Positions 1 through 64,000 of a stretch of 64,000 nt of DNA are shown here, in pieces. The position numbers and the translations under genes were made by a program. The notes below the pieces were generated by a model. It worked only from the letters and a program-made list of their open reading frames with translations. It had not been told where the DNA came from and searched no databases. Numbering within the stretch: the first letter of the stretch is position 1; each line of letters opens with the position of its first letter. Origin of the DNA: Deltaproteobacteria bacterium (GTDB lineage Bacteria; Desulfobacterota; Desulfomonilia; UBA1062); assembly GCA_015486075.1 (NCBI GenBank), contig WFSG01000005.1, forward strand, positions 124,001-188,000, read 5' to 3'.

Positions 1-45
1 AAGATATACCTTGGCGATAATCTTAGACCCCTTCCAGCAGCCATC

Positions 46-741
46 TTAGGATTGAGTACTTGAAGTTGGTTTAAGTCTTGTTTCCATTAACCTGACCTTT
101 TCCAAAAGATCTTCTTCCCTGGGGATACACCTAAGGAAGTTAACAAATTCCTTGTCTCTCAGACAAAAACTCAGTCTTGAGAGCATGTCGAGGTGAGTCT
201 TTATGCTGGGGCTTAACATCATGAATGCCACAAACACTGGCTTACCATCGATAGCGTTGAAATCCACCTCTTTCTCCAGGAAGCATGTGCTTATTATGGG
301 CCAGGGCAAAAGGTCTTTAGGCGTTGTGCGTGGATGCGGTATGGCTATGCCTTCTCCGATACCAGTGGATGCCAATTTTTCTCTTTCCAGCAGGAGTTCT
401 AAAAGCATTTTCTTATCCAGATTCTCAGGCAGAGTTACAACCCTTACCATGTCTTCAAGCACATCTTTTACGTTGTCCCCCTTTATTCCGTAAAAGACTC
501 CGCCTCTATGCATGGCCTTGTAGATACTGACATCTTTCCGCTTGGGCTCTGAACCTGTATCTCTTTGTTCCTCGTTCAGGACTATATTATGTTTATCCGC
601 CCATTTCCTGAGATCATCCTCCCTCACCATGTATTTACCGTTGATCTCTACCGCAGGCAGGCTACCTTTGCGAATCCACCGCTGTATAGTCTCCTCCGGC
701 ATGTCTATCAATCTCGCAACTTCTCGTGCATTAAGTTTCAT
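46..741 (-). CDS. HTH domain fused to PTS EIIA (PtsN-like) domain
   Basis: Predicted regulator joining an N-terminal excisionase/MerR-type helix-turn-helix (first ~50 residues; motif ETIQRWIRKGSLPA) to a C-terminal PTS EIIA type-2 domain. The phosphorylatable histidine is seen in the motif GEGIAIPHPRTT, about residue 136. In this family EIIA receives phosphate from NPr/HPr, so the fusion could couple phosphorylation state to DNA binding; that is inference. No PTS permease or EI gene is nearby, and a separate stand-alone ptsN lies at 50156-50620. I chose the ATG at 741 because MKLNAREVARLI looks like a normal start of the HTH; an ATG at 759 is also open and has a weak upstream TATATT. Neither has a strong ribosome binding site. 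Confidence 0.8.
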   Translation of the reverse strand: MKLNAREVARLIDMPEETIQRWIRKGSLPAVEINGKYMVREDDLRKWADKHNIVLNEEQRDTGSEPKRKDVSIYKAMHRGGVFYGIKGDNVKDVLEDMVRVVTLPENLDKKMLLELLLEREKLASTGIGEGIAIPHPRTTPKDLLPWPIISTCFLEKEVDFNAIDGKPVFVAFMMLSPSIKTHLDMLSRLSFCLRDKEFVNFLRCIPREEDLLEKVRLMETRLKPTSSTQS

Positions 742-854
742 ATGTCCATGTTCCCACATTCAGGATAAGAATATAATATTGCTGTTGATAAAGATAACAA
801 CGAATAAATTTATATATTATAAATAAGTCATGAGGTTACCTTTTTCAATACAAA

Positions 855-887
855 GAAAAAATTCGTAGCAAGGACTATCCGCGAATT
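855..887 (-). terminator. Possible terminator after metH
   Basis: Reading the minus strand just past the metH stop there is a stem AATTCG/CGAATT (882-887 with 860-865), with a small GGA/TCC pairing inside the loop, followed directly by a run of six T. The stem is short, so this is a moderate candidate for the end of the methionine operon. Confidence 0.45.
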
Positions 888-895
888 ATCTATTT

Positions 896-3295
896 TTAGG
901 ATCTAAGCCTATCTGCAATCCGGGCAGCCTCAACCGCATCTTTTGCGTAGAGTGCACCAATGGAATCCGCGTATGCCCTAGTCACCACTGCACCACCCAC
1001 GATGAACTTGCGCCTTAAACCATTCTTATTTGCAAGGTCTATGACGTCCCTCATGTTTACCATGGTGGTAGTCATGAGTGCCGATAAACCTACTATAAAG
1101 GGGTTGTACTCTTTTATTGCCTTTATTATTTCTTCTTTTGCCACGTCTTTTCCTAGGTCTATGACATTGAACCCGTGGTTTCTAAGCATTAGTGCGACTA
1201 TGTTCTTACCTATGTCATGTATGTCACCCTTCACTGTTGCGAGTAGGATAGTTCCTTTGTCCTGGCTAGTGTTTTCCTCTAACAGTGGTTTAAGGTGCTC
1301 AAACCCTTTTTTCATTGCCTCGGCACTTGCAATGAGCTGTGGCAGGAAATATTCTTTCCTGTCGAACTTCTCACCCACCTCCATAATAGCGGGTATCATG
1401 AGTTCATTTACTAGCTTGTATGCATCCATGCCCACGGCAATCGCCTTATCTAGGCATTCTATGATCCCCTCCCTGTTACCTTCCAGTATGGATATGTATA
1501 CATCCTCTCTAGGCGAACCTTTCTTTTCTGTAGCGCGTTCTTGTTTAGATGTATTATCATTTGCGGCAAAATAAGAGATAAACGCCCCGGCATCCTTGTC
1601 TCTCTGGGTCAGCACATCGCTTGCCATCTTTATGGCCATGAGTTCTGGGTTTGATGGGTTGGCAATGGCCAGTGAAAGACCTGCTTGCACTGCCATTGCT
1701 AGGAATGCGGAGTTTACCCATTTCCTCTGAGGAAGGCCAAAAGAGATGTTCGAAAGCCCTACCACCGTAAGTAGTTTCTGCGTACGTGTGCACCACCTTA
1801 TGGTATCAATGGTCTCTTTCGCTGACCCAGGGCTGGCAGAAACGGTCATCGTGAGCCCATCGATCACTATATCTGACCTATCAAACCCCGCTGCCTTAGC
1901 ACTCTCTAGAATGTCCTTTATGATCTCTTTTCTTCTTCTCGACGTGGCAGGCAATTCTTTGTCCGTAAGGGGTAATAGTATGAACATTGCACCGTACTTC
2001 CTTGCCACGGGCATTAGCCTTTCTATCTTTTGTCTCTCGCCTGATATAGAATTTACCATTGCCCTGCCCGGATATATTCTTAGGGCCATTTCAATGGCAT
2101 CTATACTGGCAGAGTCTATCACGAGTGGGGAGGATACAAGTGGCGAAAGTGCACAGATTACCTTTTTTACGGTCTCGGTCTCGTCAATATCGGGCATACC
2201 AACATTAACGTCTATCAAGGATGCTCCAGCTGCCTCTTGCTCTCTGGCAAGTCTCAATGCTGTTGTGGTCTTACCCTCGATTAACTCCTTTTGGAAATCC
2301 TTTTTGCCAGTAGGGTTTATGCGCTCCCCTATTATTACTAGAGGCCTGCCTATGCCCAGGATAAGGCTTTTCCTAGGCGAGCTCAGGGCACTAATGTGTC
2401 TTTTTCTTGGAGGCTTGGGCCTTTTACCCTCAAGTACGCTTGCAAGGGCCCTTATGTGGTCAGGCCTTGTGCCGCAGCAGCCACCCAAGATATTTACCCC
2501 CGCTTTTAGAAAGGCTTTTCCAAAAGATGCAAATGTCTTGGGTTCCATGTCAAAAACAGTCATATTGTTGACAAGCCTTGGCATGCCTGCATTAGGCTTT
2601 GCCACGAGTGGGACCCTGGCATAGGGCTTCATTGCCTCTATGTACGGAATCATTCCTTCTGGACCTGTAGAGCAGTTGCATCCAACTGCATCTGCACCCA
2701 GATTTTCGAGCGTGACCAATGCACTTTGTGGATCTGTACCATTCAGGGTACGCCCACCTTCTTCGTAAGTCATGGTGACCATGGTAAACCTGTCGCAGGT
2801 CTCTTTCACGGCTATAAGGGCTGCCCTTGCCTCTTGTATGTCCATTTGTGTCTCAATGATGAAGAGATCGACGCCACCGTCGAGCAGACCCCTGACCTGC
2901 TCCTTGAATATCTCAACAGCGTCTTCAAATTCCAGGTCGCCGAAAGGCTCAACAAATCTGCCCGTAGGGCCGATGTCACCCGCGATAAGGATGTTTTCCC
3001 CAACCGCTTCTCTGGCCAGTTCGGCCAGTTTCCTGTTTATCTTTCTTGCGTTCAAGTGGCCGTATTGGCCCAGCTTAATCCTGTTTGCACCAAAGGTGCA
3101 CGTATAGACTATATCAGAGCCAGCCTTCATGTAATCACGGTGTATGGACTTTATTATTCGCGGGTTCTCCATGCACCACTGTTCAGGACATGCCCCCCTG
3201 GGCATACCTCTTCTCTGTAGTTCTGTGCCAGTTGCACCGTCTAGGATAAGTATTCTCTTGTCAACGATAGATAATATCCGTTTCCTTGCATCCAT
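896..3295 (-). CDS. metH: Cobalamin-dependent methionine synthase, core without reactivation domain
   Basis: Transfers the methyl group of methyltetrahydrofolate to homocysteine through cob(I)alamin. Domains in order: homocysteine-binding barrel (about 1-300) with zinc ligands Cys208 in GCNCSTG and Cys273-Cys274 in GGCCGTRP; pterin-binding barrel (about 310-570, INPTGKKDF); cobalamin cap and B12-binding domains (about 630-799) with the lower-ligand motif DIHDIGKN, His693. At 799 residues it lacks the C-terminal AdoMet-binding reactivation domain of the ~1200-residue E. coli enzyme; that domain is encoded separately 18 nt upstream (3314-3940). An AAGGA precedes the ATG at about 10 nt. It is the last gene of the metK-ahcY operon, so the product methionine feeds the AdoMet synthetase of the same transcript. 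Confidence 0.95.
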   Translation of the reverse strand: MDARKRILSIVDKRILILDGATGTELQRRGMPRGACPEQWCMENPRIIKSIHRDYMKAGSDIVYTCTFGANRIKLGQYGHLNARKINRKLAELAREAVGENILIAGDIGPTGRFVEPFGDLEFEDAVEIFKEQVRGLLDGGVDLFIIETQMDIQEARAALIAVKETCDRFTMVTMTYEEGGRTLNGTDPQSALVTLENLGADAVGCNCSTGPEGMIPYIEAMKPYARVPLVAKPNAGMPRLVNNMTVFDMEPKTFASFGKAFLKAGVNILGGCCGTRPDHIRALASVLEGKRPKPPRKRHISALSSPRKSLILGIGRPLVIIGERINPTGKKDFQKELIEGKTTTALRLAREQEAAGASLIDVNVGMPDIDETETVKKVICALSPLVSSPLVIDSASIDAIEMALRIYPGRAMVNSISGERQKIERLMPVARKYGAMFILLPLTDKELPATSRRRKEIIKDILESAKAAGFDRSDIVIDGLTMTVSASPGSAKETIDTIRWCTRTQKLLTVVGLSNISFGLPQRKWVNSAFLAMAVQAGLSLAIANPSNPELMAIKMASDVLTQRDKDAGAFISYFAANDNTSKQERATEKKGSPREDVYISILEGNREGIIECLDKAIAVGMDAYKLVNELMIPAIMEVGEKFDRKEYFLPQLIASAEAMKKGFEHLKPLLEENTSQDKGTILLATVKGDIHDIGKNIVALMLRNHGFNVIDLGKDVAKEEIIKAIKEYNPFIVGLSALMTTTMVNMRDVIDLANKNGLRRKFIVGGAVVTRAYADSIGALYAKDAVEAARIADRLRS

Positions 3296-3313
3296 AAATT
3301 GTCTGTCCTTAAA

Positions 3314-3940
3314 CTATGCCAACTTCATTATACCTGCAATCGCTGTGACAGATTTCTCGGGAACCAATATATAGGCCTCCGTAATGTCAACATCTAACTT
3401 GTTAAGGCCAAGGGAATCATATATGGCCTTTTGGTATTTAAGATCTAAGTCTCCATACCCGGCTGAGTAACGTCTTGATGTTAGCCCAAACCCTTGTCTT
3501 ATGAGTTCCTGACGGTAAAAAGATGAGATCCAGTCAAGTGCCTTGTCTGTCATTTCACTCGCGACCGCGTCGAGTATAACTGCACGGGTAAGGTTACCAG
3601 CATTTGTATCATCCCTTATTGCCTGCATGATCCTGCTTCCTGAGGTTGCAGCCATTAGCAATACTTCATCGCTATCCCCAAGCATTGATGCAAGCTGGTT
3701 GCTATCAAAGTCAGTTCCATCTGCCAATATTACCTTTCTACCTGTATTTTTTTCTATCTGGATTCTTTTTGCTGCTCCCTTGAGCTCAATGATGGATAAT
3801 GCCTGCTCTATGGTATTTTCTATTTCTTGCCTTTGCCTATGGTCTATCTTGGTTTTTCCCCTTCTGTATCCAAGCCTTGCATATATAAGGTCCCTGGGAG
3901 GCGTGATGACAATATTATAAAAGTATCTAGAATTTTCCAT
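3314..3940 (-). CDS. Methionine synthase reactivation-domain protein (stand-alone)
   Basis: A 208-residue stand-alone version of the MetH activation domain, which binds AdoMet and reductively remethylates oxidised cob(II)alamin. The diagnostic C-terminal motifs are present: SRRYSAGYGDL (substrate loop) followed by PEKSVTAIAG. It sits directly upstream of the truncated metH, so the two genes together make up one full enzyme. Known examples of such split systems occur in Thermotoga and many anaerobes. The ATG at 3940 has no Shine-Dalgarno; a TAAGAT lies 7 nt before it but without a good -35. The N-terminal ~90 residues are less typical and could serve as docking to the core enzyme (inference). 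Confidence 0.88.
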   Translation of the reverse strand: MENSRYFYNIVITPPRDLIYARLGYRRGKTKIDHRQRQEIENTIEQALSIIELKGAAKRIQIEKNTGRKVILADGTDFDSNQLASMLGDSDEVLLMAATSGSRIMQAIRDDTNAGNLTRAVILDAVASEMTDKALDWISSFYRQELIRQGFGLTSRRYSAGYGDLDLKYQKAIYDSLGLNKLDVDITEAYILVPEKSVTAIAGIMKLA

Positions 3941-4154
3941 GGCAAAGATCTTAAAATAGGCAGGGATTTGCCCGTATCCTTACCCAGCATTGCTCCGTTC
4001 GCATTGCGTGCAATCTGTCCTTTGGGTAAACAATGTCCATACCAGACCAGGTATCGCCTGATGTGTTGGACCATCCTGTCGTATATGCATTGGACTCTCT
4101 CCTAAAGGATTTCATTGCCTTATGCACAAATATACCATGGCAAGGGGTCATTAA
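3941..4154 (-). other. Structured 214-nt gap inside the methionine operon
   Basis: All other joints in this operon overlap or are under 20 nt, but ahcY and the reactivation gene are 214 nt apart. Two hairpins are visible: a 7-bp outer stem TTACCCA/TGGGTAA (3980-3986 with 4023-4029) enclosing two copies of GCATTGC (3987-3993, 4001-4007) and a GCAAT (4010-4014) that can pair with either, and a second stem ATACC/GGTAT (4039-4054). I could not match it to the SAM, SAH, cobalamin or tetrahydrofolate riboswitch consensus from memory. A 66-codon open frame at 3951-4151 crosses it but looks non-coding. Confidence 0.45.
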
Positions 4155-5411
<1,257 letters not shown>

Positions 5412-6581
5412 TTAAACACCTGCCCTTTCTTTTATTTTGTCAACCATGTCTGTCTTTTCCCACGTAAACTCAGGTTCAGTCCTTCCAAAATGACCGTAAG
5501 CAGCGGTTTTTTTATAGATTGGCCTAAGAAGATCAAGCCTTTCTATAATCTGCTTTGGCTTTAGCGGAAATATTTCCCTTATAATCTGGGAAATCTTTTC
5601 ATCCGGGATAAGGCCAGTGCCACCGGTTTCGACCATAATGGACACAGGGTCGGCTACTCCTATAACATAGGCAAGTTGCACTGTACACTTTCTAGCTATG
5701 CCCGATGCCACTATATTTTTTGCTATGTAGCGGGCCATGTAGGCCGCACTTCTATCTACCTTTGATGGATCTTTACCAGAAAATGCACCTCCACCATGGC
5801 TTGCAAAGCCGCCGTACGTATCCACTATGATCTTGCGCCCGGTAAGCCCACAGTCTGCATGGGGCCCACCGAGGACAAACCTGCCGGTTGCGTTTATGTA
5901 ATACCTCGTGTCTTTGCTAATAAGTTCGTCAGGTACAACCTTTCTTATGACCTCTTCCATTATTCCTTCCTTGAGGGTCTTAAGGTCGATATCTTCTGTG
6001 TGCTGTGCAGCAATTACGATGGTATTAATCCTTTTGGGTAGGAAGTTCTCGTACTCGAACGTCACTTGGGTTTTTCCATCTGGTCTCAAAAAGGGCAGTA
6101 CACCGTTTTTTCGGACCTCTGACATACGCTTTGCTAGGGTCTGTGCATAGTATATTGGCGCTGGCATGAACACCCCGGTATCGTCGCAGGCAAAGCCAAA
6201 CATCATGCCTTGGTCCCCTGCTCCCTGCTCCTTGAATAGTCCCTCACCTTCGTTTACGCCCTGAGCTATGTCAGGTGATTGCCTGTCAAGGGTTATCATT
6301 ACACCGCAGGTGTCCCAGCTGAAGCCCATGCTTCCGTCCGTGTAGCCGATTTCCTTTATTGTCTTTCTGACTACTTGCTGTACGTCCGGGACGTGCGTTG
6401 TGGATATCTCGCCTGATACTATGGCAAGACCTGTTGTAACAAGGGTTTCGCAGGCAACGTGGGCACTCTTATCATTGCTTATGATCTCGTCGAGAATAGC
6501 ATCTGAGATCTGGTCAGCTATCTTGTCAGGATGGCCCTCGGTGACAGATTCAGAAGAGAAAAGAAAATTTTTGCTGCTCAT
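5412..6581 (-). CDS. metK: S-adenosylmethionine synthetase
   Basis: Makes AdoMet from methionine and ATP in the cytosol. The 389-residue protein shows the family signatures near the N-terminus ([20 protein letters not shown]), [12 protein letters not shown] for the ATP site, and [19 protein letters not shown] with the phosphate-binding lysine. The start ATG overlaps the preceding stop (TAATG) and is preceded by an AGGAGG ribosome site at about 9 nt, which fixes it. Upstream is the DUF502 gene and downstream ahcY, so AdoMet synthesis and the recycling of its product are co-transcribed. Confidence 0.97.
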
Positions 6582-7204
6582 TATATATTTCCTCCTGGTT
6601 TTGATTTTTCTGCATCAGATATTGCAATGCCTCCTGATATTATCAGCCTGAAGGCATCTTGTACTGATATATCTACAGGTATTACGTCCTTTTCAGGGAC
6701 TATTAAGAAAAAACCCGAGGTGGGGTTTGGCGTTGTGGGTAAGAACAGATGGATCATAGGTTCGCTTCCCGGTACAATGGGGCTTACGTGTTTGCCTTTT
6801 GTAACAAAAGCGAGACAGTATATTCCCTTCCTTGGATACTCTATCATGACTGCCTTCCTGAACGCCACGCTCTTCCTAAGCATGAGGCCTTCCATTATTT
6901 GTCTTGCCGCAGAGTATATTGCACCTACCAAAGGTATCTTTGATATAGCCTTGTCGAGCCACTCCAGGAATCTACTACCAAATGCATATTGAGCGATTGC
7001 CCCTATGAAGATAACGAGGATAATAGTTACTATAAGACCAAAAACGTTCAGAAACAAACCGTGCCCGTGTCCCAGTCCTATGCCTGCCGCAATCCAGCGT
7101 ATGACAACAAGCACGGTAAAGAAGGCTATGAAAAAAGGGACTGTTACAAATGTGCCCGTTATCAGGTAGGATTTTAGTTTTTGCCAAAGATTTATTTTAG
7201 ACAT
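6581..7204 (-). CDS. DUF502 family inner-membrane protein
   Basis: A 207-residue membrane protein of unknown function. Two hydrophobic segments (about 15-37 and 52-74) are followed by the family's conserved stretches [14 protein letters not shown] and [19 protein letters not shown], and a beta-rich soluble tail. DUF502 proteins are widespread in Gram-negative bacteria; no activity is established that I know of. It lies one base after thrC and overlaps metK by one base, so it is an internal gene of the methionine operon. Whether it has anything to do with methionine is unknown; its place may just reflect operon packing. Confidence 0.85.
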
Positions 7205-7205
7205 G

Positions 7206-8585
7206 CTATTTCCTCTGTAACCCGAGAAAATCAGCTATTACCGAGGCTTTTGCCTCCATGCGTATGGGCGAGTTCTTGAAGGAATCTTTCGGATTTATCT
7301 CGTATTCAGGGTCGAACCTGTTATCGAAGTACATCTGCTGGAAACTGGCAAATTTGAGCTGATGTGAGGTGGAATTTACCACGAAACGCGCGGATGCCTT
7401 AATAATACCTTGTTTTAAAGCCTTCTTCAGGCCAGCGATGGATTCGCCGCCCTGGGTACATACTACGTGTCCATGTCTGTTTGCCATGAGCATACCCTCC
7501 ATTATCTCGTCTTCAGTAACGGCTATTGCATGGAACCTGTCACTGAAATGTTCAGCCACAAGCCTTGCCACCTTTGGGAATGAAACGGGGTCGCCAATCA
7601 TTGCAGCCTGTGCCACAGAGGGCTTTACACTCATTGGTTGGTATTTGCCAGTTTCCATCCACTTTACAACGGGGTCTGCATGGTAACTTTGAACTGCCAG
7701 TATGGCCGGGAGTTCGTCAACGATACCTAGCTCGTAGAGGTCAACAAAACCCTCCATTATGGCAGTGATGTTCCCTGCGTTACCAACTGGTACGACTACA
7801 ACGAGGTCGGAAAGGTCCCAGTCCAGTTGCTGTGCCACTTCGTACGCATATGTCTTCTGCCCCTGTATACGTACCGGGTTCTTAGAATTCAATAGAAAAA
7901 CATTGTAGTCATTGGCAAGTTCCTCCACTATTTCCATGCAGTCATCGAATACACCGGGAAGTTCTATTACAATCGCACCTGAACCTAGGGGTTGTGAAAG
8001 CTGCTGGGGTGTGACCTTGCCCTCGGGAAGCAAAACCACTGACTTGACCTTGGATTTTGGTAGGTAACTCATGTATAGTGCAGCCGCGGCAGAGGTGTCT
8101 CCAGTGGAGGCACATATGCCAAGGACGTTATCAAGATCCTTTACCCTTATAACGTGATTAAGATAGCTTATGGCAGAAGCCATTCCTCTATCCTTGAAGC
8201 TAGCCGATGGGTTGAGGCCCTCCATCTTTACGAAGAACTTGCAACCGACCCATGTGCTAAGTTCGTCGTTTGCCTCTACAACAGGTGTATTGCCCTCTCC
8301 CAGGTAAATGATGTCTTCGATCGGTATTATAGGAAGTATAAGCTCGTGAAAGCGGAATATACCCATTAGCTTATACTCTTTTGGCTTTATCCTGGCATCG
8401 AAAACTTGTGTCCATTGACTACCTGTTTTCTGCTTTAGCTTGTCAAATTCCTTGTTCTCTATCCGTAATAGAGACTTGCAACTTGGACATGTATATATAA
8501 AGTTATGGATATCATAGGACCTTCCACAGCCGATACACCTGTAGACCATTTTTCCAAAGGGCTTCGGCATGTTGTCTAAATACAT
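7206..8585 (-). CDS. thrC: Threonine synthase with N-terminal zinc ribbon
   Basis: PLP enzyme converting O-phosphohomoserine to threonine. A zinc ribbon opens the protein (Cys17, Cys20, Cys33, Cys36), followed by the fold-type II PLP domain with the Schiff-base lysine in SASFKDRGMAS and a glycine-rich phosphate loop GNAGNITAIMEG. Its 459-residue length fits the ribbon-bearing subgroup. A GAGGATAGG lies just before the ATG at 8585 and supports that start over the in-frame ATGs at 8570 and 8549. It is the first gene of the metK/ahcY/metH operon; threonine and methionine share homoserine as precursor, which makes co-regulation plausible. A related annotation would be a threonine-synthase-like lyase, but the full motif set favours ThrC. 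Confidence 0.9.
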   Translation of the reverse strand: MYLDNMPKPFGKMVYRCIGCGRSYDIHNFIYTCPSCKSLLRIENKEFDKLKQKTGSQWTQVFDARIKPKEYKLMGIFRFHELILPIIPIEDIIYLGEGNTPVVEANDELSTWVGCKFFVKMEGLNPSASFKDRGMASAISYLNHVIRVKDLDNVLGICASTGDTSAAAALYMSYLPKSKVKSVVLLPEGKVTPQQLSQPLGSGAIVIELPGVFDDCMEIVEELANDYNVFLLNSKNPVRIQGQKTYAYEVAQQLDWDLSDLVVVVPVGNAGNITAIMEGFVDLYELGIVDELPAILAVQSYHADPVVKWMETGKYQPMSVKPSVAQAAMIGDPVSFPKVARLVAEHFSDRFHAIAVTEDEIMEGMLMANRHGHVVCTQGGESIAGLKKALKQGIIKASARFVVNSTSHQLKFASFQQMYFDNRFDPEYEINPKDSFKNSPIRMEAKASVIADFLGLQRK

Positions 8586-8701
8586 CCTATCCTCGCTCTG
8601 GCCAGGCTATCCCGGCTAAAGTTCATTTCTCTATAGCTAACACCTGTATCTTCAAGTATGATGGAACCTACGTCATTTTGGCCCTAGGCATAGTTATACA
8701 G

Positions 8702-8728
8702 GGCTATTGTTTGTATAATAGGCTATTG
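8702..8728 (+). promoter_or_regulatory. Direct repeat around a TATAAT in the thrC/purC divergent region
   Basis: GGCTATTG occurs at 8702-8709 and again at 8721-8728, 19 nt apart, flanking a perfect TATAAT at 8714-8719. The arrangement lies between the divergent thrC and purC genes and could be an operator plus -10 box for purC. No good -35 stands 17 nt upstream, so this is weak. Confidence 0.3.
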
Positions 8729-8764
8729 ACTTTTTCAATACCTTTTTGGCAAGGTACAGATATC

Positions 8765-9664
8765 ATGGTAGATGTGTTAGTCAGTATTGATGTTAAGGGC
8801 TCCCAGAAAATAGCAACTGGCAAGGTAAGGGAGATCTTTGATGCCGGTGATGGCCGCATGCTTATAGTTACCACCGATAGAATCTCTGCTTTCGACGTGG
8901 TATTGCCCGATCCCATACCATATAAGGGTTATGTCTTAAACCTTTTGTCCCTTTTTTGGTTTGACATGATTGGCGATATTGTTCCGAATCACGTAGTGAC
9001 ATCTGATGTTGACAAGTATCCCCCACCTTTCAACTCTGATCCTAGGCTCTCAGGAAGATCAATGCTTGTAAGAAGGGCCGAGCCTTTACCTGTTGAATGC
9101 GTGGTGAGAGGCTACTTGGCCGGTTCGGGCTGGAAAGAATACAAGGAGAAAGGCTCAATATGCGGTATTACATTGCCTGCTGGTATGGTTGAGTCCCAGA
9201 GGTTACCCGAACCTCTTTTTACGCCCAGTACAAAGGAAAGCCCAGGTACCCATGACGAAAACATAGACTTTGCTAAGGTTGCATCTATTATAGGTAGGAG
9301 AAATGCCGAGAGGATAAGGGATCTTTCCATTGAAATCTATAGGAAGGCAGCGGACTTTGCCCTTAAGAGGGGTATTATAATTGCAGATACCAAGTTCGAG
9401 TTTGGCCTTGTCGATGACGAGTTAATAATTATTGACGAGGTCCTTACCCCTGATTCCTCGCGCTTTTGGTCAAAAGATACGTTCATGCCTGGCATGTCAC
9501 AACCAAGTTTTGATAAACAGTTCGTAAGGGACTACCTAGAGACTCTGGACTGGGATAAAAGACCTCCTGGGCCGCATCTACCTGCTGGGGTGATAGAGAA
9601 GACAGTAAAAAAGTACATTGATGCCTATGAGATGATCACAGGCTCAAAGTTTCCCTTTAATTAA
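8765..9664 (+). CDS. purC: Phosphoribosylaminoimidazole-succinocarboxamide synthase
   Basis: Joins CAIR and aspartate to give SAICAR in purine synthesis. The start at 8765 gives a 299-residue protein of the usual length for the long (yeast-like) PurC group; the open frame upstream to 8678 is not family-like. Motifs: GKVREIFDAGDGRMLIVTTD at the N-terminus, VECVVRGYLAGSGWKEY for the substrate site, IIADTKFEFG and IDEVLTPDSSRFW near the C-terminus. An AAGGT stands about 10 nt before the ATG. It is transcribed away from thrC and separated from the rest of the pur genes by a NUDIX gene on the opposite strand. Confidence 0.95.
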   Translation: MVDVLVSIDVKGSQKIATGKVREIFDAGDGRMLIVTTDRISAFDVVLPDPIPYKGYVLNLLSLFWFDMIGDIVPNHVVTSDVDKYPPPFNSDPRLSGRSMLVRRAEPLPVECVVRGYLAGSGWKEYKEKGSICGITLPAGMVESQRLPEPLFTPSTKESPGTHDENIDFAKVASIIGRRNAERIRDLSIEIYRKAADFALKRGIIIADTKFEFGLVDDELIIIDEVLTPDSSRFWSKDTFMPGMSQPSFDKQFVRDYLETLDWDKRPPGPHLPAGVIEKTVKKYIDAYEMITGSKFPFN

Positions 9665-9680
9665 TGGGCAACATGAGTGG

Positions 9681-10349
9681 CTATTGACCGCTATACGCAT
9701 GAATGAGCCTTTCTTCCATGAATCTTTTTGCCTCTGGTGAAATGGGAAGGTTCTTTAGGTGTCTTCCTGCAATTATCTCGGTAAGATGCTTCAATATTCT
9801 TGCAGTTGCTCCCCATACAATCTCGTTGTTTACCTTGAGATAGTATATCATTATTTTACTTTTTTCTGCTTTGTATTCTTCTGCCTGCCATACATTATCC
9901 GTGACTATGGTCTCAAGGGGAACGTAGAAAAGGGAATCTGCCTCGGAATTGATCCTGAACTCGCAGGTCTCCGGTATGAACCCTACGATAGGTACTATAT
10001 GAAACCCCAGGAGAGTTATATGGTCGTCAAGTTTGCCTAGGACATATACTGACTCTGGCCTGAGGCCTATTTCCTCCCAGGCCTCTCTCAGTGCTGCATC
10101 CTCGGGGCCTTTGTCCGAAGGTTCTATGCTGCCGCCCGGGAAAGCTACCTCTCCTTTGTGATACTGAACGTTCATGGACCTCCTCGTAAGGATTACGCTG
10201 AACGCCCCGTTTTTGTAATAGATAGGTACAAGTACTGCTGACGGCGTCAATCCCTGGGTGCTAAGTACACGTCTATTGCGCTTTTTAAGAATTTTTTGAA
10301 GATAGAGCGGAAAACTTTTTCTGTCATGCAATATGTCGTATATATTCAT
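9681..10349 (-). CDS. NUDIX hydrolase, CoA diphosphatase (NudL)-like
   Basis: A 222-residue NUDIX hydrolase. The box FPGGSIEPSDKGPEDAALREAWEEIGL region (given here only by its key parts GG, REAWEE and G) is preceded by LTRRS and HKGEVAFPGG, the extra signature of the CoA-pyrophosphatase subgroup that cleaves CoA to 4'-phosphopantetheine and 3',5'-ADP. Exact substrate is inference. It is convergent with purC, 16 nt apart, and divergent from the unknown gene at 10434. There is no Shine-Dalgarno before the ATG; a CATAAA lies 5 nt upstream, so a leaderless or near-leaderless start is possible. Confidence 0.85.
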   Translation of the reverse strand: MNIYDILHDRKSFPLYLQKILKKRNRRVLSTQGLTPSAVLVPIYYKNGAFSVILTRRSMNVQYHKGEVAFPGGSIEPSDKGPEDAALREAWEEIGLRPESVYVLGKLDDHITLLGFHIVPIVGFIPETCEFRINSEADSLFYVPLETIVTDNVWQAEEYKAEKSKIMIYYLKVNNEIVWGATARILKHLTEIIAGRHLKNLPISPEAKRFMEERLIHAYSGQ

Positions 10350-10382
10350 TGCGCTTTATGTCTATCATAAATATATGCGCAA
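10349..10382. promoter_or_regulatory. Inverted repeat TTGCGC-N22-GCGCAA between divergent genes
   Basis: TTGCGC (10349-10354) and GCGCAA (10377-10382) are perfect inverted copies around an AT-rich centre. The left arm covers the NUDIX start codon and the right arm lies 13 nt before the -35 of the neighbouring plus-strand promoter. It could be an operator shared by both genes. Confidence 0.35.
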
Positions 10383-10395
10383 TGCATTAACAGTC

Positions 10396-10425
10396 TTGAC
10401 CGTAGAGGGTTTTACTGTGTATATC
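10396..10425 (+). promoter_or_regulatory. Promoter TTGACC-N18-TATATC before the 10434 gene and pur operon
   Basis: A -35 TTGACC (10396-10401) and a -10 TATATC (10420-10425) with an 18-nt spacer. The expected start of transcription (~10432) falls two bases before the ATG at 10434, so the first gene would be read from a leaderless transcript. This is likely the promoter for the unknown gene and purH-purD-purE. Confidence 0.5.
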
Positions 10426-10433
10426 GTTTAACT

Positions 10434-11012
10434 ATGATACTATACGATTTAGAACAAGCAATTGGTGCTATAGAGGACAGCTTGGAAGAACTGGATAGGC
10501 TATTGGGGCTTACCATTAGTCCTGAAAAGGCGATCAAGTGGAAGGAAAAGACCCTGAGTACCCTTAGACTGATATTTGGGGATGCTTCGGGCTATGTAAA
10601 AGATTTTGAATCAATAGATTTACATACAAGGAATCTATCCCTTTTAGGCATGCATAACGAGGCGGATGATTACCGTTTTGGAATGGAAGACGCCAAGTCA
10701 TTTCTCATAGCGTTGATGGATGAGATAGAGTCTGAGTCTAGAAATACACCAGGGTTGATGGACGTGGAACAGGCGTTTGCCGAGATGAGGCATTACGTGT
10801 CCGAGTATGTCAAGGATCCCCTTATGAAGGATAAGCTTAGTTTCAGGATCACGCGCCTCAGACAGGGCATGCTAACAGGAGATATATCCACTGTAGAGGT
10901 GAAGGATCATATAAAATGGATAAGCGATCTCGATCCAGGCTTGTTTGAGCGCCTTGCACCCCTGCTTACGTGGTATTACCTTCGGAGCGGTAATTCCACC
11001 ATGGTCAGCTGA
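10434..11012 (+). CDS. Unknown helical protein preceding purH
   Basis: A 192-residue acidic protein that I do not recognise. It reads as almost entirely helical, with leucine-rich heptad-like stretches at the N-terminus (DLEQAIGAIEDSLEELDRLLG) and no signal peptide, membrane segment, cysteine pattern or catalytic motif. It lies 38 nt before purH in the same direction and may share its transcript. The ATG at 10434 lacks a ribosome site and sits at the predicted transcription start; an in-frame TTG at 10482 has GAGG 5-8 nt upstream and is an alternative start that would remove 16 residues. Codon use resembles its neighbours, so it looks like a real resident gene. Confidence 0.7.
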   Translation: MILYDLEQAIGAIEDSLEELDRLLGLTISPEKAIKWKEKTLSTLRLIFGDASGYVKDFESIDLHTRNLSLLGMHNEADDYRFGMEDAKSFLIALMDEIESESRNTPGLMDVEQAFAEMRHYVSEYVKDPLMKDKLSFRITRLRQGMLTGDISTVEVKDHIKWISDLDPGLFERLAPLLTWYYLRSGNSTMVS

Positions 11013-11050
11013 CCTAAACATATCTGGAAAAAGAAAGGAGATAGTATCCC

Positions 11051-12622
11051 ATGCCTAGGATTAAGAGGGCACTTGTAAGTGTAACAGACAAGGGTGGTGT
11101 GGTTGATTTTGTTAAGAGGCTTACAGGGTTTGAAGTGGAAATTCTGTCCACTGGTGGCACGGCCAGGATACTCAAAGAGAATGGGGTAGAGGTTCAAGAT
11201 GTCTCCGAATATACGGGTTTCCCCGAGATGATGAACGGTAGACTGAAAACTCTCCATCCAAAGATCCACGGTGGGCTTCTTGGCATAAGGGACGACGAGC
11301 AACACAGGGCTGCCATGGATGAGCATGGTATATTGCCTATAGACATGCTGGTGGTGAACCTCTACCAATTTGAAAACACAGTTGCCAGGGGTGCCAGCCT
11401 TGAAGAGGCTATTGAGAACATAGATATAGGTGGCCCGGCGATGATACGTGCGGCTTCCAAGAACTATCCCTATGTGACTGTGGTGACAGACCCAGCTGAT
11501 TATAGGATAGTGATAGAGGAAATGGAAAATTCCGGCGGAGAGATTTCAGAGAAGACCAATTTTAATCTGGCCCGCAAGGCCTTTTCATTAACTGCGCGAT
11601 ACGATGCTGCCATATCCAATTACCTTGGGTCCGTAGACATTGAAGAGAAGACATTCCCTCTTACGTACACAGTCCAGTTCCAGAGGCAACAGCTTTTAAG
11701 GTACGGTGAAAATCCTCACCAGAAGGCAGCTTTTTACAGGGATATAATTATTGACCAGCCCTCTATTGCGACCGCCAAACAGCTGTGGGGGAAGGAGCTT
11801 TCGCACAACAACATTATGGATAGTGACGCAGCACTGGATCTTGTAATGGAGTTTGATGACATTGCATGCGTTATACTCAAACACTCTAACCCATGCGGGG
11901 CCGCTTTATCAAAAGACTCCCTTGCAGATGCATATAGAAAAGCCCTTGCTGTTGATAGTGTTTCTGCCTTTGGGGGTATAGTAGGGGTAAACAGGGAGCT
12001 CGATGCCGAAACCGCAAGGGAGATATCAGGTATATTCACAGAAGTAGTGGTTGCCCCAGGCTATTCAGGGGAGGCCTTTGAGATATTGAAGCAGAAAAAG
12101 AACATAAGGCTTCTCGAGGTGCCGGGAATGACCGAGGGTAGGAAGGCGAAAAAACAGTGCTATTATTATAGGAGAGTGGTGGGAGGCCTACTTTTGCAGG
12201 AAAGGGATCTGGGATATGTTGACCTTGATAATGCAGAGGTGGTAACAAAGAGACCCCCTACCAGGGACGAAATGGATGCCCTTAAGTTTGCTTGGACCGT
12301 TGTTAAGTACGTCAAATCAAATGCAATAGTGTATGCAACCAAAAATCAACTGGTAGGCGTTGGTGCTGGCCAGATGAGCAGGGTGGATTCGTCCAGGATT
12401 GCCGTTATGAAAGCCGAGGACCAAGGCATATCAACCAAGGATTCAGTCGTGGCATCAGATGCATTTTTCCCTTTCAGGGATGGAGTGGACGAGGCGGCAA
12501 AGGCTGGTGCTACAGCCGTGGTTCAACCTGGGGGCTCTGTGAGGGATAAAGAGGTTATAGAAGCGGCTGATGAGCATGGCATGGCTATGGTATTTACCGG
12601 AATGCGACACTTCAGGCATTAA
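11051..12622 (+). CDS. purH: Bifunctional AICAR transformylase / IMP cyclohydrolase
   Basis: Carries out the last two steps of IMP synthesis. The N-terminal ~200 residues are the MGS-like cyclohydrolase ([33 protein letters not shown]); the rest is the AICAR transformylase with the catalytic Lys-His motif KHSNPCGAA and the C-terminal [11 protein letters not shown] and [13 protein letters not shown] segments. At 523 residues it is full length. An AAAGGAG about 10 nt before the ATG fixes the start. It begins a tight purH-purD-purE-tsaC run. Confidence 0.96.
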
Positions 12623-12634
12623 GGGAAGTGATCT

Positions 12635-13915
12635 ATGAAAGTCCTTGTTATTGGCTCTGGAGGCAGGGAACATGCCCTTTGTTGGAAGATCTCCCAGAGT
12701 ACACTGGTGGATGAAGTCTTTTGTGCGCCAGGCAATGATGGCATGCTGGAAGATGCCACGTGCATTGATATAAAACCGGGTGATGTGGAATACCTTGCAA
12801 GGTTTGCAAAGTCCAATAACATAGACCTTACCGTTGTTGGACCCGAAGCCCCGCTCGTAAGTGGTCTGGTTGATGTTTTTAGGGAAAATGGACTTAAGAT
12901 ATTTGGGCCTGATAGAAAGGCAGCCATACTCGAGGGTTCCAAGGCCTTTGCCAAGACCGTGATGCAGAGATACAATATCCCCACTGCTAGGTTTGCGATT
13001 TTCGATGATCCTGAACAGGCTAGAACGTACGTTTCAAATGTGCCTTATAAGGTTGTGGTAAAGGCAGATGGCCTTGCAGCTGGCAAGGGTGCAATTGTGA
13101 CTGACGGTGAATCTGAGGCATACAATGCAATCGATCGGATCATGGTGCAAAGGGAGTTCGGCGATGCAGGGGATAAAGTGGTTATTGAAGAGAGGCTTGG
13201 AGGGCAAGAGGCATCGTTCATAGCTATATCAGACGGTGAAAATATTCTGCCAATGGCATCGTCCCAGGATCACAAACCTGTATATGATGGAGACAAGGGT
13301 CCTAATACGGGCGGCATGGGTGCATATTCACCTACACCGGTTGTAGATGAAAGGGTGTATGCCATGGTCATGGAGGATGTGCTTTACCCCTTGGTAAGGG
13401 GCATGAAAGAAATAGGTGCCCCATACAGGGGTGTTATATACGCGGGACTCATGGTAGATACTAGGTTGCCAAAAGTGCTGGAGTTCAACGTGAGGATGGG
13501 TGATCCTGAAACGCAGCCACTCTTGATGAGACTTAAGAGTGATATTGTGCCGATTATGCTCGATGTGGCAAGTGGAGGCAGCATAAAAAACATGGTCCTT
13601 GATTGGGATACAAGGGCCGGTGTATGTGTTGTAATGGCTTCTGGTGGATATCCGGGTAGCTATGAGAAGGGCAAGGAGATAACAGGTATAGAAGAGGCAG
13701 AGAAGATAGATGGTGTCAAAGTCTTCTGCTCTGGCGTGGAAAGGCGAGGTAATACACTTCTTACCTCAGGGGGCAGAGTTCTTGGTGTCACTGCACTTGG
13801 GGAGGATATAAGGAGAGCTGTAGAAAAGGCGTACGATGCGGTAGGCAAGATCAGCTTTGATGCAGTTCATTTCAGGAAAGACATAGGCGAGAAGGCCCTT
13901 AAGAGGATGCCATGA
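12635..13915 (+). CDS. purD: Phosphoribosylamine-glycine ligase
   Basis: ATP-grasp ligase making GAR from phosphoribosylamine and glycine. The 426 residues start with the signature VLVIGSGGREHALCWK; ATP-grasp core motifs follow (VVKADGLAAGKGA, GEASF-type segment RLGGQEASFIA, and VLEFNVRMGDPETQ for the metal and phosphate site). It starts 12 nt after purH with AAGGGAAG upstream, and its stop overlaps purE (ATGA), so the three pur genes are translationally connected. Confidence 0.96.
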   Translation: MKVLVIGSGGREHALCWKISQSTLVDEVFCAPGNDGMLEDATCIDIKPGDVEYLARFAKSNNIDLTVVGPEAPLVSGLVDVFRENGLKIFGPDRKAAILEGSKAFAKTVMQRYNIPTARFAIFDDPEQARTYVSNVPYKVVVKADGLAAGKGAIVTDGESEAYNAIDRIMVQREFGDAGDKVVIEERLGGQEASFIAISDGENILPMASSQDHKPVYDGDKGPNTGGMGAYSPTPVVDERVYAMVMEDVLYPLVRGMKEIGAPYRGVIYAGLMVDTRLPKVLEFNVRMGDPETQPLLMRLKSDIVPIMLDVASGGSIKNMVLDWDTRAGVCVVMASGGYPGSYEKGKEITGIEEAEKIDGVKVFCSGVERRGNTLLTSGGRVLGVTALGEDIRRAVEKAYDAVGKISFDAVHFRKDIGEKALKRMP

Positions 13916-14418
13916 AGGTAGCCATAGTAATGGGCAGTATATCTGACCTTCCAGTAATGGAAGAAGCAGCAAGCATGTTGAGTAGGTTTGGTGTGGAGTA
14001 CGAAACGAGGGTGCTTTCAGCCCACAGGACCCCGGACGAGGTCGTAAGATTCAGCAAGAATGCCGCTGAACTAGGTTTCTCAGTCATTATTGCAGGCGCA
14101 GGCCTGTCTGCTCACTTGGCTGGAGTTATTGCGTCGTACACAAGTCTACCAGTTATTGGAGTGCCTATAGATGCCTCTACACTAGGAGGTATTGAGTCGC
14201 TCTTATCAACCGTGCAGATGCCACCTGGTGTGCCAGTGGCAACTGTTGGAATAGGCAAATCCGGGGCTACCAATGCCGCTCTATTGAGCATAGAACTCTT
14301 GGCCTTAAGTGACCTTTCCTTAAGAGAAAAGCTGGCAAAATACAGGGATGACATGGCCAAGAAGGTGATGGAAGCAGACAGCAAGATACACAAAGATAAA
14401 AATGATAGTAACCCCTGA
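13912..14418 (+). CDS. purE: N5-CAIR mutase / AIR carboxylase, class I-like
   Basis: Catalytic subunit of AIR carboxylation. The 168-residue protein has the conserved start VAIVMGSISDLPVMEEA, the histidine motif SAHRTPDEV, the glycine-rich IAGAGLSAHLAGVIA and VGIGKSGATNAALLS. Class I enzymes usually need the partner PurK to make N5-CAIR, and no purK is seen in this cluster; it may be elsewhere, or the enzyme may use CO2 directly. It overlaps purD by 4 nt and the next gene by 17 nt. The last ~15 residues are a lysine/aspartate-rich tail. Confidence 0.94.
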   Translation: MKVAIVMGSISDLPVMEEAASMLSRFGVEYETRVLSAHRTPDEVVRFSKNAAELGFSVIIAGAGLSAHLAGVIASYTSLPVIGVPIDASTLGGIESLLSTVQMPPGVPVATVGIGKSGATNAALLSIELLALSDLSLREKLAKYRDDMAKKVMEADSKIHKDKNDSNP

Positions 14419-14995
14419 TCTGTCTCTTGTCTTGGATTATGTAACTACTCAAAAAGGCTCTGTTGTCTGTTATCCTACCGAGACCTTTTATGCACTTGGA
14501 GCAGTATATGATGATGCAAAGGCCCTTGAGCGTATATGTAAGATAAAATCTAGGGCGAGAGACAAAGGCTTTATATTACTTGTCTCTGATTTAGTTATGG
14601 CTGAATCCATCGCGTACATGGATGAAATGAAAAGTACCCTTGTATCTAGGTTCTGGCCCGGGCCGCTTACCGTGATCCTGAAGGCAAAGGAAGGTCTGGA
14701 CCCAATGGTTGCCCCAGGTGGTAGGGTTGCCTTGAGGGTATCATCGCATCCCTTGGCCTTTGAACTTGTCAATGGCCTAGGTCCCATAACGTCGACCTCT
14801 GCAAACATAAGTGGCATGTCACCTGCCGTTGCGCTAAAAGACATACTCGAGGCACATCTGGACGTAGATGCAATACTTGATGGGGGTAAAACAGCAGGCG
14901 GTGCTCCTAGCACCATAGTTGACCTAACCAATTGGCCACCCGTATGCGTCAGGCAAGGTGCCATACCCTTTGACATGGTAAAAGATGCACTTTGA
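14402..14995 (+). CDS. tsaC: Threonylcarbamoyl-AMP synthase (Sua5/YrdC family)
   Basis: Makes threonylcarbamoyl-AMP from threonine, bicarbonate and ATP for the t6A37 modification of ANN-decoding tRNAs. The 197 residues fit the single-domain YrdC group: YPTETFYALGA for the substrate loop, KIKSRARDKGFILLV for the basic RNA/ATP surface, FWPGPLTVIL and SANISGMSPA. No C-terminal Sua5 domain is present. The ATG lies inside the purE end (17-nt overlap) with only a weak AAAGA upstream. TrmO, which methylates the same t6A base, is encoded at 47961-48758. Confidence 0.92.
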   Translation: MIVTPDLSLVLDYVTTQKGSVVCYPTETFYALGAVYDDAKALERICKIKSRARDKGFILLVSDLVMAESIAYMDEMKSTLVSRFWPGPLTVILKAKEGLDPMVAPGGRVALRVSSHPLAFELVNGLGPITSTSANISGMSPAVALKDILEAHLDVDAILDGGKTAGGAPSTIVDLTNWPPVCVRQGAIPFDMVKDAL

Positions 14996-15031
14996 GAACT
15001 TTGGGTCTCGTTATACAGGTATGCATTTTTA

Positions 15032-16720
15032 TTAGGTGCTATCGGTGTCGTTTTCCTTTAAATACTTTTTTATCTTTCTCCTGATATTCTCAGGTAGCTT
15101 TACCCCTAAAGAGTTCAGGCGAGACTCGTATTTTTTAAAGGATATCATGTGCGGGGACGTGGTAGTAAATATCTTTATATAGGACTGTATGCTTCCCTCT
15201 AGTTCTTTTCTGAACAGGATATCTTTGTTAAGTAGATCTTCTACAGGCGCAATAGCGCGATAATTTATGGGTCTGCATACCGACCGATATGCAACGAAAC
15301 GCTGCGTGGGTTCACACTCGAAGTTCTTTTCCCTGATGCTGTTTTCCACTAGATCAAGGTTGATACAGTCCATTATCTCAAACTCATATTTTGTACCCAG
15401 TATCTCGCGGATCATGTCCTGGGCCTTCTTGAAGTAGCTACATCTGTCAAACTCATCAGGGCAATTACTACTGGTTCCACATCTGACGTAGAGTACCATG
15501 TCTATGTCCGAGGTGCTTTGAGACAGGCCCATGTTAACGGATCCCATGATGTCCATAGCAATGTGGCCGTGTATTTTGTTTTCGAGTAGAAGGGCTACCT
15601 CTTCGAGCAGGTCAATCCTGTCCTCTGCCTCACGGGTCTGGAACATCATGAAGAAGTTTTTTATGTCATTGTATAGCTCAATCTCTGGAATATGAGGGTA
15701 TTCTTTACTCTCTTTGTCAAAGTTTTCCCTATTCTTGAGAGCATTATACCTCTCAGCATCTATTATGTCTTCTGCTATTTCGGCATCCTTTATGTAGTAG
15801 TCTGCTATGTCGTAGACGTTACCATTGCTTATCTTTCTAAAGATTACCTTTTTTACTCTAAGTCCATCTAGTTCTATCTGATAGAAAAAGCCTCCCTCGG
15901 ATACCTTTCCTGCTGGGGTCATGATCTCCCCGAAGTTGGATGGGTTGAGGTATACGGTATTGCCCTTTAGCTTGACACCCCAGGCATCGTGTGCATGGCC
16001 GGTGAGACATAGCAGCACATCATGGTTGTCGCAGTAGGTGCGAAGGGAAGGCGATCCAAAGGGGCCGCCGTAGGTGCCTTTGTCGAGTATCCCGTATGCA
16101 GGCTGGTGTGATACAATTATGAGCGGTTTTACAGCATGGAAAAACTGATACATCTCGTTGAGAGTGTCATCCGAGCCCATGCCCGCACCATACTTGACTA
16201 TATATTTCTGGGGAATACCGGGTGTCCACACGTCTGCCCCTCCATAACCTGCTATGCTGAGACCGGCAAGCTGGTACCACCTCAGGTGTAAGTCGTTATC
16301 GTTGAGTGATGTGTACTGGAGGTTCATGTCGTAATTTCCCGGCAGGCAGAATATCTCAGAGTTTTGCTTTGTTAATATTATATTCTTTAGCACCTTGTAC
16401 TTCTGCTGCATTACCCTGCGCGCCCTGATCGTGTATTGTTGATACTTGGAACCCTTGTCCTGTATTTCTTCAGGTGTTGTGGGTTTCTTGAGTAGCTCCT
16501 CTACGAAATCCTCTATAAGCATATGTTCCTTGCCCATCTTTCTCCTGAGACCGTGAAAATATGACTGGAGCTCGTGGTATCTTATGGATGTACCCATGTT
16601 GTAGAACGGCATGTCAATCAGGTCTCCGCCTATGATGTAGATGTCAGCGATGGTTCCGTATAGGAGTTTTTTGACCTTTTCAAAGTCGCCATGGATGTCT
16701 GTTGCATAAATGAGTCTCAT
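15032..16720 (-). CDS. Metallophosphoesterase fused to a pol-beta-type nucleotidyltransferase
   Basis: A 562-residue two-domain protein. The first ~300 residues are a calcineurin-like phosphoesterase with all metal motifs in order: ATDIHGD, IGGDLID, LPGNYD, SHQPAYG and LTGHAHDAWG. After a linker (about 310-375) comes a minimal nucleotidyltransferase core with GSVNMGLSQSTSDIDMVLYV (about 393-412), the GS and DxD pattern of the polymerase-beta superfamily. A C-terminal region with no match that I know completes it. The combination suggests making and breaking a phosphodiester or nucleotidyl modification, but substrate is unknown. The ATG at 16720 is preferred to the in-frame TTG at 16726; no ribosome site is visible and a TACTAT stands 8 nt upstream. 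Confidence 0.85.
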   Translation of the reverse strand: MRLIYATDIHGDFEKVKKLLYGTIADIYIIGGDLIDMPFYNMGTSIRYHELQSYFHGLRRKMGKEHMLIEDFVEELLKKPTTPEEIQDKGSKYQQYTIRARRVMQQKYKVLKNIILTKQNSEIFCLPGNYDMNLQYTSLNDNDLHLRWYQLAGLSIAGYGGADVWTPGIPQKYIVKYGAGMGSDDTLNEMYQFFHAVKPLIIVSHQPAYGILDKGTYGGPFGSPSLRTYCDNHDVLLCLTGHAHDAWGVKLKGNTVYLNPSNFGEIMTPAGKVSEGGFFYQIELDGLRVKKVIFRKISNGNVYDIADYYIKDAEIAEDIIDAERYNALKNRENFDKESKEYPHIPEIELYNDIKNFFMMFQTREAEDRIDLLEEVALLLENKIHGHIAMDIMGSVNMGLSQSTSDIDMVLYVRCGTSSNCPDEFDRCSYFKKAQDMIREILGTKYEFEIMDCINLDLVENSIREKNFECEPTQRFVAYRSVCRPINYRAIAPVEDLLNKDILFRKELEGSIQSYIKIFTTTSPHMISFKKYESRLNSLGVKLPENIRRKIKKYLKENDTDST

Positions 16721-16799
16721 TATCAAGAATAGTATCGGCTTTAATAAATAAACTATAAACCTTTTATCGAGTACTGGCCTCGTCCCAATGGACTTCTGT

Positions 16800-16818
16800 A
16801 ATCCAATGGAGTTGGATT
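16800..16818 (-). terminator. Hairpin after tRNA-Ala
   Basis: Perfect 7-bp stem AATCCAA/TTGGATT with a 5-nt loop starting 3 nt past the tRNA CCA end. No T-run follows, so it may be a processing or weak termination signal. Confidence 0.4.
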
Positions 16819-16820
16819 GT

Positions 16821-16895
16821 TGGTGGAGATGAGGGGATTTGAACCCCCGACCCCCGCGTTGCGAACGCGATGCTCTCCCGCTGAGCTACATCCCC
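16821..16895 (-). tRNA. tRNA-Ala (anticodon CGC)
   Basis: On the minus strand the cloverleaf folds cleanly: acceptor stem GGGGATG/CATCTCC, D arm GCTC/GAGC, anticodon stem TCGCG/CGCGG with loop TTCGCAA giving anticodon CGC, T arm GGGGG/CCCCT-type with TTCAAAT, discriminator A and an encoded CCA. The G3-T70 wobble in the acceptor stem is the alanine identity element. It reads GCG codons. A promoter stands 13 nt upstream. Confidence 0.96.
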
Positions 16896-16907
16896 TTTCT
16901 CTTCATG

Positions 16908-16936
16908 CCTATATGTGAGGTCCTTCCCAAGGTCAA
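16908..16936 (-). promoter_or_regulatory. Promoter TTGACC-N17-TATAGG for tRNA-Ala
   Basis: On the minus strand TTGACC (16931-16936) and TATAGG (16908-16913) have a 17-nt spacer. Expected initiation is at about 16901, giving a 5'-leader of roughly six bases before the mature tRNA. Confidence 0.6.
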
Positions 16937-16971
16937 GGGCTTTCTTGCGGTTCATGTCTCATACCATGATA

Positions 16972-18321
16972 CTATCCTATTGCATCACGGATGGCACTGG
17001 CAATCTGCTCGCAGTACCTCCTAGTAGTGTCTTGTTCTGGGCCTTCTACCATAACCCTGCACATGGGCTGTGTTCCGGAATATCTTACCAATACTCTACC
17101 TAGGCGTCCAAGCCGTTTTTCTACTTCATCTATGGCTTGTTTTACACTGGGTATGGTGATTAGGTCTGGCTTGGTTTTTACCGTGATATTTATGAGTTCC
17201 TGTGGGAAGATATCAACTATATTAGAGAGCTCTGATAAGGGTTTATTTCTTTTTAGCATACATTCTATAAGCTTTAGGGCAGTTATTATTCCATCACCCG
17301 TTGGGAGATGGTCAAGAAAAATCATGTGTCCCGAATCTTCACCTCCAAATACAGCACCTAGCCTTAGCATTTCCTCGAGCACGTAGCGATCTCCCACCTG
17401 GGTCACAACGTGTTTTATGCCAAGTCGCTCGCACGCAATATCAACGCCTAGGTTGCTCATAACTGTACTTACCAGTGTATTGTTCCTTAATGTGCCGTCC
17501 TTTTTCATCGTTTCTGCGCATATCATCATTATATGGTCACCCCTGAGAACAGCACCCTTTTCGTCCACTGCTATGAGCCTGTCGCCATCGCCGTCAAAGG
17601 CGAGTCCTATGTCTGAGCCAGTCTCTTTAACCCTCTCTGCGATGTCTTCCGGGTGCTGGGAACCACAATTGTCATTTATGTTAATCCCATCAGGTTGTGC
17701 ATGTATGAACTCTACTTCAGCACCGAGTTCACCAAAGATTTTTGGGGCAACCCTGAATGTTGCGCCGTTACTTAAGTCCATGACAACCTTGAGACCATCC
17801 ATGGAGAGTTCACTAGGGAATGCTTGCTTTAGAAAGACTATGTATCTTCCTATGGCATCGCTAATTCTGTAAGCCCTTCCCATGTCCTTTGCTCCAGGAA
17901 GAAGGCTCTCTAGATTATCCTTGAATATCAATTTTTCTATCTCTAGTTCGTCTTTGTCCGGTAGTTTTTGCCCCTTACTGGAGAAGATCTTTATGCCGTT
18001 ATCATGGAAGGGGTTGTGCGAGGCAGAGATCATGACGCCTGCATCTGCCCTCATGTCTGTGGTGAGGAACGCTATAGCAGGTGTTGGCAGAACTCCTGCT
18101 GCGTAGACATCGCCACCCATTGACGTGATACCTGCTTCTAGCGCGCTTTCGACCATGTATCCGGACAGACGTGTATCTTTACCCACGATAATCCGTGCAT
18201 GGTGCTTGTTTTTTCTGAAATAGATCGTTACTGCCTGGCCAACCTTTACTATTGTAGCAACATCCATAGGTTTACGGTTGACCTCGCCGCGTATGCCATC
18301 TGTCCCAAATATCTTTTTCAT
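16972..18321 (-). CDS. glmM: Phosphoglucosamine mutase
   Basis: Interconverts glucosamine-6-phosphate and glucosamine-1-phosphate on the way to UDP-GlcNAc, the precursor of peptidoglycan and lipid A. The 449 residues match GlmM: FGTDGIRGEVNRKPM at the N-terminus, the phosphoserine loop MISASHNPFHDNGIK, the metal site AFDGDGDRLIAVD, the sugar loop GGEDSGHMI and the phosphate-binding VRYSGTQPMCRVMVEG. The start overlaps the stop of the upstream beta-helix gene by four bases (ATGA), so the two are translationally coupled. Confidence 0.96.
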   Translation of the reverse strand: MKKIFGTDGIRGEVNRKPMDVATIVKVGQAVTIYFRKNKHHARIIVGKDTRLSGYMVESALEAGITSMGGDVYAAGVLPTPAIAFLTTDMRADAGVMISASHNPFHDNGIKIFSSKGQKLPDKDELEIEKLIFKDNLESLLPGAKDMGRAYRISDAIGRYIVFLKQAFPSELSMDGLKVVMDLSNGATFRVAPKIFGELGAEVEFIHAQPDGININDNCGSQHPEDIAERVKETGSDIGLAFDGDGDRLIAVDEKGAVLRGDHIMMICAETMKKDGTLRNNTLVSTVMSNLGVDIACERLGIKHVVTQVGDRYVLEEMLRLGAVFGGEDSGHMIFLDHLPTGDGIITALKLIECMLKRNKPLSELSNIVDIFPQELINITVKTKPDLITIPSVKQAIDEVEKRLGRLGRVLVRYSGTQPMCRVMVEGPEQDTTRRYCEQIASAIRDAIG

Positions 18322-19580
18322 GCTATAAGGTTATCCTCTTTTCCAGAAGCTTCTTGGATTAAAGCCTTCTTTAATGATGGCATATACGGACCTAGTGCCT
18401 CTAGGTTGTCCTGTACCACTTGATATAGCCATGCTGTGCCCCTAACCGATGTCTCTTTATCAAGATTTTTTATGGCATCTATATAATCGATTCCCTTTCT
18501 GGCCTTTTCTTCAGGATTGAATGCCTTAAGAAATTCATGCATCAGTCTGTTTGCTCGTGCTGAGTGGGTCTCCTTGTCTAATAAGCCGATCACCTGATCT
18601 ACATCTTGCAAGAGATTATCTCCTTGTATATTTTTTCTTTCGCTCGCGTCCCTAGTGGCTAAGAACTTTATAAGCCTTTTCAATCTTTCAGACTTGGCAA
18701 TATCCAGTATCATAAGGGCGTTAGTGATAATCTTATCGCCCATGGGCTTTGCCTGGAAGAAAGGTCTTCTTGCATTGGAATACCATTGCCTTAGCGCGAT
18801 CAGGTTCGCTATGTATAGAACGTTATTAAACAATACCCTTTTCATCCTTTTTGGGGAGTAGGTGGTGAGATCTTTCGAGAATTCCCTGTTGGCTGTACTT
18901 ACGAGCTGGTTCTGCTTTAGGACATCGTTTCTCAATATGGATCCTGCGCTTGAGACGGTTCCAAATGCTATCCTGGTTGGTCCTACAATGCCACCCTGGC
19001 CACCTAAAAATATGCGTGGCTCTTTTAACATTACACCCCTTGGTACATCCCCTATAAGGGATGGGGTTGCCTTCTGACCGTCTGGCGAAAAGTTGAAGTG
19101 AATAAAGGAACTACCTATCTCTGTATGATCGTCTGGTCCCGTGCCCCCAGCCACCAAGCAGTCGCACAGATTTATCAGGCTGCCGAGTGTAACATAGGGC
19201 ATTAAAATGGTCTGCTTCAGTCCTACTGCATGTGCTGCTTTTACCTGTTCCTCAACTATGCAGGCCTCCCTGACATGTGCTGGCATACCCATGGTGGACC
19301 CTGATAAGAATACTGAGTTCCTGAAATATCCACCCTTCAACTCTACTCCGGAATCAAGTATACAATTCTCAATGGTTACGGGACCCTCGAGGCCGAGCTC
19401 TACACCTGGCGCAATTACGGTGTCTTTTCCTCTGATCCTTGAACCAGGGTATATAATTGTATCCTTGCCGGATATGTTATCCAGGTTCACTTCTGGGGAT
19501 ATCCATGTGTTATTAGGTGCAACAATCTTTGCACCCTTGCGGATGAGTTGTTCTATCCGGCGGTCCATAATGAAATTCAT
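18318..19580 (-). CDS. Left-handed beta-helix protein (GlmU C-domain-like) coupled to glmM
   Basis: A 420-residue protein whose first ~230 residues read as hexapeptide repeats of a left-handed beta-helix (for example ISPEVNLDNISGKDTI, YPGSRIRGKDTVI, APGVELGL, IENCILDSGVEL), as in the acetyltransferase half of GlmU. No nucleotidyltransferase domain is present. The remaining ~190 residues are helical and unfamiliar. The ATGA overlap with glmM argues for a role in UDP-GlcNAc or another nucleotide-sugar step, but whether it has acetyltransferase activity is not decidable here. An in-frame ATG at 19568 is an alternative start. Neither start has a clear ribosome site close by; AAGG is 12 nt upstream of the first. 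Confidence 0.75.
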   Translation of the reverse strand: MNFIMDRRIEQLIRKGAKIVAPNNTWISPEVNLDNISGKDTIIYPGSRIRGKDTVIAPGVELGLEGPVTIENCILDSGVELKGGYFRNSVFLSGSTMGMPAHVREACIVEEQVKAAHAVGLKQTILMPYVTLGSLINLCDCLVAGGTGPDDHTEIGSSFIHFNFSPDGQKATPSLIGDVPRGVMLKEPRIFLGGQGGIVGPTRIAFGTVSSAGSILRNDVLKQNQLVSTANREFSKDLTTYSPKRMKRVLFNNVLYIANLIALRQWYSNARRPFFQAKPMGDKIITNALMILDIAKSERLKRLIKFLATRDASERKNIQGDNLLQDVDQVIGLLDKETHSARANRLMHEFLKAFNPEEKARKGIDYIDAIKNLDKETSVRGTAWLYQVVQDNLEALGPYMPSLKKALIQEASGKEDNLIA

Positions 19581-19637
19581 ATACTAGAAAGCCTTCGCCC
19601 GATGCAAACACAAAAAATAAGGTCTTTACTGGAAGTT

Positions 19638-22283
19638 TCAGGAAGGTCTGCCACGGGCTTTTGGTTTTGTGGTCTCTAAGAACCTTTTTGCAAATTCAAT
19701 CGCCTCTTTTGCGTCCTTTATTTCTCCATTCAGTCCCTTTTCCTTTATTGTATTTAAACAATCACCTAGGTCCTTACTTTCCCTGAAGCCTATGGAGATG
19801 AGGTCCTTACCTGTTACAGGTGGCTTGTAGTTACGCCAGGTCGTAATGTAGGAGGATATCATCTTTTTTACTACAGGGCTTTTTGTCCTTGCCATTGCGT
19901 AAAGTATGTCGGCTATCTCCTTGTTCTCAAGGAGCCGTACCACCCATGACGGGCTCTTGGGACTTTTTTTTGCAAATTCCTTAAGAATGGCTAGCACGGT
20001 CTCACGCGAGGCAAGCAGTCTCCTTATCTCACGTGGTTCAAGCCCCAATGATGTTAGTAGAGAGATTGCTCTTGATGATTTTACGCTTCCTATGAGTGCC
20101 AGAATGTAGAGGGTCCAGCTCTGTACTGCTTCATGAGTGTAAAGCAAGTTGAACCAGGTGAGAGTTTCCCTGATACTTGAAAACAGATCTTTCTTTGAGC
20201 TATTGAAATCGAGGTAAGGATGTATGGCATTAAGTATCCCCAGTTCTCTTAGTCTTGTCATGCAGGGTATAGGGTCTTTCTCTGAGAGGATCTGGGTTAA
20301 TTCGTGGAATATGCGCCTACTTGATACCTCTTTTAAGAAGCCTGCTTTTATGGCTGATTGAACAAGAGATTGTGTTTGCTTGCCAAGGGAAAAGCCAAAA
20401 CGTTGTTCAAACCTTATTGCCCTAAGGATCCTTGACGGGTCTTCCACGAAGCTCAAGGAGTGGAGGACCCTGATACGTCTTTCCTTCAGATCCCTCTGTG
20501 CCCCGAAGTAATCCACTAATTCCCCGAATCTTTGGGGGTTGAGGGCTATTGCCATGGTGTTTATGGTAAAGTCTCTCCTGTACAGGTCGAGTTTCAATGT
20601 TGATTCCTCCACCTGAGGAAGGTCACCCGGGTAGTTGTAGTATTCTAGCCTAGCTGTGGCAATGTCTATATGTCTATGGCCCTTCAAGGTTATCACAGCT
20701 GTCTTGAACTTATCATGACACGCAACCCTTGCATTGAGGCTTTTCGATAGTGCCTTGGCAAAGGAGATGCCATCCCCTTCCACAACCAAGTCAATATCTA
20801 GATTGTCAATTCTCAATAGCATGTCCCTTACAATTCCTCCCACAAGGTACACGTTGAATCCCTTTGAGTCAGCCAGTTCACCGGCATCTATAAGCATATT
20901 ATAAAGATCCTGCGGTAACCTTTCCTTAAGGATATTCTTTACAGGTTTGGTCCGTGATGCAGGGTATGCTGAACCCTCTATCCGTGTCATCTTATCATGC
21001 ATTACCCTTAGTAGGTCTGTCCTGGTTATCACACCTTCAACGCTAGTGCCTGATGTGACAGGAAGTAGCCTCTGGTTTTCGTCTATTATTATCTTTCTTA
21101 TATCCCATACCGCGGCGTCGGGATGCACGGATTTTATGTCTCGGATCATGTATTCCTTGACAGGAAAATCGCCAAGCCCGTGCGCCAGCGCCCTGGATAC
21201 TATCTGCCTCGTTATTATACCCGCTATTCTTCTACCAGTGGTTGTAACAACCACTGCATTTATATTGTACCTGTTCAGGATTTGCCTGGCATATTCCATG
21301 GTTGTGTTGACCATGATAGATTTTACAGGAAAAGTCATTATATCCCTTGCTGTAATCAATGGCTTTGTCTCTTTTTCTAGTATATGTATAAGCCTCTGTT
21401 CTGTCTGCTCAAGTGTAATGCCTTTTACGGTTGCTGCTGCAGCTGTTGGGTGCCCTCCACCTCCAAAATGTTCGCTTATCTTGGCCGTGTTGACCTGGGG
21501 GGAGGAACTTCTTGCAACTAGGTATATCCTGTCGCCCATAAGCCCGAGAGCGAAAACAGCATCTGGCGAATGCATGTCCAAGAGGTTGTGCACCAGCATG
21601 GCAAAGTCGCCCACGTAAACGTAGGATATGCATTTAGTTACGAGGATCTTGCTGCCGTTTATTATGAGGGTGTAGGCATTCTTTATGAGCTGGTCTAGTA
21701 TATCTACCTGCTCTGGTGTAAGAGTTTTGGAGATGGTTCTAGAGACCTGCTTCAGATCAGCACCCCATTTTAGTAGTTCACCCATGGCCATGCAGTCTTC
21801 AGGTCTGGTAGATGGGTACAAAAGAGAGCCAGTATCCTCGTATATACCTATGGCCATGATGGTTGCCTCCTCGGGACTTGGTACTATGCCTTTTTGCTTT
21901 AGAAAACGTATCATGAGAGTAGTATTTGCACCTAGCTCTTGGCTGTAATCTATATCTGTGGTTATGTCATCAGGTGAGGGGGGGTGATGATCGTATACAA
22001 TTACCTTGACCTCGCCTCTTTTAACTATGGAAGAGAACACTCCAATCCTGGAGAGCTGCTTGGTATCCACGAGTATAATCTTTTTTATATCATCCAGGTT
22101 AATATCTTTTAGGTTGAATATATCAAGTTTTTTTGCCAGCTCGCTGTGACTAAGATAGTCTCGCAAGCCCTTTTCTTGGGATCCAGGGAAAACAAGCTTT
22201 GCCCGTGGGTGAAGCAGCTTTGCACAGATCATGGATGCAAATGCATCGAAGTCTGTATTGAGGTGAGTTGTGATTACTTCCAT
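19638..22283 (-). CDS. DHH phosphoesterase - CBS pair - poly(A) polymerase/CCA transferase fusion
   Basis: An 881-residue fusion. About 1-300 is a DHH/DHHA1 phosphoesterase (THLNTDFDAFASM, VYDHHPPSPDD, GGGGHPTAAAATV); about 310-430 holds two CBS domains; about 440-700 is the class II nucleotidyltransferase head (VYLVGGIVRDMLLRIDNLDID with the catalytic DxD, then DLYRRDFTINTMAI and EDPSRILRAIRF); the C-terminus is the helical tRNA-binding tail. Such fusions are annotated as tRNA nucleotidyltransferases in deltaproteobacteria; they may add only A or the full CCA. The tRNA in this window already encodes CCA, so a repair or A-adding role is plausible. AAGGAGG 5 nt before the ATG fixes the start. 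Confidence 0.92.
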   Translation of the reverse strand: MEVITTHLNTDFDAFASMICAKLLHPRAKLVFPGSQEKGLRDYLSHSELAKKLDIFNLKDINLDDIKKIILVDTKQLSRIGVFSSIVKRGEVKVIVYDHHPPSPDDITTDIDYSQELGANTTLMIRFLKQKGIVPSPEEATIMAIGIYEDTGSLLYPSTRPEDCMAMGELLKWGADLKQVSRTISKTLTPEQVDILDQLIKNAYTLIINGSKILVTKCISYVYVGDFAMLVHNLLDMHSPDAVFALGLMGDRIYLVARSSSPQVNTAKISEHFGGGGHPTAAAATVKGITLEQTEQRLIHILEKETKPLITARDIMTFPVKSIMVNTTMEYARQILNRYNINAVVVTTTGRRIAGIITRQIVSRALAHGLGDFPVKEYMIRDIKSVHPDAAVWDIRKIIIDENQRLLPVTSGTSVEGVITRTDLLRVMHDKMTRIEGSAYPASRTKPVKNILKERLPQDLYNMLIDAGELADSKGFNVYLVGGIVRDMLLRIDNLDIDLVVEGDGISFAKALSKSLNARVACHDKFKTAVITLKGHRHIDIATARLEYYNYPGDLPQVEESTLKLDLYRRDFTINTMAIALNPQRFGELVDYFGAQRDLKERRIRVLHSLSFVEDPSRILRAIRFEQRFGFSLGKQTQSLVQSAIKAGFLKEVSSRRIFHELTQILSEKDPIPCMTRLRELGILNAIHPYLDFNSSKKDLFSSIRETLTWFNLLYTHEAVQSWTLYILALIGSVKSSRAISLLTSLGLEPREIRRLLASRETVLAILKEFAKKSPKSPSWVVRLLENKEIADILYAMARTKSPVVKKMISSYITTWRNYKPPVTGKDLISIGFRESKDLGDCLNTIKEKGLNGEIKDAKEAIEFAKRFLETTKPKARGRPS

Positions 22284-22299
22284 GTGCCTCCTTGGCCAA

Positions 22300-22361
22300 G
22301 GGCATCCTGTCGCCTATGCCCATCGGCAGTTTTCGTGAGTCCCAGGACACTAATCATTATA
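22300..22361 (-). promoter_or_regulatory. Possible promoter and leader stem-loop of the DHH-CBS-PAP gene
   Basis: On the minus strand a perfect TATAAT (22356-22361) with only a poor -35 is followed by a leader carrying a GGGCAT-N10-ATGCCC stem-loop (22300-22321) about 5 nt before the AAGGAGG ribosome site, close enough to influence initiation. Confidence 0.35.
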
Positions 22362-22408
22362 GTATGAAAACGATAAGACGTACAGGGCACAATGGGAAGC
22401 CCTTTACT

Positions 22409-23389
22409 TTAAGATATGAGCCTTTCGCATGCATTGTACACTGCATCTGCTTCAAGCCCTTCCAGGCATTTTCTATGCCTGCATGGTTTTAGATAGCAAG
22501 GTACGCATTCAAGATCTTCTCTTCTCACAACGATACTTTTCTTGTTTTGAGGCCCTACGTAAAAGGGATCTGTGGGCCCAAATATACCCACAGTAGGTAT
22601 GTCTAAAGCAGACGCTAGATGCATGATGCCCGAGTCTATACCCACGAAAATGTCTGCATTTTTGAGTAGGGCTAGTACCTGTCCAAGACCAAGTTTGCCT
22701 GAGAGGTTAATCACTTGCACGTCCTTCCCAATCTCTAAGGTCTTTTGCCTGATATCTTCATTTACAATCCATTCATCCTTTGCTCCCACGATAATAGACG
22801 AAATCCCTTTTTTATAGAGTCTAGATATAACCTCGGCAAAGCCCTCAGCCTTCCATGCCTTTGCCTGCCTTCTCCTGGATGTGCCTGGGGATATTACTGC
22901 ATAGCGTTGAGGCAAATCACGTTTGTCTATGTCATTGTTACTTGCTCTCAGCAGCCCTACGTAATTGTTCTTTTTGATCACTATGCCAAGGGCCTTTAAT
23001 AGCCTTGCGTTGTTATACCATGAATTGTGACCTTCTGTGGTCACCTTTACGTCCAGCAACAGGTCAAGGCCTTTACGCCTAAAGCCTGCTTTCATTCTAG
23101 ATTTACTCATGGCAGTCATCAGGAGAGCTGCTTCTGACCTTGCTAGGCATATCACTAGATCGTACTGGGTCTTCCTCAGTTTTAAGAGTGTGCGTATATC
23201 GTTTGAAATGCCTACTGGCCTAGGGATGATCGTGTTTACAAGGGGGCTCTCTTTTAATAGGTCTTGCAAGTAAGGCCGTAGAACTGAATGTACAACAGCA
23301 GTAGGATAATTATCGCGTAATGCTTGCAAAAGAGGCAGGGAAAAGACCAAGTCGCCAATTTGGTTTAGATGTATAACGCATATCTTCAT
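22409..23389 (-). CDS. Glycosyltransferase family 9 (heptosyltransferase-like)
   Basis: GT-B glycosyltransferase of the ADP-heptose:LPS group. Seen: MKICVIHLNQIGDLVFSLPLLQ at the N-terminus, SPGTSRRRQAKAWKAEGF for the phosphate loop, GIDSGIMHLASALDIPTVGIFGPTDP for the nucleotide-sugar site, and a C-terminal cluster ECVPCYLKPCRHRKC with four cysteines as in many family 9 members. I start at the ATG at 23389, where the family normally begins; an in-frame ATG at 23419 would overlap the upstream radical SAM gene by 20 nt. It probably adds a heptose or related sugar to the LPS core or another glycan. Confidence 0.88.
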   Translation of the reverse strand: MKICVIHLNQIGDLVFSLPLLQALRDNYPTAVVHSVLRPYLQDLLKESPLVNTIIPRPVGISNDIRTLLKLRKTQYDLVICLARSEAALLMTAMSKSRMKAGFRRKGLDLLLDVKVTTEGHNSWYNNARLLKALGIVIKKNNYVGLLRASNNDIDKRDLPQRYAVISPGTSRRRQAKAWKAEGFAEVISRLYKKGISSIIVGAKDEWIVNEDIRQKTLEIGKDVQVINLSGKLGLGQVLALLKNADIFVGIDSGIMHLASALDIPTVGIFGPTDPFYVGPQNKKSIVVRREDLECVPCYLKPCRHRKCLEGLEADAVYNACERLIS

Positions 23390-23399
23390 GTTAAGCAAA

Positions 23400-24605
23400 T
23401 CAGAGGAAGAAATTATCATCCTCTAGTGTCTCAAGCGTGTCCACATCATTGCCTGATTCAATGAAATCTTCTATCCACCAGTTTACATGGTGATAAAAGC
23501 ATGCTACCTCTGAGCACTCCTTGCTTGCATCAAACTCCAGTATGGATTTCTCAAGCCTATGAAGACTTTCTTCCAGTTTTATCTGATCTGAGTATCCATT
23601 TGAAGGACCGATCAATGCAGTTTCCACGCCCCTAAATGCCGTGCATAGATAGATACCGAAAGGTGATAGCACGGTCCTGAAAAACTGCATGTGACAAGTC
23701 CTAGGCTGTCTTTCAAGTTCTCCAACGCTATTTGAAAGCATGGCCCTTAGGTTTACACTCTCCAATACCTTGGGATGTTTTCCGGATTTAACATGTTCAA
23801 GTCCCCTTGTAATATCGGATGCAACCTGGGCGAGTCTCTTTCTGTCCCTATCATCCACAAGGGCCTCTTTCTTGGAATCTTCGAGCCTTACTAGGCATGG
23901 TTTGAATGAGATGAAGTCAAAACCGTATTCATGTGCAAGCGATGCCGCTTTTGCCATCTGGTCTATGTTTGAGACTAGCTCGTGGCCGTTCATGTGTATA
24001 CCTGGCCACACGATAACAAACGAGTAACCTAGCGATATGTTTCTGTTTGCTTGTTTTAGCATCCTTGCGTCTTCCAGTATACCTTTAAGGGTCACGTTCT
24101 TTGGAGGCCTGTGCGATGCAGCGAACGTCTCTTCGTTTGCCGAATCAAGAGAGAGCCTTACCCAGTCACCCTTCTCAAAGATCTCTGCCACGCGTATGAG
24201 GCGTTTTAGGTTGGATCCATTTGTGGCTACTCCAAGCTGAAGGCCCTTTTGTTTTATGTAGGTGGCTATTTCCTCGAAGTCCTTGTGCATGGTGGGTTCT
24301 CCACCGCCTATGAGTATAATTGATAGAAGCCCGTTTTTTTCAAGGGTATCTATACTTTTCTTTATGGTTTTGGTGTCTAGGGAATATGCCTTGTGTATGA
24401 TTCCAGAATCTACACAATGTGGACATGCAAAATTGCATGCAGAGGTGAGGTCCATGTTTATGGACACAGGGGCCCATAGGGGAATACTCCCACCAGAACC
24501 CGAGTTTCTTATGCCCCTCTGCCATTCAATATATTCCTTTAACCTTCTTATGGTTGATGCCTGCCTCAGTTTTGCGCTGAAATCGAATTCCTTATCCTTT
24601 AGCAT
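23400..24605 (-). CDS. Radical SAM protein with C-terminal cysteines
   Basis: A 401-residue radical SAM enzyme. The cluster motif is CNFACPHC (CxxxCxxC) at about residue 57, followed by the GGGEPTMHKDF and VATNGSNL AdoMet motifs and LSLDSANEETF. The C-terminal part carries further cysteines (RTCHMQFF, GIYLCTAF, KECSEVACFYHH), which may bind an auxiliary iron-sulfur cluster as in SPASM proteins. Substrate unknown. It overlaps the upstream oxidoreductase by 7 nt and directly precedes a glycosyltransferase, so modification of a sugar or surface glycan is the simplest guess. Confidence 0.85.
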   Translation of the reverse strand: MLKDKEFDFSAKLRQASTIRRLKEYIEWQRGIRNSGSGGSIPLWAPVSINMDLTSACNFACPHCVDSGIIHKAYSLDTKTIKKSIDTLEKNGLLSIILIGGGEPTMHKDFEEIATYIKQKGLQLGVATNGSNLKRLIRVAEIFEKGDWVRLSLDSANEETFAASHRPPKNVTLKGILEDARMLKQANRNISLGYSFVIVWPGIHMNGHELVSNIDQMAKAASLAHEYGFDFISFKPCLVRLEDSKKEALVDDRDRKRLAQVASDITRGLEHVKSGKHPKVLESVNLRAMLSNSVGELERQPRTCHMQFFRTVLSPFGIYLCTAFRGVETALIGPSNGYSDQIKLEESLHRLEKSILEFDASKECSEVACFYHHVNWWIEDFIESGNDVDTLETLEDDNFFL

Positions 24606-25507
24606 TGTGTCCCCTCTTCGTAGATATGGTTTAGCATGCTTGTTGTGGCAAGTATATGTTCCTTTCCCACAACCGGCTCTGTTTTTCTATGGCATGAGCG
24701 GATGAAATTCTCGATCGATTTTTTAAGCGGGTCTTCTATATCAACAGCCCTTTTTCCGTACATTAGTTGTATACTATAATCTTCCATGTCCACAATACGT
24801 CTTACGATCTTGCCATCAAAACCAAAGGCCATAGGTCTTGGCTGGCTGTCCTGCCTTACCATGAGAATTGATGCTTTGCAAATCACTTCTTTAGCAAGGT
24901 AATCAAAGCTCACGTTAATCTTGTCTTTATGGTTGTGTACATCTATGTTTCTTATCTCTGCGTTGCCTAGCACTTCGTAAAGTATGCTCAGACAGTGAGG
25001 TATGGCGTCGGGTATCATGAAAGACCCTGATGCAGCTGGACATAGGTGCATGAAGAAGCTCCTTGGTTTTTTTATGTGCCCGCAGAGACCAAAGTAGTCA
25101 GGGAGAGCGAACACCCACTGTGAGTTCATGGCAATTGTTATACCTCTTTCGCTGCACTCCTTAAGTATTGATTCAAGAAAAGGCATGTCAACCGGCCAGA
25201 TTAAGGGTTTTTCACAGAACACGTTTAAACCCTTTCTAATGCATGTCTTAAGGTAAGATTTGTGGGTCTCTGCTGGTGATGTAATTGCAACTGCGTCGAT
25301 ATTTTTTATACTGTCGATATCATCTATAGTTCTAAGGGGTTCGGCATGTATGCCATGGGTAGCAAGTAGGCTTGACGCCATAAGTGATGATTGGGGATTG
25401 GATCCCAGGGTGGCTACGACCTCAGCACCTAATGCTTGGAAGTACCTGGCCGTGTACTGTCCTATGCCATTTCGCGTTCTACCGGCACCTATGATACATA
25501 TCTTCAT
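24599..25507 (-). CDS. Gfo/Idh/MocA-family oxidoreductase
   Basis: NAD(P)-dependent dehydrogenase-like protein of 302 residues. The Rossmann motif GAGRTRNGIGQYTARYF opens it, AITSPAETHKSYL and the family Lys motif CEKPLIWP follow. A C-terminal domain consistent with Gfo/Idh completes it. Family members oxidise or epimerise sugars and nucleotide sugars; the specific substrate cannot be read. First gene of a three-gene cassette with a radical SAM enzyme and a family 9 glycosyltransferase. No Shine-Dalgarno precedes the ATG; the best -10 box ends 6 nt before it. Confidence 0.85.
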   Translation of the reverse strand: MKICIIGAGRTRNGIGQYTARYFQALGAEVVATLGSNPQSSLMASSLLATHGIHAEPLRTIDDIDSIKNIDAVAITSPAETHKSYLKTCIRKGLNVFCEKPLIWPVDMPFLESILKECSERGITIAMNSQWVFALPDYFGLCGHIKKPRSFFMHLCPAASGSFMIPDAIPHCLSILYEVLGNAEIRNIDVHNHKDKINVSFDYLAKEVICKASILMVRQDSQPRPMAFGFDGKIVRRIVDMEDYSIQLMYGKRAVDIEDPLKKSIENFIRSCHRKTEPVVGKEHILATTSMLNHIYEEGTQC

Positions 25508-25513
25508 GACTTA

Positions 25514-25542
25514 GCTATATCAATTTTTGTGTGTCACAACAA
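25514..25542 (-). promoter_or_regulatory. Promoter TTGTTG-N17-TATAGC before the oxidoreductase cassette
   Basis: Minus strand: -35-like TTGTTG (25537-25542), spacer 17, -10 TATAGC (25514-25519). Initiation would fall at or one base from the ATG at 25507, giving a leaderless transcript. Confidence 0.42.
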
Positions 25543-25687
25543 GTAGGCTTGGCTAAGGTTAGCTCGTCTCATTCAGCCTATGCATGGAAGCACAAATGGT
25601 GAAGTGAGATGGTGTCTAATTCCTATATACTTGATATTGCCTGAAATCCGTTGTAAGTTTGGTTTAGTGAGAATAGATTACACATGG

Positions 25688-26542
25688 ATGATTAATCGTT
25701 ATAAACTGTATATTCTTGACCAGAAAGGTCTATCTGAAGAGACATACAGAGCATATATGAATGATATTCAACAAGTGGTAGATTTTTTCGTAGAAAAAGG
25801 GGTGGATATACCAAGCCGTCAAGAGGTGCGTTCTTACATGTTACAAATGTACTCCCACTATGGCAAAAGTACGATAAACCGTAAGCTCAGTGCGATTAAA
25901 GGTTTTTATGACTTCATTGTCTCGAACTCTGACCTTGATACGAATCCGTTTGATTGTATTAGATCAATGAAGGCCCCAAAGGAACTTCCAACTTTTCTCA
26001 CCCCGGACGAAATAAGGGATCTCTTAGAGAAGACAGATAGCCCTAGGGATAAAGCAATACTTGAACTTATGTATTCTTCTGGTCTAAGGGTGGGCGAGGT
26101 GGAATCCCTTAACTGCTCGGATCTTGACCTTGAATCGCAGGTGATAAGGGTAACAGGCAAGGGCTCGAAGCAGAGAATAGTACCAGTTGGTCGCTACGCC
26201 ATAGATGCCCTAATGAAATATTTTCTCCACAGGGGCATAAAAGATCCTATATACGTGGATGAACCCATGTTTTTAAATAACAAGGGGAAAAGGCTTACAT
26301 CACGAAGCATACGGAGGATTGTGTACAAGTGGTCAACGAGAATGGCCATAGCAAGGCATGTCAGTCCTCACGTACTGAGGCATACGTTTGCAACGCATAT
26401 GCTAGATGCAGGGGCTGACCTTAGATCAATACAGGAGATGCTTGGACATGCAAGCCTTTCTACAACGCAAAGGTATATCCACGTGGGCATCGATCATCTA
26501 ATGAAGGTATACGATGCTTCGCATCCTAGGGCAAAGGGATGA
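25688..26542 (+). CDS. xerC: Tyrosine recombinase XerC/XerD
   Basis: Site-specific recombinase of the Xer group that resolves chromosome dimers at dif. From the ATG at 25688 it has 284 residues, the normal length; the open frame back to 25580 does not look like protein, and a GTG at 25667 is an alternative. The SAM-like N-terminal domain is followed by the catalytic set: Arg in [10 protein letters not shown], Lys in [23 protein letters not shown], then [16 protein letters not shown] with the second histidine and the nucleophilic tyrosine. It sits directly before hslV-hslU, the same order as codV-clpQ-clpY of Bacillus. XerC versus XerD cannot be told apart here. Confidence 0.9.
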
Positions 26543-26553
26543 TGGGAGGTAAT

Positions 26554-27084
26554 ATGGAAACAAGGGGCACCACCATATTGTGTGTAAGGAGAAATGGGCA
26601 TGTTGTGGTTGCCGGAGACGGGCAGGTTACCATGGGAGATGTTGTACTGAAGGGGAAGGCAAGGAAAGTAAGACGACTGCACGAAGACAAGGTGCTTGCA
26701 GGATTTGCAGGGTCTACCTCTGATGCATTTACCTTGTTCGAGAGGTTTGAGGCCAAGCTGAAGGAATACAGAGGTAACCTTACAAGGGCAGCTGTTGAGA
26801 TGGGTAAAGATTGGCGTACGGACAGGATCCTGAGGAGACTCGAGGCACTTATGATAGTTGCGGACAGTGAGAAGACATTTATAATCTCTGGCACCGGGGA
26901 TGTCGTGGAGCCGGACGACGATGTATGCGGCATAGGCTCTGGCGGTCAGTATGCAGTTGCCGCTGCAAAAGCGTTGGTGGCCAATACTGATTTGAATGCA
27001 AAGCAGATAGTTGAAAAGGCCATGGAAATTGCTTCTGATCTATGCATATACACAAATAAAAATTTTACTTTTGAGGAGCTTTGA
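26554..27084 (+). CDS. hslV: ATP-dependent protease peptidase subunit HslV
   Basis: Threonine protease of the HslUV complex. Starting at the ATG at 26554 (GGAGGT three bases upstream) gives [15 protein letters not shown], in which a short leader must be removed to expose the catalytic threonine, as in Bacillus Clp[10 protein letters not shown] and [16 protein letters not shown] are conserved. ATGs at 26539 and 26542 are also open and would add five or four residues. The gene follows xerC by 11 nt and overlaps the hslU start (TGATG). Confidence 0.95.
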
Positions 27085-28388
27085 TGGAAGAACTTACACC
27101 AAGAGAGATAGTGGCCGAGCTGGATAAGTATATAATTGGTCAGGACAAGGCGAAACGTGCTGTGGCGCTGGCACTGAGAAATAGGTGGCGCAGGCAAAGA
27201 GTAGCGGAGGATATCAGGGACGAGATATACCCAAAGAATATAATACTTATTGGCCCAACCGGAGTGGGCAAGACCGAGATAGCAAGGAGACTTGCTAAGC
27301 TAGCACAAGCACCCTTTGTCAAGGTGGAGGCATCCAAGTTCACAGAGGTTGGCTACGTTGGAAGGGATGTCGAGTCCATAATAAGGGACCTTATGCGTCT
27401 AGGCGTTCAGATGGTGAAAAACGAGGAAAGCGAGAGGATAAAAGCACGGGCAACGGAACTTGCACAGGAAAGGTTACTTGATTACCTTTTGCCGCTCGAG
27501 AGGGATGCCCATACAGAAAGCAGGGAAAAATTTCGCAAGATGCTAATAGATGGACTCTTAGACGATAGGATAGTCGAGGTTGATGTCAGGGAAACCTCCA
27601 TGCCTGCTATAGAGGTTTTCTCGAACCAGGGTATAGAAGAGATGGGTATCGATTTCAAGGAGATGTTCTCGAGTATAATGCCCAAGAGAACTAGGAAAAG
27701 GAAGATGAAGGTCAAGGATGCCCTTGATTTTCTAGCCCAGGAAGAGGTCAATAGGTTAATCGACATGGACAAGGTAACCGAGGAGGCACGCAGGCGAGTT
27801 GAAAATGCGGGCATTGTTTTTATAGACGAGCTCGACAAGGTTGCTGGTAAGCAATCTTCACAAGGTCCAGACGTGTCAAGGGAGGGCGTGCAGAGAGACC
27901 TTTTACCTATTGTAGAGGGTACTACCGTAAATACCAAGTACGGACCGGTAAAGACAGACCACATCCTGTTCATCGGGGCAGGGGCCTTTCATGTGAGTAA
28001 GCCTTCTGACCTGATACCAGAGCTTCAGGGTAGGTTTCCCATCAGGGAGGAACTAAATTCTCTCTCAAAGGAGGATTTCGTGAGGATACTTACCGAACCT
28101 CGAAATGCCCTTGTAAAACAGTATCAGGCGCTTTTAGCCACGGAAGGACTAAAACTGGTATTCAGCGACGATGCTATTAATGAGATTGCATCCATTGCAC
28201 AGTATATAAACGAGCATACAGAGAATATAGGCGCTAGGAGGCTCCATACCGTGCTTGAGAAACTACTTGAAGATATCTCCTTCAGGGCCACTGATATTAA
28301 GGATGCCGTTACCATAGATGCGGTCTACGTTAAGGACAAGCTAGAGCCCATAATGCAGAAAGAGGACCTTACCAGGTATATTCTCTAG
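27084..28388 (+). CDS. hslU: ATP-dependent protease ATPase subunit HslU
   Basis: AAA+ unfoldase that feeds substrates to HslV. The protein begins [24 protein letters not shown]; Walker [15 protein letters not shown], the pore motif GYVGRD, the intermediate I-domain (about 110-235), Walker B FIDELDKV and the C-terminal arginine-finger region with [20 protein letters not shown] are all present. The ATG at 27084 overlaps the hslV stop and is preceded by GAGGAG at 5 nt; the TTG three bases earlier is less likely. Confidence 0.96.
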
Positions 28389-28543
28389 TCTGACCAGCGG
28401 TTTTACGACCTTGAGGACATAGCACCCCGGTTGGTCTTACACGCACTCTGTTTTTTAATAAGTGATTAGAGGAGTTACTTTAGTAAGTTCGATTGGGTGA
28501 TATCTTTACTAGAAATTACAAATAAATAGTCGGATATGAGGAT

Positions 28544-28565
28544 CGGGGCATGAGACCATGCCCCG
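28544..28565 (-). terminator. Strong GC hairpin downstream of cspA
   Basis: Perfect 9-bp stem CGGGGCATG/CATGCCCCG with a 4-nt loop, 20 nt past the cspA stop on the minus strand. It lacks a clear T-run on either strand but sits between the convergent hslU and cspA genes, so a two-way stop or 3' mRNA-stabilising hairpin is likely. Confidence 0.5.
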
Positions 28566-28584
28566 GATGCTAGTTACCTTTATA

Positions 28585-28785
28585 CTACAGCTTTGTCACG
28601 TTAGAGGCCTGCGGGCCCTTTGACCCCTGTACTATATCAAAGGAAACTCTTTCTCCCTCTTCGAGGGTTTTAAAACCGTCTTCTTTAATGGCCGAGAAAT
28701 GAACAAATACATCTTCTCCACCGTCTTCTGTTATAAACCCATAACCCTTTTGGCTGTTAAACCACTTAACTGTACCTTGTGACAT
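28585..28785 (-). CDS. Cold-shock domain protein (CspA family)
   Basis: A 66-residue single cold-shock domain that binds single-stranded RNA and DNA. RNP1 ([10 protein letters not shown]) and RNP2 (DVFVHFSAI) are complete and the protein starts with the family's [12 protein letters not shown]. Ribosome site AGAGGTG stands 5 nt before the ATG. The upstream AT-rich region is long enough for the extended leader known from cspA mRNAs. Convergent with hslU. Confidence 0.96.
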
Positions 28786-29114
28786 CTAAACACCTCTTTA
28801 GTTCTAGTTTCTTATCCATGCCAGTGACAAGAAACCTGTTTCTTATTTCTGAAATAGCGAGATTAAAATATTTAACCGGAAAGCTTCTAGTAGGTTTTCA
28901 TCGGTTTACTATTATAATTTCGTATTTCAGATGTTATACTTGATTAATGCAAATAAACCCTTATGTCAATAATAAAAGTTGATATTTTTAGCAGGATTAA
29001 TATTGCGTGATCTTTATCCTTGACAATGCCCTTAATCGATTTGATTATTTTATTGGTTTTGCTGTCCTTAATATCAGTAGAACAAGCTATTACAAGAGCT
29101 GCGGGGGCTGTAAC
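28786..29114. other. AT-rich intergenic region between cspA and the DUF3857 gene
   Basis: About 330 nt without a gene. It holds the cspA ribosome site and presumed leader, a small hairpin AAGAAAC/GTTTCTT (28829-28844), and at the right end the promoter for the divergent large secreted protein. An upstream extension of that gene's frame (29007-29114) is open but not protein-like. Confidence 0.5.
29020..29048 (+). promoter_or_regulatory. Promoter TTGACA-N17-GATTAT for the tandem transglutaminase-like gene
   Basis: A perfect -35 TTGACA (29020-29025) with a 17-nt spacer and GATTAT (29043-29048). Predicted leader of about 60 nt before the ATG at 29115. Confidence 0.55.
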
Positions 29115-32100
29115 ATGAAGAAGATCTACATGGCTTTCTTTTTCTTATTGATACCTTGTCTTGCCCTTGCCCATGTGGCGAAGCAAAGGTCACCTGAGAC
29201 AAGATGGATACCCATCAACAAGGATGCAGCAATAAGACTAGCAAAGGGAGTTTCAAGAGAAAAGTATCCCAACGCTGATATTGTAGAGGTAAGCGATAAA
29301 AGGTGGGTAAGATACAGGGCAGATGGAACCTATACCGAGATCTTCGAATCATACGAGAAGGTGCTCACGGAAAAGGGAAAAAGGTCTCTTAACGTAATAT
29401 CATCATACTTTACAATTCCCTATAATACAACAGGCTTTACAAAGGTAGAAATTATTAAGCCCAATGGTAGATCAATACCCGTTGATATAGACTCCAATAG
29501 CAGTGTCACGGTAAGCCACAACCAGATGGAGGAAAATATCTATAATCCCAACAGGAAGGTCCTTAAAGTGACCGTACCGGATCTTGAGATAGGGGATACC
29601 TTGCATTTTGTAATCAAGGATCATTTTAAGAAAGCCCTTTTACCGGGCACGTGGAGTGATTATGTTGCACTTCAGGGTTTAAACCCGATAGGTCGTTTTA
29701 CCTACACCATAGTTGCCCCAAAGTCCAGGCCACTTAAGAAGATCTCGATAAAAGACGAGGTAAGGGGAACTATTACGTACAAAAAACAGGAAGGAGATGG
29801 AGTAATAGTTTACACATGGGTTGCAAAAAATGTACCCCAGGTTTTCCCCGAACCTGACATGCCACCGGTATATACCGTTGTACAGAGGGTGCTCGTTAGC
29901 ACGATAGGAAACTGGAGATGGATATCCCGTTGGTACTGGAACCTCTGTAAACCCAGTTTATTTAGTATTACCCCTGATATGCGTGAAAAGACCCAGTTCC
30001 TGACAAGGGGCATAAAGAATAGGCAGAAGAAGATGGAGGCCATCTTTTACTGGGTATCGCACGAGATAAGATACCTTGGTATAACACTAGAGAAGAAGGC
30101 CCCGGGTTATGAACCGCATCCGGCTTCCATGACCTTTCATAACCGTGCAGGTGTGTGCAGGGACAAGGCAGCACTACTGGTTTCCATGCTCAGACTTGCA
30201 GGCTTTGATGCCTATCCAGTGCTAATTATGGTTGGCCCGAGGAAGGACCCTGACGTACCACAACCTTTTTTTAACCATGCCATTGCATGTGTACGTAGAA
30301 AAGACGGTTCTTCTTACATACTAATGGACCCGACGGACGAGAGTACCAAGGTTCTTTTCCCGGCCTATCTTGGTAATAGGAGCTACTTGGTTGCAACTCC
30401 CAAAGGAGAAACCTTGAAGGTAAGTCCGGTCCAGCCAGCTGACAGGAACATGATGGTTGTAAGAACAATGGCTGAACCAGGCAAGGGCAACGATCTTGTG
30501 GTGAAAACCACCTTCGTCTTCGGTGGAATAAACGATAATATGTACAGAGGGTACTTTTCTAGGCTCACAGCTGACGAGCTCAGGGCATTTCTGGAGAAGC
30601 TTGTTAAGAAAATGGCTTCAGGGGCCCGCCTGAAGCATTACATTATAACGCCCAGAAACATGCTTGATACAGAAAAACCCCTGAAGCTGGAGATGGATCT
30701 GGAGATAAAAGATGCCCTGATAAGGGGGCATAATGTTGTCATGACCCCTGTGATGGATTGGTGCAATCACGTGGGTATGGTACACTATCTCACGAGCAAA
30801 ATGGGGCTTGATAAGAGGAAATATCCATACGTGACACAGTACACATGTGGTATAGAACAACATTATGTCCTTAAACTGGTAAAATCACTCAAAAAGCCTG
30901 TCTTTCTCCCAGATTCGTATAAAATGAAGGCTAGGGGGGAGACATGGATCAGGGATGTGAAAGTGCAACATGGTTGTATGGATATTGAAGACGTATTCAA
31001 GATGAATCTGAGTGAATATTCGCCTAAAGACTACCTTGAACTAAAGCATGTGCTTAAGAAAATGGAAGAATCAAAAAAGCAGGTGCCCATATTTAGCATA
31101 AATAACTCGGCTGAGGTGGGAAGCATAAAGGCATGGTATACGCAATTTTACCCGGATGCAGTAATCTTAGAAGAGAACGATGAGTTTGATGTCAAGGATG
31201 CACATACGTGGACAGAGACGAGACATGTGAAGATGAAGATCCTCTCGTATGCCGGAATAAAGGATAATAGCGACATTTACATAGGATACAACCCCATATG
31301 GGAGAAGGTAAGGGTTGTAAAGGCATCGGTTACAACACCTTCAGGTAGAATAGTACCTGTAAGAAGTGGGGATATCAACGAGATGGACGCAGCATGGGTA
31401 GGTGATGCACCGAGGTACCCAAGCGGAAAGATTCTTGTTCTGAGTATGCCCTCAGTGAGTGTGGGAAGCGTCATTGATTACACCGTGGCTGTTGAAAAGA
31501 AAGAGCAGCCATTTTTTTCTCTAAACAACACGTTCATGTATCAGGATTTAATACTGGGAAAGGTTCACAGCGTGGTTCCCCATGCAAGGTTTTCAGTAAA
31601 TACGTGCCTTAACTCTTTTTATCCCATTGTAGATAGGAACATTATCCTGAGGCTCCCAACCAATATGCATGCAACCATCTCGGATCCTGGGAAGGGCTTG
31701 TTATTAAAGGGTACATTGGCCAAGGGGGAGTGGCTTGCCAATCTGTTGAGGGAAGAGTCAAAGGTTGGTGATAAAAGTGTTTATGAGTTTCACCTGAAGG
31801 ATGTGCCGCCAGTAAAGCAAGAGGATTACATGCCACCGTGGTACAGCTTTGAGCCCATGGTCTTTGTTTCAGCGGGTAACTGGAAATCCTACTCATCCGG
31901 GTTGAGAAAGATCTTGTTAAAGTCAAGTCTATCCCAGGAAGTTGCAGCTGGGAAGGCCCGTGAAATTATAAAGGGCATGTCGGATGATCTGGACAAGATA
32001 AGGGCTATACGTGACTATGTGGTAAAGACTATACACGCGATTGATATACCTATATTCAGCCTGCCTCTGCGTTGTATTTCTCCTGCGGACAGGACATTAA

Positions 32101-33161
32101 GAGATGGCTATGGTAACTCTGCAGACATTGCTGTGTTATTATACACCATGCTAAAAGCAGGAAACCTTGGACCTGAATACGTGCTTGCTTCTCCTGTCAA
32201 CTACGACAGGAGGCTCGTGGGCCCGGTAATGACTTACCCCAACCCTGCGTGGTTTCCTACTGTGCTCGTACGCGTGAAGACCTCCAAGGGATATGTATAC
32301 CTGAACGATACCGACCAGTACACGCCCATTGGCAGTACACCGGACGATGGCCACCTAGGGCTTGACCTGGCTAGTGGCAATGCATTCGAAATTACAGCTC
32401 TGGATCCGAGTTTGAGGGACAGGGAAGACATAAGTGTTGAGGTAGGTCTGTCTTGCAATGGTAACGTTGTTATTAAGAGGACGAGGAAGATCTATGGAAT
32501 GGCCTATGCCCACTTCAAAAAGATGTTTTCAGAAATAACTCCGGAAATGAGGAAACAGCATTTCCAGATACTTGTATCTGGGATAAGCAAGGGCGCTAAG
32601 CCAGCAGGTCCATACATAACTAATTATCGGGTATACCCGGGCATAGAAGAGTTATCAGTGAGTGTTAAGCATTATGCGGTACGCGAAGGTGATTACATAT
32701 ACCTAGAGCTACCTGGCATGGTAGAAAAATTCTCCGGCCTGGAAAGGATCTCAAGGGCTAATCCCGTCTACAGACCCTGGGGCATTAGGAGACATATAGA
32801 GATAAGTGTTAAATTGCCTAGTTCCCTAGGATCTGTTGAAATCATGCCCCCGAGATCGCTGGCAATAAAGATAAAGAATGCTGGTATGGTGAATCTTTCG
32901 TCAAGTATCTTGGGGGGAAAGGTAAAGATGCTTCTTATCATGGAGGATATAAACCTTAGGCCTTTCTTTGTGTTGCCTGATGAATATCCTAGGATTTCCT
33001 ATGCCCTCAGGCAATTGACACGCCTAGGTAGCAGGGTATTTCTTGCGAAGATAAAAAGCATAAGGCAGGTCGGCCTTGATACGTACCAATACCTTCATTA
33101 TGGAAACGAGCTTGTCTCATACCTGTACACGCTTGCCAATAGGCCAGGGTCAGTCCAATAG
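29115..33161 (+). CDS. Secreted tandem DUF3857/transglutaminase-like protein
   Basis: A 1348-residue exported protein starting with a signal peptide (MKKIYMAFFFLLIPCLALA, then HVAKQ). It has two similar halves. First half: DUF3857 beta domain (about 60-270), then a transglutaminase-like core with the catalytic triad Cys348 (GVCRDKAALL), His388 (FNHAIA) and Asp405 (LMDPTDE). Second half (about 670-1348): another DUF3857-like domain (about 680-840), then a second core aligned as GNSADIAVLLYTML, where the Cys position is Ser1002, the His position is not His, and the Asp (LNDTDQY) remains. Family function is unknown; periplasmic peptide or amide chemistry is inferred. Its 3' end overlaps waaA by 12 nt in convergent orientation. 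Confidence 0.85.
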   Translation: MKKIYMAFFFLLIPCLALAHVAKQRSPETRWIPINKDAAIRLAKGVSREKYPNADIVEVSDKRWVRYRADGTYTEIFESYEKVLTEKGKRSLNVISSYFTIPYNTTGFTKVEIIKPNGRSIPVDIDSNSSVTVSHNQMEENIYNPNRKVLKVTVPDLEIGDTLHFVIKDHFKKALLPGTWSDYVALQGLNPIGRFTYTIVAPKSRPLKKISIKDEVRGTITYKKQEGDGVIVYTWVAKNVPQVFPEPDMPPVYTVVQRVLVSTIGNWRWISRWYWNLCKPSLFSITPDMREKTQFLTRGIKNRQKKMEAIFYWVSHEIRYLGITLEKKAPGYEPHPASMTFHNRAGVCRDKAALLVSMLRLAGFDAYPVLIMVGPRKDPDVPQPFFNHAIACVRRKDGSSYILMDPTDESTKVLFPAYLGNRSYLVATPKGETLKVSPVQPADRNMMVVRTMAEPGKGNDLVVKTTFVFGGINDNMYRGYFSRLTADELRAFLEKLVKKMASGARLKHYIITPRNMLDTEKPLKLEMDLEIKDALIRGHNVVMTPVMDWCNHVGMVHYLTSKMGLDKRKYPYVTQYTCGIEQHYVLKLVKSLKKPVFLPDSYKMKARGETWIRDVKVQHGCMDIEDVFKMNLSEYSPKDYLELKHVLKKMEESKKQVPIFSINNSAEVGSIKAWYTQFYPDAVILEENDEFDVKDAHTWTETRHVKMKILSYAGIKDNSDIYIGYNPIWEKVRVVKASVTTPSGRIVPVRSGDINEMDAAWVGDAPRYPSGKILVLSMPSVSVGSVIDYTVAVEKKEQPFFSLNNTFMYQDLILGKVHSVVPHARFSVNTCLNSFYPIVDRNIILRLPTNMHATISDPGKGLLLKGTLAKGEWLANLLREESKVGDKSVYEFHLKDVPPVKQEDYMPPWYSFEPMVFVSAGNWKSYSSGLRKILLKSSLSQEVAAGKAREIIKGMSDDLDKIRAIRDYVVKTIHAIDIPIFSLPLRCISPADRTLRDGYGNSADIAVLLYTMLKAGNLGPEYVLASPVNYDRRLVGPVMTYPNPAWFPTVLVRVKTSKGYVYLNDTDQYTPIGSTPDDGHLGLDLASGNAFEITALDPSLRDREDISVEVGLSCNGNVVIKRTRKIYGMAYAHFKKMFSEITPEMRKQHFQILVSGISKGAKPAGPYITNYRVYPGIEELSVSVKHYAVREGDYIYLELPGMVEKFSGLERISRANPVYRPWGIRRHIEISVKLPSSLGSVEIMPPRSLAIKIKNAGMVNLSSSILGGKVKMLLIMEDINLRPFFVLPDEYPRISYALRQLTRLGSRVFLAKIKSIRQVGLDTYQYLHYGNELVSYLYTLANRPGSVQ

Positions 33162-34403
33162 CATATTCAGCGCGGTTACGTAATCGTCGGTTGTGCCTAT
33201 GGACGCTTTTAATACGCCACGTGCATTCATTGCCTTTGCCATGTTATCTTCGATGTTCTCAAATGCGTCTACAATGTATTTCCCTAGTTCTTCAGGAGAT
33301 TTTAACTTTAAAGTAAATGGCCCAACTACTTCTAGTGCCCATGCAAAGTTTTCCATGTGAGGCCCATGCATGGTAGGTATTCCCCATGCAAGTGGCTCCA
33401 GTATGTTTTGACCACCTGAGTCCACTAGGCTACCCCCTACAAATGCAATGTCGGATGCACCGTAGAGATAGAAGAGTTCTCCGAAGGTATCCACTATAAG
33501 CACATCGATATTATCTGCCTGTTGCTTGTCGTATCTGCTTTTCAAGGCCCATCTCATCCCGGCATTATCCAATAGCCTAGTCAGCATTATCCCACTAGAT
33601 GAATGCCTTGGGGCTAGGATGGAAAATAGGCCGGTAATCTTGTCCTTGGCATATCTGACGGCCTCCACAACATACCTTTCCTCTCCTTCCCTTATGCTTC
33701 CAGCTATGAAAACAGGCCTGTTCTCGGCACCGAGAGCTTTTTTTATCTCCTTTCTGTCATGCAGGTCAGCCACGTGTATGGAATCCAGTTTGAGATTGCC
33801 AAGGCATGTAACAGCATTAGCCCCTAGCCTCGAAAAGCGTTCCGCGTCCTTTTTGCTTACAGCAAGCACATGGGTATCCCTAAGTATTAAGTCTGATAAC
33901 TGCCTCAGGTTCAAGTACCTGGTAAATGTATGCTTGCCGATGCGGGCATTTATAAATACCACCTTTGTCCCCTTCTTTTTTGCCTCCAGTACTAGATTGG
34001 GCCATATCTCTGTTTCTACGATTACAAGGATGCTTGGCCTTACCGTTTCCAGATATTTTCGTATTACCCAGTTTATATCAAAAGGTAGTGGTAAGACAAG
34101 ATCGCTAGGCATCTCATTTGCCGCAATCTCTCTACCTGTTGCAGTCATGGATGTAACCATTATGAACATGTCAGGTCTTTCTGACTTGATCCTTTTTACC
34201 AGTTCAACGGAGGCCTTGACCTCTCCAACGGACGAAGCATGTAACCACATAACGACTTTTGGATCACCGATTGGAGGTATCCTGAACCCAAGTCTCTGCA
34301 TGATAGTGCCCTTGAAATTACTATGCCTACTGAGAAGTGGAATAGCTGGCCATACAAGGATGTTCCAGAGCAAATTATACAGTATGAGGATTAATCTTAC
34401 CAA
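33150..34403 (-). CDS. waaA: 3-deoxy-D-manno-octulosonic acid transferase
   Basis: Adds Kdo from CMP-Kdo to lipid A precursor at the inner membrane. The 417 residues begin with a membrane-anchor helix (LILILYNLLWNILVWPAIPLL), followed by GFRIPP, the catalytic-Glu motif WLHASSVGEVKASVELV, VFINARIGKHTF, FIAGSIREGEE and FVGGSLVDSGGQNILEPLAWG. The frame begins with TTG at 34403, seven bases inside kdsB, with AAAAAGG about 11 nt upstream; no nearby ATG exists, so TTG is the probable start. Forms an operon with kdsB, which supplies its donor. Confidence 0.94.
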   Translation of the reverse strand: MVRLILILYNLLWNILVWPAIPLLSRHSNFKGTIMQRLGFRIPPIGDPKVVMWLHASSVGEVKASVELVKRIKSERPDMFIMVTSMTATGREIAANEMPSDLVLPLPFDINWVIRKYLETVRPSILVIVETEIWPNLVLEAKKKGTKVVFINARIGKHTFTRYLNLRQLSDLILRDTHVLAVSKKDAERFSRLGANAVTCLGNLKLDSIHVADLHDRKEIKKALGAENRPVFIAGSIREGEERYVVEAVRYAKDKITGLFSILAPRHSSSGIMLTRLLDNAGMRWALKSRYDKQQADNIDVLIVDTFGELFYLYGASDIAFVGGSLVDSGGQNILEPLAWGIPTMHGPHMENFAWALEVVGPFTLKLKSPEELGKYIVDAFENIEDNMAKAMNARGVLKASIGTTDDYVTALNMLLD

Positions 34404-35104
34404 TTTTCAATAAACCTTTTTACATCCTCTGGCGTATTTATTTCGAAAAATTTTCCTTTGGATACGACCATCCCTATATTGATACCGTTCTCAAGGGCTC
34501 TGAGCTGTTCCAGTGACTCGGTTTTTTCCAGGGGACTTGGCTCAAGCCGCGTCAACCTCATGAGAAGGTCCTTCTTAAATACGTATATACCAACGTGCTT
34601 TAAAGGTTGCCAGAACCCTTCAGTCCTTGCGTAGGGCAATGGGGACCTTGAGAAGTAGAGCGCATTACCATTATTGTCATATACCACCTTGACTGTGTCT
34701 GGATCATCCATCTCCCTCACCGATGCAGGCGTTGCTATGGTAACCATGGTAGCGCCTTGTTTGAGTCTATCGATTGCTCTTGCAACGGCATCCTTGTCGA
34801 AGACGATCTGGTCGCCCTGTATGTTTACTACGATTTCGTAGTCTAGCATGCTTACTGCCTCTGCCACGCGGTCTGTACCAGATGTACAAGTGCTCGAAGT
34901 AATGACCACCTTTCCCCCAAAGCCTTTAACGGCATCCACTATTCTCATGTCATCTGTTGCAATTAAGGTGGTATCAATACTTCCACATCTAAGGGTATTC
35001 TCGTAGACCCATTGAATAAGGGGTTTATCCTTGATGAGTGTAAGTGGTTTGCCCGGAAAACGGCTCGAGGCATACCTGGCAGGGATAATAGCAGCTACCT
35101 TCAT
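34397..35104 (-). CDS. kdsB: CMP-Kdo synthetase
   Basis: Activates Kdo with CTP for the transferase encoded immediately downstream. The 235 residues carry IIPARYASSRFPGKPL, TSSTCTSGTDRVAEAV and NIQGDQIVFD, all typical of KdsB. The CTP comes from pyrG and the Kdo from kdsA/kdsC, which lie together at 54306-57237. A GAAGGAT precedes the ATG. Confidence 0.95.
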   Translation of the reverse strand: MKVAAIIPARYASSRFPGKPLTLIKDKPLIQWVYENTLRCGSIDTTLIATDDMRIVDAVKGFGGKVVITSSTCTSGTDRVAEAVSMLDYEIVVNIQGDQIVFDKDAVARAIDRLKQGATMVTIATPASVREMDDPDTVKVVYDNNGNALYFSRSPLPYARTEGFWQPLKHVGIYVFKKDLLMRLTRLEPSPLEKTESLEQLRALENGINIGMVVSKGKFFEINTPEDVKRFIENW

Positions 35105-35110
35105 ATCCTT

Positions 35111-35659
35111 CTAACCAAGTTCAACGCTGGCATTTAGCGCTTGGAGTGCCCGGACATGCTCTTCGTAGGATGACTGGTCATAAAGGACCATCCTTACTAG
35201 ATCTATTTTAGTATCACCCGCGAGATAATCCTTGATTGCCTTTATGGCTACCTGGGCTGCCTTGTAGACTGGATAGCCAAAAATACCGGTGCTTAGAGCA
35301 GGGAAGGAAATTGACCTTACCCCGTTTTCCTCTGCGACTTTTAGGGAGTTTATATAGCAGGACCTTAAGAGTCTAGGGTCATCTTCTGATCCACTATACA
35401 CGGGCCCTACCGTATGGACCACGTATTTGTTCGGAAGGTTGTATGCCCTTGTTATCTTGGCTTCTCCGGTTTCGCATCCACCGAGTCTGGAACATTCTTC
35501 CCAGAGTAACGGACCGGCTGCTCTGTGTATGGCACCCGCAACGCCTCCACCTGGAGCCAGTCGTTTATTGGCTGCGTTTACAACGGCATCTGTATTCTGT
35601 CTGGTTATGTCACCAACAACAAACTGTAACCTTGATCTTCCTATCTTTATTTCTTTCAT
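35111..35659 (-). CDS. Macrodomain protein (ADP-ribose / O-acetyl-ADP-ribose hydrolase type)
   Basis: A 182-residue macrodomain. Visible: DAVVNAANKRLAPGGGVAGAIHRAAGP for the adenine and distal-ribose loops and SISFPALSTGIFGYP for the diphosphate loop, typical of the MacroD/YmdB group that removes ADP-ribose or deacetylates O-acetyl-ADP-ribose. AGAGGCAGGG before the ATG supports the start. It heads a kdsB-waaA transcript but no functional link to Kdo is known. Confidence 0.93.
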   Translation of the reverse strand: MKEIKIGRSRLQFVVGDITRQNTDAVVNAANKRLAPGGGVAGAIHRAAGPLLWEECSRLGGCETGEAKITRAYNLPNKYVVHTVGPVYSGSEDDPRLLRSCYINSLKVAEENGVRSISFPALSTGIFGYPVYKAAQVAIKAIKDYLAGDTKIDLVRMVLYDQSSYEEHVRALQALNASVELG

Positions 35660-35695
35660 ATCCCTGCCTCTGGATTTTTGTTAGTTTAGACATGT

Positions 35696-35723
35696 GCTAT
35701 CATATTATGAACATTGAGGTCAA
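35696..35723 (-). promoter_or_regulatory. Possible promoter TTGACC-N16-GATAGC for macrodomain-kdsB-waaA
   Basis: Minus strand: TTGACC (35718-35723) with a 16-nt spacer and the weak -10 GATAGC (35696-35701), about 36 nt before the macrodomain ATG. Confidence 0.3.
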
Positions 35724-35777
35724 TTTCAGGAATTAATTAGGAAAGGGATGTTACATGCTCACCCCTTGATGTGGCAT

Positions 35778-35819
35778 CCCCTTTTAGGGGTTGTGTTTTA
35801 TATATCTATATTGTATAGG
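35778..35819 (+). promoter_or_regulatory. rpsA upstream region: hairpin and weak promoter
   Basis: A CCCCT-TTT-AGGGG hairpin (35778-35790) is followed by TTGTGT (35791-35796), 17 nt and TATAGG (35814-35819). The ATG of rpsA is 40 nt downstream. The hairpin directly abuts the -35, so it may be a terminator of upstream readthrough or a binding site. Confidence 0.3.
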
Positions 35820-35858
35820 TTGCCTTCTTAAGGGAAACAAGGATTGGGGGTATTTAGG

Positions 35859-37607
35859 ATGTTTAGTGGAGAAGAGACAAAAACAGACCAGAACACAGAG
35901 CCTCTGAAGGAGAGAAAAGAGGAGGACCAAGAAAAGAATATCGAGGCTCTTTACGAGGCAACCATGGGTAAATCCATATCCGTGGGGTCTGTAATCACCG
36001 GAAAGATTATCCATATTGGTGCTGACAATATAATGATAGATATAGGAAGAAAGATAGAAGGCCAAGCACCCATAAAGGAATTCTTGACACCCGAAGGCAA
36101 CATAGAGGTGGGTGAAGGAGACGAAGTCGAAGTTTTTGTTGAAAGGATCAATACTGCAAAGGGATTGATCAGGTTAAGTAGGGAAAAGGCAAAACGTTTA
36201 AAAATATGGGAAGATATAATACAGGCATACCAAGGAAAGACACCTCTTAAGGGAAAGGTAGTCGAAAGGGTTAAGGGTGGTTTTACGGTGGACTTGGGTA
36301 TTCCTGCATTCATGCCTGCTTCCCAGACAGAGATAAAACTACTTGGCGAAAAGGAAATGGATGCATTGATCGGCAAAGAAGTAGATGTTGATGTGATAAA
36401 GTACAACAGGCGTAAGAATAACGTAGTTGTGAGCCATAGAGAGGTGCTCGAACGGCAACGTGATGAAAGCAAGAAAAAACTTCTTTCAACCCTGAAAAAG
36501 GGAGATGTCCTAAAGGGTACTGTAAAGAATATTATGGCCTACGGCGCATTTGTGGATATAGGTGGAATAGATGGCCTGTTACACATAACCGACATGTCCT
36601 GGGGAAAGCTGAAACACCCAAGTGAAAAGGTGACCCCAGGTGATGTGATAAATGTGAAGGTTCTGGAATTTGACCCAGAGACAGAAAAGATATCTCTCGG
36701 GATGAAGCAATTGGCAGAAGATCCCTGGAAGGACATAGAGTACAGATATCCCATTGGTAAAAAGGTACATGGAAAGGTTACATCAATAACAAATTACGGG
36801 GCCTTCGTTGAGCTTGAGGAAGGTGTTGAAGGGCTTGTCCATATATCAGAGATGTTCTGGACGAAGAGATTGAGGCATCCCTCCTCTGTGGTCAAGGAGG
36901 GCCAAGAAGTAGATGTGGTTGTGCTCGGCGTAGATATTGGAAACAGACGTATCTCTCTAGGCCTGAAACAGACTTTACCCAATCCCTGGGACCTGCTTGC
37001 AGACAACTATCCACCTGGAACAATTGTTGATGCCAAGGTGAAAAATATAACCGATTTTGGGATATTCGTGAGCGTTGACGACGAGATAGATATAGATGGC
37101 CTGATACATATATCAGATATATCGTGGGACACAAAGGTAAACCTGAAAGAGCTCTTCAAGAGGGGAGATACGGTCAAGGCGAAGGTCTTAACAGTTGATC
37201 CTGAAACCGAGAAGTTCTCGCTGAGTATAAAGCAGCTTTCCCCTGATCCATGGGAAGAAGTGGCTAAGGAGTATCCTGTTGGAAGCCTGATAAAAGGTAA
37301 GGTGACGAGCATTACTGAGTTCGGTGCATTCGTGGAAATAAAGGATGGGATTGAGGGGATGATACATATATCAGAAGTAAGCAAGAATAAGATATCTTCC
37401 ATAGAAGATGTTCTAGAAGTGGGACAAGAGGTGGAAGCCCTTGTACTCAGGATCAGCCCAGAAAACAAAAAAATTGGACTTTCTATAAAGGCCCTTGAAG
37501 ATGCACATGCAAAGAAAGAGATGAAGGAAAAGGCACCTAACAAGGTAAGCGTAAACCTGGGCCATCTTATTAAGGAACAGCTCAAGGACAACAAGAGGAA
37601 AGAGTAG
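35859..37607 (+). CDS. rpsA: 30S ribosomal protein S1, six S1 domains
   Basis: mRNA-binding ribosomal protein. Six S1 repeats are visible in order, e.g. KIIHIGADNIMIDIGRK, KVVERVKGGFTVDLGI, VKNIMAYGAFVDIGGIDG, VTSITNYGAFVELEEGVEG, VKNITDFGIFVSVDDE and VTSITEFGAFVEIKDGIEG; the last four share the DGLxHIS signature, as in full-length S1. From the ATG at 35859 it has 582 residues. GGGGG lies 9-13 nt upstream and favours it over the TTG at 35844. It opens a long plus-strand run to pilD. Confidence 0.95.
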   Translation: MFSGEETKTDQNTEPLKERKEEDQEKNIEALYEATMGKSISVGSVITGKIIHIGADNIMIDIGRKIEGQAPIKEFLTPEGNIEVGEGDEVEVFVERINTAKGLIRLSREKAKRLKIWEDIIQAYQGKTPLKGKVVERVKGGFTVDLGIPAFMPASQTEIKLLGEKEMDALIGKEVDVDVIKYNRRKNNVVVSHREVLERQRDESKKKLLSTLKKGDVLKGTVKNIMAYGAFVDIGGIDGLLHITDMSWGKLKHPSEKVTPGDVINVKVLEFDPETEKISLGMKQLAEDPWKDIEYRYPIGKKVHGKVTSITNYGAFVELEEGVEGLVHISEMFWTKRLRHPSSVVKEGQEVDVVVLGVDIGNRRISLGLKQTLPNPWDLLADNYPPGTIVDAKVKNITDFGIFVSVDDEIDIDGLIHISDISWDTKVNLKELFKRGDTVKAKVLTVDPETEKFSLSIKQLSPDPWEEVAKEYPVGSLIKGKVTSITEFGAFVEIKDGIEGMIHISEVSKNKISSIEDVLEVGQEVEALVLRISPENKKIGLSIKALEDAHAKKEMKEKAPNKVSVNLGHLIKEQLKDNKRKE

Positions 37608-37616
37608 TAGGGGCTG

Positions 37617-38573
37617 ATGTGGTTACGTTTCTTGCTAGCCGCGCTGACTATCTTCTTCGCAGGGAGATACTTGAGCGATCTAGCGGACGATACCGCTGAA
37701 ATAACAGGACTGAGCAAGGGATTTATTGGGGCATTAATACTTGGGTTGATAACCTCTTTGCCCGAGCTTGTAGGTACTCTAACAGCAGTAATATTCAGGG
37801 CAAACACAGACCTAGGCGTTGGCAATATATTCGGGTCAAACCTTTTCAATATAGCTATCCTTGCACTTGCTGTCCTTGTTTTTGCAACGAGGATAAAATC
37901 AGAGGATTGGATCCACGGATCTCTCTTTACGGTTTATATGGGCATATGTGTTGGGGCTTTCATGATAATGCTTATATGCCTGTTTCATGAGCTGCATGCC
38001 AGGTGGTGGGAAGAGCTTGGCAACATAGCAGTCCTTGGATTTTTTGTGGCTGGCATGTGGTTATATTCCAGGGAAAGGCCAAAAACCGATACAGCTCATG
38101 TTAATAAAGGTCAGCACTCCCTTGCTAGGGATATGACATTTATTGTAATCTTGGGTTTCGTTGTAGTTGCTGCTGGTGTACTTTTAGCTGATTCATGTGA
38201 TGAAATAGCCAGAAACACACATATGACTTCAACGTTCGTAGGTTCCCTGTTTATGGCAATGGCAACCAGCTTTCCTGAGTTTGTCGTTACTATCCGTCTT
38301 TTAGAACAGGGGAATATACGGATGGCAATAGGGAACATATTTGGCTCAAACCTGTTCAATCTCTGTATAATAGCATTCGTAGGTCTTATATATAGAGGCA
38401 CGATATATTCAACCATAACAGGGCAACAGGTGGTGCTGCTTGCAGCCAGCATACTTATGTCAGGCACGTTTTTAATAGGCTCCACTGTAAGGGCATTGAG
38501 AAAGACTTCAATACGTCTGGACAATATCATCATCCTCGTTCTATACTTGTGTATATATTTCTGGCTGTATTGA
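37617..38573 (+). CDS. Sodium/calcium (CaCA) family antiporter
   Basis: A 318-residue polytopic membrane protein with the two inverted alpha repeats of the Na+/Ca2+ exchanger family: ITSLPELVGTL ... GNIFGSNLFNIAI in the first half and ATSFPEFVVTI ... GNIFGSNLFNLCI in the second. About ten membrane segments are expected. Exchanged ions cannot be told from sequence. Begins 9 nt after rpsA with AGGGG upstream. Confidence 0.93.
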   Translation: MWLRFLLAALTIFFAGRYLSDLADDTAEITGLSKGFIGALILGLITSLPELVGTLTAVIFRANTDLGVGNIFGSNLFNIAILALAVLVFATRIKSEDWIHGSLFTVYMGICVGAFMIMLICLFHELHARWWEELGNIAVLGFFVAGMWLYSRERPKTDTAHVNKGQHSLARDMTFIVILGFVVVAAGVLLADSCDEIARNTHMTSTFVGSLFMAMATSFPEFVVTIRLLEQGNIRMAIGNIFGSNLFNLCIIAFVGLIYRGTIYSTITGQQVVLLAASILMSGTFLIGSTVRALRKTSIRLDNIIILVLYLCIYFWLY

Positions 38574-38610
38574 TACTTTGAAGGTCCGTTCCTTAGTTGG
38601 AAAGGTAAAC

Positions 38611-39471
38611 ATGGGGAAGAAAAGACATATCCTTTTATTAATAGCCATCTGCATAGCCTTGATATGGGGTATCAAGGTCACAATCCAGAGCAGGAGTCCT
38701 GCAATAGGTATACTCTATATAAAGGGGCCTATTATTGATGCAACTGAAGCCTTGAAGACAATAGATAATTACGAAAAAGATGATGCTGTGAAGGCGGTCA
38801 TAGTACGCATTGATAGCCCTGGAGGTAAGATAGGGCCATCGCAGGAGATCTATTCAAGGCTTTTGAAATTGAATAATGAAAAACCTGTTGTAACATCCAT
38901 GTCTTCCATTGCGGCTTCTGGCGGTTACTACATAGCCTTAGCGTCAAGGTGTATTTATGCATTACCTGGCACTATAACAGGTAGCATAGGCGTTCTTATA
39001 CAGTTTGTTGACATCTCCAGGGGTCTGAAAAAGCTTGGAATAAATGCAGAGACAATCACTGGGGGCAAGTTAAAGGATGCAGGCTCGCCGTTTAGACCAC
39101 TGACAAAATCCGAGAAGTCATACTTTAAGGGTATTATAAATGATCTCCATGAACAGTTCATGGAAGTGGTTTCAAAGGGGAGAAAACTCCCAATGAAACA
39201 GGTAAGAAAACTGGCTGACGGTAGGGTATTTACTGGTAGGCAGGCAAAAAAACTGGGTCTCATAGACAGGATAGGTGGGCTAAACGATGCCATCAATGAA
39301 GCCAAGACATTGGCACATATAAGTGGCAAGGTAAGAATCATAAGGCCTGAAACAGGTAAGGGGCTCCTAGCCTACCTTATAAGACAGGTGCTGGGCAGGC
39401 CAAGCATACCTCTGAAGGAGGGCATATACTATCTCGCAAAAGGTTTTAGCATAAAATACAGTCTTAGATAG
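38611..39471 (+). CDS. sppA: Signal peptide peptidase SppA, short form
   Basis: Membrane-anchored serine protease that degrades cleaved signal peptides. From the ATG at 38611 (AAAGG 6 nt upstream) it has 286 residues; an upstream in-frame TTG at 38578 is less likely. One N-terminal membrane anchor (HILLLIAICIALIWG) is followed by the protease domain: VRIDSPGGKIGPSQEI, the nucleophile region SMSSIAASGGYYIA and TGSIGVLIQF; a GGKLKDAGSPFR segment has the catalytic lysine position of the single-domain SppA. Confidence 0.92.
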   Translation: MGKKRHILLLIAICIALIWGIKVTIQSRSPAIGILYIKGPIIDATEALKTIDNYEKDDAVKAVIVRIDSPGGKIGPSQEIYSRLLKLNNEKPVVTSMSSIAASGGYYIALASRCIYALPGTITGSIGVLIQFVDISRGLKKLGINAETITGGKLKDAGSPFRPLTKSEKSYFKGIINDLHEQFMEVVSKGRKLPMKQVRKLADGRVFTGRQAKKLGLIDRIGGLNDAINEAKTLAHISGKVRIIRPETGKGLLAYLIRQVLGRPSIPLKEGIYYLAKGFSIKYSLR

Positions 39472-39483
39472 GAGAGAGATATA

Positions 39484-40953
39484 ATGGGTGGAGACAATAT
39501 CATAGGTGAAGGGCTTACATTTGATGATGTATTGCTTATGCCCAGGAAATCCGACGTAAAGCCAGGTGATGTGGATTTGAGTACGTACCTCACTAGGGGA
39601 ATCAGGTTGAACATGCCTCTTGTGAGCGCTGCAATGGATACCGTCACCGAGGCCAATACAGCCATTGCTATGGCAAGAGAAGGAGGAATTGGTATCATTC
39701 ACAAAAACATGGATCCCAAAAGGCAGGCTCTAGAGGTAGACAAGGTAAAGAAGTCAGAGAGTGGCATGATAGTGGATCCCATAACAATGCATCCTGATCA
39801 GAAGATAGGCGAGGCATTGGCACTTATGAAACGTTACAAGATCTCTGGTGTACCAATAACGATAAAGGGTAAGCTCGTTGGTATACTTACGAACAGGGAC
39901 CTCAGGTTTGAAACAAATATGGACCTGCCCATAAAACAAGTAATGACAAAGGAGAACCTGATAACGGTTAAAGGAGAGATTACACTTGATGAAGCAAAAA
40001 AACTTCTTCATGAGTACAGGATAGAGAAATTGCCAGTGGTTGATGACAATTTTAATCTCAAGGGTCTAATCACCATCAAGGACATAGAGAAAGCAGAGAA
40101 GTTTCCTCGGGCAGCAAAGGACTCTAAGGGCCGTTTGCTAGTGGGAGGTGCAATAGGCGTGTTCCCCAATGATGAGGATAGATTCGAGACCTTAATACAG
40201 GCTGGCGTTGATGTTGTGGTAGTGGATACAGCCCACGGTCATAGTAAGTCAGTTATAGAAACCGTAAGGGCAATAAAGACATTATGGCCTTCGGTGCAGG
40301 TCATAGCCGGGAACGTGGTTACAGAGGATGCCACCCAGGACCTTATTGATGCAGGTGCTGACGGGGTAAAAGTTGGGGTTGGACCTGGTTCCATCTGTAC
40401 CACAAGGGTGGTTGCAGGAGTGGGGATGCCTCAAGTAACCGCCATAATGAGGTGTGCCCATGTTGCATCAAAGGAAGGTGTGCCAATAGTGGCAGACGGC
40501 GGGATCAAGTTTTCTGGTGACGTTACAAAGGCCATAGCAGCAGGTGCATCTACTGTAATGATCGGATCCCTGTTCGCAGGTACAGAGGAAGCACCAGGGG
40601 AGATGATACTGTACCAGGGACGTACATACAAGGCCTACCGTGGCATGGGTTCTATAGAGGCCATGCAAGAAGGTTCCAAGGACAGGTATTTCCAGGATGA
40701 AATGACTGATACTGAGAAGATGGTCCCCGAGGGCATAGTTGGTAGGGTACCTTACCGAGGGAAGGTATCTGAAAATGTATATCAGCTCCTTGGTGGCTTG
40801 CGTGCCGGAATGGGATATACAGGATGTAAGAATATAAAAGAACTCCAGGAAAATACAACGATGGTGAGGATCACTACATCAGGCCTCAAGGAATCTCATG
40901 TCCATGATGTTATAGTGGTTAAAGAAGCGCCTAACTACAAACTTGAGTTTTGA
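39484..40953 (+). CDS. guaB: Inosine-5'-monophosphate dehydrogenase
   Basis: Oxidises IMP to XMP, the committed step to GMP. The 489-residue enzyme has the barrel motifs [15 protein letters not shown] and the catalytic loop [15 protein letters not shown] with the active Cys, the flap [10 protein letters not shown], and two CBS domains inserted at about 95-215. GGAGAG precedes the ATG. Works downstream of purH in this window. Confidence 0.97.
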
Positions 40954-40966
40954 GGATGAATTAAGC

Positions 40967-43900
40967 ATGGACTTTGTTCACCTACACTGCCACACGCAGT
41001 ACAGCTTGCTGGACGGCGCTATCAAGATAGACGATCTCATTGATACAACACTTAGGTTCGGTCAGACAGCCGTTGCCATTACCGACCATGGCGTTATGTA
41101 CGGGGCTATCGAATTCTACCATAAGGCAACAAAGGCAGGCTTGAAACCTATTATCGGGTGCGAGGTATACGTGGCTCCAGGTGATATGGAAACAAAAACC
41201 CCGATACCTGGTCTACCGAGATATTTTCATCTGGTGCTCCTCGCCATGGATTTAGATGGTTACAAGAATCTAATCAAACTTGTCTCGCTCGCAAATACAA
41301 AGGGGTTCTACCATAAGCCCAGAGTCGACAAATCAGCTTTGAAAGAATACAATTCATCTTTGATAGCCATGAGTGCCTGCCTCCAGGGAGAAATTCCTTA
41401 CTGGATATTGAGGAATGACGACAAAAGGACAATAGAGGCCCTTGATTTCTACCGTTCCACGTTCAAAGATCGTTTCTACCTCGAGATACAGTCAAACGGC
41501 CTGGCTGACCAGGAAAAGGTAAATCCCATAATAATAGAAATGGCTAAAGAATACTCTGTGCCTTTGGTGGCTACAAATGATTGCCATTATCTTATGCCTT
41601 CAGATGCAAAGGCACATGAGGTATTGCTCTGCATTCAGACACGAAAGACCATTAATGACAAGGATAGGATGAGATTTAACACTGACCAGCTGTACCTCAA
41701 GAGTCCACAGGAGATGATTGATTCATTCTCAAGCATACCAGAGGCCATAAGTAATACAAAAGATGTTGCAGACAGGTGTTTACTGGAGATACCCATGGGT
41801 AAATACCACTTTCCGGTATTTCCTTCAGAGGGAAATAACTCCCTTGAGTCTGTAATCGATGAAAAGGCCCGTAAAGGACTTGCAAAGAGGCTGGGTAATA
41901 ACATACCTCCTGAATATTCTGAAAGGCTTGAGGATGAGCTTAATATTATAAAGTCAATGGGGTTCCCAGGGTACTTCCTTATAGTTGCAGACTATATAAA
42001 TTACGCTAAGACCCACGGTATACCGGTTGGCCCTGGCAGAGGAAGTGCTGCAGGTTCACTTGTGGCATATGCCTTGGGCATAACGGATATCGATCCCATA
42101 CGCTGGGGACTCCTGTTTGAGCGTTTCCTGAACCCGGAACGCAAGAGTATGCCTGATATCGACGTGGACTTTTGCCAGGAAAGAAGGGACGAGGTTATAG
42201 AGTATGTAAAGAACAAATATGGATACCAGTATGTGGGCCAGATAACCACGTTTGGTAACATGAAGGCAAGGGCTGTTATAAGGGACGTAGGAAGGGTGCT
42301 TGGAATAAGCTATTCGGAGGTCGATAAGATAGCCAAACTCGTGCCCGATGACCCCAAGATTACCATTGAAAAGGCCTTGGAACTTGAACCAAGGCTCAGG
42401 GAGATGGTGGAAACAAACCCTGTTGTGGCAGAGCTTACGGACATAGCAAGATCACTCGAAGGGCTAAACAGGCATGCATCCGTGCATGCAGGAGGGGTTG
42501 TCATATCGGATAGATTTCCACTAACTGATCATGTGCCCGTGTACATGGATAAGAAAGGCATGCTCATAAGTCAGTATGACAAGGACTCGATTGAAAAGGT
42601 AGGCCTCATAAAATTTGACCTTCTAGGGTTAAAAACCCTTACTGTGATTCATAAGACACTTGAAATATTGAAATCAAGAGGAGAAATAGTTGACCTTACA
42701 GATCTGCCTTTGGATGACCCTTTAACCTATAAGCTTATGGGAAAGGGCGATACTGCAGGTGTATTTCAGCTTGAAAGCCATGGAATGAAGCAGATGCTCA
42801 GGCAGTTAAAACCTGAAAAGTTTGAGGATGTCATTGCTGCGGTTGCCCTGTACAGGCCGGGCCCTATGGATCTAATCCCCTCTTATATAGAGAGAAAGCA
42901 CGGCAGGGAGAAGATAGAATACCTGCACCCCATGCTTGAGCCCATACTCAAGGAGACTTACGGGATTATTATATACCAGGAACAGGTAATGCAGATAGCC
43001 CAGGTTATGGCAGGATATTCACTTGGCAAGGCCGATCTCTTGAGACGTGCCATGGGAAAAAAGAAAGTACACGAGATGGATAACCAGAGAGAGGACTTTA
43101 TAAAAGGGGCAAGGCAGAAAGGGGTGCCCGAAGATCTTGCCTTGCAGATATTTTCCCTTATGGCCAAGTTCGCCGGCTATGGTTTCAACAAATCTCATGC
43201 AGCTGCATATGCCTTGGTCGCATACCAGACCGCTTACCTTAAGGCGCATTATTTTAAGGAGTTCATGGCGGCGAATCTCACCCTAGATTTGGCTAATAAA
43301 GACAAAAAAATAAGACACCTTGCAGAGTGCAGGGTTAAAGGCATAGAGATACTTAATCCCGACATAAACGAGAGCAGATGGGAGTTCATTAGTACTTCTG
43401 GGGGCATAAGGTTTGGCCTCGGTGCGATAAAACACGTGGGTAAAGGTGCTGTTGACATGATAGTCAACGAAAGGTCTAAAAGAGGGCCTTTCAAGGACTT
43501 CCAGGATTTTATACATAGGATAAATGCAACAAGGGTGAACAAGAGAATAATGGAGTCTCTTATAAAAACCGGGTGTTTTGACAGGATATCTTCCAACAGG
43601 AGATCCTTGATGGAAGTTCTTGACGAGTTGATGGATAATGTACAGAGGTCGGCAAAGGATAGGTTTAATGGCCAGAAGACTCTATTTGATATAGAAGGCG
43701 TGACCGACAGCAAGGGCATGTATACCGAGATACCAGAGATACCTGATTGGTCTGAGGCCGAGAAACTACAAATGGAACGTGAACTGACAGAGGTCTACAT
43801 ATCCAGCCACCCTCTTCAGAGGTATAAGGATGTAATGAAGCAGATATGTACAACCAATACGAACACCATCCAAGAAACATCTGGTACTGTAGTTATTGCA

Positions 43901-44398
43901 GGTATACTCCAGGGTTTGAATACGACCAGGACAAAGAAAGGTGAAATAATGGCAAGGGCGATACTTGAGGACCTGCACGGGACTGTGCCTGTTATCTTTT
44001 TCCCAAACTGTTATACGGAGTATAATTCTGTAATCAGCAGCGTAAAGCCCATTGTTATAAAGGCGAGGGTTGGGACAAGAGAGGCGGATAACTCTAACAC
44101 TGAACAAGGCCAGATAGAATTGATTGCCCTAGAGGTGTCTCCAATAGATAATGCCACAAGCATCTCGGCAAAGGAGATACACCTAAGACTACCACCTGGT
44201 ATAGCTCCCAAGAGCATAAGGGAACTGAAGGATGTTGTATCAAAATGCAAGGGCGAATGCCCATTGTATATCGAGGTGCACACAGAGGATGCAGTAATCG
44301 AGGTTGATGTTGGCAAGGATTACATGGTGAATCCATCAAGTGAATTCATGTCAAGGGTAAAAGAAATCGTTGGCACATCAGGTGTTGAATTGAGATGA
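40967..44398 (+). CDS. dnaE: DNA polymerase III alpha subunit
   Basis: Replicative polymerase. From the ATG at 40967 (GAGGATG upstream) it has 1143 residues. The PHP domain opens it (FVHLHCHTQYSLLDGA, AITDHGVMYGAIEF), then the catalytic palm with GRGSAAGSLVAYALGIT and MPDIDVDFCQERRDEV, the fingers (NRHASVHAGGVVI), the helix-hairpin-helix (ARAGYGFNKSHAAAYA-type region AGYGFNKSHAAAYALV) and a C-terminal OB domain. The PHP histidines look complete, so it could still carry proofreading activity. A TTG at 40943 is in frame but overlaps guaB. Confidence 0.96.
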   Translation: MDFVHLHCHTQYSLLDGAIKIDDLIDTTLRFGQTAVAITDHGVMYGAIEFYHKATKAGLKPIIGCEVYVAPGDMETKTPIPGLPRYFHLVLLAMDLDGYKNLIKLVSLANTKGFYHKPRVDKSALKEYNSSLIAMSACLQGEIPYWILRNDDKRTIEALDFYRSTFKDRFYLEIQSNGLADQEKVNPIIIEMAKEYSVPLVATNDCHYLMPSDAKAHEVLLCIQTRKTINDKDRMRFNTDQLYLKSPQEMIDSFSSIPEAISNTKDVADRCLLEIPMGKYHFPVFPSEGNNSLESVIDEKARKGLAKRLGNNIPPEYSERLEDELNIIKSMGFPGYFLIVADYINYAKTHGIPVGPGRGSAAGSLVAYALGITDIDPIRWGLLFERFLNPERKSMPDIDVDFCQERRDEVIEYVKNKYGYQYVGQITTFGNMKARAVIRDVGRVLGISYSEVDKIAKLVPDDPKITIEKALELEPRLREMVETNPVVAELTDIARSLEGLNRHASVHAGGVVISDRFPLTDHVPVYMDKKGMLISQYDKDSIEKVGLIKFDLLGLKTLTVIHKTLEILKSRGEIVDLTDLPLDDPLTYKLMGKGDTAGVFQLESHGMKQMLRQLKPEKFEDVIAAVALYRPGPMDLIPSYIERKHGREKIEYLHPMLEPILKETYGIIIYQEQVMQIAQVMAGYSLGKADLLRRAMGKKKVHEMDNQREDFIKGARQKGVPEDLALQIFSLMAKFAGYGFNKSHAAAYALVAYQTAYLKAHYFKEFMAANLTLDLANKDKKIRHLAECRVKGIEILNPDINESRWEFISTSGGIRFGLGAIKHVGKGAVDMIVNERSKRGPFKDFQDFIHRINATRVNKRIMESLIKTGCFDRISSNRRSLMEVLDELMDNVQRSAKDRFNGQKTLFDIEGVTDSKGMYTEIPEIPDWSEAEKLQMERELTEVYISSHPLQRYKDVMKQICTTNTNTIQETSGTVVIAGILQGLNTTRTKKGEIMARAILEDLHGTVPVIFFPNCYTEYNSVISSVKPIVIKARVGTREADNSNTEQGQIELIALEVSPIDNATSISAKEIHLRLPPGIAPKSIRELKDVVSKCKGECPLYIEVHTEDAVIEVDVGKDYMVNPSSEFMSRVKEIVGTSGVELR

Positions 44399-45333
44399 AA
44401 GACAGGGATTCGGAAAGATTTATTGATATAGATAACGCCCTCAAAGAGCTGGAACACAGTATAGCAGAACTGACCGATGTTGATACTAGTGAGCTAAGGG
44501 AAAAGGTACAGGGACTTAGAGAGGATCTTTATCGGGGCATCTCAAGGTGGGAACAGATAGAGATTGCAAGGTCTTTCGCTAGGCCGGGGACACAGGACTT
44601 TATAGAGGGTATTTTCTCTGACTTCATGGAGGTTCATGGAGACAGGGCCTACGGAGAGGATCCAGCTATAATAGGGGGTCTTGCTATATTGGATAACATA
44701 CCCGTAGTAGTTATAGGACATAAGAAACATTCCAAAAACAAAAGGGACTACATACATCATAACTATGGCATGGCAATGCCAGCCGGGCATCGCAAGGCCA
44801 TCCGTCTCATGAAACTGGCGGAGAAATTTGCTAAGCCCGTGATCACATTCGTGGATACCCCTGGGGCATATCCTGGTCCAGAGGCTGAATCACAGGGTCA
44901 GGCCTTTAGTATAGCACAATGCATATCATCCGTTGCATCCATAAAAACCCCGGTTATAAGCTGTATTATAGGAGAGGCAGGGTCTGGAGGTGCTCTCGCT
45001 ATTGGCTTTGGTGACAGGATAATTATGCTGGAGCACGCATTTTACAGCGCTATATCTCCAGAGGGATACTCGTCCATAATCTTTGAAGACACATCCAACA
45101 GGAAAAAGGCGGCAGATGTTCTCAAAGGAACAGGCTCAGACCTGCTGGCAGCTGGTATAGTAGACTACCTAATACCTGAACCGACTGGTGGCGCTCATAA
45201 TAGTCCGCAATTAGTTATAGAGGCAACGAGCAAGGTGATAAGGTATTGCCTTAAAGAGCTTCTTTCTATAGATACGGACATGCTCCTAAAAAAGAGGGCT
45301 GAAAAGATAGAGAGTCTTTTGCCTAAGGTCTGA
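44395..45333 (+). CDS. accA: Acetyl-CoA carboxylase carboxyltransferase alpha subunit
   Basis: First step of fatty-acid synthesis. The 312 residues show PGTQDFIEGIFSDFMEVHGDRA, NYGMAMPAGHRKAIRLM, FVDTPGAYPGPEAESQGQA and GEAGSGGALAIGFGDRI, the carboxyltransferase signatures. Overlaps the dnaE stop by four bases (ATGA), a dnaE-accA order found in many Gram-negatives. accD is not in the window. Confidence 0.95.
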   Translation: MKDRDSERFIDIDNALKELEHSIAELTDVDTSELREKVQGLREDLYRGISRWEQIEIARSFARPGTQDFIEGIFSDFMEVHGDRAYGEDPAIIGGLAILDNIPVVVIGHKKHSKNKRDYIHHNYGMAMPAGHRKAIRLMKLAEKFAKPVITFVDTPGAYPGPEAESQGQAFSIAQCISSVASIKTPVISCIIGEAGSGGALAIGFGDRIIMLEHAFYSAISPEGYSSIIFEDTSNRKKAADVLKGTGSDLLAAGIVDYLIPEPTGGAHNSPQLVIEATSKVIRYCLKELLSIDTDMLLKKRAEKIESLLPKV

Positions 45334-45454
45334 AAAGGGCAAAAAATCCTTATTACGGGAATAAAATGCCTGTTTATTTTTGAAGTGAATTTACCCGATC
45401 AATCTAGTATGAAAAATGGCATTATCTTTGCTTCAAATGTCAATGGAGGTACAG

Positions 45455-45883
45455 ATGAAGATAGACCCGTATATGACCATTGGTAAGGTTTTGGACAATA
45501 ATGTAGCAACAAAGAGACCTGGAAATGCAAATGCATTCGAGGACATGTTGAAAAGTCTCGAGTCAGGGACGGCCAACAAAGTAAGCCCCGGTAATATGGT
45601 TGGCATACATCAGGGTTTGAATCCGCAGAAGATAAAACACATAAGCATAGCCGAACAGGCGCTTGACCTGCTACAGCAGTATGCAGACATGCTCTCGGAT
45701 CCGGATATCACCTTGAGGGAGATATCACCAGTGATAGATGACATGAACAAAATGAAGGCAAGCCTCAAACAGGTTAAAGACTCCCTATCTAGCGATGATG
45801 CATTAAAGGGTATAGCACAGGACATATTAACCACTATCGACTCCGAGGTAATTAAGTACACGAGAGGAGACCTTACAGTTTGA
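45455..45883 (+). CDS. Small conserved-looking unknown before pilD
   Basis: A 142-residue protein (from the ATG at 45455 with GGAGGT four bases upstream; the open frame starts earlier at 45416). No signal peptide or membrane segment. The C-terminal ~90 residues read as helical (QALDLLQQYADMLSD, SPVIDDMNKMKASLKQVKDSL), ending EVIKYTRGDLTV. I do not recognise a named family; the overall pattern (variable head, helical tail ending in RGD) resembles small deltaproteobacterial hypotheticals near motility or pilus genes, but this is a memory-based impression. The stop overlaps the pilD start, suggesting coupled translation. Confidence 0.75.
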   Translation: MKIDPYMTIGKVLDNNVATKRPGNANAFEDMLKSLESGTANKVSPGNMVGIHQGLNPQKIKHISIAEQALDLLQQYADMLSDPDITLREISPVIDDMNKMKASLKQVKDSLSSDDALKGIAQDILTTIDSEVIKYTRGDLTV

Positions 45884-46647
45884 TATGGCCAATCGCGGTT
45901 ACCTTATTTGGCCTTGTTATAGGTAGCTTCCTAAACGTTTGCATATACAGGATACCACGGGGCGAGTCTATTATAAGACCAGGTTCACACTGCCCTTTCT
46001 GTCTCAAGCCGATCAAACCTTATGATAATATCCCTTTATTGAGTTACTTTTTCCTAGGTGGTAGATGCAGGTATTGTAAGGCAAGGATATCTCCAAGATA
46101 TCCACTCGTGGAAATAACAAGTGCAATCTTTGCATTGGCTGTGCTTTACAGGTTTGGTCCTGGTCTTAGGTTTATTGTCTATTATACATTTATAAGCGCT
46201 CTACTAGTGATAACCTTTATAGATATTGACCATAAGATGATTCCAAATACAATTACTATAGGGGGTATTATTGCAGGCCTTGCACTCAACCCCTTGCTGC
46301 CAGTAACCTTAAAGGAATCTCTATTAGGTCTTATCTTGGGCTCAGGAACCCTATTGATGGTCATATATGGCTACTTCTTCATCACTGGCAGGCAGGGCAT
46401 GGGTGGAGGTGATGTGAAACTGCTGGGCATGATAGGTGTCTTTACAGGCTGGCATGGTGTTGTATTTACCTTGCTGATATCATCCCTGATAGGTTCAATC
46501 ACGGGTATTGTATGGATAATGTTAACAAACAAAGGCATGAAGGCCGCCATACCATTTGGGCCATTCCTTTCCCTTGGTGCCGTTATTTACATGTTCTGGG
46601 GTCAATACTTGATCAATGCATACATGGGTTTCATGAATGCGGGCTAG
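45880..46647 (+). CDS. pilD: Type IV prepilin peptidase
   Basis: Cleaves and N-methylates type IV pilins and type II secretion pseudopilins. The 255 residues show the N-terminal domain with the two CxxC pairs (HCPFCLKPI, CRYCKARI), then the aspartyl protease motifs FIDIDHKMIPN and GMGGGDVKLLGM, and about eight membrane segments. The start is the TTG at 45880 that overlaps the preceding stop; no ATG is nearby and IGSFLNVCIYRIPRGES confirms the N-terminus. Confidence 0.94.
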   Translation: MIWPIAVTLFGLVIGSFLNVCIYRIPRGESIIRPGSHCPFCLKPIKPYDNIPLLSYFFLGGRCRYCKARISPRYPLVEITSAIFALAVLYRFGPGLRFIVYYTFISALLVITFIDIDHKMIPNTITIGGIIAGLALNPLLPVTLKESLLGLILGSGTLLMVIYGYFFITGRQGMGGGDVKLLGMIGVFTGWHGVVFTLLISSLIGSITGIVWIMLTNKGMKAAIPFGPFLSLGAVIYMFWGQYLINAYMGFMNAG

Positions 46648-46729
46648 ATAGCAGGCAGGGATTATTGAAAACCCTGTATCTTGGTAAGCGGTCTAGTCAC
46701 TAGGAGAATCAGCCGTATTGTTATCATGC

Positions 46730-47896
46730 CTATTTTATTTTTAAAGAGGCAAGCATAACAGATGCAACAAGTGCAAACCCAGAGCCCATGATAAAAGCCC
46801 AATGCGCTCCAAACGCATCCCAGACAACACCAAACACTACTGATGATGGGAAAGCGCCAATTCCAATGGCAAGGTTGTACATGCCGTAGGCATTTCCTCG
46901 CGAACTATCATCAGGTACGAGATCCGCAACAAGGGCCTTCTCTGTGCCTTCGCAGAGTCCGAAATAAATGCCGTATACCAGGAAAAGAACCCATACCGCT
47001 ATCTCAGTAGAGGCAAATGCAAACCCAAGGTAGACCAGGGAGTAAAGAGCCCATCCTGCCATTATTATAGACTTTCTTCCCAGGATGTCGGACAGTCTTC
47101 CTCCTGGTACTGAAAACAGGCTTTTGGATATGTGGAAGGCAACCCAGAGTATGGGGATCATACTAAGTGCTACGCCCAGATTTCTTGCCCTTAGCAAAAG
47201 AAATGCATCGGTAGAATTTCCAAGGGTGAAGACAAATACAGTTAGGAGGAAAAACATATACCTCGGAGTGATAGATGCCCTGTATGCATCTTTCATTTTT
47301 GTCCCTGCATTCTCTTTGGGGACTTTTTCCTTTACTGCAAAAAATGCGATTATAATGGTAACTGCTCCGGGTATAGCTGACATCAGGAATACAGTCTTAA
47401 TCGGATAGTCACAGAACCTGATAAGCGCAGCTGCTATCAAAGGGCCAAGGATAGCCCCCAAGTGATCCATGGCCCGCTGGAACCCGAATGCAAGCCCACG
47501 ATCAGTCTCTGGGGCAGATTCTGCTAAAAGGGCATCCCTTGGTGCTGTCCTTATGCCCTTACCTACCCTGTCTCCAAAGCGAAGTATAAGGACATGCCAC
47601 CAAGCAGTGGCGATTCCTATGAGTGGCCTTATTATGTTTGATACAGTATAACCTGCAGCAAAGATGGCCTTTCTTTTCCTAGTCCTGTCAGATATGTAAC
47701 CAGAGAGGTATTTCAGCACGCTCACGGTGGTTTCTGCAACACCCTCAATAACTCCAAGACTTGCAGCACTTGCATGGAGAACGGATGTAAGGAATACGGG
47801 TAGCAAAGGGTATATCATCTCGCTAGACATGTCATTCATGAGGCTTATAAGTCCCAAGCCCAGGATATTTTTTTTGCCTTCCTTGTCTATTGCCAT
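46730..47896 (-). CDS. Major facilitator superfamily transporter
   Basis: A 388-residue polytopic MFS protein of about 12 membrane segments. The segment FGDRVGKGIRTAPRDALLAESA is the family's loop 2-3 signature variant. N-terminal NILGLGLISLMNDMSSEMIYPLLP resembles the group annotated as quinolone-resistance NorA-like or unnamed transporters in anaerobes; substrate unknown. Convergent with pilD. AAAGGGG lies upstream of the ATG. Confidence 0.85.
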   Translation of the reverse strand: MAIDKEGKKNILGLGLISLMNDMSSEMIYPLLPVFLTSVLHASAASLGVIEGVAETTVSVLKYLSGYISDRTRKRKAIFAAGYTVSNIIRPLIGIATAWWHVLILRFGDRVGKGIRTAPRDALLAESAPETDRGLAFGFQRAMDHLGAILGPLIAAALIRFCDYPIKTVFLMSAIPGAVTIIIAFFAVKEKVPKENAGTKMKDAYRASITPRYMFFLLTVFVFTLGNSTDAFLLLRARNLGVALSMIPILWVAFHISKSLFSVPGGRLSDILGRKSIIMAGWALYSLVYLGFAFASTEIAVWVLFLVYGIYFGLCEGTEKALVADLVPDDSSRGNAYGMYNLAIGIGAFPSSVVFGVVWDAFGAHWAFIMGSGFALVASVMLASLKIK

Positions 47897-47960
47897 GTCC
47901 CTGGGACCCCTTTATGTATCTTTAGCCTTCAGCATGCTTCTACATGGAACCAAGGTTATA

Positions 47961-48758
47961 TCAGTAATCATGTGGGATGCCCTTTATGTGAAGCAAAAGG
48001 TGCTCATATCCATCTATGTCCTCGACCCAGCCATAATTGGCGTCCTGCTTTGCATCAAGATCTTTCAGGTAGGGCTTTATATCGAGTAGTGGGGTCATGT
48101 CAAACACGTCCAGCCCAGATGTATATACTATGTTATCCGAGATACTTCTTACCCTCACCACGCTCAGCCCTATGCGGTTAGGTCTGGCAGGTGATCTACT
48201 TGCAAATATTCCCACTTCTGTCCCTGCTGTCCATGGAGGTAATACCTTCATGGAGACATTTCCAACTAAACGATGCATGTAGTAAAGTACATAGATATAC
48301 TTAAAGTCTGAGAGCCTTTCGAGACCTCCAGTAAAAGCAGGTTCAAGTACGAGCTTAAACTCTCCCCTGTCTCCATCCACTGGCTGGTAAGGAGCATTAT
48401 CTTTGTAAGGTGTCCTTATGGTACCTATCTTCTTGCACGTAACATCTCCCTCCAAGGTATTGTTCCCAGGGCCGGGTCTTTTTAACTCCATAGTTCTTTG
48501 TCCCTGGGACCTGTTGTGACCGTCTATGCCAAGCCCTTGTTTAAGCCTAAGTACTGCAAGCTCTATGTGCTTATTAGCCTCTGTCAAGGAATCTACTGCG
48601 CGCTCCAGCTCAAGTGCTGCCTCGTATTGTCCTGCCTCTTTAAGCTTCTCAAGCCACTGCTCGTTTTCACTTATATGGGCCTTGTTATGGCCAACCCAGT
48701 AATTCATTATCCGGCGTGCCTTGTCTATAAAGCTGTTATCACTAGTCTGGTTTGGCAT
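47961..48758 (-). CDS. trmO: tRNA t6A37 methyltransferase TrmO with extra N-terminal helical domain
   Basis: The C-terminal ~160 residues are the TrmO/TsaA (UPF0066) fold that methylates N6 of t6A37: KKIGTIRTPYKDNAP, FASRSPARPNRIGLSVVRV and GLDVFDMTPLLDIKPYL. The first ~75 residues add a helical domain with spaced histidines (YWVGHNKAHISENEQW, LTEANKHIELAVLRL), not part of ordinary TrmO. The start overlaps the CooT gene by 17 nt, so the two are made together. The helical part may bind a metal or mediate assembly with CooT (inference). The t6A substrate is made by the TsaC encoded at 14402-14995. Confidence 0.85.
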   Translation of the reverse strand: MPNQTSDNSFIDKARRIMNYWVGHNKAHISENEQWLEKLKEAGQYEAALELERAVDSLTEANKHIELAVLRLKQGLGIDGHNRSQGQRTMELKRPGPGNNTLEGDVTCKKIGTIRTPYKDNAPYQPVDGDRGEFKLVLEPAFTGGLERLSDFKYIYVLYYMHRLVGNVSMKVLPPWTAGTEVGIFASRSPARPNRIGLSVVRVRSISDNIVYTSGLDVFDMTPLLDIKPYLKDLDAKQDANYGWVEDIDGYEHLLLHIKGIPHDY

Positions 48759-48957
48759 CCTCTTTTCCCTTTCTTGAAAGTATCATGTAATTCTCGACCA
48801 TATTTACTTCCTGTATAAAACAGCCTTCGATCGTCATGTTCTCTCCAAAAATAGTGTATATCTCAACTCCAGAATCACTGGCCTCAACACTTGCTGCCTC
48901 TTCTACTAGGGTTTTCTCCGTACCCTCTTCCATTAGATAGACCCTTGAAAGACACAT
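48742..48957 (-). CDS. CooT-family nickel-binding protein
   Basis: A 71-residue protein of the CooT family. The hallmark N-terminus MCLSRVYL (Cys2 is the nickel ligand in studied CooT) and the body IYTIFGENMTIEGCFIQEVN fit. CooT in Rhodospirillum serves CO dehydrogenase maturation, but many anaerobes carry homologues without the cooCTJ operon, as here. AAGGAG before the ATG. Partner gene is TrmO. Confidence 0.85.
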   Translation of the reverse strand: MCLSRVYLMEEGTEKTLVEEAASVEASDSGVEIYTIFGENMTIEGCFIQEVNMVENYMILSRKGKEDAKPD

Positions 48958-48980
48958 CGTTTTCTCCTTATTTTTTACTC

Positions 48981-49015
48981 ATTATCTGTTTTGCCCGGCT
49001 GTTGGCTAAGATAAT
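48981..49015 (-). promoter_or_regulatory. Stem-loop at the 5' end of the cooT leader
   Basis: Outer stem ATTATC/GATAAT (48981-48986 with 49010-49015) and an inner GCC/GGC pairing lie within a few bases of the predicted transcription start of cooT. A regulatory or stability role is possible. Confidence 0.35.
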
Positions 49016-49024
49016 CGCTACTTG

Positions 49025-49054
49025 ATTATACTTTTATTGTTAGCCTGATGTCCA
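49025..49054 (-). promoter_or_regulatory. Promoter TGGACA-N18-TATAAT for cooT-trmO
   Basis: Minus strand: TGGACA (49049-49054), 18-nt spacer, perfect TATAAT (49025-49030). Start of transcription about 49018, giving a ~60-nt leader before cooT. Confidence 0.6.
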
Positions 49055-49169
49055 TAAGAATGGTATTATTTTTATTATTCATAAGGCAACAAAGGACTAC
49101 CCCCTTTATTTTACACCTGCAGTTTAGGCCTTTATGTGTTAATAATACATTTCCCAGAAAGGAGTATAT

Positions 49170-50159
49170 ATGATTCCCAAGGGTGAATTTATATCCGAAC
49201 TCAGACAGGGGGATGCGGTCAGGGCTGTGTTTATGGTGTCTGAAAAGCGTCTGCTTACAGCTAGGAATGGAAAGGAGTATGCACGACTTATACTCGTGGA
49301 TAAGACTGGCGAAATAACAGCAATTATATGGGACGATGCAAGGAAGGTTATATCCGACCTCAAGCCAGGGACAATAGTGGGAGTAAGGGGAGTTATTGAG
49401 GCCTATGAAGAGAGGTTGCAGGTGAGGATAACAAAGATAACACCTCTTAATGATGACGATGTTGACGTATCTACGCTTATACCAACATCGGCCAGGGAGA
49501 TGTCAGAGATGTTAGATGAGCTTAACCATTTTATATCAGAGATCAAGGATACCTACCTGGCAAGACTTCTCAAGAATATCTTCAATCGTAATGGTATTAC
49601 AGCTGCATTTGCAAAATCGCCCGCGGCAAAGGTTATACATCATAATTATGCGGGTGGACTCATTGAGCATACCCTCACGCTGGCAAAGGCCATTGATGCC
49701 CTTTACCCAATTTTTTCGAGTGCTGGTATGAACAGAGATCTCCTTATTGCTGGTGCATTGCTTCATGACATAGGGAAGATATACGAGTACTCCTTTGATA
49801 GGGTGATAAACATAACTCCTGTTGGAAGGTTGCTAGGTCACGTCTATATCTCTGCCCATATGGTGGACAAGGAGATAGACAATATCAAGGGTTTCCCTGA
49901 CGAACTCAGGTTGCAGCTCATTCACATGATATTGAGCCATCATGGTGAGCTCGAGTTTGGTTCGCCCAAGCTACCCATGACAAAGGAGGCCATGTTTCTT
50001 CACATGATAGATGATCTCGATGCAAAGCTTAAAGGTTTTTCATCTCTCATAGAGTCAACACCGAGAGAAGAGGTGTTTTCTACGTTCTCCAGGATATACA
50101 ACAGGTATATCTATACAAGGGGATACCCAGATAGTAGCAATAAGGTCCTGGATTCCTAG
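49170..50159 (+). CDS. OB-fold plus HD-domain exonuclease, YhaM-like
   Basis: A 329-residue protein with an N-terminal tRNA-anti/OB-fold domain (about 10-90: LVDKTGEITAIIWDDARK) and a C-terminal HD phosphohydrolase (about 140-290) with IHHNYAGGLIEHTLTLA, GALLHDIGKIYEY and MILSHHGELEFGSP. The order matches YhaM/CBF1, a 3'-5' exoribonuclease/exonuclease. AAAGGAG 7 nt before the ATG. Convergent with ptsN (4-nt overlap of ends). Confidence 0.9.
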   Translation: MIPKGEFISELRQGDAVRAVFMVSEKRLLTARNGKEYARLILVDKTGEITAIIWDDARKVISDLKPGTIVGVRGVIEAYEERLQVRITKITPLNDDDVDVSTLIPTSAREMSEMLDELNHFISEIKDTYLARLLKNIFNRNGITAAFAKSPAAKVIHHNYAGGLIEHTLTLAKAIDALYPIFSSAGMNRDLLIAGALLHDIGKIYEYSFDRVINITPVGRLLGHVYISAHMVDKEIDNIKGFPDELRLQLIHMILSHHGELEFGSPKLPMTKEAMFLHMIDDLDAKLKGFSSLIESTPREEVFSTFSRIYNRYIYTRGYPDSSNKVLDS

Positions 50160-50620
50160 ATGGGAAGTTTTGAGTCTTGATCCATAATGGCAGCGTACAG
50201 ATTCTTGACGTCCTGCAGTTCAATGAGCCTTTTTCTCGTGTCCGGGTTTTTTAAAAGCATGGATACTCTAGCAAGTGCCTTGAGATGGCCACTACTCGTA
50301 TTTGCCGGTGCCATGAGCAGAAAGAATATATAGCAGGGTTTACCGTCCAATGCGTCGAACTTAAGTCCTTCACGGCTTATACCAACAGAGGCTGCAATAA
50401 CAGAGAGCCCTGACACCTTGGCATGGGGAATTGCAACGCCATCACCTATGCCTGTGCTACCAAGTTTCTCCCTGTTTAAAAGTGCTGATACCATCTCCTC
50501 TAGGTCAACCCTGTAGTTTTCGGCTATGGGCCTCGCCAATCTGGTAAGGATATCTTTCTTAGTCTTGCCGTCAAGGTTGGGTATTATGCATTCTGGCTTT
50601 AAAATGTCAGCTATCTTCAT
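50156..50620 (-). CDS. ptsN: PTS-Ntr EIIA protein
   Basis: Nitrogen-branch phosphotransfer regulator. The 154 residues have the phosphorylated His66 in GDGVAIPHAKV. It is the last gene of the rpoN cluster, its usual place in Gram-negatives, and overlaps hpf by four bases. Targets in E. coli include K+ transport and stress signalling; targets here are unknown. A second EIIA domain, fused to an HTH, is at 46-741. Confidence 0.95.
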   Translation of the reverse strand: MKIADILKPECIIPNLDGKTKKDILTRLARPIAENYRVDLEEMVSALLNREKLGSTGIGDGVAIPHAKVSGLSVIAASVGISREGLKFDALDGKPCYIFFLLMAPANTSSGHLKALARVSMLLKNPDTRKRLIELQDVKNLYAAIMDQDSKLPI

Positions 50621-51144
50621 ATGATTGGCTCTATAAGACCTAGGTTTCCGTCGTCACGTTTGTATATAAGTGTAACGCGGTTAGTTTCAGTATTCATGAA
50701 TATTATGAAATCCCGGTCCGATAGTTCTATCTGACCGGTAGCTTCTTCAAGATTCATAGGTTTTATAAAGTAGTCCTCATGGACAATCCTTGGACGCCTC
50801 GGTCTATGCTCTGCCTTTCCTTCCTTTTCGGCGAGGTTTTTCAGACCCACGGATGATTTCCTTACTTGTATCTTTTCCTTATATCTCTTTACTTGCCTTT
50901 CTATCTTGTCCATTACCATATCTATGGCAGAGTATAGATCTTCGGTCACTTCCACCGCGTTTATCATTATACCATCTGCATTAAGGCTTACATCAGCTTT
51001 ATGTCTTATTTTCTCTACTGATAGTACCACACGGGCATCAACAGGCCTATCAATAAACCTTCCTATTTTTGATAGTCTTTTTGTCACGTATCCCCTCAGT
51101 GCGTCTGATGGTTCCATGTTCTTAAAGGTTACTTCAATATGCAT
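50617..51144 (-). CDS. hpf: Ribosome hibernation promoting factor, long form
   Basis: Dimerises ribosomes into inactive 100S particles. The 175 residues comprise the N-terminal S30AE domain (MHIEVTFKNMEPSDALRGYV, DLYSAIDMVMDKIERQV) and the C-terminal dimerisation domain (DFIIFMNTETNRVTLIYKRDDG), so it is the long form rather than the short form of E. coli. AGGAGGGT lies upstream of the ATG. Sits between rpoN and ptsN. Confidence 0.95.
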   Translation of the reverse strand: MHIEVTFKNMEPSDALRGYVTKRLSKIGRFIDRPVDARVVLSVEKIRHKADVSLNADGIMINAVEVTEDLYSAIDMVMDKIERQVKRYKEKIQVRKSSVGLKNLAEKEGKAEHRPRRPRIVHEDYFIKPMNLEEATGQIELSDRDFIIFMNTETNRVTLIYKRDDGNLGLIEPII

Positions 51145-51197
51145 ATAACCCTCCTATTGTGTACATATCTCCTGCGCTAGCATCTGGTATACCTCTT

Positions 51198-52577
51198 TTA
51201 ATAATGCTTTTTCCTGCGATTTGACGGAAGAATGCCAAGGATTTCCCTGTACTTGGCTACCGTACGCCTAGCAATCTTTATACCCTTTTCATCCAATTTT
51301 GTGCTTATGGCCTGGTCACTAAGTGGGTGCCTTGGGTCTTCAGACTTTATAAGCTCTTCTATCTCGTTTCTTACGCTCTCGGAGGCCACAAAGCCCCCAT
51401 CGCTCTTTGCAAATCCACTGTTGAAGAAAAATTTTAACTCAAATATGCCCTGTGGTGTATGCACGTACTTGTTGGATGTAACCCTGCTTATGGTAGATTC
51501 ATGCATGCCCACATCTTCTGCTACATCTCTTAACACCAATGGCTTGAGGTGGGAGATTCCATGATCGAGAAAGTCTCTCTGGAATTTTACTATGCTGGCA
51601 GTAACCTTGCACAGGGTATTCCTTCTTTGCTCTATACTTTTTATCAGCCACTGAGCTGACCTCATGTGCTCTGCAAGATAATCCTTTGTCATTTTTCCCG
51701 TTGTATCAGAGTGTAGTAAGTGCTTGTACTCCTCGTTTAATTTGAGCGGTGGCAAATCGTCCTCGTTCAATGTCACCACGTAATCATTGTTAATTTTAAA
51801 CACGTATATATCGGGTATAATGTACTGAGGAGGCTCGTCCGAATAATTCCTGGCGGGCCTCGGTTCCATGGTAGATATTATATCGGCCGCCCATGAGACC
51901 TCTTCCACGCTCGCTTTAAGGCCCTGAGCAATCTTATCGAAATTCTTTGTCTGTAGATCTTCAAGGTGATTATCAATTATATCCCACACTATGGTTCCTT
52001 CTAGGCCAAGTGCCCTTGCTTGGATTTGGAGACATTCCCTTAAGTCCCTGGCTGCTATGCCAAGGGGGTCAAATGTCTGTACCTTCTTCAGTACAGAAAG
52101 GACCTTGTCTTTCGAAGCACCTGTCTCCTCGCAGATGGATTCAATATCTGCCTTAAGATAGCCTTTTGCATCCAGATTGCCTATTATAACTACACCTATC
52201 ATGCACTCATCGTGGGTAAAATTGTTCATCCTGAGTTGCCAGAGAAGGTAATCCGTTAAACCTTCTCTTTTGCTTACTGTTGCATCTATGGAAGGCCTAT
52301 CCTCTTCTCCATAGTATGGTATACTGTCTTGGCCATAGGTATCAAGGTATGCTTCCCATTCTTTTTGCATATCTGGGTCTGCATCTTCAGGTCCCTTAAT
52401 CTTGGCATCGGCCACAGTTGTATCTATTTCTAGCAAGGGATTAGCCTCAACTTCTTGGCTTATGTACTCCTTCAATTCCAGACGGGAAAGCTGTAGCAGC
52501 TTTATGGCCTGCTGTAGCTGTGGCGTCATAATCAATTGTTGAGCAATTTTCAGATTTTGCTTCAGCTCAAGAGCCAT
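51198..52577 (-). CDS. rpoN: RNA polymerase sigma-54 factor
   Basis: Alternative sigma factor for enhancer-dependent promoters. The 459 residues have region I, rich in glutamine (LKQNLKIAQQLIMTPQLQQAIKLLQLS), an acidic region, the core-binding domain, the HTH and the RpoN box ARRTVAKYRE near the C-terminus. AGAGAGGG upstream of the ATG. Follows lptB by 11 nt, the standard proteobacterial order. Confidence 0.97.
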   Translation of the reverse strand: MALELKQNLKIAQQLIMTPQLQQAIKLLQLSRLELKEYISQEVEANPLLEIDTTVADAKIKGPEDADPDMQKEWEAYLDTYGQDSIPYYGEEDRPSIDATVSKREGLTDYLLWQLRMNNFTHDECMIGVVIIGNLDAKGYLKADIESICEETGASKDKVLSVLKKVQTFDPLGIAARDLRECLQIQARALGLEGTIVWDIIDNHLEDLQTKNFDKIAQGLKASVEEVSWAADIISTMEPRPARNYSDEPPQYIIPDIYVFKINNDYVVTLNEDDLPPLKLNEEYKHLLHSDTTGKMTKDYLAEHMRSAQWLIKSIEQRRNTLCKVTASIVKFQRDFLDHGISHLKPLVLRDVAEDVGMHESTISRVTSNKYVHTPQGIFELKFFFNSGFAKSDGGFVASESVRNEIEELIKSEDPRHPLSDQAISTKLDEKGIKIARRTVAKYREILGILPSNRRKKHY

Positions 52578-52588
52578 TATCCCTCTCT

Positions 52589-53320
52589 TTAGTTCAAGGT
52601 GAAGTCTTCTCCTACGTATATCTTCTGGACCTTGTCATCTTTTATTACGCTCTCTGGATCACCCTCCTCTATGACTACGCCCTTGTGTATGATATAAGCA
52701 CGATCGCATACCTTCAAGGTCTCCCTCACGTTATGGTCAGTTATAATTACACCAATCCCTCTTTTTTTCAAGTCAATGATCATTGACTGGATTTCCTTTA
52801 CCTTTATAGGGTCTATGCCAGCAAGGGGCTCATCAAGCAGAAGATACATGGGCCTCAACGCCATTGCCCTTGCGATCTCAACCTTTCTTCTCTCGCCGCC
52901 CGAGAGCGTAATGCCCTTGTGCTTGCGGACCTTTTCTAGGCCAAAGTTGATCAGGTGTTCGTAGACCTCCATCTTCAGCTCTTTGCCCTTGAGCCCTCTG
53001 GCCTCCAACGGTATCCTAAGATTTTCCTCCACGCTGAGGCCCCTGAAGACAGAAGCTTCCTGTGGAAGATAACCAATACCCCTGTGCGCTCTCTCTGCCA
53101 GGTCTAGCCGCGTAATGTCTTCGTCTCCAAGGTAGACGCTTCCCTTATCAGGTTGCACGAGACCAACAATCATGTAAAACGTTGTTGTTTTACCTGCTCC
53201 GTTTGGGCCCAAGAGACCTATTATTTCACCGGGTGAACAATGTATATCTAGGCCCTTTATGATGTGTACCCTTCCAAAGCTTTTCTCAAGACCCTTGGCC
53301 CTCAGTTCTAATGTCCCCAT
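52589..53320 (-). CDS. lptB: LPS export ABC transporter ATPase
   Basis: ATPase of the LptB2FG transporter that extracts LPS from the inner membrane. The 243 residues have Walker A GPNGAGKTTT, signature LSGGERRKVEIARAM, Walker B YLLLDEPLAGID and the switch HNVRETL. The start overlaps the end of lptA by 13 nt with AAGGAGACAGG upstream. lptF and lptG are not in the window. Confidence 0.97.
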   Translation of the reverse strand: MGTLELRAKGLEKSFGRVHIIKGLDIHCSPGEIIGLLGPNGAGKTTTFYMIVGLVQPDKGSVYLGDEDITRLDLAERAHRGIGYLPQEASVFRGLSVEENLRIPLEARGLKGKELKMEVYEHLINFGLEKVRKHKGITLSGGERRKVEIARAMALRPMYLLLDEPLAGIDPIKVKEIQSMIIDLKKRGIGVIITDHNVRETLKVCDRAYIIHKGVVIEEGDPESVIKDDKVQKIYVGEDFTLN

Positions 53321-53817
53321 TTTAATATGCCTGTCTCCTTGTCCGTCTGCACCTTTATCTTTACGCGGGATTTTTTTGAGCCCTCTACTACCTGATGGTT
53401 AGACTTCATATCAAAGATAACCTTGTCCGCAGAAAGCATTTCTTTACCCCTAGTTATAACAACATTACCGACCATTATTATCATATCCTTTGAAAGGAAG
53501 TAGGTTGCCTCGGAACAGGTGGCCTGTCTGTCCTGCCAGAATATCTTTACATTCTTCTCGGCAATCAGCTTGTTAACCTTTTGCGTTTTCTTATCAAGAA
53601 ACAGATGCAAAACCTCGCAATCAAGTCTGATACCTTCCCTTGTTGCTCTAACGTTTCCAGTAAAGACCGCTTCCCTCGTTTCATTGTATACATCAAGCCT
53701 GTCCGAGGTTACCTCAATACTATCGGCTGTGCCCTTATTACCCTTGAATTCGCTCGCCCTGGCCGTTATTGAAAAGGCAATGCTACAGAGAAACGTAATT
53801 AATAGATACCTTCGCAT
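53308..53817 (-). CDS. lptA: LPS transport periplasmic protein LptA
   Basis: Periplasmic bridge for LPS. From the ATG at 53817 (GGCGGTG 5 nt upstream) it has 169 residues and a signal peptide MRRYLLITFLCSIAFSITARA. The beta-jellyroll part matches OstA/LptA (SDRLDVYNETREAVFTGNV, VRATREGIRLDCEVLHLF, GNVVITRGKEMLSADKV). An in-frame TTG at 53829 is an unlikely alternative. The start lies inside lptC by 35 nt. Confidence 0.92.
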   Translation of the reverse strand: MRRYLLITFLCSIAFSITARASEFKGNKGTADSIEVTSDRLDVYNETREAVFTGNVRATREGIRLDCEVLHLFLDKKTQKVNKLIAEKNVKIFWQDRQATCSEATYFLSKDMIIMVGNVVITRGKEMLSADKVIFDMKSNHQVVEGSKKSRVKIKVQTDKETGILKWGH

Positions 53818-54313
53818 ATACACCGCCAAAGAAGTTTAACCTCTGGAAATTGTTTGAAAAGACAGCCTTTTTGGCTTTTATCAATATCCCTTTACCCCTT
53901 ACCTCAACAGGTTTCTCGGTTGTTGCTTTTCCTGAGTTCCTATCCCATACAATCCCATTGATAAGTGCCCTTGCATTGTCCTTTGGCAATTCAAGTATGA
54001 TTTTACCAGGTACATTTAGCCTTGAATGACTTGCATCATACTCTGCATATTTACATTTCATGTATATGCCGTTCTCTGTCCTAATATCCATATTGTAAAA
54101 TATAAACGCATCTTTTGAAACCTCGAGAAGTTTTGCTGCATTGACAATAAAACCTGAATCATTACCCTGCCTTTTTTCTATCATGTGAACTCTCAATGCC
54201 TTCCTTATAGTCTTATCCTCATGAATAACCCTTGTAACGGGCTTGCCCCGCCCTCCTATCCACATCAGGCTTAGAAGCACTATAAAACCTATGCCAAGGA
54301 TTAGTCTATACAC
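53783..54313 (-). CDS. lptC: LPS export protein LptC
   Basis: Single-pass inner-membrane protein that passes LPS from LptB2FG to LptA. The 176 residues have one N-terminal membrane segment (LILGIGFIVLLSLMWIG), then the jellyroll with AKLLEVSKDAFIFYNMDI and ENGIYMKCKYAEYDASHSRL. LptC sequences are divergent, so assignment rests largely on shape and location between kdsC and lptA. Start is GTG at 54313 with GGAG 6 nt upstream, overlapping kdsC by eight bases. Confidence 0.85.
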   Translation of the reverse strand: MYRLILGIGFIVLLSLMWIGGRGKPVTRVIHEDKTIRKALRVHMIEKRQGNDSGFIVNAAKLLEVSKDAFIFYNMDIRTENGIYMKCKYAEYDASHSRLNVPGKIILELPKDNARALINGIVWDRNSGKATTEKPVEVRGKGILIKAKKAVFSNNFQRLNFFGGVYAKVSINYVSL

Positions 54314-54842
54314 TATATCTCTCCATTACCTTTTTGTATAGACCGAGGGATTTAAGAATGATATCGACTGCTTCGCGAACAGCACCCTTTCCTCCTGGAA
54401 GCCTTGTTATGATGTCAGCCCTTGCCTTCACCTCATCCACCGCATCTGCAGGGGCTATTGATAGGCCACATAAAGCCATTGCAGGAAGATCCACGACATC
54501 GTCTCCCATGTATGCTATCTCTTTTGTTTCAATACCAAGGCTTTTTGCCATCTCAGTAATGGATGTACCCTTGTCAACTGAACCTTCTATGACATGATCT
54601 ATTCCTAGCTCCCTTACCCTATGTCTAAGTGCGCCAGACATTCTCCCTGTAATCATCGCAACAACGATGCCTGCCCTCATAAGCATCCTTATGCCATGGC
54701 CATCCTTTGCATTGAATGCCTTCATCTCCATCCCTTCATCTGTTATGTATATCATGGAATCCGTGAGGACACCATCCACGTCTAGCACTAGGGCCTTTAT
54801 GTCACCTATTTTATTACTTTTTGTATATCTATCACCTGGCAT
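54306..54842 (-). CDS. kdsC: Kdo-8-phosphate phosphatase
   Basis: HAD-superfamily phosphatase giving free Kdo. The 178 residues have ALVLDVDGVLTDSMIY with the catalytic Asp pair, MITGRMSGALRHR, and MGDDVVDLPAMALCGLS. The C1-capless tetrameric subgroup is consistent with the small size. Overlaps kdsA by 37 nt. AGAGGTTC precedes the ATG. Confidence 0.95.
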   Translation of the reverse strand: MPGDRYTKSNKIGDIKALVLDVDGVLTDSMIYITDEGMEMKAFNAKDGHGIRMLMRAGIVVAMITGRMSGALRHRVRELGIDHVIEGSVDKGTSITEMAKSLGIETKEIAYMGDDVVDLPAMALCGLSIAPADAVDEVKARADIITRLPGGKGAVREAVDIILKSLGLYKKVMERYSV

Positions 54843-55618
54843 AAAAGAACCTCTAGGTCTGACAGCCTCAATGAGTTCGGGCCATCACTAAGTGCCTTCT
54901 CAGGCCTGTCGTGCACCTCGAGAAACAAGGCATCAATGCCGAAGGCAACGCCGGCCCTAGCTAGGGGCAGGATAAAATCCCTATTGCCGCCCGAAGATTT
55001 TCCCCTGCCCCCAGGGAGTTGCAGACTATGAGTTACGTCCAGGACAACTGGCTTGCCCATTTTCTCCATAATAGCGAGTGATCTCATGTCACAGACCAGA
55101 TTGTTGTAACCAAAGCTAGTTCCCCTTTCCGTTAGCATGACATCATGATTGCCCGTGCTTTCAACCTTTCTTATCACATTCTCCATATCCCATGGCGCCA
55201 TGAATTGCCCTTTTTTTATATTAACGGGCTTGCCAGTTTTTCCTGCGGCCAGCAGAAGGTCGGTCTGCCTGCACAAGAAAGCAGGTATCTGTATGAGATC
55301 AAGCACTTCGGCTGCCATGGGTGCATGACTCGGTTCGTGAATATCTGAGGTAACAGGGATTGAATATGTCTGTCGAATCTCGGCAAGTATAGAAAGGCCC
55401 TTATCAATACCTGGTCCCCTGTATGACTCTATGGACGACCTGTTTGCCTTGTCGAACGATGCCTTGAATATAAAAGGTACACTAAGCCTACTTGTTATCT
55501 GCCTTAATGAATCTGCCATAAACATGGCGTGTTCTCTAGATTCTATAACACAAGGCCCGGCAATCAGAGCCAGATTACCGGAACCTACTATTATATTGCC
55601 TACTTTAACCTCTTTCAT
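54806..55618 (-). CDS. kdsA: Kdo-8-phosphate synthase
   Basis: Condenses PEP with arabinose-5-phosphate. The 270 residues carry [37 protein letters not shown] and [16 protein letters not shown]. The conserved Asn of the metal-free class, [12 protein letters not shown], is accompanied by a Cys in IAGPCVIE, so metal dependence is not decided here. Overlaps the pyrG stop by four bases. Confidence 0.95.
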
Positions 55619-57237
55619 GCCTTATTACTGTAAGCCAGGCTCGCACGTATGAACTCCCTGAAAAGAGGATGTGGGTCCATTGGCTTTGACTTGAATTCAG
55701 GGTGAAACTGGCATCCCACGAACCACGGGTGGTCTTTTAACTCTATAATCTCCACTAGCGAGGTTTCTGGATTCTTTCCACTTATCACAAGACCATGATC
55801 AACAAACGTCTTTTCGAACTTGCTATTGAATTCATACCTGTGTCTGTGCCTTTCTGAGATGATGCCAGTCCCATATGCCTCCATGGCCTTTGTGTCTGGG
55901 GTAAGAACGCACTTGTAGGCACCAAGCCGCATGGTACCCCCCTTCCTCTCAATACCTAGCTGATTTGGTAGAAGATCAATCACAGGCCAGGGCGTGTCCA
56001 CATCGAACTCAGTGCTATTGGCTCCTTCCATGTTACATACGTGTCTTGCAAACTCAACAACGGCAAGCTGCATACCAAGGCAGATACCAAACAATGGTAT
56101 ACCTTTTTCCCTCGCATACTTTATGGCAAGGATCTTCCCTTCCGTGCCCCTTACACCGAACCCCCCTGGAACTAGCACGCCGTGTATGTCTTTGAAGTAT
56201 TTCGATATATTTCCCTTTTCCTTTTGGAGATCTGTTGAATTTACGAATTTGAGATTCACGTACGTGTCATTAGCAATACCCCCGTGAACTAGTGCTTCGT
56301 TAAGGCTCTTGTAAGATTCTGTTAACCTTACGTACTTTCCAACAACTGCTATGTTAACTGTCTTGTCTCTGCTTTTTATTTTTCTTAACAGTTCTTCCCA
56401 GTGATCCATTTGTGGTTCCCGTGTCCATATGTTGAGGTATTCCACTATTCTTTCGTCAAGGCCCTGCCTGTGAAACTCAAGGGGTACCCTGTATATGGTT
56501 TCCACGTCAACGGCATTGATAACAGCCTCCTTTTCAACATTACAGAAGAGCGCTATCTTGTCTTTTAATTCTGAGTTAAGGGGTCTTTCGCTGCGGCAGA
56601 GTATTATCTGGGGCTGTATCCCGATCTCCCTGAGTTTTTGCACAGAATGCTGTGTTGGTTTTGTCTTCAGCTCTCCGGCTGATCTTATGTATGGTACAAG
56701 GGTGAGGTGTATGTAGAGTACGTTTTCCTTGCCCATGTCAAAGCTGAATTGTCTTATGGCCTCGAGAAAGGGCAGGGATTCAATGTCTCCAACGGTACCA
56801 CCTATCTCAACTATGGCAATATCATAGCCCTTTGCCGCAAGTTTGATTCTTCTTTTTATCTCGTCAGTTATATGGGGGATGACCTGCACGGTCTTGCCGA
56901 GATAATCTCCCCTTCTCTCTTTCTGTATAACCGCGTCATACACCTGGCCTGTCGTGAAGTTATCAACGGATTTCAATGTGGAAGACGTAAACCTTTCATA
57001 ATGCCCTAGATCCAAATCGGTCTCGGCACCATCATCAGTTACAAAAACCTCTCCGTGCTGAAAAGGGCTCATTGTGCCTGGGTCCACGTTTATATAGGGA
57101 TCTAGCTTGATGTTGGTTATTTTGAGTCCCCTTGCCTCCATTATTGCCCCAATGGAGGCGGCTGCAAGCCCCTTTCCAAGTGACGAGAGAACACCTCCTG
57201 TAATAAAGATATACTTTGTATTTCGATAATCACGCAT
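55615..57237 (-). CDS. pyrG: CTP synthase
   Basis: Makes CTP from UTP with glutamine. The 540 residues have the synthetase domain ([28 protein letters not shown]-type [13 protein letters not shown]) and the class I glutaminase domain with Cys in [15 protein letters not shown]. First gene of the pyrG-kdsA-kdsC-lpt operon; CTP is needed to make CMP-Kdo by KdsB. No Shine-Dalgarno precedes the ATG; the promoter at 57245-57273 would start the transcript at the ATG. Confidence 0.96.
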
Positions 57238-57244
57238 GCAAAGG

Positions 57245-57273
57245 ATTTAGCTCAAGTCTCTGTTGAGTGTCAA
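57245..57273 (-). promoter_or_regulatory. Promoter TTGACA-N17-CTAAAT directly before pyrG
   Basis: Minus strand: perfect -35 TTGACA (57268-57273), 17-nt spacer, weak -10 CTAAAT (57245-57250), then 7 nt to the pyrG ATG. Predicts a leaderless pyrG operon mRNA. Confidence 0.45.
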
Positions 57274-57341
57274 GGAATGAAAAGTTAACAATGAGATGTT
57301 GGATTTTTTGCAGCTAAGTACTTCAAGACTAGTTTTTCGCT

Positions 57342-57363
57342 AGGCATCTACCTATAGATGCCT
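57342..57363 (-). terminator. Perfect hairpin between pyrG promoter and the 57413 gene
   Basis: Nine-bp stem AGGCATCTA/TAGATGCCT with a 4-nt loop, downstream of the minus-strand unknown gene. A-rich rather than T-rich sequence follows on that strand, while TTTTAG follows on the other, so termination strength is uncertain. Confidence 0.42.
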
Positions 57364-57412
57364 GTTTTAGTTAGAGGCTACTTGTTGAAGTTTCGTAAGA
57401 TACCTTTTTATT

Positions 57413-57847
57413 TTACTTTATAAGGGGGTCAAGGGGATTATTTTTCTTTGATGCTTGTGATTCTTTAAGTGCTTTATCAATGTCCCTGTACTTTTCTGAT
57501 TTCTTATCATGTGTGTTCAATCTTTTCTCGATCTCTACCATGTGCCTTGATCGCAATTCCTTGAACTTAGCTATCTCATTCTCCATGTCTGTTTCCAACT
57601 CTTCTCTGGGCAGCTCTTCTATCTTTTTGTGGTCCTTTATGTAGAGGGCCTCTTTTGAGCCACTCTTGATAAAACCAAGGATACCACTATGCTCTAGCTC
57701 ATTGCATATAATTGCCACCTTTTCCGGTGCAAGATTCAAAAAAATGGCTAGCTCTTTAAGATCAGGTGGTTTTTTGTTTAAATGTTCGTATACCCTTATT
57801 CCTGCAGTAAGAAGCTGTGCCTGATTGTAAAGGCTCTTATTTTCCAT
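57413..57847 (-). CDS. Unknown protein with winged-helix-like head and coiled-coil tail
   Basis: About 144 residues from the ATG at 57847. The first ~75 residues read as a winged helix (LLTAGIRVYEHLNKKPPDLKELAIFLN, then ICNELEHSGILGFI with a following beta-wing), and the rest is a charged coiled coil (ELETDMENEIAKFKELRSRHMVEIEKRL). It is not a recognised family to me; similar lone winged-helix proteins sit near kds/lpt loci in deltaproteobacteria from memory. An in-frame TTG at 57883 would add 12 residues but lies in the -35 box, so ATG is preferred. No ribosome site precedes it. Confidence 0.7.
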   Translation of the reverse strand: MENKSLYNQAQLLTAGIRVYEHLNKKPPDLKELAIFLNLAPEKVAIICNELEHSGILGFIKSGSKEALYIKDHKKIEELPREELETDMENEIAKFKELRSRHMVEIEKRLNTHDKKSEKYRDIDKALKESQASKKNNPLDPLIK

Positions 57848-57854
57848 GATGCTA

Positions 57855-57883
57855 TGTATAATGGATGGGAGTTTTGATTTCAA
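57855..57883 (-). promoter_or_regulatory. Promoter TTGAAA-N17-TATACA for the 57413 gene
   Basis: Minus strand: TTGAAA (57878-57883), spacer 17, TATACA (57855-57860), then 7 nt to the ATG at 57847, so the mRNA would be leaderless. Confidence 0.45.
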
Positions 57884-57948
57884 CCAGATTCAAGAAGATA
57901 ACCTGGACTTCCGATACGTAAAAGGACTATCCTAAAAGGGAGGATGTT

Positions 57949-58917
57949 TTGTTGAAAAGGACCATATTAATTATCTTGTGCGTGTTTGTGTGTTCAGCAG
58001 CCCTAATGGCAGCAAACCAGGTGGTCCATGTTGTGAAGAAAGGCGATACCCTATGGGGAATCTCCAGAGCTTATCTTAATACACCGTTTAAGTGGCCTCT
58101 TCTTTGGTCCAGAAATAAGGAAATAACAAACCCACACCTGATATACCCGGGTGATAAGGTTATTATACGATGGAGTGGAAATAACATCGAGGTCAAGGTT
58201 ATACCAAAAAACAAGTTAAGGAAGGTCAAGATCATCAAACTAGCAAAGACCCCGGGGTACATGAATAGGGTTCTTGTCTCACCTGAGTACTCTGGGATTA
58301 TCTATGTGGATAAACCACTTTCAGGTCAAGGCACGGTCTTGAAGAAAGAGGATGGCCTTGGTGAATTTGCAATGCTAGGTGATTCTGTTTCCATAAGAGT
58401 GAGGCCGAACTTTCATCCAAGGGAAAGGTTCACTATTGCCTCAAAAGAGGCCGTGGTAAAGTCTGGTAGGATTAGATATGGATATGTCTACAGGATTGCA
58501 GCACTTGCAATGCCGGTGTCTAAAGTTGGAAACGTGCTTGATGCCCGGATCGTGTATTCGGCGAAAGAAGTGACTAAAGGCGATTTGCTACTTGAGGATA
58601 TGAGCCTGAAGGCGTTGGCGCTAGATGTATCAAGGCCTAAAGAGTCTATCCTAGGCCATGTTGAGGGTGTATATGGAGATCCAGTGGAAATTGGGCCACT
58701 TGATGTTGTTTTCATCGACCTCGGTAAGAACCAGGGACTAAAGGATGGTTCCATCCTAGGACTATACAAAAATGATTCCCTGGTAAAGCCTGGATCAGGG
58801 AGTGTTTGCGAGGGCAAGTTGCTTGTGCTAAAGGCACTTGATAGAAGCTCCATGGCACTGGTTGTTGAATCAAAGGTACCTTTGGCAAGAAATGTCCTGG
58901 TTGGTAATATTGAATGA
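57949..58917 (+). CDS. Exported LysM-domain protein
   Basis: A 322-residue protein with an N-terminal signal peptide (TILIILCVFVCSAALMAA) and one LysM domain right after it (VHVVKKGDTLWGISRAYLNTP, ITNPHLIYPGDKVII), which binds peptidoglycan. The rest is a beta-rich region of unknown role with no enzyme motif. Starts with TTG at 57949 (or the adjacent TTG at 57952); GGGAGG 5 nt upstream supports it. Divergent from the winged-helix gene. Confidence 0.85.
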   Translation: MLKRTILIILCVFVCSAALMAANQVVHVVKKGDTLWGISRAYLNTPFKWPLLWSRNKEITNPHLIYPGDKVIIRWSGNNIEVKVIPKNKLRKVKIIKLAKTPGYMNRVLVSPEYSGIIYVDKPLSGQGTVLKKEDGLGEFAMLGDSVSIRVRPNFHPRERFTIASKEAVVKSGRIRYGYVYRIAALAMPVSKVGNVLDARIVYSAKEVTKGDLLLEDMSLKALALDVSRPKESILGHVEGVYGDPVEIGPLDVVFIDLGKNQGLKDGSILGLYKNDSLVKPGSGSVCEGKLLVLKALDRSSMALVVESKVPLARNVLVGNIE

Positions 58918-59179
58918 TTATTAAGCAAAGGCTCTGGGCACATAGATTATAAACATCGATAAAGTTTTTTTCATGTAGTTTAAGGCATGCGTAACCTTTG
59001 GTAGTGGCCTTTTTTGCCTCGTAATCCAAGCACATCGAAGGGGATACGCATTGGCATGCCCTGGTCTTGCCGTTCTTCCTCTATGCTAAAGCTAGGGTTG
59101 TGTACTTAATATACCTATTTTGCGTTGCATTCTTTTTACTATCTGTGTAGAAAGTCCAGTCATGGAAAAAAAGGACAAA
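58918..59179. other. 262-nt intergenic region before the CoA-ligase gene
   Basis: No gene, tRNA or convincing riboswitch seen. A minus-strand frame crosses it but it is an antisense extension from the LysM gene. AT-rich blocks (e.g. TTTTTTT near 58965) are present without a clear promoter pair. Confidence 0.4.
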
Positions 59180-60658
59180 ATGAAACACATAGATCGCATT
59201 TTCTACCCCAGGTCGATTGCTATTATTGGTGCCTCGGAGATACCTGGCAAGTGGGGATTTTTGCTTACATCTAACATCCTTGGGGGCGGTTACGAGGGGG
59301 ATGTGTTTCCTGTAAACCCCAAGAAAGATAAAATAATGGGCCTTAGGGCATACCCGAACGTTAAAGATATCCCGTTTGATATTGATCTTGCTATTATTGC
59401 CATACCAGCAAGGTTAGTACCCAATGCGTTCAGGGATTGCGTGACAAAGGGAATACACGCGGCAATTGTTATAACCTCAGGTTTCAGGGAAACAGGCGAA
59501 GAAGGTTCAAGATTGCAAGACGAATTATCCAGCATAGCCGAGCAGGGTGATCTGGTCTTCATAGGGCCAAATACCATGGGCACTGTATCAACTTTTCATA
59601 ATCTCATATCAATGGGAGTTCCCTTGAGTCCCATGCCGGGTGGACTTGCAGTGATATCACAGAGTGGTAATATAGGTAACCAGATGATCGACTGGGCCAC
59701 TCATAAGGGTTTCGGCGTTGGCTTCTATGCAGGGACCGGCAATGAAGCAATGCTAAAGACAACTGACCTCTTGGAGTACTTTGGGCTGAGGAAGGAAGTA
59801 AAGGCTTTGGCCCTTTACATCGAGGGCCTGGATGATGGAAGGAATTTCATGGATACAGCGAGGCGTATAACAAAGGACAAGCCAGTGGTCGCCCTTAAGG
59901 CCGGAGCAACGAGTTCCGGCTCAAAGGCTGCAAAATCACATACAGGATCGATGGCCGGTTCTTTCGAGGTGTTCAGTGCAATGTTCAAGCAAGCGGGTAT
60001 TGTACAGGTAGACACACCTTCAGAGCTTGTAAACGTTGCAGGGGCAATGTCCAACTTACCCGTACCCAGGGGGAATAGGGTCGGCATAATGACACTCGGT
60101 GGTGGTTGGGGTGTGGTAACTGCGGACGAATGTGAAAAGTCAGGGCTTGATCTCCCTCCTCTGTCTGATGAGATCATCAATGACTTGGACAAAAGGTTGC
60201 CTGGGTACTGGAACAGGACCAATCCTATTGATACTGTAGGAGAAACAGATATAGAGCTTCATGTTCATATACTTAATCTTTTGGCGCACTGGGATGAAGT
60301 GGATTCTATCATTGCTCTCGGCATGGTTGGCAGAGAGGTATACCTTGCAAACAGTATAAAATATAACGAGAGGGTAAGTGGTAAGAAGATGGATCCAGAT
60401 GTTGTAGAGGCCCTTATGAGAAAATATCATAACCTTGAGATGAGATTTTTTGCAGAGGCCGCAAGGCTACAGACCTATACGGGTAAGCCCATCATAGCTG
60501 TCTCACTTTCTGGCGGTAGTACAGAGACCATTGTCAGGATAAAGGAGCATGGGAGCGTTTTATTCCTGTCAACACCAGAGCAGGCTGTCAATATAATAAA
60601 ACACATGTATGTGTATAGGAAATACCTTGATGGCTTGGAGGCTAGGGCTTCCGAGTGA
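59180..60658 (+). CDS. ADP-forming acyl-CoA synthetase, alpha-type subunit
   Basis: A 492-residue protein like the alpha subunit of acetate-CoA ligase (ADP-forming), which makes ATP from acyl-CoA in fermenting anaerobes. It has the CoA-binding Rossmann part (FYPRSIAIIGASEIPGKWG), VITSGFRETGEEG, the succinyl-CoA-ligase-like domain IGPNTMGT and SQSGNIGNQMIDWA, and the phosphohistidine motif AKSHTGSMAG. No ATP-grasp beta subunit gene is next to it. From the ATG at 59180 (AAGGA 4 nt upstream); ATGs at 59120 and 59162 are possible. Confidence 0.88.
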   Translation: MKHIDRIFYPRSIAIIGASEIPGKWGFLLTSNILGGGYEGDVFPVNPKKDKIMGLRAYPNVKDIPFDIDLAIIAIPARLVPNAFRDCVTKGIHAAIVITSGFRETGEEGSRLQDELSSIAEQGDLVFIGPNTMGTVSTFHNLISMGVPLSPMPGGLAVISQSGNIGNQMIDWATHKGFGVGFYAGTGNEAMLKTTDLLEYFGLRKEVKALALYIEGLDDGRNFMDTARRITKDKPVVALKAGATSSGSKAAKSHTGSMAGSFEVFSAMFKQAGIVQVDTPSELVNVAGAMSNLPVPRGNRVGIMTLGGGWGVVTADECEKSGLDLPPLSDEIINDLDKRLPGYWNRTNPIDTVGETDIELHVHILNLLAHWDEVDSIIALGMVGREVYLANSIKYNERVSGKKMDPDVVEALMRKYHNLEMRFFAEAARLQTYTGKPIIAVSLSGGSTETIVRIKEHGSVLFLSTPEQAVNIIKHMYVYRKYLDGLEARASE

Positions 60659-60686
60659 GATGTCTTTGCGGCTGTTGAAGACTTCG

Positions 60687-60715
60687 TTGACACCCATATG
60701 GGTATACTATATAAG
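60687..60715 (+). promoter_or_regulatory. hpt promoter TTGACA-N17-TATAAG with a palindrome in the spacer
   Basis: Perfect -35 TTGACA (60687-60692), 17-nt spacer, TATAAG (60710-60715). Inside the spacer lies a perfect 10-bp palindrome CCCATATGGG (60693-60702), directly adjoining the -35, a good place for a repressor. Six bases separate the -10 from the ATG at 60722. Confidence 0.6.
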
Positions 60716-60721
60716 TCATTT

Positions 60722-61264
60722 ATGGGGTTACGGCTCTTATTCTCCGCCCAGGACATAGCAATAAAAGTCAGGCAATTAGGTGAGGAAATATCTTTATCCT
60801 ATAATAGGGATTCCGGCGTGGTTGCCGTGGGGATTCTGAAAGGTTGCTTTATGTTTATGGCAGACTTGGCTAGACACATAGATGTGCCGCTGGAGATAGA
60901 TTTTGCAAGGCTTGCCAGCTATGGAGATTCAGACACGCCTGAATCCGAGGTCAGGATTATCAAGGATATAGAGATAGATGCACGTGGTAAGGATGTATTG
61001 ATAATCGATGATATAATGGACACCGGTAAAACGCATGCTGCATTCAAAAGGCACCTGATGAGTAAGGGGGTTAAATCTGTAAAGATCTGTACCTTAATAG
61101 ACAAGCTTCAGAGGAGGCAAGTGCAAATAACCCCTGATTACTTTGGGTTTAGGGTGGAGGACGGTTTTATCGTAGGCTATGGTCTGGACCATGCCGAAAG
61201 GTACCGGAACCTTCCAGAACTGTATGTAATGGAAACATTGAGCAGGGAGGACGAAGACAGGTGA
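60722..61264 (+). CDS. hpt: Hypoxanthine phosphoribosyltransferase
   Basis: Purine salvage enzyme making IMP and GMP from hypoxanthine and guanine with PRPP. From the ATG at 60722 it has 180 residues. The PRPP loop VLIIDDIMDTGKTHAAF, GILKGCFMFMADLARHI and VGYGLDHAERYRNLPEL identify it. The ATG at 60698 is in the palindrome/promoter and is unlikely. No ribosome site is visible at 60722, where the predicted transcript begins. Stop overlaps the next gene (TGATG). Confidence 0.92.
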   Translation: MGLRLLFSAQDIAIKVRQLGEEISLSYNRDSGVVAVGILKGCFMFMADLARHIDVPLEIDFARLASYGDSDTPESEVRIIKDIEIDARGKDVLIIDDIMDTGKTHAAFKRHLMSKGVKSVKICTLIDKLQRRQVQITPDYFGFRVEDGFIVGYGLDHAERYRNLPELYVMETLSREDEDR

Positions 61265-62151
61265 TGATAGTTGAATGTCCCATGTGTCATAGTAAGTTCA
61301 GGCTTGAGGAGGGTTCTATAGACAGGCCAGAGGTCAGGTTGCGTTGTAGTGTTTGCTCGCACGTATTCACATTCAAACTAGGAGAGGAAACGCCCCTTGC
61401 AAAAGAAATAGAGGAAGCAAGGGCTGCTACTGAAGAGGGACAAGTCCAAGCCTCAGGGCCCAACGAGGAGCCAGGGACAAAAGTTGCGGGTACAGGAAAG
61501 CAAGAAGAGCATATAGAACCGGGGTCTGTTATAAAGGAGATAGATTCGATCCTTGGGTCTGGTGAAGAGGCAGGAGTTTCCCAGGATGTGGATGCAGCTT
61601 CTGTTGCAACCCAGGGTGAAGAGAAGAAAAAATCGAAGAAATGGTTATGGGTATTACTAGGAATTGTTGTGGCGATAGCAGGTGGCCTATGGTTTGCGTG
61701 GAGCGTTGGACTTATCCCTGGACAGCAAAGACACAATAAGGAGATTGGCATCTCAGCTTTGGAAAGGGGACCATACTTCAGCATACCTAAGGAGAGTGTT
61801 ACCTATGAGTTCATAAACAATGCAAAGGAAGGTCAGGTTCTGGTCATAAAGGGTGTGATAAATAAGCTTACAGGTAGATCCATTAAATCAGTACTAGTTG
61901 AGGCAAGGGTTTTCAACGCAAAAGGTGAACTCCTGGGGAAGTCAACTGCCTATGCTGGTATAATGCCGGATATTAGCGTACTTGCGAATCAAGGTAAGGA
62001 GGATATACTGACGCTTTTAAACGCCGAGCCTATTAGAATGAACCTATTGAACTCATCCGTGAACATACCTTTTATTATACCTGTGTTTGGAAAGCCTGCC
62101 TTGGAAGGTACCTCTTTTAAGGTGGAGGTTAAGAAACTTCATTGGGAGTAA
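61264..62151 (+). CDS. MJ0042 zinc-ribbon / DUF3426 membrane protein
   Basis: A 295-residue protein with an N-terminal zinc ribbon of the MJ0042 type (ECPMCHSKF and RCSVCSHVFTF, four cysteines), a low-complexity acidic linker rich in Glu, a membrane segment (WLWVLLGIVVAIAGGLWFAWS, about residues 130-150) and a C-terminal DUF3426 beta-domain, expected outside the cytosol. Function unknown; the group is common in deltaproteobacteria. ATG at 61264 overlaps the hpt stop. Confidence 0.88.
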   Translation: MIVECPMCHSKFRLEEGSIDRPEVRLRCSVCSHVFTFKLGEETPLAKEIEEARAATEEGQVQASGPNEEPGTKVAGTGKQEEHIEPGSVIKEIDSILGSGEEAGVSQDVDAASVATQGEEKKKSKKWLWVLLGIVVAIAGGLWFAWSVGLIPGQQRHNKEIGISALERGPYFSIPKESVTYEFINNAKEGQVLVIKGVINKLTGRSIKSVLVEARVFNAKGELLGKSTAYAGIMPDISVLANQGKEDILTLLNAEPIRMNLLNSSVNIPFIIPVFGKPALEGTSFKVEVKKLHWE

Positions 62152-63152
62152 AATACTCTAGCTTTGTTTACAAACTCAGACCTGTCATTGGTCTGTTGGT
62201 ATCCATTCTTATCATAGGGACACTTGGTTTTCATTTCATTGAGAGATGGAATTTTCTAGACTCTTTTTACATGACGTTAATTACTATTACTACTATAGGC
62301 TACGGAGAGGTGCACCCGCTTTCAACACTTGGTAGGGTTTTCGATATATGTGTAATATTGCTCGGTGTGGGGACAGCTGCATATGCCTTTGCTGAGATTG
62401 CAGGCTTCATAGTAGGCGGAGAGTTGAGGGATTTGCTAGGTAAGAGAAGATTGAACAAGGAGATATCAAAGATGAAGGATCACTATATCATATGCGGTAA
62501 TGGTAGAATAGGTGCCCTTGTCTGGTCTGAGCTGAGGGCAAACAAGAAGCCCTTCGTGGTGGTAGACTCAAATCCTAGTGCGCTTGAGTCCCTTTTAACT
62601 GAAAATTTACCTTGTATAATTGGTGATGCAACACGCGAGCAGACACTTATAGATGCAGGTATTGAGAAAGCAAAGGGCCTTATAGCCACTGCGACCTCTG
62701 ACGTGACAAACGTGTACATAACACTGATTTCAAGAAACCTTAAACCCGATATATTTATTTTGGCCAGGGCAGAGACAGAAGATTCAATCAAAAATCTGAA
62801 ACGTGCAGGCGCTGACAAGGTAATATCCCCTTACATACTGGGTGGAAGGCACATGGCTAACCTTTTATTAAAGCCCGCTGTCGTGGATTTCATAGAGCTG
62901 GCTGCGGGGTTGCGGGTGGGAATTAATATGGAGGAGTTCAGAGTGGAACAGGGTTCCGAGGTGGAAGGTAAAAGTCTTGTGGATTCTCCGATAAGAAAAA
63001 ATTTGGGGCTTATGGTCGTTGCTATAAAGCGGGCGGACGGAGATATGGTATTTAATCCAAGCGCTGAGTATATACTGGAAAAGGACGATATACTTATTTG
63101 TATGGGTGATAAAGAGGCATTTGGGTCTCTAAGGAGACTCGTAAGTAGGTAG
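62142..63152 (+). CDS. Two-TM potassium channel with TrkA-N/C (RCK) domain
   Basis: Ligand-gated K+ channel of the Kch/MthK type. One membrane helix (IGLLVSILIIGTLGFHF), the pore with selectivity filter TTIGYGEV, a second helix, then a cytosolic TrkA-N domain (YIICGNGRIGALVWSELR, VVDSNP) and TrkA-C (GSEVEGKSLVDSPIRK). 336 residues. Begins with TTG at 62142, ten bases inside the previous gene, with GGTGGAGG 13 nt upstream; no ATG is close enough. Confidence 0.92.
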   Translation: MGVKYSSFVYKLRPVIGLLVSILIIGTLGFHFIERWNFLDSFYMTLITITTIGYGEVHPLSTLGRVFDICVILLGVGTAAYAFAEIAGFIVGGELRDLLGKRRLNKEISKMKDHYIICGNGRIGALVWSELRANKKPFVVVDSNPSALESLLTENLPCIIGDATREQTLIDAGIEKAKGLIATATSDVTNVYITLISRNLKPDIFILARAETEDSIKNLKRAGADKVISPYILGGRHMANLLLKPAVVDFIELAAGLRVGINMEEFRVEQGSEVEGKSLVDSPIRKNLGLMVVAIKRADGDMVFNPSAEYILEKDDILICMGDKEAFGSLRRLVSR

Positions 63153-63157
63153 GCGGT

Positions 63158-63571
63158 ATGAGGTTCATGGGAATAGACTACGGTACAAAAAGGATAGGGG
63201 TGGCAATAAGTGACATGGGATGCACAATGGCGCATCCTTTAGAGGTTGTGGAAGTCAAGGCCGATGGATCCTGCATGTCAAGAATAAGGGAGATAGCAAA
63301 TACCTACGAGATAACCCACGTTATCGTTGGCCTTCCTTACAACATGGATGGCAGTATTGGTAATATTGCGAGACAAGTAATTCAGTGGTCAAAGGAACTC
63401 GAGGTTTTTCTAGGATTACCCGTTGAACTATGGGATGAAAGGCTTACAAGTTTTGAAGCAGAAACCGTGATGATGGGTTTTAACGTAAAGCCGAGGAAAC
63501 GAAAAAAGGCTATTGATAAGATTGCTGCTGGTATATTGTTAAAATCATACCTTGATTCGCTTGATCCATGA
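63158..63571 (+). CDS. ruvX: Holliday-junction resolvase-like / rRNA maturation nuclease YqgF
   Basis: 137-residue RNase H-fold protein of the YqgF/RuvX family. Motifs GIDYGTKRIGVAIS, LPYNMDGSIG, WDERLTSFEAE and the DKIAAGILLKSYLDS end are complete. In E. coli it processes the 5' end of 16S rRNA. It overlaps mltG by four bases, a common pairing. GGCGGT upstream of the ATG. Confidence 0.95.
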   Translation: MRFMGIDYGTKRIGVAISDMGCTMAHPLEVVEVKADGSCMSRIREIANTYEITHVIVGLPYNMDGSIGNIARQVIQWSKELEVFLGLPVELWDERLTSFEAETVMMGFNVKPRKRKKAIDKIAAGILLKSYLDSLDP

Positions 63572-64000
63572 GATACCTGAAAAGTATACTTTTTTTCCCG
63601 ATAATTGTATCTATTGTAATAATTATCCTTATACATTACTATGTATTTCTTAGAACCCCGGTAGGACCCCAAAGTCCAGTGAAATTCCATATAAGGGCAG
63701 GCACGCACTCATGGGAGATCTGCAACAGGCTCGAGAAAGATCACATTGTTTCCAATGCCTGGATGTTCATGGCTTCAGCCCTTGTTACCATGAAGATTAG
63801 GAGACTGGAGGCGGGGATGTATGTGTTCGAAGGTAAGCATTACCCGATGGATGTTATGGATATGCTTTTTCATGGTAGAACTGTAAAGTACATTGTAACC
63901 ATCCCCGAAGGTTCTGATGTGTACGATGTGGCAGACAGGCTCAGTGCAAAGGGCCTTGTATCAAGAAAGGGGTTTCTTGATGTGGCGCTTTCACCTAGAA
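63568..64000 (+). CDS. mltG: Endolytic murein transglycosylase MltG, 5' part only
   Basis: The first 144 codons run off the right edge. N-terminal membrane anchor (SILFFPIIVSIVIIILIHYYVFL) followed by the LysM-like and YceG region (EICNRLEKDHIVSNAWMF, LEAGMYVFEGKHYP, VTIPEGSDVYDVADRLS). MltG cleaves nascent peptidoglycan strands to end their synthesis; the catalytic Glu would be beyond the edge. ATG overlaps the ruvX stop (ATGA). Confidence 0.92.
   Translation, partial: MRYLKSILFFPIIVSIVIIILIHYYVFLRTPVGPQSPVKFHIRAGTHSWEICNRLEKDHIVSNAWMFMASALVTMKIRRLEAGMYVFEGKHYPMDVMDMLFHGRTVKYIVTIPEGSDVYDVADRLSAKGLVSRKGFLDVALSPR

What the first reader, a model, noticed from the sequence alone, without database searches (positions are those of the whole stretch)
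15032..16720. Metallophosphoesterase fused to a pol-beta-type nucleotidyltransferase
One protein combines five intact phosphoesterase metal motifs with a GS...DxD nucleotidyltransferase core. One domain could attach and the other remove a nucleotidyl group, or act on a cyclic or oligo-nucleotide; both would resemble a toxin/antitoxin or signalling enzyme. The C-terminal ~130 residues are unfamiliar.
Basis: partly seen in the sequence, partly recalled or inferred. Interest (0 to 1): 0.6.

Follow-up and report, generated by a model that had tools for sequence, protein, structure and literature searches.

The report
Conserved phosphoesterase–nucleotidyltransferase fusion enzyme
Two enzymes, one that should attach nucleotides and one that should cut phosphate bonds, are joined in a single bacterial protein (or made from neighbouring genes in spirochaetes) and are inherited together, so they very probably work as one undescribed machine whose target is not yet known.

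Summary
Window 15032-16720 (-) encodes a 562-aa protein with an N-terminal calcineurin-like metallophosphoesterase (MPE, residues 1-320) and a C-terminal pol-beta-type nucleotidyltransferase (NTase, 345-562; GS...SDxD plus a third Asp, D451). Both active sites are strongly conserved. The fusion recurs in at least 80 GTDB records, from Syntrophia-type Desulfobacterota and Spirochaetota. In about as many spirochaete genomes the same two proteins are separate genes, nearly always adjacent, often with overlapping stop/start codons. Across 296 Spirochaetota genomes the halves co-occur in 74, with one NTase-only genome and no MPE-only genome. This is an obligate two-enzyme module. No curated family covers the NTase; its fold matches nothing significantly beyond the pol-beta core, and its last ~100 residues form an unmatched helical bundle. 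The phosphoesterase has Tyr instead of the catalytic His (GNYD), which argues against 2',3'-cyclic-phosphate end healing. tRNA linkage, plasmid/phage carriage and a toxin partner were looked for and not found. Best explanation (inferred, ~0.4): opposed or coupled activities on one nucleotidylated substrate, GlnD-like in logic with MPE in place of HD; substrate unknown. In one family the NTase has lost its active site and then disappeared, leaving the MPE.

The parts
15032..16720 (-). CDS of the 562-aa MPE-NTase fusion protein (stop codon 15032-15034)
   Evidence: 72% identical full-length homologues
15761..16720 (-). Metallophosphoesterase domain, residues 1-320
   Evidence: Pfam PF00149 E=1e-8; separate gene of ~340 aa in spirochaetes
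16691..16699 (-). MPE motif I, D8-I-H10
   Evidence: invariant in A2
16622..16627 (-). MPE motif II, G32-D33
   Evidence: invariant
16328..16339 (-). MPE motif III, G128-N-Y-D131; Tyr replaces the usual His
   Evidence: 112 family members GNYD, 2 GNHD
16106..16108 (-). MPE motif IV, H205
   Evidence: invariant
15989..16000 (-). MPE motif V, G241-H-A-H244
   Evidence: invariant
15689..15760 (-). Linker between the domains, residues ~321-344; the gene boundary lies here in split forms
   Evidence: split MPE ends at ~305-330 and split NTase begins at ~337-347 of the profile
15341..15688 (-). NTase palm core, residues ~345-460
   Evidence: AF2 model m603cc100bc94 mean pLDDT 89.4; Pfam PF22600/PF01909
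15539..15544 (-). NTase signature G393-S394
   Evidence: invariant in 61 NTases
15500..15511 (-). NTase signature S404-D405-I-D407 (metal-binding aspartates)
   Evidence: invariant in 61 NTases; one D407A among the 32 sequences of A2
15368..15370 (-). Third NTase carboxylate, D451
   Evidence: invariant in 61 NTases
15035..15340 (-). C-terminal helical bundle, residues ~461-562, with the conserved motif HxxSFxKYxxR
   Evidence: no significant PDB or viral structure match

Best explanation
A two-enzyme module in one chain. SHOWN: an MPE and an NTase with conserved active sites, inherited together across two phyla, fused in one lineage and mostly in a tight operon in the other. INFERRED: the NTase transfers an NMP from an NTP to an acceptor (a protein, a small molecule or an RNA end), and the MPE hydrolyses a linear phosphodiester or phosphoanhydride on the same substrate, removing or editing the nucleotidyl group. 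The logic is that of GlnD (NTase plus HD hydrolase), with a calcineurin-like phosphoesterase as the eraser. Fusion or translational coupling keeps the two activities at equal amounts. The acceptor is not identified; the conserved C-terminal helical bundle of the NTase is the likeliest acceptor-binding part.
For: Co-occurrence: 74 of 75 Spirochaetota genomes with the NTase also have the MPE, and no genome has the MPE without the NTase (Fisher p=7e-70; genomes are related, so this p is nominal). The 74 are about 33 fused, 35 split-adjacent and 6 split-unlinked. In Desulfobacterota every intact NTase hit (15 of 15) is fused to the MPE. Of 22 split junctions examined, 15 have the NTase start codon overlapping the MPE stop codon (ATGA, GTGA, TAATG). 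Split pairs keep each other while the other neighbours differ between lineages. One fused/split change on the MPE tree and a single fused clade on the NTase tree (98); distances of the two partners correlate (r=0.93 over all, 0.67 in split pairs, Mantel p=0.0005). Tyr in motif III: MPEs lacking this His (YfcE, GNCD) cleave linear phosphodiesters such as bis-pNPP but not phosphomonoesters or cAMP/cGMP (PMC4320098), and YfcE acts on 2',3'-cNMP not at all or very slowly (PMC3407115).
Against: No substrate evidence at all. In family f67 the MPE persists with a dead NTase (L181, L182) or with none (L183), so the MPE can have a use of its own; in two of those three the Tyr has become His, suggesting a changed reaction. 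Sequential action (MPE prepares an end, NTase extends it) predicts the same co-inheritance. The fusion's neighbours give no functional hint.
Confidence: 0.4

Rival explanations
1. RNA 3'-end processing: the MPE cleans or trims RNA ends and the NTase adds nucleotides, like the CCA-adding enzyme with its HD domain, or a bacterial terminal nucleotidyltransferase with its own trimming enzyme.
For: The NTase palm is nearest, by profile, to MTPAP/Cid1-type terminal nucleotidyltransferases (53 of 61 members hit PF22600 at E<=1, best 3.1e-8; Cid1 best PDB profile hit, E=0.035). The MPE surviving without the NTase in f67 fits a substrate not made by the NTase.
Against: No PAP-associated or RNA-binding domain is found. 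GNYD lacks the His that in CthPnkp, Rv0805 and engineered YfcE supports 2',3'-cyclic phosphodiesterase activity (PMC3407115, which also reports an exception). No tRNA linkage in 51 loci. The genome has a separate PolyA_pol-type NTase 3 kb away.
Confidence: 0.27
2. Signalling-nucleotide metabolism: the NTase makes a cyclic or linear (oligo)nucleotide and the MPE degrades it.
For: Weak similarity of the NTase to CBASS oligonucleotide cyclase models (PADLOC Cyclase E=0.00066 for the window NTase, 10 of 61 members at E<=1).
Against: Similarity is confined to the shared palm; no CBASS effector or Cap genes among recurring neighbours; YfcE, also without the His, does not cleave cAMP or cGMP (PMC4320098).
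Confidence: 0.13
3. Toxin-antitoxin or defence module, with a minimal-NTase (MntA-like) AMPylator controlling the MPE as toxin.
For: 23 of 61 NTases touch the MntA antitoxin model (best E=5.7e-4); MNT structures top the fold search (E=0.07, not significant); the MPE resembles PADLOC candidate PDC-S10 (E=4.6e-12).
Against: No plasmid, phage or viral-contig relatives; one copy in most genomes and clade-wise inheritance; both halves kept fused in a whole clade.
Confidence: 0.08
4. Two consecutive steps of a small-molecule or cell-envelope pathway (an acceptor alcohol is nucleotidylated, the product is cleaved to a phospho-product).
For: In about 11 spirochaete loci a glycosyltransferase gene lies directly before the MPE, also where the NTase has moved away (cluster c2).
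Against: Other lineages have an M50 protease, a protein of unknown function or nothing shared in that place; no such neighbour recurs in Desulfobacterota.
Confidence: 0.12

Closest known systems
GlnD uridylyltransferase/uridylyl-removing enzyme
   Same: NTase plus metal-dependent hydrolase in one chain, presumed opposed activities.
   Different: Hydrolase is HD in GlnD (own knowledge), calcineurin-like MPE here; no ACT domains found; no significant match to its NTase beyond the shared palm signature.
CCA-adding enzyme with HD domain; A-adding tRNA nucleotidyltransferase fused to DHH and CBS
   Same: NTase joined to a phosphoesterase. The second kind occurs 3 kb away in this window (19638-22283).
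   Different: Different phosphoesterase fold and different NTase class (PolyA_pol head and RNA-binding domains are absent here).
YfcE / aq_1956 / TT1561-type metallophosphoesterases
   Same: Same fold (Foldseek 2yvt E=3.4e-7, 3ck2, 1uf3); no His in motif III, as in YfcE (GNCD).
   Different: Longer, with a helical insert (residues ~42-116) and extra C-terminal strands; Tyr at the His position; fused or coupled to an NTase.
Non-canonical poly(A)/poly(U) polymerases (Cid1, MTPAP, CutA)
   Same: Palm signature GSxxxGxxxxxSDxD and weak profile similarity.
   Different: No PAP-associated domain; helical bundle unmatched; Foldseek E>=0.14.
MNT antitoxin (MntA) of HEPN-MNT systems
   Same: Small NTase with the same palm signature; best fold-search hit, not significant.
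   Different: Partner is an MPE, not a HEPN RNase; not found on mobile elements.

Membership tests
Calcineurin-like metallophosphoesterase superfamily (PF00149) | Score above the Pfam cut-off and metal ligands D-x-H, GD, GN-x-[DE], H, GH-x-H | tested here: met
   36.3 bits against 21.5; ligands invariant
Calcineurin-like metallophosphoesterase superfamily (PF00149) | Catalytic His of GNH[DE] (usual, not universal) | tested here: not met
   Tyr in 112 family members, His in 2; known subclass C (YfcE) also lacks it (PMC4320098)
Pol-beta nucleotidyltransferase superfamily | hG[GS]...Dh[DE]h plus a third carboxylate on the next core strand | tested here: met
   G393-S394, D405, D407, D451 invariant in 61 sequences; D451 lies in strand 112-119 of the NTase model
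Pol-beta nucleotidyltransferase superfamily | Curated domain model above its cut-off for this protein | tested here: not met
   PF22600 22.8-24.7 bits against 27; PF01909 13.5 against 21; relatives score better, but no curated model is built on this family
Non-canonical poly(A) polymerase / TENT | PAP-associated domain and nucleotide-recognition motif after the palm | tested here: not met
   No such Pfam match among 61 members in the 25 families shown; no significant structural match
CCA-adding enzyme / bacterial poly(A) polymerase | PolyA_pol head and RNA-binding domains (PF01743, PF12627) | tested here: not met
   No match; present in the neighbour at 19638-22283
HEPN-MNT type VII toxin-antitoxin | Adjacent HEPN toxin gene | tested here: not met
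   No HEPN partner recurs among the clustered neighbours; the recurring partner is the MPE. Not every neighbour was scanned
CBASS CD-NTase | Strong CD-NTase model match and linked effector | tested here: not met
   E=0.00066 over the palm only; no effector among recurring neighbours
GlnD-like bifunctional writer/eraser | Opposed transfer and removal on the same acceptor | not testable with these tools
   Needs biochemistry
GlnD-like bifunctional writer/eraser | HD hydrolase and ACT domains | tested here: not met
   None found by Pfam; the resemblance is in logic only

The most novel reading that the evidence does not exclude
A new bacterial nucleotidyl writer-eraser enzyme in which a calcineurin-like phosphoesterase removes what a fused NTase attaches, controlling a still unknown protein or RNA in syntrophic Desulfobacterota and many spirochaetes.
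Probability: 0.3. Interest if true: 0.75.

Novelty: new variant of a known kind. Interest (0 to 1): 0.52.

Why it matters
It turns two 'hypothetical' annotations into one testable enzyme. Gene pairs likely to be annotated separately as a phosphoesterase and an NTase in spirochaetes are shown to be one functional unit by fusion, operon and co-inheritance. If the activities are opposed, it would be a writer-eraser system built on a phosphoesterase fold for which I found no such role described; if they are sequential, it would be a bacterial RNA-end enzyme. The decayed f67 members are natural controls for separating the two activities.

Tried and rejected
Plasmid and phage tblastn: no match. Viral contigs: no relative. 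tRNA linkage: none in 51 loci. Conserved gene neighbourhood of the fusion: only clade-level synteny. Full-length AF2 from 14 sequences was poor (pLDDT 67.7, pTM 0.53), so no domain arrangement is claimed; the NTase was refolded from 61 sequences (pLDDT 89.4). Sequence search of the PDB with the whole profile: only MPPED2 at E=0.035 as a plausible hit. A possible Cys cluster after the SDxD strand (C414, C427 mostly conserved) was considered as a metal site, but the middle Cys is variable and some clades lack C414, so no zinc site is claimed. Literature searches found no description of this pairing; most subscription papers are not held. TA and CBASS readings were rejected on context. Two stray NTase-like fragments with stops in small genomes (G346, G349) are too weak to interpret.

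Full report
WHAT IS THERE. The reading frame 15032-16720 on the minus strand codes for 562 residues. Residues 1-320 are a calcineurin-like metallophosphoesterase (PF00149, 36.3 bits, cut-off 21.5). Residues 345-562 are a nucleotidyltransferase: Pfam gives only a sub-threshold match to MTPAP-like_central (22.8 bits, cut-off 27), but the full signature GSxxxGxxxxxSDxD and a third aspartate, D451, are present. NCBIfam has no family for it. The gene follows a phosphoglucomutase/phosphomannomutase-family (GlmM-type) gene and tRNA-Ala on the same strand and faces a Sua5/YrdC gene.

CONSERVATION. A 99-genome search found full-length relatives in much of the window's own GTDB family and a few other families of the phylum. 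A scan of GTDB species genomes gave 115 loci, of which the 80 best are held; record titles name Deltaproteobacteria/Syntrophaceae/Smithellaceae and Spirochaetes (one is an untitled 'uncultured bacterium'). In 32 aligned fusions all MPE metal ligands are invariant, and so are G393, S394, S404, D405 and D451; D407 is Ala in one bin only. Third codon positions diverge three to four times more than second positions in both domains.

FUSION AND SPLIT FORMS. In 296 Spirochaetota genomes the profile of the fusion and the profile of the NTase alone were searched. By my reading of these tables 33 genomes carry the fusion (some cut by contig ends), 35 carry two adjacent genes (including about five with one in-frame stop between the halves), 6 carry both genes apart (in at least one, G313, contig ends leave this unsure), one (G289) carries the NTase alone, and none carries the MPE of this family alone. 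Twenty-two split junctions were read: in ten the NTase start overlaps the MPE stop as ATGA, in one as GTGA, in four as TAATG, and the rest lie within short gaps. Neighbours differ between lineages: a glycosyltransferase before the MPE in about eleven loci, an M50 peptidase and a 7TM-HD protein in six, a protein without Pfam match in six. In 395 genomes of the window's phylum all 15 intact NTases are fused. The NTase tree joins all fused forms (support 98); the MPE tree needs one fused/split change. The trees are unrooted, so fusion or fission cannot be told apart. Fused proteins of the two phyla are 55-62% identical to the window protein and interleave, which suggests transfer between phyla; direction not determined.

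DECAY IN ONE FAMILY. In family f67 of the phylum, L181 and L182 keep the MPE but their C-terminal domain has neither GS nor DxD, and L183 has a 338-residue MPE with the NTase gone, with the same GGDEF-type gene next door (cluster c29). Two of these three have GNHD where the rest of the family has GNYD. This shows that the MPE can be kept without a working NTase, and it is the main evidence against a pure writer-eraser pair, unless these members have taken up another function.

STRUCTURE. The NTase from 61 sequences gives a confident model (mean pLDDT 89.4, pTM 0.86): two N-terminal helices, a three-strand palm with D451 on the third strand, and a C-terminal helical bundle. Against the PDB nothing reaches E<=0.001; the best are MNT, DrrA, Cid1, CutA and TUT7 at E 0.07-0.2. 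Against viral models likewise. So the core is pol-beta-like, and the rest has no close solved relative. The full-length model is poor but its MPE part matches aq_1956 (E=3.4e-7), COG0622 proteins, TT1561 and VPS29.

HOW IT PROBABLY WORKS. Obligate co-inheritance, equal dosage by fusion or coupling, and two intact active sites point to one functional unit. The motif III His of this superfamily is needed for 2',3'-cyclic nucleotide cleavage in CthPnkp and Rv0805 and confers it on YfcE when put in place of Cys; a zebrafish enzyme is an exception (PMC3407115). YfcE cleaves linear diester model substrates but not monoesters, cAMP or cGMP (PMC4320098). The Tyr here therefore points to a linear diester or anhydride as the MPE substrate, which is what a nucleotidylated protein, metabolite or RNA end would offer. 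That favours removal or editing of a nucleotidyl group over end healing. This step is inference; I put it at 0.4, RNA-end processing at 0.27.

WHAT IT IS NOT. It is not a CCA-adding enzyme or poly(A) polymerase by domain content; the window has one of those, fused to DHH and CBS domains, at 19638-22283. No HEPN partner, CBASS effector, plasmid or phage carriage was found. tRNA linkage is not conserved.

NOVELTY. Both superfamilies are known; the pairing as a conserved module, the NTase family with its own C-terminal bundle, and the natural decay series were not found described in the papers held. I rate it a new variant of a known kind.

Noticed in passing
window 19638-22283 (-): An 881-aa protein combining DHH/DHHA1 phosphoesterase, two CBS domains and a PolyA_pol/RNA-binding tRNA nucleotidyltransferase: another phosphoesterase-NTase fusion 3 kb from the finding.
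   Followed up: partly
L181 6821-8590, L182 6530-8152, L183 6988-8001: Stepwise decay and loss of the NTase domain with the MPE kept, in one Desulfobacterota family, next to a GGDEF-type gene; Tyr to His change in motif III in two of the three.
   Followed up: partly
L171 6442-7101, L173 6067-6768, L175 6747-7436, L176 6664-7512: A separate deep clade of stand-alone NTases in spirochaetes, away from any MPE gene; in two genomes (L173, L176) it occurs beside a complete MPE/NTase pair elsewhere in the genome.
   Followed up: no
L107 and L110 (6001-7656): Second, diverged fusion copies (45% identical) in spirochaete genomes that also carry the main fusion (L106, L055).
   Followed up: no
L104 5378-7036: Only whole homologue in the GTDB scan with a broken SDxD (D407A); metagenome bin, may be an error.
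   Followed up: no
window 18318-19580 (-) and 10434-11012 (+): 420-aa protein that reads like a left-handed beta-helix protein, and a 192-aa protein; neither has a Pfam match at E<=0.001.
   Followed up: no
L153-L155, L161, L163, L172: A ~235-aa protein without Pfam match lies directly before the MPE gene in one spirochaete lineage (cluster c10): possible third partner there.
   Followed up: no
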